Below are positions 1 to 38,199 of a stretch of DNA of 38,199 nt, piece by piece. A program made the translations under genes and the position numbers. Each line of letters begins with the position of its first letter. Positions within the stretch are counted from its first letter, which is position 1. Source of the stretch: Desulfuromonas sp. TF (GTDB lineage: Bacteria; Desulfobacterota; Desulfuromonadia; Desulfuromonadales; ATBO01); assembly GCF_000472285.1 (NCBI RefSeq), contig NZ_KI421422.1:105667-143865 (forward strand), in the 5' to 3' direction. Below the pieces are notes generated by a model. That model searched no databases and was not told where the DNA came from. It worked only from the letters and a program-made list of their open reading frames with translations.

Positions 1-68
1 TAATCCATATAGGATTTGCGCATCTCGTCTTCGATATTGACGCTTACCTTGTTCTGTTCCGAAAGCAT
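1..68 (-). CDS. gyrA: DNA gyrase subunit A, N-terminal fragment (runs off window)
   Basis: Only the first 22 codons are inside the window. They read MLSEQNKVSVNIEDEMRKSY and continue MD, which fits the usual GyrA N-terminus (the short leader, then the IEDEM..SY..Y segment). The ATG is preceded at about 10 nt by GGAGG. The gene lies 33 bp downstream of gyrB on the same strand, so the two gyrase subunits are probably cotranscribed. GyrA is the strand-breaking and rejoining subunit of the A2B2 gyrase, which introduces negative supercoils. The identification rests on a short stretch plus the gyrB context, and both agree. Confidence 0.9.
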   Translation of the reverse strand, partial: MLSEQNKVSVNIEDEMRKSYMD

Positions 69-101
69 CTATTCATTTCCTCCGATTGTCCGGGATGGCG
101 G

Positions 102-2489
<2,388 letters not shown>

Positions 2490-2500
2490 TTATTTAATCC

Positions 2501-3598
2501 TCATTCTCGGCAATCTTCCTCGACGACTCCGCCGGAGACCCGGTAAAAGCGCGCCTGTCGGAATCCTTCATCGATCAGGGATCGAATATCCGTGGTGGTA
2601 ATGAATACCTGTCCTTGCCTGGCCTGCAGGAAGCGGAAAAAAAATCCCTGCCGCTGCCGGTCCAGTTCGCTGGTCATATCATCGAGCAGCAATACAGGAG
2701 GTTCCCCCGTTCTGTTCTCCAGATCCATAATCTGGGCAGCTTTGAAAGCCAGGATGAACGAACGCTGCTGCCCCTGCGAACCGTATAGACGCAGGAGTCG
2801 CCCATTGACCATAAAACGGTGGTCGTCGCGATGGGGTCCGGCCAGGGTCTGACCCATTTTTCGCTCTCTGTCTTCCGAGCGCTCCAGTTCCCGCCGCAGC
2901 GCCTCTTCCAGTTTTTCAACAGAAGGGTTGCCGGCGGAATATTGCAGATCCGCTTCCTCTCCCCCCCCGGCTATGTTCCGGTAAGCCTCCCGCAACAGTG
3001 GCAGCAGCCGGTCAAGATAAATGAATCGATCGTGCCTTATCCGGGCACCGGTTCGTATCAGACCCTCGGACCAGGGATGGATTTCTACGCGACTTCTATT
3101 TTCCCTGAGCAGACAGTTGCGCTGCCTGAGAAGGCGTCGATATTCCTGGGCTCTTCCCAGAAAGGCTGCATCGGCCTGGAAAACGGCACGGTCGAGAAGA
3201 TCTCTGCGACCTGCCGGAGACCCTTTTATCAGATTGACTTCCTCGGGAGAGAAGAGGATCGGTCGCAGATGACCGAGAAAACTCCCGGTGGAACGTGATT
3301 CCTTGCCGTCCACCCGCCCAGTTTTTCCATGACATTCAATCTGGAGCTCGATGCGGCGCCGGACCCCCTGGCAATCCACCTCACCCTTCAAACGGGAGAG
3401 TTCCCTTCCATGGCGGATCATCTCCTCGTTGCGAGCTCCTCTAAAGCTTTTAAGATTTCCAAGGAGATAGACGGCTTCGAGAAGGTTCGTTTTTCCCTGG
3501 GCATTAACCCCCCAGAAAATATTGAATCCGGAGTCCGGAGATATTTCGACTTTCTCTATGTTTCGAAAATCACAGAGGGTCAGACGATGAATATTCAT
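2501..3598 (-). CDS. recF: DNA replication and repair protein RecF
   Basis: This 365-residue SMC-like ATPase opens with the RecF hallmark MNIHRLTLCDFRNIEKVEI. The Walker A loop is GVNAQGKTN (about residues 30-38), the ABC-type signature is YGSQGQQRS, and Walker B is PVLLLDDMTSELD. RecF works with RecO and RecR to load RecA at single-strand gaps and stalled forks. The gene is in the classical dnaN-recF-gyrB order. A strong hairpin separates it from dnaN upstream, so recF expression may depend on read-through or on a promoter of its own. Family length is about 360, so the gene looks intact. Confidence 0.96.
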   Translation of the reverse strand: MNIHRLTLCDFRNIEKVEISPDSGFNIFWGVNAQGKTNLLEAVYLLGNLKSFRGARNEEMIRHGRELSRLKGEVDCQGVRRRIELQIECHGKTGRVDGKESRSTGSFLGHLRPILFSPEEVNLIKGSPAGRRDLLDRAVFQADAAFLGRAQEYRRLLRQRNCLLRENRSRVEIHPWSEGLIRTGARIRHDRFIYLDRLLPLLREAYRNIAGGGEEADLQYSAGNPSVEKLEEALRRELERSEDRERKMGQTLAGPHRDDHRFMVNGRLLRLYGSQGQQRSFILAFKAAQIMDLENRTGEPPVLLLDDMTSELDRQRQGFFFRFLQARQGQVFITTTDIRSLIDEGFRQARFYRVSGGVVEEDCRE

Positions 3599-3619
3599 AA
3601 AAGGAAAAGACCCATCTCA

Positions 3620-3651
3620 TGAAAAAAGCCTTTTTTGAAAGGCTTTTTTCA
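3620..3651. terminator. Bidirectional hairpin between dnaN and recF
   Basis: A perfect 14-bp inverted repeat, TGAAAAAAGCCTTT at 3620-3633 and its complement at 3638-3651, is separated by a 4-nt loop. Each arm carries a run of six A or T, so either strand would give a GC-containing stem followed by U residues. On the coding (minus) strand it lies 21 nt downstream of the dnaN stop. It would act as an intrinsic terminator or attenuator between dnaN and recF. Confidence 0.75.
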
Positions 3652-3671
3652 TCCACCTTTTGAAGGGGTTC

Positions 3672-4790
3672 CTACAGGCGCATGGGCATGACGACCGCTA
3701 AGTAATTACTTTCCTCGCTCGGTTTGACCAGTCCGGGCGACAGATTGTCCTTCACCAGAAGGCGAATCTTTTCCGTCTCCTGGGCTTGGAGAATATCGAT
3801 AAGGTACCGGGCATTGAATCCTATGCTCATATCCGGGCCGCCGTATTCGATTTCCAGGTCTTCCTTTGCATCTCCGAATTCGGGATTTGAAGACGATATT
3901 TCCAGCATTCCCTGCCGAAGCATGACCTTGACCCCTCGGGATTTTTCACTCGATAGGATCGCCATGCGGCGCAAGGCATGGAGGAATGTGTCCCGGTTGA
4001 TGAAGGCTACCAATTCGTTGTTTTTAGGGATAACCCGGTTATAGTCGGGAAATTCGCCATCCACCAGGCGCATCACCACCACGGTCCGATCTTTTTTGAC
4101 CACGGCGTTGTTGTCCATGAATCCAAGCTGGATGTCGCTCTCGCCCTCCTCGGCAATTTTCTTCAGTTCAATGATACCCTTGCGGGGGAAAATGACTCCT
4201 TTGAGCAACTCTTCCACATGGGAAGCGTCCATTTCCTTCTGAATCATTGACAGGCGGTGACCGTCGGTGGCCACCAGGCGCAGCATCTGTTTGCCCTCAT
4301 CCTCCACCGAGCGGAAGTAGATGCCGTTCAAGTTGTATTTGCTCTCGTCGGTTGATATGGAAAAGGCCGTCTTATCGATCATTTCCTTGAGTAAAGAACT
4401 GTTTATCAAGAAAAATTGTTCCTTGTCGGGCTGGGGAAAGTAAGGAAACTCCTCGGAAGAGAGACCGACAATATTGAAAAGCGCCTTGCCGCAACGAATT
4501 TCAATCCAGCAGTTTTCCTTGGCTATAAATGAAATTTCCTTTTCAGGAAGTTCCTTGATTATTTCATGAATTTTTCTTGCGGAAACCGTTACTTTTCCCG
4601 GAGTGACTATGGAGGCGGGATAGGATGCCCGCATGCCGACTTCCAGATCGGTGGCGGTCAGATAAATTTCGTTGTCCCTGCCTTCAATCAGTACGTTGGA
4701 GAGGATGGGTATGGTATTGCGTTTTTCCACTATTCCCTGGATACGGGCCAGTCCCTTGAGAAAAACTTCTTTTTCGATGGTGAAATGCAT
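3672..4790 (-). CDS. dnaN: DNA polymerase III beta subunit (sliding clamp)
   Basis: This 372-residue protein has the beta-clamp length and organisation. It begins MHFTIEKEVFLKGLARIQGI with the family pattern RNTIPILSNVLIE, and it ends YLAVVMPMRL, matching the usual clamp C-terminus VMPMRL. DnaN is a homodimeric ring that tethers DNA polymerase III to the template and recruits other clamp-binding proteins; the DinB encoded in this window has such a motif. The ATG is preceded by AGGAGG at a good distance. It lies 245 bp downstream of dnaA and is followed by a hairpin before recF. Confidence 0.97.
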   Translation of the reverse strand: MHFTIEKEVFLKGLARIQGIVEKRNTIPILSNVLIEGRDNEIYLTATDLEVGMRASYPASIVTPGKVTVSARKIHEIIKELPEKEISFIAKENCWIEIRCGKALFNIVGLSSEEFPYFPQPDKEQFFLINSSLLKEMIDKTAFSISTDESKYNLNGIYFRSVEDEGKQMLRLVATDGHRLSMIQKEMDASHVEELLKGVIFPRKGIIELKKIAEEGESDIQLGFMDNNAVVKKDRTVVVMRLVDGEFPDYNRVIPKNNELVAFINRDTFLHALRRMAILSSEKSRGVKVMLRQGMLEISSSNPEFGDAKEDLEIEYGGPDMSIGFNARYLIDILQAQETEKIRLLVKDNLSPGLVKPSEESNYLAVVMPMRL

Positions 4791-5035
4791 GAGCCCTCCT
4801 GTTCACAGGTAACGGGTTCTATTATCTTTTAGATCTCTTATAGCAGATAGTAGTAATACCTGTTGATTAGTCATTATTATCTAAAAAAACCTTTTTATTC
4901 AATCTGTTAGCCCTGTGGAATACACTGTGTTTAAGCTGTTGTGCCACTAAGCCTTTTTGTTAACAGCTCGAAAGACCTAAATTGTCCCCAGGTTTATGCC
5001 CGGATTCGTTCACAGGAATTTAGATCTTCGCAAAA
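4791..5035. other. dnaA-dnaN spacer, AT-rich, possible second origin element
   Basis: This 245-bp spacer contains an AT-rich block around 4861-4900 and a degenerate DnaA-box-like TGTGGAATA near 4914 (two mismatches to TGTGGATAA). It also has the palindrome CCTGTTCACAGG at 4798-4809 and a run TAGTAGTAA at 4848-4856 that resembles DnaA-trio elements. In some bacteria the unwinding element lies between dnaA and dnaN. I see no perfect DnaA box here, so an origin role is weakly supported. The dnaN ribosome-binding site is at its left edge. Confidence 0.3.
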
Positions 5036-6388
5036 TCAGTGAATAAGGACGTTTTTTAATGTGTTTACCGTGGAACGGAGCTGAAAATCTTCTTCCATAT
5101 GCTTTTCTATTTTTTTGATGGCATGGATGATTGTCGAGTGGTCTTTGCCGCCGAAGCGCTCACCTATTTCCGGATAAGAGCACGATGTAAGTATACGGGA
5201 AAGGTACATGGCTATCTGCCTTGGAAGAACCAGAGCCTTGAGTCTCTTGGCGGATTTGAGATCGGAAATTTTAATGCTGAAGTGGGCCGCCACCGTTTTC
5301 TGAATTTCCTCTACCGTGAGTTCACGGTTTTTTTCCACCAGAATATCCTTGAGCACCTCCCTGGCCATTTCCAGGGTGACGGGGGTCGAGGTCAGGCTTG
5401 CATAGGCGCCTATTCTGATGAGGAAACCTTCGAGTTCTCGAACGTTGCTGCTCACGGAAGTAGCCAGAAAGAGTGCCACATCCTCCGGCAGTTGTATTCC
5501 ATTCTGTTCGGCCTTCATTTTGAGGATGGCCTGCTTTGTTTCCACGTCAGGAGGTTGGATGTCCGCTATCAGGCCCCATTCGAAACGCGACCGCAGCCTT
5601 TCTTCCAGACCCGGTATTTCCTTTGGAAATTTATCGGAGGTGACCACAATCTGCTTGTGCGATTCATAAAGAGCGTTGAAGGTGTGGAAAAACTCTTCCT
5701 GGGTCCTCTCCTTTCCGGCAATGAACTGTACGTCATCGATCAGGAGCACATCCATGGAACGGAATTTGTTCCTGAATTCGTCCATTTTTGCATATCGAAG
5801 GGAATTGATCAGTTCATTCATGAACTTTTCGGACGTATAGTAGCAAACTTTCATTTCCCTGTTGCTGCCCAGAATAAAGTTGCCGATCGCATTGATGAGG
5901 TGCGTTTTTCCGAGGCCTACCCCTCCATAGATGAAGAGGGGATTATAGGTAGTGGCAGGATTATTGGCCACTGCCATTGCCGCGGCCACGGCGAATTGAT
6001 TGGATGAGCCTGCGACAAATTCACCGAATGTGTACTTGCGGTTGAGGTTGAAAGCAGGATTCCATTCCTTGACGGGTGATTCCTTACGAGTTTCATTTTG
6101 GGACCGGGGCGGGGGAGCCTGTTCCTCATCTGTGTTTTTCGCCTCGGATCTGTCCGCCACGCCCAGTTGAACCCGATAGGCCACGGCGCCGATATCGGAT
6201 AGAGTTTCCTGGATAATCTGACTATAATGCTCTCTGATCCAGTCTCGGACGAAACGATTGGGTACCTCAAGGCGCACAAGATCCTTTTCAATCCCGACAA
6301 ACTGGATCGATTTGATCCATGTCGAAAAATGTTGGGGATTGAGAACCTGTTCCAGGTGGGTCAGAGTTTCTCGCCAAAGTCGATTCAT
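5036..6388 (-). CDS. dnaA: Chromosomal replication initiator DnaA
   Basis: This 450-residue protein has all four DnaA domains. Domain I starts MNRLWRETLTHLEQVL, and a variable linker rich in Pro, Glu and Ser spans about residues 80-108. The AAA+ domain III has Walker A GGVGLGKTH (155-163) and Walker B VLLIDDVQF (about 214-222). Domain IV contains the DNA-binding signature with GGKDHSTII near the C-terminus. DnaA-ATP binds DnaA boxes and melts the origin. No strong Shine-Dalgarno sequence is visible before the ATG. DnaA boxes in the upstream spacer are placed so that the protein could repress its own gene. Confidence 0.97.
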   Translation of the reverse strand: MNRLWRETLTHLEQVLNPQHFSTWIKSIQFVGIEKDLVRLEVPNRFVRDWIREHYSQIIQETLSDIGAVAYRVQLGVADRSEAKNTDEEQAPPPRSQNETRKESPVKEWNPAFNLNRKYTFGEFVAGSSNQFAVAAAMAVANNPATTYNPLFIYGGVGLGKTHLINAIGNFILGSNREMKVCYYTSEKFMNELINSLRYAKMDEFRNKFRSMDVLLIDDVQFIAGKERTQEEFFHTFNALYESHKQIVVTSDKFPKEIPGLEERLRSRFEWGLIADIQPPDVETKQAILKMKAEQNGIQLPEDVALFLATSVSSNVRELEGFLIRIGAYASLTSTPVTLEMAREVLKDILVEKNRELTVEEIQKTVAAHFSIKISDLKSAKRLKALVLPRQIAMYLSRILTSCSYPEIGERFGGKDHSTIIHAIKKIEKHMEEDFQLRSTVNTLKNVLIH

Positions 6389-6649
6389 AGAAAAATCAGA
6401 GGTCGCGGTAAAATGGCATATTGCAAGAATGTCAGAGGGAAAAAGGGCCCTCTAAAAAAATTATCCACAGGATTGTTAACAACTGTGGATATAGGGCTTG
6501 TCGCTTGTCCCGTGCGGGTTCCAGGGCATGTAAGGCTGTAATTATCGATAGAATAAGCTATCAGAGCTCCTTTTCATTTGCAAGCTATTTTTGGGCGGCG
6601 TTTCGGGGCCCGTAGGGGATGTCCTTGAATACCCGAATTCTTTTCTTCC
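6389..6649. other. Candidate oriC and dnaA control region
   Basis: This is the left part of a 353-bp gap between divergent dnaA and rpmH. It holds a perfect DnaA box TTATCCACA (6461-6469) and a near-perfect inverted one (TGTGGATAT, 6484-6492). Together they form a 9-bp inverted repeat TATCCACAG / CTGTGGATA around a GTTAAC core. An A7 run at 6454-6460 abuts the first box, and AT-rich sequence continues to about 6600. Flanking genes on both sides point away from this gap, as expected for diverging forks. Only two good boxes are visible, fewer than in many origins, so the origin call is probable, not certain. DnaA binding here would also cover the dnaA upstream region. Confidence 0.6.
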
Positions 6650-6678
6650 TTGACACAAATTGAGAAATATGCTTAAAA
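6650..6678 (+). promoter_or_regulatory. Candidate sigma-70 promoter for rpmH-rnpA
   Basis: A consensus -35 TTGACA lies at 6650-6655. A weak -10 follows at 6673-6678 (TTAAAA, 17-bp spacer), or one base later as TAAAAG. This leaves a 5' leader of roughly 55 nt before the rpmH ATG. The -35 is convincing and the -10 is poor. Confidence 0.5.
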
Positions 6679-6741
6679 GTATCCTTTACAATTCGTCTAA
6701 AAACCTAAGGCCCATTACATACCACAGGGAGTTGCAACAGC

Positions 6742-6891
6742 ATGAAACGTACCTACCAGCCCAGTAGAATTCGCCGTAAGAGAACCCATGGTTTCCGCAA
6801 GCGGATGCAGACCAAAAACGGCCAAGCTGTCATCAAACGTCGTCGCGCCCGGGGAAGAAAAATCCTTTCGGTGACCAATCCCGTTAAATAA
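6742..6891 (+). CDS. rpmH: 50S ribosomal protein L34
   Basis: A 49-codon ORF encodes [20 protein letters not shown], continues [10 protein letters not shown], and ends ILSVTNPVK. This is a very basic protein with the highly conserved L34 pattern ([21 protein letters not shown]...RR..GR). L34 is a small protein of the large ribosomal subunit. The start follows a GGGAG-like sequence at a rather long spacing. The gene stands immediately upstream of rnpA, the conserved order next to dnaA. Confidence 0.97.
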
Positions 6892-6899
6892 GCCGTCAC

Positions 6900-7289
6900 A
6901 TGGCTGAAAAGGGAAATTTTTTTCCCTCCGACTTTCGTCTGCATAAAAACCGTGAATTCAATCGGGTTCGAGAGATGGGGCGTAAGTGGCACACGCCCCA
7001 TTTTGTCGTCATCGTCATGTTCAGGTGTGACGGTCCGACCCGCCTCGGATTGACGGTCAGTCGGAAGGTCGGAAGTGCGGTTCGCCGCAATCGCGTGAAA
7101 CGTTTAGTGCGGGAATATTTCCGCACCCGGTATGACTCCATGCCCCGGCATTCTGATATATCCATTATCGCCAAAAAGGGTGCCTCAGAGTTGGATCACG
7201 CAACGGTCTGGAGTGAATTGAGCATCCTCACCGGAAATTATTTTCTCCCGAGAACGGCATGTTCGCGAAAATCGTCATCGGATTCATAG
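6900..7289 (+). CDS. rnpA: Ribonuclease P protein component
   Basis: This 129-residue basic protein has the RnpA core: [18 protein letters not shown] near the N-terminus and the RNR signature [18 protein letters not shown] at about residues 58-75. RnpA assists the RNA subunit in maturing tRNA 5' ends. It starts 8 nt after rpmH and its last 31 nt overlap the start of yidD, a common arrangement in this conserved cluster. The C-terminal tail SRKSSSDS is in the overlap and is probably not conserved. The RNA subunit gene (rnpB) is not in the window. Confidence 0.95.
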
Positions 7290-7468
7290 ATTTATATCGG
7301 AGATTTATTTCGCCGCTGACGTCACCCTCCTGTCGATTCTATCCATCCTGTTCCTCCTACACACGTCAGGCTGTTGTCAAATACGGCGCCCTGAAGGGCG
7401 TTCTGATGGGGGTCTGGAGGATCATGCGCTGTCATCCTTTTCACCCCGGCGGCTATGACCCCGTCTGA
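7259..7468 (+). CDS. yidD: Membrane protein insertion efficiency factor YidD
   Basis: A 69-residue protein with the family core: an amphipathic N-terminus ([20 protein letters not shown]), then the cysteine-containing [30 protein letters not shown] closes it. YidD is a small membrane-associated protein thought to help YidC and Sec insert membrane proteins. The start overlaps rnpA by 31 nt in another frame, and yidC follows 35 nt downstream, which supports the assignment. The length is within the usual 70-85 residue range, at the short end. Confidence 0.93.
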
Positions 7469-7503
7469 TTCCTCCTTGAACCGAGCAGCCTCGGAGTTTT
7501 TAC

Positions 7504-9108
7504 ATGGAAAACAATAAAAATACCATTATTGCTCTTATCCTCATGCTAGTGGTGTGGATTGGTTTTTCTCTCCTCAACCCCCCTTCCCCACCGGCGCCTA
7601 CCGCCGATCCTGTCGTTCAGGAACAGCGGACTGACTCTGGGGAAGAGTTTGTACAAGCAACTCCAGCCCGTCCCGCTATACCCCGCCCCTCCGGAACGCC
7701 TGAAGTGACCCGGAATGTCAGGGAAATAAAAGTTGAAAACGATAAGTTTCGTGCCCTTTTCACCAATGCCGGTGCACGCCTTAAGTCACTTCAACTCAAA
7801 GAATATACTGAAACCGATGATCCAAATTCTCCGCTGATTACTCTGATTGATGTCGGTCCCGAGCGACTGGCGAGCCTGCGTACCGTCGGATTGGACGGAT
7901 TCGATCTTTCCTCCGACGTCCTTTATACTGTTTCCGATGGCGGGGATTTGCGTCTTACCGAAGACGAAGTCGGGGAGTTGGTTTTTTCTACGACTTCCGC
8001 ATCCGGTCTGATAGTCGAAAAAATATTCAAATTTCATGGTGAAAGTTATCATTTCGATCTGCAGGTTCGCATCAGCAACCCCGTCGAAAATTCGTTGCGC
8101 GGAACCATGATTCTCTCCCTGGTTCAACCCTGGGATGATTCCATGAAAGGAAGTAGTTTCGAGTTTGTCGGGCCGGCAACTCTCGCCGGTGACGATATAA
8201 AAACCGATGATGTGGACGATCTTGCAAAAGAAAGTAAGTCCTACGGCAAGGAGGTTGTCTGGACTGCTTTTGAAACCAAGTACTTCATCTCCGCCGTTGT
8301 CCCTCTGGAAAATGCAGCTGAACAAGTACGCATCGAAAGGGAAGACAATCTGGTCATTAATGCTTTGGAGTCTCCCTACCTGACGGTGGGTCCCAACGAA
8401 ACTCTGTCATTTAATTATCTGCTATATTTCGGTCCGCGGCATCTGGAAATACTCAAGGACGTGAACTATCAGCTAGCAGAGGCGATAGAATTCGGTTTCT
8501 TCGGCATCATTGCCAAGCCCCTTCGCCTGGTTCTCAACTTTTTTTACTCCTTTGTCGGCAATTGGGGCGTGGCCATCATTTTGCTGACCGTCATTATCAA
8601 GCTGCTCTTCTGGCCCTTGACCCAGAAGAGTTACTCTTCCATGAAGTCCATGCAGAAGCTGCAGCCCGAGATGGCGAAAATCCGCGAAAAATTCAAGAAC
8701 GATAAGGAACGACTCAATCGCGAAATCATGGAGCTTTACAAGAAAAACCGCGTCAACCCCCTGGGAGGCTGTCTTCCCATGCTGGTGCAGATACCGGTAT
8801 TTTTCGCTCTGTACAAGGTTCTGCTGAATGATATAGCCCTTCGCCACGCTCCGTTCATGCTCTGGATAGACGATCTTTCAGCCAAGGATCCGTATTACGT
8901 GACTCCTATTATCATGGGCGCCACTATGTTCATTCAACAGAAGATGACCCCCAGCACGATGGATCCGACCCAGGCGAAGATGTTCATGCTCATGCCCGTG
9001 GTGTTCACGTTCATGTTTTTAAATTTCCCTTCCGGTCTGGTTATATACTGGTTGATTAACAACCTGCTCACTATCCTCCAGCAGTATTTTATTAATCGTA
9101 AAGTTTGA
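7504..9108 (+). CDS. yidC: Membrane protein insertase YidC
   Basis: This 534-residue protein has the Gram-negative YidC layout. There is an N-terminal membrane anchor at about residues 7-25 and a low-complexity Pro/Ala linker. A large periplasmic beta domain covers roughly residues 70-330. The C-terminal Oxa1/YidC core holds several membrane segments, beginning near NWGVAIILLTVIIKLLFWPL. The basic cytoplasmic loop (MQKLQPEMAKIREKFKNDKE) and NPLGGCLPMLVQIPVFFALY are diagnostic. It inserts and folds inner-membrane proteins, plausibly including F0 ATPase subunits. The following gene begins 7 nt after its stop. Confidence 0.97.
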   Translation: MENNKNTIIALILMLVVWIGFSLLNPPSPPAPTADPVVQEQRTDSGEEFVQATPARPAIPRPSGTPEVTRNVREIKVENDKFRALFTNAGARLKSLQLKEYTETDDPNSPLITLIDVGPERLASLRTVGLDGFDLSSDVLYTVSDGGDLRLTEDEVGELVFSTTSASGLIVEKIFKFHGESYHFDLQVRISNPVENSLRGTMILSLVQPWDDSMKGSSFEFVGPATLAGDDIKTDDVDDLAKESKSYGKEVVWTAFETKYFISAVVPLENAAEQVRIEREDNLVINALESPYLTVGPNETLSFNYLLYFGPRHLEILKDVNYQLAEAIEFGFFGIIAKPLRLVLNFFYSFVGNWGVAIILLTVIIKLLFWPLTQKSYSSMKSMQKLQPEMAKIREKFKNDKERLNREIMELYKKNRVNPLGGCLPMLVQIPVFFALYKVLLNDIALRHAPFMLWIDDLSAKDPYYVTPIIMGATMFIQQKMTPSTMDPTQAKMFMLMPVVFTFMFLNFPSGLVIYWLINNLLTILQQYFINRKV

Positions 9109-9115
9109 AGGCATA

Positions 9116-9748
9116 ATGGTTGGAGACATTCTTGAAATAGAACTCAGCGGGTCCACCGTCGAAGAGACCATGGACCAAGCTCTACAGCGTCTTGGCTGCA
9201 GTCGCGCTGAGGTGGAAACTACAATTGTTCAGACCCCCTCTTCCGGATTATTCGGTCTTTTCGGCGTCCGTCCTGCTCGGATCAGGGTACGCCTTTCAGA
9301 TCGGGCTTTCAGCGCCCGCGTCATCACCGAAAATCTGCTCAGGCTGAGCGGGTTCGATTGCACCGTCGTTGTTCAAACAGGCAGTGAGGGGGTAGATTTG
9401 AAGATCAGGGGGAACGACTCCCGATTGATCATCGGCCGCCATGGACAGACCCTCGACGCTCTTCAATCATTGGTGACTCTCCTTACGGACCGACAGATAT
9501 CGGATCGCACCCCCATTGTACTCGATGTTGACGACTACCGGGTCCGCCGCGCCTCCTTCCTCCGGCGCCTTGCCCGCCGCCTGGCTTCGCAGGTTCGGCG
9601 TACCGGAAGGCCTGCCTCTGTCCAATCTCTACCGCCGGAGGAACGACGCATTCTTCACCTTGCTTTCAAGGAGGAAAACGATGTCGAGACCCGTTCTGTG
9701 GGAAAGGGTCATGAAAGGAAAATCATCGTTTCCTTGAAAAGGGGTTGA
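9116..9748 (+). CDS. khpB: RNA-binding protein KhpB/Jag
   Basis: This 210-residue protein shows the three Jag parts in order. The Jag_N domain contains GSTVEETMDQALQRLG and SSGLFGLFGVRPARIRV. A KH domain has the loop LIIGRHGQTLDALQSLV (about residues 108-124). A C-terminal R3H domain contains the run from PEERRILHLAFKEE to RKIIVSLKRG. Members bind RNA and in Firmicutes affect cell elongation; the role in this group is not established. The start is 7 nt after yidC and its end abuts mnmE, so it belongs to the yidC operon. Confidence 0.93.
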   Translation: MVGDILEIELSGSTVEETMDQALQRLGCSRAEVETTIVQTPSSGLFGLFGVRPARIRVRLSDRAFSARVITENLLRLSGFDCTVVVQTGSEGVDLKIRGNDSRLIIGRHGQTLDALQSLVTLLTDRQISDRTPIVLDVDDYRVRRASFLRRLARRLASQVRRTGRPASVQSLPPEERRILHLAFKEENDVETRSVGKGHERKIIVSLKRG

Positions 9749-9750
9749 TA

Positions 9751-11118
9751 GTGTTTCATCATGATACCATCATTGCCCCGGCCACCTCATCCGGTGAGGG
9801 CGGCATTGGCATTATCCGCATTTCCGGACCTTCTGCTGAAGAAGCACTCTCCCGCTTTTTTAACCCTTCCAAGGGGAACAATTCTCTGGCTTCCCATCAT
9901 CTTTATCACGGCAGGATTCACTGTTACGAAGGGACGCTCGTCGACGAAGTCATGGCTGTTGTCATGAGAGGCCCCCGGTCCTATACACGGGAAGATGTCG
10001 TCGAAGTGCACTGCCATGGCGGACCCGTGGTGATGCGCCGTATACTCGATCTTTTTCTCGAATGGGGTCTCCGTCTGGCGCGTCCCGGCGAGTTTACCCT
10101 CCGCGCCTTTCTAAACGGCCGGATCGATCTTGCCCGCGCCGAAGCCGTCATCGATGTAATTCGATCCAGGTCGGAAGCGGCCTGTCACGTGGCGCTCCAA
10201 CAACTGGAGGGGCGCCTTTCCTCGACCATCGCCCGCTTCCGGGATGGAATTGCCGAACTTCTTGCTGAAATCGAAACCCATGTCGACTTCTCCGACGACG
10301 ATATTGAGCATACCGATCAGGGTTTCCTTCAAACTCGCGCCCGGGAACTGCTCGCAAGCATGGATCATCTGCTCGCCACTTTCGATACCGGACGCACGTT
10401 GCGAGAAGGTCTCTCTGTCCTGATTCTGGGTCGACCCAACGCGGGCAAGAGTTCACTTTTGAATGCCCTGCTGGGCGAATCGAGGGCCATCGTCACCGAG
10501 GTCGCAGGTACCACCCGTGACACCATCGAGGAGAGTATGACCCTTGGCTCGCTTCCGCTTCGTTTGATCGATACCGCCGGCATTCGCCATACCGAAGATC
10601 TTGTCGAAATCGAAGGGGTTCGGCGTGCCCGACACAAAGTCGCTTCCAGCGATCTGGTGCTGCTGGTTGTCGATGGCAGTATTCCTCTGAATCATGAAGA
10701 TTTTCTCGCCCTCGACGCCTGCGGGGATGCGCGGGTTCTGCTGGTTATCAACAAGAGAGACCTTCCTCAAATACCCGTAACGCCTCCTTTCTCCGATATG
10801 CCGTCGGCTGCTATATCCACTCACACGGGAGAAGGAATGGATGAACTGCGTTCCGCGATCGAACGCGTTTTTTATGGTGTCCGAGGTGGAGATACCCGAG
10901 AATCGGTGATGCTCTCCGACCGACGCCACAGGGAAGCTCTTTTGCGCGCCCGCCAAGCGATCGATCGTTTTCACGCTGGATCCATCAAAGAACTGTCCCC
11001 TGAGTTTCTGGCCCTTGAACTCAGGGAAGCGCTGCAGGCCCTGGGGGAAATCACCGGCGAAACGACCCCCGACGAAATCCTCGACCGCATTTTTTCCCGG
11101 TTTTGCATCGGCAAATGA
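9751..11118 (+). CDS. mnmE: tRNA modification GTPase MnmE
   Basis: The protein (455 residues from a GTG start) has an N-terminal formyl-THF-binding domain (DTIIAPATSSGEGGIGIIRI). A helical domain with an inserted G domain follows: G1 GRPNAGKSSLLNAL, G3 DTAGIR, G4 NKRD. It ends FCIGK, the invariant C-terminal motif with the catalytic cysteine. With MnmG it makes the cmnm5 modification at U34 of certain tRNAs. I chose GTG at 9751 because AAAAGGGG lies about 7 nt upstream; a TTG at 9745 would be too close to that site. A parS site lies 5 nt beyond the stop codon. Confidence 0.95.
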   Translation: MFHHDTIIAPATSSGEGGIGIIRISGPSAEEALSRFFNPSKGNNSLASHHLYHGRIHCYEGTLVDEVMAVVMRGPRSYTREDVVEVHCHGGPVVMRRILDLFLEWGLRLARPGEFTLRAFLNGRIDLARAEAVIDVIRSRSEAACHVALQQLEGRLSSTIARFRDGIAELLAEIETHVDFSDDDIEHTDQGFLQTRARELLASMDHLLATFDTGRTLREGLSVLILGRPNAGKSSLLNALLGESRAIVTEVAGTTRDTIEESMTLGSLPLRLIDTAGIRHTEDLVEIEGVRRARHKVASSDLVLLVVDGSIPLNHEDFLALDACGDARVLLVINKRDLPQIPVTPPFSDMPSAAISTHTGEGMDELRSAIERVFYGVRGGDTRESVMLSDRRHREALLRARQAIDRFHAGSIKELSPEFLALELREALQALGEITGETTPDEILDRIFSRFCIGK

Positions 11119-11123
11119 GGAGA

Positions 11124-11139
11124 TGTTTCACGTGAAACA
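11124..11139. promoter_or_regulatory. parS: parS centromere-like site (ParB binding)
   Basis: TGTTTCACGTGAAACA is a perfect 16-bp palindrome identical to the bacterial parS consensus; with flanking bases the palindrome is 18 bp (11123-11140). It lies in the 171-bp gap between mnmE and mnmG, about 4.6 kb from the candidate oriC and 2.8 kb upstream of parA. ParB would nucleate here and spread. I saw no second perfect copy in the window. Confidence 0.95.
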
Positions 11140-11289
11140 TTTTGAAGCACGGAAGAGTTTCCTGTTTTCAGATTATAATCTGAAGTATTGCCGAATTGGA
11201 AAACGCGTAAAGAGAATTCCTGGATCGTTCCTTGCTGATTGTGAGTTGATGACAGGGCGTAACGGCAGCACGGTGAAAGCGGATGGTTG

Positions 11290-13164
11290 ATGTCTACCTA
11301 CGGTAAAAAATATGAGGTCATCGTGGTTGGCGCAGGGCATGCGGGCTGTGAAGCCGCCCTGGCCTCTGCGCGTATGGGTTGCCGGACCCTGCTCTTGAAT
11401 CTCAGCCTCGACGCCATAGCACAGATGTCGTGCAACCCGGCCATCGGGGGTTTGGCCAAGGGACATCTGGTCAGGGAAATCGATGCCCTCGGCGGAGAGA
11501 TGGGGAGGAATATCGACGCCACAGGCATTCAATTTCGCACCCTCAATATCAAAAAAGGTCCGGCGGTTCGGGCCTCCCGTGCTCAGGCGGACCGGCAGCT
11601 TTATGCCGCTCGGATGAAAAAGGTGGTGGAGGATCAATCCCTCCTTGATCTCAAACAGGGATCCGTTATCAGGCTGCTCATTTCGGGGAGCCGTGTCGCT
11701 GGAGTGGAAACACGCGAAGGAATCCTTTTCGAGGCGGATACCGTGGTGTTGACTACCGGTACCTTTATGCGCGGACTGATTCATGTCGGTCTGCGCAATT
11801 ATCCGGGAGGGCGCGCCGGTGAACCCCCTTCTGAAGGTTTGTCCGATCATCTGCGATCCCTGGGCCTTCAAGTGGGGCGGCTCAAGACAGGAACACCGGC
11901 TCGGCTGGATCGACGATCAATCGATTTCTCCCGTCTCGAACCCCAGTTCGGCGATGCCATTCCCAGCCCCTTCTCTTTCGAAACGGAACGGATCGACCGT
12001 CCCCAACTCCCCTGTCATATCACCTTCACCAACTCTCGGACTCATGAGATTATTCGCGGCGGTCTGGACCGCTCCCCCCTCTACAGCGGAGTGATCGAGG
12101 GTGTGGGACCACGATACTGTCCGTCGATCGAAGATAAGGTCGTGCGTTTTCCGGAGAAGGACCAGCATCAGATATTTCTCGAACCTGAAGGGCTGACGAG
12201 TGCCGAGGTTTATCCCAACGGGGTTTCCACCTCCCTTCCCCCCGATATTCAACTGGCCTTCCTTCGCACCATTGCAGGGCTGGAAAAGGTCGAAATCATG
12301 AGGCCGGGGTACGCCATTGAATACGATTTTGTCGACCCGATTCAGCTGCAGCTTTCTCTGGAGACGAAGGAGGTGGGAAATCTTTATCATGCCGGTCAGA
12401 TAAACGGGACATCGGGGTATGAAGAGGCCGCAGCCCAGGGCCTTGTCGCGGGGATGAATGCCGCCCTGCGCGTCCGAGGGAGAGAGCCTCTGATCATCGG
12501 GCGGGATCAGGGCTACGTCGGGGTGCTGATCGATGATCTGGTTAATCTGGGGACGAAGGAGCCATACCGCATGTTCACCTCCCGAGCCGAGTACCGGCTG
12601 CTGCTGAGAGAGGACAATGCAGATCAGCGACTTACCGAGTTGGGGTACAGGGCCGGACTGGTCACTGAGGAACGTTGGGAGCGCTACGTCGCTAAGCTGC
12701 ATCAGATATCCCGGGGAAGAGAACGGCTGCGGGCGGTGCGGGTGGCCCCTTCCGATCGCGACGCAGCCGATCGCCTCGGGCTGGGAGAACTCAAGAATGG
12801 CGTTTCTCTGGAAGAGCTTCTGCGGAGACCGGAAATCAGTATCGAGGATCTGCTGTTTCTCGATGATACCCTGACGGCCCTCGGAATGAAAGTCCGCGAA
12901 CAGCTGGAGATCGGCACCAAATACGAGGGATATATCCAGAGACAGGTCGACCAGGTCGAACGCTTCCGGCGGACCGAAACGATGGCGATCTCTCCCGATT
13001 TCGATTATGACGGGATATCAGGCCTTTCGGCCGAAGTCAGGGAAAAGCTGAAGAGGGTGCGGCCGCTGACGCTGGGACAGGCCTCCAGGATCCCCGGAGT
13101 GACCCCGGCGGCCATCGCCATTCTGGCCGTGCTGTTGCGCAGGGGACAAGTTGAACCCGTCTGA
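11290..13164 (+). CDS. mnmG: tRNA uridine-5-carboxymethylaminomethyl modification enzyme MnmG (GidA)
   Basis: This 624-residue flavoprotein has the N-terminal FAD-binding loop VVGAGHAGCEAALA and the CNPAIGGLAKGHLVREIDALGG segment. It also has LKTGTPARLD and a second nucleotide-binding region GTSGYEEAAAQGLVAGMNAA, all characteristic of GidA. It pairs with MnmE in wobble-uridine modification. The ATG at 11290 is taken as start; a TTG immediately before it (11287) is possible but adds nothing. The visible ribosome-binding sequence is weak (GGATGG). Its 3' end overlaps rsmG by 14 nt. Confidence 0.97.
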   Translation: MSTYGKKYEVIVVGAGHAGCEAALASARMGCRTLLLNLSLDAIAQMSCNPAIGGLAKGHLVREIDALGGEMGRNIDATGIQFRTLNIKKGPAVRASRAQADRQLYAARMKKVVEDQSLLDLKQGSVIRLLISGSRVAGVETREGILFEADTVVLTTGTFMRGLIHVGLRNYPGGRAGEPPSEGLSDHLRSLGLQVGRLKTGTPARLDRRSIDFSRLEPQFGDAIPSPFSFETERIDRPQLPCHITFTNSRTHEIIRGGLDRSPLYSGVIEGVGPRYCPSIEDKVVRFPEKDQHQIFLEPEGLTSAEVYPNGVSTSLPPDIQLAFLRTIAGLEKVEIMRPGYAIEYDFVDPIQLQLSLETKEVGNLYHAGQINGTSGYEEAAAQGLVAGMNAALRVRGREPLIIGRDQGYVGVLIDDLVNLGTKEPYRMFTSRAEYRLLLREDNADQRLTELGYRAGLVTEERWERYVAKLHQISRGRERLRAVRVAPSDRDAADRLGLGELKNGVSLEELLRRPEISIEDLLFLDDTLTALGMKVREQLEIGTKYEGYIQRQVDQVERFRRTETMAISPDFDYDGISGLSAEVREKLKRVRPLTLGQASRIPGVTPAAIAILAVLLRRGQVEPV

Positions 13165-13804
13165 ACTCCTTGTCCGCCAACTCGCGCAGATGAACATTCA
13201 TCTTTCCCGGGGGGTCATCGATACTCTGATCTCCTTCATGGATGAGTTGCTGCGCTGGAACCGCCGCATCAACCTGACGGCGATTACCGATCCACGGGAG
13301 GCGGTAGAGAAGCACCTTGTCGATTCATTGACCCTCCTGACCCTGCTCACGGGGGATGAGCGGGTGCTGGACCTTGGCTCGGGCGGGGGGTTCCCCTGCA
13401 TTCCTCTGAAAATCGTTCTGCCCCGATTACGCATCTTATCGGTGGACGCCGTCCAGAAAAAAATCGTCTTCCAGCGCCATGCCGCCCGTCTTCTTGGTTT
13501 CGACCATTTCGAGGCATTCCATGGGCGGGCCGAGGATCTGCCGCAAATCCCCACTTATGCCGCCGGCTTCGACGTGGTCCTTTCCAGGGCCTTCACGTCA
13601 CTGCCATCCTTCGCTGCTCTGGCGAAGCCTTGTCTGGCTTCCGGGGGGCGGATCGTGGCTATGAAAGGAGCCGAAGGGGAGCGGGAGTTGGCTCAGGCGC
13701 AATTGCAGATAGAAGCCTTGAGCCTGCAGTGTCGGGAGATGAGCCGCCTGCGCCTGCCCGACTCCGGAGCGGAACGAATCCTGATGGTCTTCATGGAAAA
13801 GTGA
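13151..13804 (+). CDS. rsmG: 16S rRNA (guanine527-N7)-methyltransferase RsmG (GidB)
   Basis: This 217-residue Rossmann-fold methyltransferase has the SAM-binding motif VLDLGSGGGFPCIPLKIV at about residues 74-91 and the upstream RsmG pattern LLRWNRRINLTAITDPREAVEKHLVDSL. It methylates G527 of 16S rRNA. The TTG start at 13151 overlaps the end of mnmG and is preceded by AGGGGAC at a sensible spacing. The next candidate, ATG at 13190, would trim 13 residues. The mnmG-rsmG-parA-parB order is a conserved origin-proximal cluster. Confidence 0.93.
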   Translation: MNPSELLVRQLAQMNIHLSRGVIDTLISFMDELLRWNRRINLTAITDPREAVEKHLVDSLTLLTLLTGDERVLDLGSGGGFPCIPLKIVLPRLRILSVDAVQKKIVFQRHAARLLGFDHFEAFHGRAEDLPQIPTYAAGFDVVLSRAFTSLPSFAALAKPCLASGGRIVAMKGAEGERELAQAQLQIEALSLQCREMSRLRLPDSGAERILMVFMEK

Positions 13805-13958
13805 AATACATCATACAATATATTGAAGTCTGCAACACAATCTCCACTACATGTTGTCAAGCCAAAGGTAGATACTCCGAAACCCCATTTTTTCTTTTAA
13901 GAATGAGGGGGTTGTGGTAATCTGCTCGACCGGTGCAAGTTGAAGGAGAGGTGAAAAC
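13805..13958. other. rsmG-parA spacer
   Basis: This 154-bp gap is AT-rich at first. It contains a weak imperfect hairpin (CCCC...GGGG around TTCTTTTAAGAA, about 13885-13915) without a U tract, so I do not call a terminator. A good Shine-Dalgarno sequence, AAGGAGAGG, precedes the parA ATG. No convincing promoter was found, although parA-parB probably needs one here. Confidence 0.35.
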
Positions 13959-14723
13959 ATGGCTCAGACCATCGCCATCGCCAACCAGAAGGGAGGCGTG
14001 GGGAAAACGACCACTGCGGTGAATCTATCCGCCTCGCTGGCGGCTGCCGAAAAGCGCACTCTCCTGGTCGATATGGATCCTCAGGCCAATGCATGCAGCG
14101 GCGTCGGCATCGACAAACGGGCGCTGGAGTTGACCATCTACAATGCTCTTCTGGGGGAGGCGACGGCCAGGGATATTCTGGTCAAAACCGAATTGGCGCG
14201 TCTCGATGTTCTCCCCTCCAATACCGATCTCATCGGTGCGGAAATCGAACTGATTTCGGCCTTCGCCCGCGAGGGAAAGCTCGCGGGCATTCTCAGGGAA
14301 GTCCAGGACGATTACGATTACGTCGTGATAGACTGTCCTCCCTCCCTGGGGCTTTTGACCGTAAATGCCCTTACCGCCGCTGATTCTGTGCTGATCCCCC
14401 TGCAGTGCGAATTTTACGCCATGGAGGGGCTCAGTCAGCTCACACAGACTATTCGTCTCATCCAGCGTGAACTCAATCCCCGTCTCACCCTTCGCGGAAT
14501 TCTCCTGACCATGTTCGACGGACGGAACAATCTCTCACACCAAGTCAGCGAAGAGATCCGCCGCCATTTTGCGGATCAGGTGTTCGAGGCGGTGATACCC
14601 CGAAATGTCCGCCTCTCGGAAGCGCCCAGTCATGGCCTGCCTGTACTCCTCTATGATATTGCCTCGCGCGGGGCCACTTCCTACCTTGAACTGGCCAGAG
14701 AGATCATCCAAACAGGAATTTGA
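13959..14723 (+). CDS. parA: Chromosome partitioning ATPase ParA (Soj)
   Basis: This 254-residue protein is a small (type Ib/chromosomal) ParA without an N-terminal HTH. It begins MAQTIAIANQKGGVGKTTTA with the deviant Walker A KGGVGKTT (residues 11-18). Walker A' is at VDMDPQANA and Walker B at DYVVIDCPPSLG. DNA-bound ParA-ATP forms gradients that move ParB-parS complexes after replication. It is followed one base later by parB, so the pair is cotranscribed. It is preceded by a strong AAGGAGAGG site. Confidence 0.96.
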   Translation: MAQTIAIANQKGGVGKTTTAVNLSASLAAAEKRTLLVDMDPQANACSGVGIDKRALELTIYNALLGEATARDILVKTELARLDVLPSNTDLIGAEIELISAFAREGKLAGILREVQDDYDYVVIDCPPSLGLLTVNALTAADSVLIPLQCEFYAMEGLSQLTQTIRLIQRELNPRLTLRGILLTMFDGRNNLSHQVSEEIRRHFADQVFEAVIPRNVRLSEAPSHGLPVLLYDIASRGATSYLELAREIIQTGI

Positions 14724-14724
14724 T

Positions 14725-15591
14725 ATGGCAAAAAGACCTTCACTCGGCAAGGGTATCGGCGCCCTGCTGAACTCTGCTGCCCAGGAGGGAGGCCGCAAAT
14801 ATTTCCTCTGTCCCATCGAGGAACTGCGCCCCCACAGTAAGCAGCCCCGTAAAGCCTTCAACGACGAAAAACTTGCGGAGCTGGCAGCTTCGATCAAGGA
14901 AAAGGGGATTATTCAGCCCCTGGTCGTGCGCCAGGTCAACGACCATTACCAGATCATTGCCGGCGAGCGGCGCTGGCGGGCGGCCCAGAAAGCCGGACTT
15001 CGGGAGGTCCCGGTCGTCATCCAGGATGTCTCGGAGGACTGGGCACTGGAAATGGCGCTGATCGAAAACATCCAGCGCGAAGACCTCAACCCTATCGAGG
15101 AGGCGGAAGCCTACCGCAACCTCATCGAGGGTTTCGACCTGTCCCAGGAGGATGTGGCCCGGAGGGTCGGGAAAAACCGGACAACGGTAACCAATGCGCT
15201 GCGCCTGCTCCGACTTCCCGAAAAGGTGCGCGAGGACGTGATCGAAAAGACGCTCTCCATGGGCCATGCCCGAGCCCTGCTTTCTCTGGAAGAGGAGGAG
15301 GATATCCTCGAGGCGCGGGAAGAGGTCGTCAAAAGGGGGTTGTCGGTCAGGGAAACGGAGGCTCTGGCCAAGAAAATCAAAACATTCGGCCGGACGGTAA
15401 AACCGAAAAAAAACGACAAGGAAGAAAAGGACCCCCAGACTGTCTTTCTCGCGGAAGAACTGAAACGCGCCCTGGGGACACAGGTCCGGATCTTTCCCAA
15501 GGGCAAAGGCGGGAAGGTGGAGATATCGTATTTCTCGCCTGAAGATCTGGACCGGCTGATGGAAGTTCTGGGGATTTGCGGCAACGGCTGA
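14725..15591 (+). CDS. parB: Chromosome partitioning protein ParB (Spo0J)
   Basis: The protein (288 residues) starts [15 protein letters not shown], the usual basic N-terminus that stimulates ParA ATPase. It then carries the CTPase box GERRWRA (residues 80-86) and the phosphate-contact motif ENIQRED (114-120). A helix-turn-helix region for parS recognition follows ([23 protein letters not shown] at about 140-162), then a C-terminal dimerisation domain. I chose ATG 14725 over upstream in-frame starts because it begins just after the parA stop and gives the conserved N-terminus. A matching parS site is present at 11124. Confidence 0.96.
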
Positions 15592-15611
15592 TATCAAGGA
15601 TGGATCATTAA

Positions 15612-16019
15612 ATGTTTAACAGGAAGGACAAGGGAACGATGCGCAAAGAGACTCCCATTGAGAAGGGTGACATCAAGGCTTTCCTGGGCCCCGGCAGCCA
15701 GTTCGAAGGGAAGCTGGTATTCGACGAAATCGTCCGTCTGGATGGAACGTTCCGCGGCGAAGTAACTTCCCGCGACACCCTGATCGTGGGTGAGGCCGCT
15801 GACATCCAGGCGGAGGTGACGGTGGGTACCCTTGTTTTAAGCGGGCGCTTCAAGGGTAACATCAAGGCCAGCAAAAAAGTCGAGCTGCGGGCGCCCGCAC
15901 AGGTGGAGGGGAGCATCGAAACCCCGGTTCTATCGGTGGAGGAGGGTGTTCAGCTCAATGGCACCTTGACCATGAAGAAGGAAGCTGCGCCTGCTGAAAA
16001 GAAGGCCGTGGCACGCTGA
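15612..16019 (+). CDS. Bactofilin (polymer-forming cytoskeletal protein)
   Basis: This 135-residue protein has the bactofilin (DUF583) core: short hydrophobic beta repeats with regularly spaced glycines, from AFLGPGSQFEGKLVFDEIVR through VTSRDTLIVGEAADIQAEV to VEGSIETPVLSVEEGVQLNG. Charged, disordered tails lie at both ends. Bactofilins polymerise without nucleotide into filaments that scaffold cell-shape or polar complexes. The gene begins 20 nt after parB and likely shares its transcript. In Myxococcus, bactofilin scaffolds position ParAB-parS complexes, so a segregation role is plausible here but unproven. An AAGGATGG-like ribosome-binding site lies upstream. Confidence 0.88.
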   Translation: MFNRKDKGTMRKETPIEKGDIKAFLGPGSQFEGKLVFDEIVRLDGTFRGEVTSRDTLIVGEAADIQAEVTVGTLVLSGRFKGNIKASKKVELRAPAQVEGSIETPVLSVEEGVQLNGTLTMKKEAAPAEKKAVAR

Positions 16020-16196
16020 AACCGCAAGGGTGACAAATAGCCGAAAAGCGGAAGGCACCATAAGATCCTTGACAATAAAAGGGTCATGTGGTAGCTATTC
16101 CCTGTTTTGCCCCAGGGCAGGATTTTTTAATCCCGGATTTTGTTGTATACAGTATACGAAAAGAGGGGTGGCCCCTTCTAGCTGACGAGGTGTGCA
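16020..16196 (+). promoter_or_regulatory. atp operon leader with candidate promoter
   Basis: This 177-bp spacer has a consensus -35 TTGACA at 16069-16074, but the -10 at a 17-bp spacer (TAGCTA, 16092-16097) is poor. A small hairpin TGCCC/GGGCA followed by T6 (about 16108-16127) might be a weak terminator for the bactofilin unit. Further downstream is a GTATAC-type operator (listed separately), then GAGG 6 nt before the GTG start of atpX. The true transcription start cannot be fixed by eye. Confidence 0.4.
16143..16157. promoter_or_regulatory. Putative GntR-type operator upstream of the atp operon
   Basis: TTGTATACAGTATAC contains two GTATAC palindromes one base apart and lies 39 bp before the atpX start. 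The identical 15-mer, inverted, lies in the promoter of the GntR/FCD regulator gene at 25262-25276. Binding by that regulator is an inference from this match and from the palindromic AT-centred sites typical of GntR proteins. Confidence 0.55.
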
Positions 16197-16622
16197 GTGA
16201 TCGAAATCAATTGGACCATCTGGCTGCAGTTCGCCAATTTTTTTGTGCTCATGCTGGTGCTCAATGTCCTGCTTTACCGGCCTATTCGCGCCGTCATGGA
16301 CCGGCGCCGGGAGACGGTCGAAGGGTCGCACCGCCGGGCGAAAGATCTGGAAAACCAGATCAGTGAAAAAATGGAGCGCTATCAGGGACAGCTTCAGGAA
16401 GCCAAGCTCAAGGGCACCCAGGAGAAGGCCGTGCTGCGTCAGGATGCCGCGGCGCAGGAGGCCCTGATGCTCTCCACCGCGCGGGAGAGTGCCGGCACCC
16501 ATGTGCAGACCATCAAGAACAAGGTGGCTGCCGAGGCGGCCGAAGCGAGCAAACATCTCAGGAGCGAGGCCGCGAATCTGGCTTCTCATGTGGCCTCCAA
16601 GGTCCTCGGAAGGGGGCTGTAA
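16197..16622 (+). CDS. atpX: ATP synthase F0 subunit b'
   Basis: This 141-residue protein starts with one membrane segment (WTIWLQFANFFVLMLVLNVLLY, about residues 5-26) followed by RPIRAVMDRRRETVEGS. The rest is a long charged Ala/Glu/Lys-rich helix to the C-terminus, which is the architecture of b-type peripheral-stalk subunits. A second b subunit follows directly, so this one is named b' (atpX or atpF' in related genomes). Together they would form a heterodimeric stator. The start is GTG with GAGG six bases upstream. The a and c subunits (atpB, atpE) are absent and must be encoded elsewhere. Confidence 0.88.
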   Translation: MIEINWTIWLQFANFFVLMLVLNVLLYRPIRAVMDRRRETVEGSHRRAKDLENQISEKMERYQGQLQEAKLKGTQEKAVLRQDAAAQEALMLSTARESAGTHVQTIKNKVAAEAAEASKHLRSEAANLASHVASKVLGRGL

Positions 16623-17227
16623 TGCATTTTCCCAAGGGTTGGATCATGAATAAAGGACGCCTGATATCCGCTGTCGCCGGCCTGTTGCTGATCTCGGCAT
16701 CAGCGGCTCTGGCCGCCACCGGCGAGGGTCACCACGTCGACAGCGGCGTGCTGCTTAAGGACTTTCTGTACCGCTGCCTGAATTTTGCCATAATGGCCGG
16801 AATTCTAGGCTATTTCATCACCAAGCCGATTCGCAGGGGGATGGCCGCTCGACGGGAGGAGATCGCGAAGAATCTTCGCGAAGCCAGAGCCGCCAAGGAA
16901 GAAGCCGAATCCAAATTCGCCGAGTACGACCGCAAGCTCAGCAAGGCGTCGGCGGAAATCGAGGAGATTTACGCCTCCATCAGAAAAGAAGGGGAGCTGG
17001 AGAGGGAGAAGATCCTGGCCAATGCCAGGGAAATGGCCGAGAAGATCGGACAGGAAGCCGAAAAGACCGCTGCCAACGAGGTGGGCAAAGCCCGGGCTCG
17101 ACTGCGCGAGGAAGCCGCCCTTATGGCCATCGAGATCGCCGAGGAACTGTTGAAGAAGAATTTCACGCGGGAAGATCATTCCCGTCTGGTAGATGAATAC
17201 CTGCAGAAGGTGGGAGAACTACATTGA
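16622..17227 (+). CDS. atpF: ATP synthase F0 subunit b
   Basis: From ATG 16622 (overlapping the atpX stop as TAATG, with AAGGGGG upstream) the protein has 201 residues; an in-frame ATG at 16646 gives 193. The second start yields a clean signal-peptide-like N-terminus (basic MNKGR, hydrophobic core, then ASAALAA). It is followed by a membrane segment LNFAIMAGILGYFI and the conserved KPIRRGMAARREEI, then a long charged coiled helix. It is the membrane-anchored peripheral stalk subunit linking F0 to F1 through delta. The N-terminal extension is absent from the paired b' subunit. The start choice is uncertain by 8 residues. Confidence 0.9.
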   Translation: MHFPKGWIMNKGRLISAVAGLLLISASAALAATGEGHHVDSGVLLKDFLYRCLNFAIMAGILGYFITKPIRRGMAARREEIAKNLREARAAKEEAESKFAEYDRKLSKASAEIEEIYASIRKEGELEREKILANAREMAEKIGQEAEKTAANEVGKARARLREEAALMAIEIAEELLKKNFTREDHSRLVDEYLQKVGELH

Positions 17228-17766
17228 GTATCAGCGCGATATCCAGGCGATATGCCAAGGCCCTGGTGGATCTGGGCGCCGAGCAGAAGATGGTGGAGCG
17301 GTACGGAGATGAACTCTCCAGGATCAGCTCGTTGATTAACTCGGAGGACATGCTCCGCCTCATCCTCGAGAGTCCCACGTTTCCCATGGAGAAAAAAGCG
17401 GCTATTCTGGCGGACGTTCAGGCGACCCTGGACTTTTCTGACGGAATGAAGAAGTTTCTCGGTCTGCTCCTGGAAAAGGATCGCCTGCGGTACCTGCCGC
17501 AGATCGAGGGAAATTACCGGGATTTCGCCGATGAGCTTTCCGGCATCCTCCGTGCCCGGATCACTTCGGCGGCCGAGCTCTCCGAGGCCCAGTGCAAGTC
17601 CATCGGCGGCAGCCTTGAGAAGCAGACGGGGAAAAAAGTCCGGCTGACGGTCGAACTCGACCCTTCCCTGATCGGCGGCATCAAGGCCGAGATCGGCGGC
17701 AGAGAATTTGACGGCAGCATCAGAACTCAGCTTAATCGGATTGAAGATACCTTAAAGAAGGGGTGA
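17224..17766 (+). CDS. atpH: ATP synthase F1 subunit delta
   Basis: This 180-residue protein has the OSCP/delta pattern: SAISRRYAKALVDLGAE at the N-terminus, FLGLLLEKDRLRYLPQIEGNYRDFADEL in the middle, and the C-terminal signature DPSLIGGIKAEIGGREFDGSIRTQLNRI. Delta sits on top of F1 and joins it to the b/b' stalk. The start is TTG, overlapping the atpF stop by four bases (TTGA) with GGGAG upstream, which implies translational coupling. Confidence 0.95.
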   Translation: MSISAISRRYAKALVDLGAEQKMVERYGDELSRISSLINSEDMLRLILESPTFPMEKKAAILADVQATLDFSDGMKKFLGLLLEKDRLRYLPQIEGNYRDFADELSGILRARITSAAELSEAQCKSIGGSLEKQTGKKVRLTVELDPSLIGGIKAEIGGREFDGSIRTQLNRIEDTLKKG

Positions 17767-19287
<1,521 letters not shown>

Positions 19288-19311
19288 ACCGCGAGCAGAA
19301 GGTCAGAACAG

Positions 19312-21641
<2,330 letters not shown>

Positions 21642-21649
21642 AGACCCGT

Positions 21650-21705
21650 TGTAGGGGCAGGGCTTGCCCTGCCCGGCTGTGGGCGCAGCAAGCGGCGCCC
21701 CTACA
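21650..21705. repeat. REP-like palindromic element in the atpD-atpC gap
   Basis: A 56-bp GC-rich element is bounded by TGTAGGGGC (21650-21658) and its exact complement GCCCCTACA (21697-21705). Inside is a nested hairpin GGGCAGGGC...GCCCTGCCC and a GGGCGCAGCAAGCGGCGCCC stretch. GTAGGGGC...GCCCCTAC bounded palindromes resemble dispersed intergenic repeats seen in many genomes. It fills most of the 78-bp spacer and ends 14 bp before the atpC start. Confidence 0.7.
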
Positions 21706-21719
21706 GAGGATAATGATAT

Positions 21720-22142
21720 ATGGCAGAAAAACTCAGACTGGAAATGGTCACCCCCTACAAGAAGGTACTCTCCACCGATGTGGATGAGGTCACCGCGCCC
21801 GGGACCCTCGGCGAATTCGGAGTGCTGCCGGGCCATACTCCGATGTTGACCAACCTCAAGGTGGGCGAGCTGGTTTACCGTACCGGCGGAGAGACCTTTC
21901 ATGTGGCTGTCAACTGGGGATATGTCGAGGTGGAGAACGATACGGTCACCGTCCTGGTGGAGACCGCCGAACCCGCCGACGAGATCGACCTCGAACGCGC
22001 CAAGGCCGCCCTGGGGCGCGCCGAGGAGGCTCTGAAGAAGCTCAGCCCAGAGGACAAGAGCTACCTGATCATGGAAGCCGCTCTGGAAAGGGCCGCTATC
22101 CGGATCCAGGTAGCCGGACGCAGACAACAGCGTGGCCACTAG
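21720..22142 (+). CDS. atpC: ATP synthase F1 subunit epsilon
   Basis: This 140-residue protein has the epsilon N-terminal beta-sandwich pattern (LEMVTPYKKVLSTDVDEVTAPGTLGEFGVLPGH) and a C-terminal helical hairpin (EIDLERAKAALGRAEEALKK). Epsilon binds gamma and the c-ring and can inhibit ATP hydrolysis. It is the last gene of the atp operon; an intrinsic terminator follows 36 bp downstream. AGAGGATAATGAT precedes the ATG and gives a usable ribosome-binding site just outside the palindromic element. Confidence 0.96.
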   Translation: MAEKLRLEMVTPYKKVLSTDVDEVTAPGTLGEFGVLPGHTPMLTNLKVGELVYRTGGETFHVAVNWGYVEVENDTVTVLVETAEPADEIDLERAKAALGRAEEALKKLSPEDKSYLIMEAALERAAIRIQVAGRRQQRGH

Positions 22143-22177
22143 ATTTACAGGTTCAAGGAAAACGAAAACGAAAACGG

Positions 22178-22207
22178 AAAGGGCGGCCCAGTGGGTCGCC
22201 CTTTGTT
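22178..22207 (+). terminator. Intrinsic terminator of the atp operon
   Basis: AAAGGGCGGCCC (22178-22189) pairs with GGGTCGCCCTTT (22193-22204) around an AGT loop: a 12-bp stem with one G-U pair, followed by TTGTTCTT-type sequence. The A-rich 5' side (repeated GAAAAC units) and the weak T tract suit termination on the plus strand. The convergent gntR gene ends at 22244, so it may work both ways. Confidence 0.8.
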
Positions 22208-22243
22208 CTTGGGAAGAATGATAGTTTTCAGTATGGTCGGCGG

Positions 22244-22969
22244 TTAGCTGAATTTTTCCTTGAAAATCAGCGGGACTTTGGTCTGGACGAATCTCAGATG
22301 TTCCATCATCGCCTCTCGTGCCTTTTCCGGATTGCGTTGACGCAAGCCCTCGAAAATGGCACGGTGCTGATTCAACAGGGACTCCAGATACCCTTCCCTC
22401 TTGTAGAATTCCAGGAGGGAGACTTCGATGGTAGCCTGAAAGAGACCTCGGATCGTATCCAGAATGTGAAGTTGAATGGTGTTGTGGGTTGCCATGGTGA
22501 TCGTATAATGGAACTGGGCGTCAACCTGAGGATCCCAGCCCCCTTCGCCGGCCTGCCGCTCCATCTCTTCGATGTATCCGGCCAGCGTTTCGATTTCCTC
22601 TTCCGTGGCCTTGGAGGCAGCCAGAAATGCGGACCATGTTTCCAGCCCCATGCGCACCTCAACGAGCGAAACGAGCAGACGGGGGTCTTTTTCTACCATC
22701 GTGGTGAGCGGATCCGCAAGGGAGGTTTCGGTGAGTGAACGGACGAAGGTGCCGCCGCCCTGACGCGACTCAATCAGCCCCATGGCTTCCAGAACCATGA
22801 TCGCCTCACGTACCGAAGGCCGGCTGACTCCGAGCATGCTCGCCATGTCCCGCTCAGAAGGGATTCTTTCACCGGGTTTAAGTTGGCCTCTGGATATAAG
22901 TTCCTTGATCTGTCCCACGATTTCTTCGGAAATCTTTTTCGGTCGGATCGGTTTGAAAGGGTTGGTCAT
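22244..22969 (-). CDS. GntR-family (FadR/PdhR/LldR subfamily) transcriptional regulator
   Basis: This 241-residue regulator has an N-terminal winged HTH (about residues 12-76; PGERIPSERDMASMLGVSRPSVREAIMVLEAMGLIESRQGGGTFV) and a C-terminal all-helical FCD ligand domain. The HTH details (SERDMA..LGVSRPSVREA) match the FadR/PdhR/LldR branch. Those proteins sense carboxylates such as pyruvate or lactate and usually repress. A TGGTATGACCA site lies 21 bp upstream of its start, in the divergent spacer with dinB, suggesting autoregulation. The target pathway cannot be read from the neighbours. Convergent with atpC. Confidence 0.85.
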   Translation of the reverse strand: MTNPFKPIRPKKISEEIVGQIKELISRGQLKPGERIPSERDMASMLGVSRPSVREAIMVLEAMGLIESRQGGGTFVRSLTETSLADPLTTMVEKDPRLLVSLVEVRMGLETWSAFLAASKATEEEIETLAGYIEEMERQAGEGGWDPQVDAQFHYTITMATHNTIQLHILDTIRGLFQATIEVSLLEFYKREGYLESLLNQHRAIFEGLRQRNPEKAREAMMEHLRFVQTKVPLIFKEKFS

Positions 22970-22990
22970 TCCATTGCTCCAAGATAAGAA

Positions 22991-23003
22991 TTGGTATGAC
23001 CAT
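22991..23003. promoter_or_regulatory. FadR/PdhR-type operator in the gntR-dinB divergent spacer
   Basis: TTGGTATGACCAT contains TGGT-N3-ACCA, the recognised site type of FadR-subfamily GntR regulators (PdhR consensus ATTGGTNNNACCAAT). The 72-bp spacer also has a further ACCATTG at 23008-23014. The site would lie between the two divergent starts and could affect both genes. Confidence 0.65.
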
Positions 23004-23041
23004 TTTTACCATTGTTTTCCTAGAAAAGCAACAGTTCTCTT

Positions 23042-24268
23042 ATGCCGAGCAAGGTGCTGAACAGTAATTCCCCCCGGTCGGTGATTCATCTTGACCTCGA
23101 CGCATTTTTTGCTGCCGTGGAGCAAAATGACTGTCCCGAGTTGAGGGGTCAGCCGGTCCTGGTGGGGGGAAATCGGGAAAGAGGCGTTGTCTGCGCCTGT
23201 TCCTATGAAGCCCGGCGCTACGGAATTCACTCCGCAATGCCGATGGCGCAGGCCCTTCGGTTGTGCCCAGCGGCGAAGGTGCTGCCGGTGCGGATGAAGC
23301 GTTACCGAGAGCTGTCGGCCCAGGTCTTCGGAATATTCTCGCGATTCACAGACAGGATAGAGCCCCTCTCCATAGACGAGGCCTTCCTGGACGTCAGCGG
23401 CTGTGAACGCTTGTTCGGACAGGCAACCACTATAGCTTCCCGGATCAGAAAAGAGGTCCGCGCCGAAACCGGTCTCACGGTCAGCGCTGGAGTTGCGCCA
23501 AACAAATTCCTGGCCAAGCTGGCTTCGGACTTCGGAAAACCCGACGGACTAGTAGAGGTGCGGCCTGAAGCGATCGATGAATTCCTCCTTCCCCTTCCCC
23601 TCTCCCGGCTCCATGGTGTAGGTGAGGTAACGGTCGGAAAGCTGAGGAAACTTGGGCTGCGTACCGTTGCCGACCTGCGGCAGCTCAGCAGGAGCAGCCT
23701 GAGCACCATGCTCGGAGCCCAAGGCGAACACCTGTACCTCCTGGCCCGAGGGGAAGACGATCGTCCGGTGGAGACGACCAGTGCCATCAAGTCGGTGGGA
23801 CACGAGGAAACCTTTTCCAGTGACCTGTGGAAAATGAACGATTTGCACAAGGAACTGCTGGACCTGTGTGAGAGGGTGGCGGCGCGGCTGCGACGCCATG
23901 GTTTGACAGGGCGTTGTATCACCCTGAAGGTGAAATATTCCGATTTCGTGACCGTAACGCGGGGCAGGACGATCGCCACCGGCATGGACAATGCCATGAT
24001 GATGTACAGGGAGGGACTGAGTCTGCTCGAAAAGACCGAGGCGGGTCGAAGGCCTGTGCGGCTCCTGGGGATCTCTCTTTCACTGCTGGAGGAGGAGGGT
24101 TCACGCCAAGCGGATCTGTTTGAAGAGGAGAGGCGTCGTCGGCAAAGCGCTCTCGACCGGGCGGTAGACGGAATACGGGAACGCTTCGGGGCTTACGGGG
24201 TGCGCCGCGGAGCCCTGGTGGAATTGCCGAGGTCAGGTGACGAGGAAGGGGGCGACACCGGTCAGTGA
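23042..24268 (+). CDS. dinB: DNA polymerase IV (Y-family translesion polymerase)
   Basis: This 408-residue Y-family polymerase has catalytic motifs HLDLDAFFAAVEQ (Asp18) and PLSIDEAFLDVSG (Asp112, Glu113). It also has the steric pocket CSYEARRYGIHSAMPM and the helix-hairpin-helix LSRLHGVGEVTVGKLRKLG. A clamp-binding motif QADLF (about 356-360) lies some 50 residues before the C-terminus. It copies damaged DNA with low fidelity. No SOS box (CTGT-N8-ACAG) was seen upstream and the Shine-Dalgarno is weak; the nearby GntR operator is the only visible control site. Its last 36 nt overlap the convergent gene on the other strand. Confidence 0.94.
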   Translation: MPSKVLNSNSPRSVIHLDLDAFFAAVEQNDCPELRGQPVLVGGNRERGVVCACSYEARRYGIHSAMPMAQALRLCPAAKVLPVRMKRYRELSAQVFGIFSRFTDRIEPLSIDEAFLDVSGCERLFGQATTIASRIRKEVRAETGLTVSAGVAPNKFLAKLASDFGKPDGLVEVRPEAIDEFLLPLPLSRLHGVGEVTVGKLRKLGLRTVADLRQLSRSSLSTMLGAQGEHLYLLARGEDDRPVETTSAIKSVGHEETFSSDLWKMNDLHKELLDLCERVAARLRRHGLTGRCITLKVKYSDFVTVTRGRTIATGMDNAMMMYREGLSLLEKTEAGRRPVRLLGISLSLLEEEGSRQADLFEEERRRRQSALDRAVDGIRERFGAYGVRRGALVELPRSGDEEGGDTGQ

Positions 24269-25009
24269 GCGGAGCAGGTTCGACCGGGTATGGGCTTCCA
24301 GTGTCATGCTTGGTGCCGCGGGGAGGCTGGACATCAACTGGAAGAGGGCGGCAAAGTCGATCCTCCCCTCTCCCACCGGTAAATGGTCGTCTCTTACACC
24401 GAGGTTGTCGTGAAGATGAAGGTGCACAAGGCGTGAACCGAGAGCGTTGAACCAGTCGGAAAGTGAGACATCCGCAAAGAGGCTCCAGTGGCCTATATCG
24501 AAGCAATGCCCGAGCCACGGAGTGTCAAGGGCGGACAGAAGATCGCAGAGGGTCCCCGTATCCTTCTCGAAGATATTTTCCAGAGCCATAGTGCATTTCT
24601 GTTCAGCCGCCCTTTTCAGGAGAGGCGGCCAGAAGTGCAGATTCTGATTCAGCCAGAGATGGTCGAGGCCGCTGTACTTCCACCGGTCGTATCCGGGATG
24701 AAAGACAACAAGTCGAGCCCCCAGGCGGTCGGCGGCCTCCAGGGTCTGGAAGAAGCGCTGCCGGGTCGCTTTGAACACCAGGGGTTCAAGCGCCCCAGGG
24801 TTGAGATCCGCAAAAGGAGCGTGGATAGTGACCTTCAGGCCCGCCCCGGCCAACTGGCGACCGGCGTCCCGCAGGTGTTGAGGGGACACCATGTCGAGAT
24901 CCGGCCCCTTGAAGGCGATCTCGGGCTGCAGGCTTCGTTCCAGGAGGAAGGGCAGGGTCGCTCGCAATTGAGCCCAGGGAACATGGACATGCAGGCGATG
25001 ATCAGTCAC
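24233..25009 (-). CDS. Xylose isomerase-like/AP-endonuclease-2 TIM-barrel hydrolase, possibly cobamide-remodelling CbiR
   Basis: From a GTG at 25009 the protein has 258 residues; an upstream in-frame ATG (25057) would add 16 unconserved residues. GGAGG lies five bases before the GTG and supports it. The sequence is a sugar-phosphate isomerase/AP-endonuclease-2 barrel with a full set of likely metal ligands: His63 (IHAPF), His104 (FHPG), Glu144 (ALEN), Asp171 and His174 (CFDIGH), His200 (HLHLHDN), His209 (DDHLPVGEG) and Glu239. The overall pattern resembles CbiR, a phosphodiesterase that removes the nucleotide loop of cobamides. A cobalamin adenosyltransferase gene 7 kb away fits. A sugar isomerase or a nuclease remains possible. 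Confidence 0.7.
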   Translation of the reverse strand: MTDHRLHVHVPWAQLRATLPFLLERSLQPEIAFKGPDLDMVSPQHLRDAGRQLAGAGLKVTIHAPFADLNPGALEPLVFKATRQRFFQTLEAADRLGARLVVFHPGYDRWKYSGLDHLWLNQNLHFWPPLLKRAAEQKCTMALENIFEKDTGTLCDLLSALDTPWLGHCFDIGHWSLFADVSLSDWFNALGSRLVHLHLHDNLGVRDDHLPVGEGRIDFAALFQLMSSLPAAPSMTLEAHTRSNLLRSLTGVAPFLVT

Positions 25010-25127
25010 CCTCGCCTCCGGCGATACGATCAAGGTTTTGGATCGTACCCATCTCATCCAGAATGAACATATCTTCTTCTACGCAAGTGCCGTGATGGTC
25101 CGCAATATGGCCGTTCACCTTCCCCAC
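25002..25127 (-). CDS. Possible small protein translationally coupled to the TIM-barrel gene
   Basis: A 41-codon ORF begins at GTG with GGAGGG five bases upstream and encodes MGKVNGHIADHHGTCVEEDM, continues FILDEMGTIQNLDRI, and ends AGGEGD. Its TGA lies 8 nt inside the next gene, whose GTG start it therefore overlaps, a geometry typical of translational coupling. The frame stays open upstream to about 25230, but there is no ATG. Codon choice looks natural for this genome. I do not recognise the sequence; one Cys, three His and several acidic residues stand out. It may only be a leader ORF. Confidence 0.4.
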   Translation of the reverse strand: MGKVNGHIADHHGTCVEEDMFILDEMGTIQNLDRIAGGEGD

Positions 25128-25249
25128 CTTTTCCCTCCACGCCTCTTCCGAATGAAGATCCAGTAATAAAAGTTCCTGGAATAATAGCCGCGAAAAAGGA
25201 AAAAGGCAAGAGCTTACAAAGGCTTATCAGTGACCGAAGGATAAACTTC

Positions 25250-25285
25250 TTGACAATATCTGTATACTGTATACAATCCGTATAC
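25250..25285 (+). promoter_or_regulatory. Promoter and putative operator of the second gntR gene
   Basis: A -35 TTGACA (25250-25255), 16-bp spacer and -10 TACAAT (25272-25277) make a strong sigma-70 promoter with a leader of about 30 nt. GTATACTGTATACAA (25262-25276) fills the spacer and overlaps the -10, and a third palindrome CGTATACG follows at 25279-25286. A repressor bound here would block RNA polymerase. The same 15-mer, inverted, precedes the atp operon. Confidence 0.7.
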
Positions 25286-25316
25286 GCTTGACTTATTCTA
25301 TGCAATGGAGCATTCA

Positions 25317-26027
25317 ATGAAAAGAAAACCGATCGAACGACATCAGACCCTGAGGGAGAAGATTCTGGAGACGATCCGCGAAGCCATTCTCCGCGGGGCT
25401 CTCAAGCCCGGCGAAAAAGTCGCCGAACCTGAGTTGGCCGAGCGTTTCGGCATCAGTCGCACTCCGATTCGTGAAGCGTTCCGGCAGCTGGAGTCGGAGG
25501 GATACCTGACCGTCATTCCCCGCAAAGGGGCTGTGGTCACCGCCCTCTCGGAACGGGACGTGGAAGAGTTCTACGCCATTAAGAGCATCCTCGAAGGATA
25601 TGCCGCCCGAATGGCTGCGGTCAATCTGAGCAGCAAGGATATTGACCGTCTCGAGGCAATCAATGATCGTCTAGAACAGCTGGCGCGGGACGGCGACGTA
25701 AAAACATTCTTCCGGGTACACAATGAGTTCCATGAGCTCTTCATCCGCGCCGCCGGAAATGAGAAGCTGCTGGAACTCATCGGTCAGCTTCTGATGAAGT
25801 TCAACCGGTTGCGCATGGCCTCTCTCTCTCTGCCGGGACGCATGGAAATCTCGGTGAATGAGCACAAGAAGATCCTTGAAGCCTTTAAGAGCAACGACGG
25901 GGAGAAGGCCAACCAGCTGGTGAGCAAAACGGCCGCCTATGGAGGCCAGGTTCTGATCCAGAGCATGGCCCAGCAGGAGGGAAGGCGAGTGGAAAAATCC
26001 ATTCTCCAGCACGTGCTGGACATCTAG
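25317..26027 (+). CDS. GntR-family transcriptional regulator with FCD domain
   Basis: The protein has 236 residues from ATG 25317, which has GGAG six bases upstream; an in-frame ATG at 25305 overlaps that site and is less likely. The winged HTH spans about residues 9-75 (PGEKVAEPELAERFGISRTPIREAFRQLESEGYLTVIPRKGAVV). The rest is an FCD ligand-binding helical bundle with the metal-site-like segment FFRVHNEFHELFIRAAGN. The promoter contains three GTATAC palindromes, suggesting autorepression. The same motif upstream of atpX makes it a candidate regulator of ATP synthase. The ligand is unknown. A terminator follows. Confidence 0.85.
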   Translation: MKRKPIERHQTLREKILETIREAILRGALKPGEKVAEPELAERFGISRTPIREAFRQLESEGYLTVIPRKGAVVTALSERDVEEFYAIKSILEGYAARMAAVNLSSKDIDRLEAINDRLEQLARDGDVKTFFRVHNEFHELFIRAAGNEKLLELIGQLLMKFNRLRMASLSLPGRMEISVNEHKKILEAFKSNDGEKANQLVSKTAAYGGQVLIQSMAQQEGRRVEKSILQHVLDI

Positions 26028-26059
26028 GAAGATTCTCTGTTCACATCCCATGCCGAAAC

Positions 26060-26089
26060 AAACCCGCTCCTTTTTGGTGCGGGTTTTTT
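26060..26089 (+). terminator. Intrinsic terminator after the second gntR gene
   Basis: AAACCCGC (26060-26067) pairs with GCGGGTTT (26079-26086), extended inward by CC/GG around a T5 loop, and is followed by a T6 tract. It lies 32 bp after the stop codon and isolates gntR from the downstream transporter gene. Confidence 0.85.
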
Positions 26090-26134
26090 GGTATCTTAGA
26101 AGCGACGGGGCTCCCAGAATCCGGAGGTGTTCCG

Positions 26135-26998
26135 ATGAGCTGGCTTGGCTTTGCTTTCCTGACGGCCTTTTTCGAATCCGGCAAGGACGTCTTCGGCAAA
26201 AAGAGCCTGGAAAGAAGCGATGAATACGTCGTTGCAGGCGCCTGGCGGGTTTTTGCCCTCCCCTTCCTGCTTCCCCTGCTGCTGGTGATTGACATTCCCC
26301 CTCTGGAGGCAGGCTTCTGGTGGGCGCTGCTGGTCAGCGGAGGGATTAACGTGGTGACCGCCATCCTCTATATGCGGGCGATCAGGCTCTCCGATCTGTC
26401 CATTACCGTTCCCATGGTTTCCTTCACCCCCCTGTTTCTCCTTCTAACCTCTCCCCTGCTGCTGGGAGAGAATCCGGAACCTGCAGGAATTGTCGGCATC
26501 GTGCTGATCGTCCTGGGTTCCTACCTGCTCAACCTGCATAGGAGGGATCAGGGCTTCTGGACCCCTTTCCGGGCCCTGCTCTCAGAACCCGGGCCGCGCC
26601 TGATGCTGCTGGTGGCTCTGCTCTGGAGTATTACCGCCAACGTCGACAAGATCGGCCTGCAACACTCCTCCCCTGTTCTATGGGCCATTGCAGTGAATAT
26701 CGTCATCGCCTGCGGGCTTGCGCCGGTGATTTTGTACCGACGGGCCATGGGGCTAGGGCGGATCAGGGGGAATCTTGTTCTTCTCTCGGCTACCGGCTTC
26801 TGCGGCGCCATGACCTCCCTGAGTCAGATGACGGCGATAAGCCTCACCCTGGTGCCTCATGTCATCGCAATAAAGCGGACCAGCACCCTTCTATCCGTGG
26901 TGTGGGGACACTTCCTGTTCAGAGAGAGCGGCTTTCGGAAGCGTCTTGCGGGTTCTGCCGTCATGCTTGCCGGCGTGCTGCTGATCCTCTGGCCTTGA
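26135..26998 (+). CDS. EamA/DMT-family membrane transporter
   Basis: This 287-residue, highly hydrophobic protein has about ten membrane segments arranged as two EamA repeats. The second half ends with the typical VIAIKRTSTLLSVVWGHFLFRES...AGSAVMLAGVLLIL pattern. DMT exporters move metabolites or amino acids across the inner membrane; the substrate cannot be predicted. The ATG follows GGAGG at a good spacing. It stands alone between the gntR terminator and the convergent kinase gene, whose stop is 28 bp away. Confidence 0.85.
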   Translation: MSWLGFAFLTAFFESGKDVFGKKSLERSDEYVVAGAWRVFALPFLLPLLLVIDIPPLEAGFWWALLVSGGINVVTAILYMRAIRLSDLSITVPMVSFTPLFLLLTSPLLLGENPEPAGIVGIVLIVLGSYLLNLHRRDQGFWTPFRALLSEPGPRLMLLVALLWSITANVDKIGLQHSSPVLWAIAVNIVIACGLAPVILYRRAMGLGRIRGNLVLLSATGFCGAMTSLSQMTAISLTLVPHVIAIKRTSTLLSVVWGHFLFRESGFRKRLAGSAVMLAGVLLILWP

Positions 26999-27026
26999 AT
27001 CTGCGAAGCGCAAGGGTTGGGGTGAT

Positions 27027-28601
27027 TTATTTCCGCGGCGGTTGGGGCTTCAGGGGAAGGGAGAAGGTCACCCGGGTTCCGATGCCCTGTTCACTGAAGA
27101 CCAGGATCTCTCCGCCGTGGGCCTCGACAATCTGGCGGACGATGGACATGCCGAGACCCAGTCCGGAGAAACCGGTATTGGAAGCATCGACCCGGTAGAA
27201 TTTGTCGAAGATATGATCCAGTTCGTCGGGAGACATTCCGGCTCCTTCATCTTCGACGCCTACGGTGCAGAAAAGAGGGCCTTTTCGGGCGAAGACGCGA
27301 ATGGTCGTTCCGCGGGGGGAAAATTTGATGGCATTGCTGAGAAGATTCTGCATGAGTTGAGTGATTCTCGTCCGATCGAATTCCAGATTAAGGGGGTATT
27401 CGGGTAGATCCAGGACAACCTGGGTATCGGTCACCTTCTCCCGGCAGCCTTGCACGATTTCATGGAGAAGCAGGCCCAGGTCGTCTCGATGGCGATCCAG
27501 GGTGATAGGTTTCCCCGACTGGACCCGACTCAGATCGAGGAGATCGTCTACGATCCGGCCCAGCTCTTCCGCCTTCTGATAGATGATATCCAGGAATTCC
27601 TGCTGCTGCGCCGGCGAGGAGCCGTTGTACAGATCGGGCTGGCGGAGTAGTTCGGAATAGCCCATCAGCGAGGTCAGGGGAGTGCGCAGCTCGTGGGCTG
27701 CGGTGGAGATGAATTCATCCTTCATCCGGTCCAGCGCTTTTTCTTGTGAAATGTCGTGAAGGATGGTGATGGCGCCGGTCCGCCGGTTCTCCTGACCGAT
27801 AACGGAAGTGGTTTTGGCCCGGATGATGCGCGGCACCTTCTGTGAAGGCCCGGACATTTCAAACTCGGTGATCAGGGGGCGGTCCTCACCGGAAAGTACG
27901 TCCCGGATCTGACTTTGCAATTCTTCCTGGTGGACAGTCTCTTCGAAAGGTCCTGAGCAGGCGTCAGCGGCTGAGCGCTCGAGGAAGCTCTCGGCGCTCA
28001 GGTTCATGAGTGAGATACTTCCATCGAGGCCGACCACCAGCAGTCCGTCGGAGACCGAGCGGAGAATCGCGTCTATCTTCGCCCGCGAAGTCTCTGTTTC
28101 CGCCAGGGCCCGACAGAGTTCCCTTTCCGCCTCCTTGCGCTCGGTAATGTCGTGGGCCACGCAGACCACGTAGCGGTCATCCCGAAAATGGACGAGAGTC
28201 AGCGTGAGGTCGATCACGCCGCCTTCTTCATCGGAGGAGACCCGGGATTCGAGTCGCAGAGGTTGGCCGGCCTGCAGGACGGGATCGCGAGTCCAGGCTT
28301 CGATGGCTTCGGCCGAGTGTGGGTCGATCGTCTCGGGCAGACACTTTTCCGCCTGCCGGCTGGCCGAAACGTCAAAAAGACGGCAGGCGCTGGGATTGGT
28401 GTCCAGAAACCGAAGGGATGGAAAACTCAACAGGCAGATGGCGTTGTCGGCCCTGTGGAGGAGCTCCCGGTACCGCTCAAGGGCATCCACCTGGCGGCGA
28501 AAGGCGGGGTAGTAGGATTTGCGGATTGAGCGCTCCCCCATTCCCAGGATCATGGCACGCAGATCCGCCTGCTGCCGGTCGCGATCAGAGGGACTCTTCA
28601 T
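27027..28601 (-). CDS. PAS-domain sensor histidine kinase, ErcS-like partner of the adjacent ErcA-like protein
   Basis: From ATG 28601 (GAGG six bases upstream) the protein has 524 residues and no membrane segment, so it should be cytoplasmic. It contains two PAS domains (about 45-155 and 172-285), then a HisKA domain with phospho-acceptor His303 in AAHELRTPLTSL. The ATPase domain has the N box NLLSNAIKFSP (419-429), G1 DEGAGM and G2 GLGLGMSIV. The start overlaps the end of the iron-ADH-like gene by 17 nt, which indicates coupling. In-frame codons further upstream lie inside that gene and are rejected. No response regulator is next to it. Confidence 0.9.
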   Translation of the reverse strand: MKSPSDRDRQQADLRAMILGMGERSIRKSYYPAFRRQVDALERYRELLHRADNAICLLSFPSLRFLDTNPSACRLFDVSASRQAEKCLPETIDPHSAEAIEAWTRDPVLQAGQPLRLESRVSSDEEGGVIDLTLTLVHFRDDRYVVCVAHDITERKEAERELCRALAETETSRAKIDAILRSVSDGLLVVGLDGSISLMNLSAESFLERSAADACSGPFEETVHQEELQSQIRDVLSGEDRPLITEFEMSGPSQKVPRIIRAKTTSVIGQENRRTGAITILHDISQEKALDRMKDEFISTAAHELRTPLTSLMGYSELLRQPDLYNGSSPAQQQEFLDIIYQKAEELGRIVDDLLDLSRVQSGKPITLDRHRDDLGLLLHEIVQGCREKVTDTQVVLDLPEYPLNLEFDRTRITQLMQNLLSNAIKFSPRGTTIRVFARKGPLFCTVGVEDEGAGMSPDELDHIFDKFYRVDASNTGFSGLGLGMSIVRQIVEAHGGEILVFSEQGIGTRVTFSLPLKPQPPRK

Positions 28602-29751
28602 AGAGAACCTCGAGGTCGCGACGGTTGATGGCACGGGGGTTGGTGGCAAGGCAGGGGTCCCGCTCGGCCGACTCCGCAAGCTCGCGGACATCGGTCCGAT
28701 GAACTCCCAAGTCGTGAAGGGTCTGGTGAATGCCCACTGCCCGCCGCAGTCTTTCGATCTCAGCCAGAATGGATGCGGCCATCTCCCGGCGGCTCCGTTG
28801 ACGGGTCTCAATACCCATGGCCTTAAGAATGAGGGAAAACTGGTCATCGGCAGCGGGCATGTTGAACTCCATCACCTGGCGAAGAAGAATGGCATTGCAT
28901 TCGCCGTGGGGGAGGTCGAGATACCCGCCAAGGCTGTGCGCCATGGCGTGGACCGCTCCCAAGCTGGCGTTGGAGAAGGCCAGGCCGGCTTCCAGGCAGC
29001 CGAGCATCATCTGCGCGCGGGCATCCAGATCCCCGGGAAAGGCGACGACCCTCTCAATGTGGCCGCAGATCAGTTCGACCGCCTTGAGGGCATGCAGGTC
29101 GGTAATCGGCGAGTGCGCATTTGAAACGGCGGCTTCGATGGCGTGAGTCAGCGCGTCCATTCCGGTGCAGGCGGTGAGAAAGGGATCCATCGTGGTGGTC
29201 ATCTCGGGATCGATCAGAGAGAGATCGGGGACGATGGCCTTTGAGATGATGGCGATTTTGCAGCGGCGGGCCTGATCGGTGATGATGGCGAACTGCGACA
29301 GGTCGGCGGCGGTGCCGGCAGTAGTGGGTATGCAAAGCAGGGGCGGTCCGGGTTCGGAAATCATGTCCACCCCTTCGTAGTCCAGAATGGAGCCTCCGTT
29401 GGCCGTGACGACGGCGATCCCCTTGGCGCAGTCGATGGGGCTGCCTCCTCCTACCGCCACGATGGTGTCGCAGTCGGCCTGGAGATAAATTTCGACTCCC
29501 CGAGTCACTTCCAGGGCCTTGGGATTGGGCGTCAACCCACTGAAAAGTACGGTCTCCAGCCCTTCTTCTTCCAGGGAGTTTCGAACCTGGCTGGTCCAGC
29601 CAGCAGCGATGACGCCGGGGTCTGAGACAAGCAGCACCCGGCTTGAACCGAGATTCCGGGCATACCGCCCGGCCTGGTATCGCGCCCCAATGCCGAAAAG
29701 AAATTCCGGCGCCAGAAACTTGCGCAGTTCGGGAGCATTCTGCTTGCCCAT
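28585..29751 (-). CDS. ercA: Iron-containing alcohol dehydrogenase homologue, ErcA-like regulatory type
   Basis: This 388-residue group III (iron) ADH fold protein has NAD-binding GGGSPIDCAKG (101-111) and all four metal ligands: Asp199 and His203 (GMDALTHAIE), His272 (AHSLGG), His282 (LPHGECNA). It departs from catalytic family members at the usual TTAGTGSE motif, reading TTAGTAADLSQFAIITD. That change, the length, and the downstream overlapping PAS histidine kinase match ErcA, an ADH-like protein that acts with the ErcS kinase in Pseudomonas alcohol-oxidation control. A regulatory role is therefore more likely than a metabolic one, though activity cannot be excluded. Confidence 0.75.
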   Translation of the reverse strand: MGKQNAPELRKFLAPEFLFGIGARYQAGRYARNLGSSRVLLVSDPGVIAAGWTSQVRNSLEEEGLETVLFSGLTPNPKALEVTRGVEIYLQADCDTIVAVGGGSPIDCAKGIAVVTANGGSILDYEGVDMISEPGPPLLCIPTTAGTAADLSQFAIITDQARRCKIAIISKAIVPDLSLIDPEMTTTMDPFLTACTGMDALTHAIEAAVSNAHSPITDLHALKAVELICGHIERVVAFPGDLDARAQMMLGCLEAGLAFSNASLGAVHAMAHSLGGYLDLPHGECNAILLRQVMEFNMPAADDQFSLILKAMGIETRQRSRREMAASILAEIERLRRAVGIHQTLHDLGVHRTDVRELAESAERDPCLATNPRAINRRDLEVLYEESL

Positions 29752-29801
29752 TCCGCTCTCGCGTAAAGAGGGAAAAACAACGGAGGGTCAGAAGAAATTT
29801 T

Positions 29802-29807
29802 ATTATA
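29802..29807 (-). promoter_or_regulatory. Candidate -10 element for the ercA-like/kinase operon
   Basis: The minus strand reads TATAAT at 29807-29802, about 50 nt before the ercA-like start, within the 84-bp gap after the upstream ABC permease gene. The region 17 bp upstream (TTCCTT-like) is a poor -35, so the promoter may be activator-dependent or the match fortuitous. Confidence 0.35.
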
Positions 29808-29835
29808 CCCCAAAGACCAAACTAAAGGAATTGGT

Positions 29836-30630
29836 TCAGGAGCGAAGCTTGTATCCTTTGCCGATCAGCAGGGCGGCCCAGATGAAGAGTCCGGAGGCCA
29901 TGCCGGCGCTGATGCCGAAGGCGGTCCACAGGGAGGTGTCTCCGACTCCCAGCAGGGCATGGCGGAAACCGTCGATGAGATAGAAAAGGGGATTGAACCG
30001 GGAGAGGCTTCTCCAGGGCTCCGGAAGAATGGAGATGGGATAGAAAACTCCACCCAGAAAGATAAGGGGAAGGATCACGAAATTGTTGTACATCGAAAGG
30101 GCGTCGAAGCTGTCCGAGTAGATGGCGGCAATGATGCCGAACTGGGCGAAGAGAAAGCTGGAGAGGCATGCCATGGCCATGCCGAGAAATGGGGAGGGCC
30201 AGGGCAGAGCGGCGAAAAAGAGGGATATCAGCCAGACCACCAGCCCCACCAGCAGACCGCGAATCATGGCCGCCAGAGTGTAGGCGAGGATGAATTGCGG
30301 AGGGGTTATGGGTGTGACCAGCAGGTCGACGATATTTCCCAGATAGCGGGACATGAAAAGGGAGGAGGAGGAGTTGGCAAAGGCGTTGTTGATGACTCCC
30401 ATGAGGATCAGTCCGGGAATGACGAACTGGGCATAGCTGAAGCCCTCCACAACGCTGAGCCTGTCGCCCAGGGTGGCGCCGAAAACGAATAGATAAAGGG
30501 ATGCGGTGATGATCGGGGTGATGACTGTCTGCACCGACACCCGCATAAAGCGAAGGATCTCCCGCTGCACCAGGGTGACGAATGGAAGCCAGGAGACGAA
30601 GGGGACCTGTTTCGGGTTCAGCTCGCTCAT
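29836..30630 (-). CDS. ABC-2 type transporter permease, YadH-like
   Basis: The protein has 264 residues from ATG 30630 with AAGGAG upstream; the ATG overlaps the ATPase stop by one base (TGATG). It shows about six membrane segments and the YadH pattern: REILRFMRVSVQTVITPIIT, GFSYAQFVIPGLILMGVINNAF, and late FLGGVFYPISILPEPWR. It ends KGYKLRS. It would form the membrane part of an exporter with the preceding ATPase. The substrate is unknown; YadGH itself is uncharacterised. Confidence 0.88.
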   Translation of the reverse strand: MSELNPKQVPFVSWLPFVTLVQREILRFMRVSVQTVITPIITASLYLFVFGATLGDRLSVVEGFSYAQFVIPGLILMGVINNAFANSSSSLFMSRYLGNIVDLLVTPITPPQFILAYTLAAMIRGLLVGLVVWLISLFFAALPWPSPFLGMAMACLSSFLFAQFGIIAAIYSDSFDALSMYNNFVILPLIFLGGVFYPISILPEPWRSLSRFNPLFYLIDGFRHALLGVGDTSLWTAFGISAGMASGLFIWAALLIGKGYKLRS

Positions 30631-31562
30631 CACGGCTCCTTGCGGCCGTTCGGCCGCAGGCCGGTCAGCTCGAGAAAGACTTCCTCCAGCCCCGCCTGCT
30701 CGGTGGAAAGCTCAGTCACCTTCAGACCAAGACGGCAAAGGATCGTGAGCAGCTCGCCGTCGCGCTGCTGTTGCGTAGGCGCGAGAAACAGAGTCCGTCC
30801 CCCCCCTTCCAGCTTCGCTGAAAAAGGAGCGAGTTCATCGGGGACGCGGTCGAGGGGCTCGGCAAGATGCACCGTCGTATGCCTTCGTCCGAGGCGGGTG
30901 AGCAGCTCCTCCTTCCCTTCCAGGGCCACCAGCTCGCCGTGGTTCATGATGCCGATTCGGCCGCACATCTGTTCGGCCTCCTCCAGGTAATGGGTGGTGA
31001 GCAGCACGGTCGTTCCCTCCCGGTTCATCTCCTGAACGAATTCCCAGAGGCTGTGGCGCAGTTCGACATCGACCCCGGCGGTCGGTTCATCGAGGATGAG
31101 GAGGCGCGGCTTGTGGATCAGCGCCTTGGCGACCATGAAGCGGCGCTTGAGGCCGCCGGAGAGCTTGTTCATCGACTTGAGCAGATGGGGCTCCAGACCG
31201 AGCCGTTCGATGAGCAGCCGTCTCCAGGCAGGGTCGTCGGGCACCCCGTAGTAACCGGAGTGGATCTGAAGGGAACGCTCGATGGTGAAGAAATGGTCGA
31301 TGACAAGCTCTTGGTGCATGACCCCGATCAGCCGGCGCGTCTGGCGGTACTCGCGCTGGTTGTCATGGCCGAAGACAGCCACTTCTCCTCCGCCGATGCG
31401 GGTGACGCCGGCAACCATGTTGATGATTGTGCTCTTGCCAGCTCCGTTGGGGCCGAGAAGACCGAAGATCTCCCCCTGCGCAATGTCGAAGGAGATCCCC
31501 TTGACCGCCTCGGTGCCGTCGTAGCTTTTGCTGAGATTTCGTATACTAAGGGCGGGAATCAT
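30630..31562 (-). CDS. ABC transporter ATP-binding protein, YadG-like
   Basis: From ATG 31562 the protein has 310 residues: MIPALSIRNLSKSYDGTEAV, Walker A GPNGAGKST (37-45), and Q-loop VMHQELVIDHFF. The signature is KLSGGLKRR, Walker B is LLILDEPTAGVD, and the switch His lies in TTHYLEEAEQ. A C-terminal extension of about 90 residues is typical of drug- or polysaccharide-type ABC-2 ATPases. It is coupled to the permease gene. Codons upstream of 31562 in the same frame do not extend the conserved fold and overlap the promoter, so I reject them. Confidence 0.92.
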   Translation of the reverse strand: MIPALSIRNLSKSYDGTEAVKGISFDIAQGEIFGLLGPNGAGKSTIINMVAGVTRIGGGEVAVFGHDNQREYRQTRRLIGVMHQELVIDHFFTIERSLQIHSGYYGVPDDPAWRRLLIERLGLEPHLLKSMNKLSGGLKRRFMVAKALIHKPRLLILDEPTAGVDVELRHSLWEFVQEMNREGTTVLLTTHYLEEAEQMCGRIGIMNHGELVALEGKEELLTRLGRRHTTVHLAEPLDRVPDELAPFSAKLEGGGRTLFLAPTQQQRDGELLTILCRLGLKVTELSTEQAGLEEVFLELTGLRPNGRKEP

Positions 31563-31569
31563 GACCGGC

Positions 31570-31598
31570 ACTATACTCCGAAAAGCCCATATCTTCAA
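31570..31598 (-). promoter_or_regulatory. Promoter giving a possible leaderless mRNA for the ABC ATPase
   Basis: On the minus strand, -35 TTGAAG (31598-31593), a 17-bp spacer and -10 TATAGT (31575-31570) form a good sigma-70 promoter. The ATG begins exactly eight bases after the -10, where transcription would normally start. No Shine-Dalgarno sequence fits at a usual distance. Confidence 0.6.
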
Positions 31599-31889
31599 GG
31601 GTCGGAAGCGGAGGACGAGGAATAAGGACGGACCGCGCAAGGGAATGTCAGGGTTTCCATTGCATTTGTCCGCAGCCACTGAGGATGAAACAAAATTCGC
31701 TTGCAAGGCGAGATCGGGTCCACGAAAAGCATTAATCCACGAAGGACACGAAGGAATTTGCTATTACAATCCTGCGGATGATATACACAGAGGTGGAAAC
31801 GTTATTTTTTTGAGGCTCTTGGATTTTCTTCGTGTTGCTTCGTGCTCTTCGCGGACAATGATATTCAGGTTGAAAATAGGAGGAATAAA
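31599..31889. other. Divergent spacer before the cobalamin adenosyltransferase gene
   Basis: Together with the preceding promoter this is a 327-bp gap without a recognisable gene. It holds an imperfect inverted repeat (31737-31854, listed separately). A possible plus-strand promoter is TTGCTA (31758-31763), 18-bp spacer, TATACA (31782-31787). A clear AGGAGG lies at 31879-31884. No B12-box or cobalamin riboswitch core was seen despite the downstream gene. Confidence 0.4.
31737..31854. repeat. Imperfect inverted repeat with CACGAAG arms
   Basis: CCACGAAGGACACGAAGGAA (31737-31756) is nearly complementary to TTTTCTTCGTGTTGCTTCGT (31824-31843), the second arm continuing with a further CTTCGCGG. 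About 67 bp lie between the arms. Arms built from short CACGAAG units resemble dispersed intergenic palindromes in this and other groups. It could fold in the leader of the adenosyltransferase mRNA. Confidence 0.6.
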
Positions 31890-32462
31890 ATGGTGAGACT
31901 CGACCGCATTTCCACGGGAACGGGGGACCGGGGAACTACCAGTCTGGCCGACGGCAGCCGGGTGGCCAAGAACAGCCCGAGGGTCTGCGCCTACGGAACG
32001 GTGGACGAACTCAACAGTCTGATCGGGGTGGTGCTCCTTGAGGAGCTGCCGGAGAACATTGACAAGGAATTGCGGCGCATCCAGAACGATCTTTTCGACC
32101 TCGGAAGTGATCTCGCCACTCCACCGGGAGCAAGGGGAAAAGACCGCATCCCCTACTTGAAGGCTCATCAGGTGGGGAGACTGGAGGCGTCCATCGCCGC
32201 CGGCGCTTCCCGGGTGGAGCCGGCCATGGGCTTCATTCTGCCTGGCGGCCGTCCGGCCGCCGCCCACCTTCATTTCGCACGGGCGGTGGCCCGCCGCGCC
32301 GAACGGGAGGTGCTCACCCTTATCGACTCCGGGGAGGTTGCCGTCAACCCTCTCTGCCTCACCTACCTGAACCGCCTCTCCGATCTCTGTTTCGTCTGGG
32401 CGCGACAGTGCAACGGCGAAGGGCGGGAGGATATCCTCTGGCAGCCGGGGCAAAACCGTTGA
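31890..32462 (+). CDS. Cob(I)yrinic acid a,c-diamide adenosyltransferase, PduO type
   Basis: The protein has 190 residues from ATG 31890, placed five bases after AGGAGG. It has the PduO family ATP-binding N-terminus STGTGDRGTTSLADGSRV (8-25), the VDELNS motif (38-43), FILPGG (115-120), ARAVARRAEREV (130-141) and YLNRLSDLCFVWAR (159-172). It transfers the 5'-deoxyadenosyl group from ATP to cob(I)alamin, giving coenzyme B12. A CbiR-like protein in this window is the only possible corrinoid partner nearby. An upstream in-frame ATG (31842) lies in the inverted repeat and is rejected. Confidence 0.93.
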   Translation: MVRLDRISTGTGDRGTTSLADGSRVAKNSPRVCAYGTVDELNSLIGVVLLEELPENIDKELRRIQNDLFDLGSDLATPPGARGKDRIPYLKAHQVGRLEASIAAGASRVEPAMGFILPGGRPAAAHLHFARAVARRAEREVLTLIDSGEVAVNPLCLTYLNRLSDLCFVWARQCNGEGREDILWQPGQNR

Positions 32463-32467
32463 ACAGA

Positions 32468-32502
32468 AAAAAGAAGCGGAACACGCGACCCCGCTTCTTT
32501 TT
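32468..32502. terminator. Bidirectional terminator
   Basis: AAAAAGAAGCGG (32468-32479) and CCGCTTCTTTTT (32491-32502) form a perfect 12-bp stem with an 11-nt loop, ending in U5 on either strand. It lies between the convergent adenosyltransferase gene and the unknown minus-strand gene and can serve both. Confidence 0.9.
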
Positions 32503-32507
32503 CGGCA

Positions 32508-32954
32508 TTACTCCCCCACGGACCTTTCCGGCTCTATCCAGGCCTGGGCGAGGGAGAGGTGACGTAGAAACTCTCCGGCATAGAGGAAGCGTTCGCCGCT
32601 CACCGGCACGTTGACATCCTCCTCCCCCCTCTGGACCGCGAAAGCGAATCCCGGCCTTCCTCCGCGGTCGTAGCGCTCTATGGTCAGCCGGGTGGAGACT
32701 TCCCCCTCGCTCCCATCGAAGCGGTGGGTCAGTGTTTCCTTCCCCCCTTCCCGAAAGACCTTGTGGATTTTCCGATAGAGCTCGAAGGCTTCCGCCGGCT
32801 CGGCAACGAAGCGGATCGACGAGGCCCCGCTCTCCATGCGGAAGAAGCGCAAGGCGATCCGCCCCTCGGCCGGGCGCCCCGTGCCTCGCTTCTCATGGGG
32901 TGCGATCTCGACTCCAGCGCTTTTGGCGTAGATGGTGGTCTGCGGTATCCTCAT
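32508..32954 (-). CDS. Hypothetical protein (148 residues)
   Basis: I do not recognise this protein. It begins MRIPQTTIYAKSAGVEIAPH and is soluble and mixed-charge, with alternating hydrophobic patterns suggesting beta strands (RIALRFFRMESGASSIRFV) and a basic helix ELYRKIHKVFREGG. No signal peptide or membrane segment is visible. The start has AGGAGG at a good distance, and the gene ends at a strong bidirectional terminator, so it is very likely real. It is flanked by a 300-bp gap on its 5' side. Confidence 0.75.
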   Translation of the reverse strand: MRIPQTTIYAKSAGVEIAPHEKRGTGRPAEGRIALRFFRMESGASSIRFVAEPAEAFELYRKIHKVFREGGKETLTHRFDGSEGEVSTRLTIERYDRGGRPGFAFAVQRGEEDVNVPVSGERFLYAGEFLRHLSLAQAWIEPERSVGE

Positions 32955-33184
32955 TTTCCCCTCCTGTGTGATGGCGGTCGACGATTACCCCGTGGAAGGA
33001 ATCTCCCCCGGGAAACTGAAAAAGCCGCCGGTCAGCTCATTGCTGGCGACGGCGGCTTTTGACGTTCTTTTCTTCTTCCCTTCCCATCGCTCCCCCTCCC
33101 GGAACACGTGCGGAAAAAGTTCCTCTTCTTAATACCTGCTCACGACAGGCTTTGTCAATGATTTTAGTCCCTTGGTGATGCGAG
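32955..33184. other. Gene-free spacer with an isolated hairpin
   Basis: This forms most of a 300-bp gap between divergent genes. Apart from the ribosome-binding site of the minus-strand gene it holds one strong stem-loop (listed separately) and no convincing ORF. The remaining sequence up to the sigma-54-like element shows nothing I can name. Confidence 0.4.
33019..33061. terminator. Strong stem-loop upstream of both flanking genes
   Basis: AAAAGCCGCCG (33020-33030) pairs with CGGCGGCTTTT (33050-33060), and the stem extends inward through GTCAGC/GCTGGC around a TCATT loop. The run of T is four on the plus and five on the minus strand. The shape is that of an intrinsic terminator, yet it lies upstream of genes on both sides, so it would end an unseen transcript or attenuate one of the leaders. 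Confidence 0.7.
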
Positions 33185-33200
33185 TGGCATACCGACTGCC
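33185..33200 (+). promoter_or_regulatory. Sigma-54-like promoter before the 101-residue protein gene
   Basis: TGGCATACCGACTGCC has GG and GC at the invariant -24/-12 spacing and matches TGGCAY-N5-YTGC. It also contains TGGCA...TGCCA as an inverted repeat. A sigma-70 alternative uses GTGGCA (33184-33189) and TATAGT (33207-33212) with a 17-bp spacer. Either would start transcription about 40 nt before the gene. Confidence 0.45.
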
Positions 33201-33254
33201 AGAGGATATAGTTATGCTGCAGGGCCAAGCGATGCATAAAGAGGAAGATGACGA

Positions 33255-33560
33255 ATGAGAATCTCTGAATGGCTGGACGAACAGGAAGCCGAAGGTGTGG
33301 ACGTCTCCGGGATAGACCCGCCGGAGGACCTGCTGTTTGAAGACTGGCCCGATGAAACGATCTATTTCGAGGAAATCAAACCCTGCGGCATTCTCTGCAG
33401 GGGAAATCACCCTTTTTCGACCGTGGAGCGTTTCGGCGACTGGTATTACAGCCGAGGGCAGGACCGAGAGGCCGGTCTTCATTCCTCGGAAATGAAATGG
33501 AAGCTGTTTACCCGGGACAGGTCACTCGCCCTGAATACCGCCAAGGCCCATATAGAATGA
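33255..33560 (+). CDS. Hypothetical acidic protein (101 residues)
   Basis: I do not recognise it. The N-terminal half is strongly acidic (EWLDEQEAEGVDVSGIDPPE, then LLFEDWPDETIYFEE). The middle has CGILCRGNHPF with Cys44, Cys48 and His52, and the C-terminal part is more basic (SEMKWKLFTRDRSLA). There is no signal peptide or membrane segment. AGAGGAAG lies before the ATG. It stands alone, with a sigma-54-like element upstream and convergent glmS downstream. The Cys/His cluster might bind a metal, but this is speculation. Confidence 0.7.
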   Translation: MRISEWLDEQEAEGVDVSGIDPPEDLLFEDWPDETIYFEEIKPCGILCRGNHPFSTVERFGDWYYSRGQDREAGLHSSEMKWKLFTRDRSLALNTAKAHIE

Positions 33561-33662
33561 CTACCCACTCCCCATGCAGCGCATGACAGCAATGGCCGCC
33601 CCTTCATCAGAGGCAGCCATTTGCGGTTCCAATCTATTTAGTAGGGAAACACTTCTAGCCCA
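33561..33662. other. Spacer between convergent genes
   Basis: This 102-bp gap contains an imperfect hairpin, AATGGCCGCC...GGCAGCCATT (about 33592-33622), without a U tract. It may be a weak terminator for glmS on the minus strand or for the small gene on the plus strand. Confidence 0.3.
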
Positions 33663-35492
33663 TCACTCCACCGTCACGCTCTTGGCTAGGTTGCGCGGCT
33701 GATCGACGTCCGTTCCCTTGAGGACGGCGATGTGGTAGGCGAGCAGCTGCAGGGGAATGGAGGTGAGAACGGGCATGAGCTCATCGGCGATCGAAGGGAG
33801 GGTAAAGACGATGTCGGCCATTTCCCGGAGGTTGTCGCCGTCGCCGTTGGTGACGACGATGACCTTGCCGGCGCGGGCCCGCACCTCCTCCATGTTGGAG
33901 GCCACTTTTTCAAAGGTGTCGTTTTGCGGGGCGACGATGACCACCGGCAGGTGCTCGTCGATCAGGGCGATGGGTCCGTGCTTCATCTCGCCGGCCGGGT
34001 ATCCTTCGGCATGGATGTAGGAGATCTCCTTGAGCTTGAGCGCCCCCTCGAGGGCGATGGGATACTGGTTGCCGCGCCCCAGATAGAGAAAATCGCTGGC
34101 GCCCATGAATATTTTGGCCGCCTCCTCGATGACGGCATCGAGTTCCAGCGCCTCCTCCACCTTGCGCGGCAGGGTGAGGAGCTCCGCGGAGAGCTTGCGG
34201 CAATCTTCGGCTGAAAGGGTCTCTCGCGCCCGCCCCAAGCGCAGTGCGAGGAGAAATAGGGCGACCAGCTGAGTGGTGAAGGCCTTGGTCGAGGCAACGC
34301 CGATCTCGGGGCCGGCATGGGTGTAGACCACGCCGTCGCTCTCCCGGGCGATGGAGGACTCGACCACATTGCAGACGGCGACCGTCTTTCCCCCCTTCCC
34401 CCTGGCTTCGCGCAGGGCCGCCAAGGTATCGGCTGTCTCGCCGCTCTGGGTGATGAGCACGGTCAAGGTGGAAGGGGCGACGATAGGGTCGCGATAGCGG
34501 AATTCGCTGGCGATATCGACCTCAACCGGCATCCGGGCGAGTTTCTCGATGAGGAACTTGCCCACCAGGCCGGCATGCCAGGAGGTGCCGCAGGCGACGA
34601 TGAAGATCTTTTGGAGGGACTGAAGCTCGGCATTGCCGAGACGAAGGTCTTCAAGATAGACGTCCCCCTCCTCTTCCAGCAGCCGCCCGGCCACCGTATC
34701 GGCGATTGCCCGGGGCTGTTCATAGATCTCCTTGAGCATGAAGTGCTTGTATCCCCCCTTTTCCGCCATCAGCGGACTCCAAGTGATGGTCTTGGGGGTC
34801 TTGACGACGGTGGCGCCGGCCAGATCAGTCACCTGCATGCCGCTTTCAGTGAAGACGACGACTTCGCCGTCTTCGAGGAAAATCATTTCCCGGGTATGGG
34901 AAAGCATGGCGGGAATGTCGGAGGCGACGAAAAACTCCCCCTCCCCCTGCCCAACCACCAGGGGGGAGCCGGATTTGGCGGCGATCAGCTTATCCGGTTC
35001 CCGCTCGCAGAGAATGGCCACGGCATAGGCTCCCCTCACTTCGCCGAGTCCTCTGCGGACGGCGGTCTCGAAATCGCCCGTCTCCTTGAAGTGCTGTTCG
35101 ATGAGATGGGCGATAATTTCGGTGTCGGTCTCCGAGCGGAAGGAGTGGCCCAGGCCGCGGAGCTTTTCCCTGAGGGCGAGGTAGTTCTCGATGATGCCGT
35201 TATGGACCACCACGATGCCGCCGGCGTAATGAGGGTGGGCATTGATCTCGGAAGGGCGTCCGTGGGTGGCCCAGCGGGTGTGGCCGATTCCCCGGGGCCC
35301 GTGCACCGGCCTCTCCCGAAGCACTTTTTCCAGGTTGATCAGCTTGCCCTCCGCGCGGCGGATCTCTATTCTGCCGCCGTTCAGGGTTGCGATCCCCGCC
35401 GAATCGTAGCCCCGGTATTCCAGGCGGCGCAGGCCGTCAATGATGATGGAAGTGGCTTCCTGCCGTCCGATATAGCCGACGATGCCGCACAT
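33663..35492 (-). CDS. glmS: Glutamine-fructose-6-phosphate aminotransferase (isomerizing)
   Basis: This 609-residue protein has the full GlmS layout. The N-terminal glutaminase domain starts [20 protein letters not shown], with Cys2 as nucleophile after Met removal. A linker follows, then two SIS isomerase domains ([21 protein letters not shown] and [30 protein letters not shown]). It ends [13 protein letters not shown] as the family does. It makes glucosamine-6-phosphate from fructose-6-phosphate and glutamine, the entry to peptidoglycan and LPS amino sugars. GAGG precedes the ATG. It is downstream of glmU in the same unit. No glmS ribozyme is expected or seen. Confidence 0.97.
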
Positions 35493-35518
35493 ATATAAAC
35501 CTCGTGATTCGTAAACCC

Positions 35519-35583
35519 GTGATTGGTGATTGGCGATGATTGTCGATTGGTTATTGGATGTTGTCTAACCAATCACCAATCAC
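35519..35583. repeat. Inverted repeat in the glmU-glmS gap that includes the glmU stop codon
   Basis: GTGATTGGTGATTGG (35519-35533) is exactly complementary to CCAATCACCAATCAC (35569-35583), with 35 bp between that also contains GATTGG-type units. The glmU stop (35580-35582) lies in one arm. The short tandem GTGATTG repeats resemble dispersed intergenic elements common in this group. Confidence 0.7.
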
Positions 35584-36977
35584 TTCTTTTCCCGGCTTTT
35601 CCTCTTCTTCGCAGCCCACCCCTCGATGATCTTCTGCTCGCATCGCGAAAGGGCGAGGGAGTCGGGGGGGACGTCTTTGGTAATGGTGGAGCCGGCGCCG
35701 ATCAGGCTGCCGCGCCCGATTTTCACCGGGGCGACGAACTGGGTGTCGCTGCCGACGAAAACGTCATCCTCGATCACCGTCTTGTGCTTGTTGACCCCGT
35801 CGTAATTACAGGTGATCGTTCCGCAGCCGATATTGACTCCGGTGCCAACTTCGGCGTCCCCGATATAGGTGAGATGGCTGGCCTGGGAACCTCGGCCGAT
35901 AAACGCCTTCTTGGTTTCGACGAAATTGCCGAGCTTGTTGTTTCCGGCCAGCACGGTGCCTGGGCGCAGGTGGGCCATGGGACCGATCGCGCATTCATCG
36001 CCGACCTCCGATCCCTCCAGTACAGATCCGGCCTTGAGATGGACCCGCTCGCCGACGGCGCAGTCGTTGACCATGACTCCAGGCTCGATCGTGCAGCCGC
36101 CGCCGATGCGGGTGGCGCCGCGCAGATGAACGCCGGGATGGATGAGGGTATCAGTCCCCACTTCGACCTGCGGTTCGATGTAGGTGGTCTCGGGATCGAC
36201 CAGGGTCACCCCGGCGCGCATCAGAGCATTATTGATGCGCCGACGCATGGCCGCGGAAGCGGCGGCCAGCTGGACACGGTCGTTGATGCCCATCGCTTCT
36301 TCGGGATCGGCCGCGGCCAGGGCGCAGACCTTGCGGCCGACACTCCGGGCGGCCGCCACCACATCGGTCAGGTAGTACTCTCCCTGGGCGTTGTCGCGGC
36401 CCACGGTGCGCAGAACCTCGAATACGAAGGGGGCTTCGAAAGCATAGATGCCGGTGTTGATTTCGCGAAGCGCCTTCTCCTTGAGGGAGGCGTCCTTTTC
36501 CTCGACGATGCGCAGCACTTCCTCGCCGTCGCGAACAATGCGGCCGTAGCCGTGGGGATCGATCAGTTCCGTGGTGAGCACCGTCACTGCCGCCCCTTGC
36601 GTCTCATGGTAGGCCAGGAGCCTCTCCAGCGTCTCCCGGCTCAGCAGGGGGACATCTCCGCACAGCAGCAGCAGAGTTCCGGTGAAATCCCGCAACTGCG
36701 GTTCCGCACAGAGAAGCGCATGGCCGGTCCCCAGTTGATCCTCCTGGTGAGCAAAAAGAACGCATTCCTCGGCAAGTTTCTGCCGTACCGCGGCCGCTCC
36801 ATGGCCGACCACGAGCACGGCGGGGTCACATCCCAGCTCTCTCGCCAGGCGCGCGGGGAACATCGCCATGGGGAGGCCGGCGATCGGATGCAGCACCTTG
36901 GGCCTTTCCGATTTCATCCGCGTGCCCCGGCCGGCGGCCAGGATGACGGCGGCCATTTTCCGCTCGTTTATTTTCAT
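35580..36977 (-). CDS. glmU: Bifunctional UDP-N-acetylglucosamine pyrophosphorylase / glucosamine-1-phosphate N-acetyltransferase
   Basis: This 465-residue protein has the N-terminal nucleotidyltransferase motif LAAGRGTRMKSERPKVLHPI (13-32) and the uridylyl site CGDVPLLS. A C-terminal left-handed beta helix of hexapeptide repeats follows, with the acetyltransferase segment NFVETKKAFIGRGSQASHLTYIGDAEVG and NIGCGTITCNYDG. It converts glucosamine-1-phosphate to UDP-GlcNAc. The start has GAGG seven bases upstream, and a strong promoter lies about 75 bp upstream. The lysine-rich tail (KKRKSREKK) runs into an inverted repeat. Confidence 0.97.
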   Translation of the reverse strand: MKINERKMAAVILAAGRGTRMKSERPKVLHPIAGLPMAMFPARLARELGCDPAVLVVGHGAAAVRQKLAEECVLFAHQEDQLGTGHALLCAEPQLRDFTGTLLLLCGDVPLLSRETLERLLAYHETQGAAVTVLTTELIDPHGYGRIVRDGEEVLRIVEEKDASLKEKALREINTGIYAFEAPFVFEVLRTVGRDNAQGEYYLTDVVAAARSVGRKVCALAAADPEEAMGINDRVQLAAASAAMRRRINNALMRAGVTLVDPETTYIEPQVEVGTDTLIHPGVHLRGATRIGGGCTIEPGVMVNDCAVGERVHLKAGSVLEGSEVGDECAIGPMAHLRPGTVLAGNNKLGNFVETKKAFIGRGSQASHLTYIGDAEVGTGVNIGCGTITCNYDGVNKHKTVIEDDVFVGSDTQFVAPVKIGRGSLIGAGSTITKDVPPDSLALSRCEQKIIEGWAAKKRKSREKK

Positions 36978-37051
36978 GATTTTCCTCAGAGACCGGCTCT
37001 CCGAAGATCTAATATCATGGAGAGTCGCAAGAGAGTTTTTCGAGACGCCTC

Positions 37052-37079
37052 ATTATACGAAAAGGGTTTTGCTAGTCAA
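37052..37079 (-). promoter_or_regulatory. Sigma-70 promoter for glmU-glmS
   Basis: On the minus strand, -35 TTGACT (37079-37074), a 16-bp spacer and a perfect -10 TATAAT (37057-37052) are followed by a leader of about 68 nt before the glmU ATG. This is the best-matching promoter in the window by eye. Confidence 0.75.
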
Positions 37080-37120
37080 GGAATATGCCCGTCGGGAGGC
37101 TTCGGGAGGAAGGTTTTCCT

Positions 37121-37150
37121 TTGCAAAGCCCCAGGAAATTACAGTATAGT
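37121..37150 (+). promoter_or_regulatory. Candidate promoter for the gene at 37171
   Basis: TTGCAA (37121-37126) and TATAGT (37145-37150) are separated by 18 bp and divergent from the glmU promoter. The leader would be very short (about 14 nt) but includes GGAGG at 37162-37166. Confidence 0.45.
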
Positions 37151-37170
37151 TATTGCTTATCGGAGGACTA

Positions 37171-37719
37171 ATGAATGATCGCGAGCTCATTTCCGGGGCG
37201 CTAACGAAAATCGAGCAGGAAATGAAGGAACTCGAGATCCGCTTCGAGCAGTATTTTGCCGGAGTGGAAAAGCGCGAGCCGATTCAGGAGCGCGAGAAGC
37301 TCGCTAAGCTTTTAAGGCGGTTCGTAAATCGCCGCATCATCCAGACCGATCTTCGTTTCAAGTCCCAGAACCTGGCGACCCGCTTCCACAGTTACTGCGG
37401 GTATTGGGACCGCATCCTGCGCCTGATGGATGAAGGACGCTATGTTCGTCAAGCGTCCCGCGTTGTCGGGAAAGGAGCCGAAAAGCGTGAAGAACCCGCC
37501 TTGACCGGCAAATTTGATATCGATGCGGTCTACCTGGATTTGCTGGAGGCCCGCAAGACGTGTGGGATCGAAGGGGCGATCCCAAGTCGTCAACAGATTG
37601 CTGCCTTTCTGGAGCGACAGAAAAGCACCATCCGGGAAAAATTCGGAGAACGGGAGGTGGAGTTCAGGGTAGTGACGGAAGACGGCAAACCGAAGATCAG
37701 GGCCAGGGCCAGGAAATAG
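37171..37719 (+). CDS. Conserved hypothetical protein, possible MXAN_5187 C-terminal-like domain
   Basis: The protein has 182 residues from ATG 37171, just after CGGAGGACTA; an in-frame start at 37153 precedes that site and is excluded. It is soluble and highly charged, mostly helical by pattern. The N-terminal part (ALTKIEQEMKELEIRFEQYFAGVEKREP) may form a coiled coil, followed by RFKSQNLATRFHSYCGYWDRILRLMDEGRY. This arrangement recalls the MXAN_5187 C-terminal-type domain known from deltaproteobacteria. Function is unknown. It is followed 11 nt later by the patatin gene, so the two are probably cotranscribed. Confidence 0.7.
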   Translation: MNDRELISGALTKIEQEMKELEIRFEQYFAGVEKREPIQEREKLAKLLRRFVNRRIIQTDLRFKSQNLATRFHSYCGYWDRILRLMDEGRYVRQASRVVGKGAEKREEPALTGKFDIDAVYLDLLEARKTCGIEGAIPSRQQIAAFLERQKSTIREKFGEREVEFRVVTEDGKPKIRARARK

Positions 37720-37730
37720 GACAGACGTTT

Positions 37731-38199
37731 ATGCCTCCTGCGAGAAATAAGACGGCCCTGGTGCTGGCCGGGGGAGGAATCATGGGAGCCGCTTACGAGA
37801 TCGGCTGTCTGACCGCTCTCGACCGCCTCTTCGCCCCGGGTTTCAATACCCGCCGCTTCGATATCTACGTCGGAGTGAGCGCCGGGTCCGTTATCGCCAC
37901 TCTCATCGCCAACCGGATCTCTCCCAACGGCCTTTTCCACGCCATAGACAACAACGAACAAAGCGTTTTCAATTTCCACCGCAGCGATATCTACCGTCTC
38001 GATTACCGGGAGATTTTCGCTTCCTTCTGGAGCTTGACGACCAACCTGTTCCGTATCTTCAGAAACTATCGACAAAACCGCTGGACTTTTTCCCTGGTCG
38101 ATATTGTTCACATCCTCCAGGAGCAGTTCCCCGCGGGGCTGTTCTCCCTGGGGCCGCTGCAGAGATATCTCTGTCAGGCCTTTCGCCGGGAGGGCATTC
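37731..38199 (+). CDS. Patatin-like phospholipase, N-terminal part (runs off window)
   Basis: The first 156 codons of an ORF open at the window edge encode a patatin domain. The oxyanion-hole motif GGGIMGA is at residues 14-20 and the nucleophile elbow GVSAGS has Ser50 as the likely catalytic serine. The Asp of the Ser-Asp dyad would lie beyond the window. Such proteins hydrolyse phospholipids or act as esterases; substrate and location cannot be judged from the fragment. There is no signal peptide, so it is probably cytosolic or peripheral. No strong ribosome-binding site is seen (ACAGACGTTT precedes the ATG), which fits coupling to the gene 11 nt upstream. Confidence 0.85.
   Translation, partial: MPPARNKTALVLAGGGIMGAAYEIGCLTALDRLFAPGFNTRRFDIYVGVSAGSVIATLIANRISPNGLFHAIDNNEQSVFNFHRSDIYRLDYREIFASFWSLTTNLFRIFRNYRQNRWTFSLVDIVHILQEQFPAGLFSLGPLQRYLCQAFRREGI

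Follow-up and report, generated by a model that had tools for sequence, protein, structure and literature searches.

The question raised by this locus is whether an iron-dependent alcohol dehydrogenase (ADH)-like protein, encoded directly before a soluble histidine kinase, is an ordinary enzyme or half of a sensor. On the minus strand of the window, by which we mean the whole 38,199-nucleotide stretch of Desulfuromonas sp. TF DNA that was analysed, lie a gene for a 388-residue protein with matches to the Pfam Fe-ADH domains PF00465 and PF25137 (28585-29751) and one for a 524-residue kinase (27027-28601). An earlier note, made from the letters alone, had proposed that the two are an ErcA-ErcS-type pair, and the family assignment bears this out. 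The ADH scores 599 bits against the NCBIfam ErcA model NF041833 (cut-off 550) and so passes the equivalog threshold, while the runner-up family, lactaldehyde reductase, gives 349 bits against a cut-off of 523. It is the only one of five Fe-ADH matches in its own genome to exceed the ErcA cut-off, which is exceeded in 16 of 58 genomes of the same order, with a score gap from 579 down to 494 bits, and in 0 of 14 control genomes. We built two trees, both of a quick type with midpoint rooting and with SH-aLRT as the only support measure. In the first (147 Fe-ADHs, including the Pseudomonas locus L085), the 59 ErcA rows form one clade (SH-aLRT 100) in which the window protein adjoins sequences from two same-order genomes. 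In the second, thinned by identity from 160 rows to 73, 33 ErcA rows including the window form one clade (SH-aLRT 99); DhaT, E. coli YiaY and two other ADHs of the own genome form a separate 19-row clade (SH-aLRT 99), and FucO and EutG also fall outside the ErcA clade. Three rows of the first tree (L058, L059 and L179) are omitted from the second; in the first, L179 had joined EutG through long branches. The earlier note had asked whether the protein would cluster with 1,3-propanediol or ethanol-type dehydrogenases, and in both trees it stands with ErcA and apart from the catalytic clades. Judged by sequence, then, the window ADH is an ErcA.

The protein nevertheless looks much like the enzymes from which it would have descended. 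The earlier note was right that all four metal ligands are kept: D199, H203, H268 and H282 (window numbering) are present, positions that we take to be ligands from E. coli FucO, and they are invariant in 16/16 same-order ErcA proteins and in all 60 ErcA rows of a larger alignment. The GGGS (NAD) loop is retained in the same 60 of 60. That note had also singled out a changed loop, which reads TTAGTAADLSQF in the window protein; the loop is indeed altered, but it is a clade-wide feature and not peculiar to this protein, since ErcA rows mostly share the reading T-T-[A/G]-G-[T/S]-[S/A]-A-D-[V/I]-S-Q-F. An AlphaFold model of the window ErcA (mean pLDDT 91.5) matches the methanol dehydrogenase 8zrl with a TM score of 0.96. 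Because ligands and GGGS loop are kept throughout and the model matches 8zrl, ErcA can probably still bind metal and NAD, and with its active-site residues kept it may have ordinary enzyme activity as well. Catalytic group III ADHs (DhaT, FucO, Zymomonas ADH2 and the Bacillus methanolicus methanol dehydrogenase) have the same metal ligands and NAD loop and a fold that superposes on the window model with TM 0.92-0.96 (best chain of each), but they form a clade separate from ErcA and differ in most rows at K11, E16, F19, W52, P142, S152 and Q153, residues found across the ErcA clade, which also has a KFxxPExxFG N-terminus of its own.

The mechanical open reading frame of the kinase runs over 27027-28847, and its likely start, the one that matches the family, is the ATG at 28601. 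From there the protein carries an N-terminal tag, two PAS matches, HisKA and HATPase_c. Two further claims of the earlier note held: the kinase is cytoplasmic, in that no transmembrane-like stretch was found in it (best 19-residue Kyte-Doolittle mean 1.26), and inspection by eye of the open reading frame translations of 24-32.5 kb showed no response-regulator-like gene next to the pair. The 17-nt overlap described there is also real (28585-28601, minus strand), with the ADH ending at 28585 in YEESL-stop and the kinase beginning MKSPSD in another frame. We followed this overlap in ErcA loci from a scan of genome contigs, namely the best 80 of 579, ranked by similarity to the window protein, together with the 16 same-order loci (window included); these make 96 rows, 94 of them distinct, and in 93 the sequence continues for over 400 nt past the ADH gene. 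Exactly at -17 from the ErcA stop, 77 of the 93 loci have an in-frame ATG, GTG or TTG, as do 39 of 53 once ADHs are clustered at 80% identity (both sets include the best 80 of 579), so the 17-nt offset is more than chance. The overlap is dual-coded: across 52 rows with the -17 start (ADHs clustered at 90%), the ErcA ends in YEEAL-stop in 23 and YEESL-stop in 8, and the partner starts with MKKHSD, MKKPSD or similar.

Taxa with ErcA among the best 80 of 579 loci include Pseudomonas, Oceanospirillum, Marinobacter, Vreelandella, Azoarcus, Geomonas, Anaeromyxobacter and Holophagaceae, as well as Lentisphaerota, one Chloroflexota MAG and one Methanoregulaceae MAG; as many loci are MAGs, isolated unexpected taxa (Methanoregulaceae L108, Syntrophomonadaceae L126) could reflect errors of binning. 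On this sequence evidence the ErcA-partner pair is an old unit. Two points made in the earlier note stand as descriptions and lose their novelty. The window pair does lie outside Pseudomonas, which is no surprise in itself: NCBIfam has a named family for the protein, and many groups possess the pair. ADH and kinase are coupled here, but this is the rule and no contrast with Pseudomonas, since the P. putida genes PP_2682 and PP_2683 are adjacent too (PMC12997753, accessible text). Three distinct ErcA loci have another next gene: a sigma-54 activator at +120 (L036/L064), a CHASE2 Ser/Thr kinase at +205 (L039/L065) and a receiver-like open reading frame at +52 (L050). Among plasmid records, none exceeded 60% identity; the best match, from Acetoanaerobium, has 48% identity and does have the tag.

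The tag occupies kinase residues 18-51 (28449-28550, minus strand), begins ILGMGERSIRKSYYP, and is our candidate for an ErcA-docking segment. A loose pattern of its consensus LIGLGExSxRKSYYPEL, widened after the misses of a first pass were known, is found downstream of ErcA in 90 of 93 loci, and in 50 of 53 after clustering ADHs at 80% identity (best 80 of 579 included in each). It is the best conserved stretch in the first 165 residues of the partner, with residues 25-32 as the top block (0.84). In a model of residues 1-165 of the window kinase alone, the PAS domain folds well, while the tag centre (19-31) is not helical and residues 21-30 are the block of lowest pLDDT (52); conserved yet modelled with low confidence, the tag could look like a docking segment that becomes ordered on binding.

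If the tag belongs with ErcA, one might expect the two to occur together, also when the tag is sought in whole genomes. For this search we used a 34-position profile (A2) of 38 rows, built on ErcA partners alone; its rows include the window, six other same-order sequences and most of the named-locus genomes searched, so that matches of member rows arise by construction and are not independent detections. Among the 58 same-order genomes, strong matches (E <1e-13, 17 copies) fall in 15 of 16 ErcA-positive and 0 of 42 ErcA-negative genomes (Fisher p 5e-13, kinship ignored); the one ErcA-positive genome with no A2 match is G010. A further three matches are weak (E 0.002-0.006) and seem due to chance; one falls in an ErcA-negative genome. 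Across 247 genomes of the phylum the tag is present in all 9 with ErcA over the cut-off and in 1 of 238 without (p 1e-15), and this single exception has upstream of it an ErcA remnant with about 200 internal residues deleted; the same-order and phylum samples overlap by a few genomes, the own genome included, and some A2 rows come from searched genomes. The tag was also found in 26 of 26 genomes of named ErcA loci, hand-chosen and mostly A2 rows, with a single copy in 25. In a sample of 185 genomes from the class of Pseudomonas, searched for the tag only, it occurs in 2, both with ErcA upstream, and four Pseudomonas and Stutzerimonas genomes (G058-G061) have one copy each at E 0.001. Scores of 59.8 bits for the window and 61.7 bits for the genome of Pseudomonas L085, both A2 rows, are a measure of likeness only. 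Two same-order genomes have an ErcA that adjoins no tagged gene and a tagged kinase elsewhere (L182, L184), and these unlinked kinases argue for a partner acting in trans.

The domains behind the tag are of several kinds. Pfam matches in 24 tagged proteins give a HisKA kinase without receiver in 5 (one cut by a contig end), HATPase with receiver in 9, HATPase only in 2, an HWE kinase in 1, a SpoIIE phosphatase in 3, GGDEF-EAL in 2 and GGDEF-HD in 2; the proteins were hand-picked, partly for their unusual look, so this mix is not a frequency. The domain right after the tag is usually PAS, though GAF in L037, and no PAS was detected at E 1e-5 in the tagged partners L085, L091, L108 and L256. PAS as the common input of the partners is thereby ruled out. 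From these domain matches, the tag alone is constant among partners, and the domains behind it are interchangeable.

The nearest known systems are ErcA-ErcS of P. aeruginosa (PA1991-PA1992) and YiaY-PP_2683 of P. putida, which share with the window the ADH family and the adjacency; Pseudomonas ErcA loci also share the -17 start and the tag, and the P. protegens L085 ErcA scores 608 bits on NF041833 against 599 for the window. The L085 partner is, however, a hybrid kinase with a receiver domain, which the window kinase does not have. According to the accessible text of a 2026 review of the ped cluster, inactivation of yiaY or PP_2683 represses that cluster, AlphaFold3 predicts contact between the N-terminal domains of YiaY and PP_2683, and how ErcA signals to ErcS is still to be solved (PMC12997753). 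The accessible text of a second paper, citing another, states that yiaY deletion lowered target gene expression in Pseudomonas (PMC10308882). A separate soluble sensor acting on a cytosolic kinase encoded alongside is likewise found in NosP-NahK, an NO-sensing protein with a soluble hybrid kinase, although the sensor protein differs from ErcA (PMC12997753, accessible text). FIST/NosP was considered as a second tag partner and rejected: among the 26 ErcA genomes an extra copy occurs only in G082, and this too is beside an ErcA. In the literature that our search covered, which stopped short of subscription papers and preprints, we found nothing on the tag or on ErcA-type pairs outside Pseudomonas, and the wider tag pattern looks new.

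We think it quite probable that the pair is an ErcA-type sensor complex in which ErcA docks on the kinase tag and switches its partner. Family membership, the conservation of gene order and overlap, the co-occurrence of tag and ErcA, and the variety of outputs are shown by the sequences; docking itself, the ligand, the direction of control and the output in this organism are what we infer. ErcA would have descended from an NAD-dependent iron ADH with its metal and NAD sites retained, and would, together with NAD(H) and metal, bind and perhaps turn over a small alcohol or aldehyde. It would dock on the short N-terminal tag of the soluble kinase, which the ligand or redox state of ErcA would then alter through the helix and PAS domain after the tag. 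Complex formation through the tag could in this way let ErcA set the activity of whatever domain comes behind. The Pseudomonas effects of yiaY and PP_2683 and the predicted AlphaFold3 contact, as far as the accessible text of PMC12997753 gives them, fit such a docking mechanism.

Could ErcA signal without touching the kinase? It might be a metabolic trigger enzyme, with the PAS domain of the kinase sensing the aldehyde or NADH that it produces and the tag serving, for example, dimerisation. The metal ligands and NAD loop kept in every ErcA row would suit this, and so would the behaviour of YiaY, which in the accessible text of PMC10308882 is assumed to be an NAD-dependent methanol dehydrogenase, raised methanol consumption when overexpressed, and may sense methanol through its oxidation; the raised consumption counts against a purely sensory role. 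Yet it is the tag that is constant among partners and not PAS, and a role in dimerisation fails to explain why the tag is nearly absent without ErcA, so that we regard a trigger enzyme without docking as unlikely. Still closer to convention, ErcA might be a conventional ADH with no sensory role, sharing an operon with its regulatory kinase. In fold and active site it matches catalytic group III ADHs, but it belongs to a clade apart from them, none of the 56 examined Fe-ADHs outside the kinase-linked clade has a kinase neighbour, tag and ErcA co-occur even when unlinked, and in Pseudomonas genetics ErcA-family members are required for control of other genes (PMC12997753, accessible text). We give this very little credence.

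It is also conceivable that the link between tag and ErcA reflects mere shared descent of one overlapping operon, with proteins that make no contact. Genes joined by such an overlap travel together, and the 17-nt offset in 77 of 93 loci (best 80 of 579 included) is what one would expect in that case. Descent as a unit does not account for a tag that lies behind the overlap and keeps its strong conservation as the sequence around it drifts, that is retained with swapped outputs and in two unlinked kinases, and that recurs in a weaker form in cousin families with other spacings; we consider shared descent alone improbable.

What the sensor complex might control in this organism is a separate question. 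The Pseudomonas regulon concerns quinoprotein (PQQ) alcohol oxidation, whereas the own genome (4.40 Mb, 17 contigs) has no match to PQQ-ADH (TIGR03075) at E 0.001; PQQ-ADH was rejected as the local target, and the regulon may be a different one here. The window itself is of origin type, carrying dnaA, gyrB, yidC, mnmE, mnmG and ATP synthase genes. The ABC transporter genes upstream of the pair (29836-31706) were rejected as a component: G033 (locus L196), which has no ErcA over the cut-off, contains a pair that looks alike by eye, so they are probably mere neighbours. No sigma-54 site with at most one mismatch was found anywhere in the window (a scan with no shuffled control), which speaks against such a promoter for the pair, and no Rfam family matches the window at gathering scores. 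Six LuxR-type (GerE) proteins are encoded in the own genome, three with a Pfam receiver. One of the three (L272) has a HisKA_3 kinase gene beside it by Pfam; the other two (L267, L270) have no evident kinase neighbour, as judged without Pfam, and are possible orphans. They are candidate regulators for the window kinase, and nothing ties either to it.

ErcA is not the only iron ADH found directly before a kinase. Two more families with this arrangement occur in the same order, each with a member in the own genome; we call them type 2 (C11:59494-60624) and type 3 (C9:9207-10349). Among 102 Fe-ADH open reading frames in the window and 65 fetched regions, a subset of the genome-scan matches, a kinase is the next gene in 10/10 type 2, 20/20 type 3 and, by a strict test, 9/16 ErcA cases, and in 0/56 others; the window ErcA is missed by this test because of the long mechanical kinase frame, and some other ErcA loci because their outputs are not kinases. 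A fourth family (type 4) is found in Actinobacteria: in Tsukamurella (L254) the ADH stands between methanol dehydrogenase/MoxR/VWA genes and a kinase and regulator, and in Mycolicibacterium chubuense NBB4 (L255) a kinase gene comes after it, close to monooxygenase genes. On NF041833, single members of types 2, 3 and 4 score 414, 485 and 462 bits, all below the ErcA cut-off. Kinase-linked ADHs form one clade in both trees; in the second, it comprises 49 ADHs of the four families (SH-aLRT 99), a number that takes in two Rhodococcus rows with no listed kinase gene. Searched against 3532 open reading frames, A2 lists 31 of 32 type 2-4 kinases at E <=10 alongside 19 other rows, with type labels taken partly from motif patterns and ADH adjacency from none. 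Three of the 19 are in fact type 2 or 4 kinases in an extended or truncated frame. As single E-values are weak (0.02 to 8.5), kinship between the tags of ErcA partners and those of type 2-4 kinases is likely, not proved.

We find it tempting to speculate, and lean somewhat towards the view, that an iron-ADH lineage has become a portable two-protein sensor of alcohol or aldehyde (or of NAD redox state), with its tag placed before unrelated outputs (phosphorelay, synthesis or breakdown of c-di-GMP, SpoIIE-type phosphatase) in bacteria and perhaps an archaeon. It would comprise at least four families: ErcA, two families in a Desulfuromonadales-like order with NtrC-type regulators, and one in Actinobacteria. 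NCBIfam has a single model for the group, and members of the last three families score below it. The tag, short, constant and found almost only alongside ErcA, offers a precise site to cut, swap and mutate. If this view is true, alcohol sensors could be built by placing the tag before other outputs, as nature seems to have done, and many genomes would contain iron ADHs, now annotated as enzymes, that should be reinterpreted as sensors. At a type 2 locus (L054) and a type 3 locus of the own genome (L052), a regulator with receiver and sigma-54-activator domains follows the kinase by Pfam, and the same regulator kind follows it, by pattern, at the own-genome type 2 locus. Upstream of the structural ADH near type 2, 7/7 loci scanned have a -24/-12 site with one mismatch; for type 3, of which two loci were scanned, the site before the neighbouring ADH shows two mismatches (neither scan with a shuffled control). 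Other -24/-12 sites with at most one mismatch occur elsewhere in the same type 2 and type 3 loci.

The conserved N-terminal tag of the ErcA partner, a candidate docking segment, is not confined to kinases: the output behind it is a SpoIIE phosphatase in three tagged partners (L041, L044 and L109), and GGDEF with EAL or HD in four others (L074, L129, L126 and L256). At the ErcA genes L036/L064, L039/L065 and L050 the adjacent tagged partner is absent, and the ATG triplet usually found at -17, where the partner start overlaps the ErcA stop, reads TTG, ACG and ACG, respectively. An ErcA remnant (L276, 4787-5296) lacks about 200 internal residues and still has a tagged gene downstream; the internal loss may be an assembly fault.

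In the window itself, positions 102-21638 hold an origin-type region with gyrB, dnaA, yidC, mnmE, mnmG and ATP synthase genes. Elsewhere in the genome of Desulfuromonas sp. TF we find two further ADH/kinase pairs, each of another ADH family. The second pair (type 2; L051 8920-12652, contig C11, about 56.9-60.7 kb) comes with an NtrC-like regulator, and near it lies a structural Fe-ADH (L051 6976-8181) that has a sigma-54-like site upstream and is followed by genes that, judged by eye, are MoxR-like and VWA-like. The third, an ADH/GAF-kinase pair (type 3; L052 9204-13812, contig C9), includes a receiver/sigma-54-activator gene and is adjoined by a YiaY-like ADH, and by a gene that we take to resemble aldehyde ferredoxin oxidoreductase.

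In the actinobacterial pairs L254 and L255, which represent a fourth family, the kinase starts contain LTGLRSGKSSYYPQYR and LTGVRSGKGTFYPQFR. Two relatives on Rhodococcus plasmids (L259 and L265) have a regulator gene at the locus and no kinase gene among the genes listed there; their four metal ligands are replaced by E, N, Q and Y, and judging from these residues the proteins are likely metal-free. Methanol dehydrogenase or monooxygenase genes adjoin the pairs L254 and L255.
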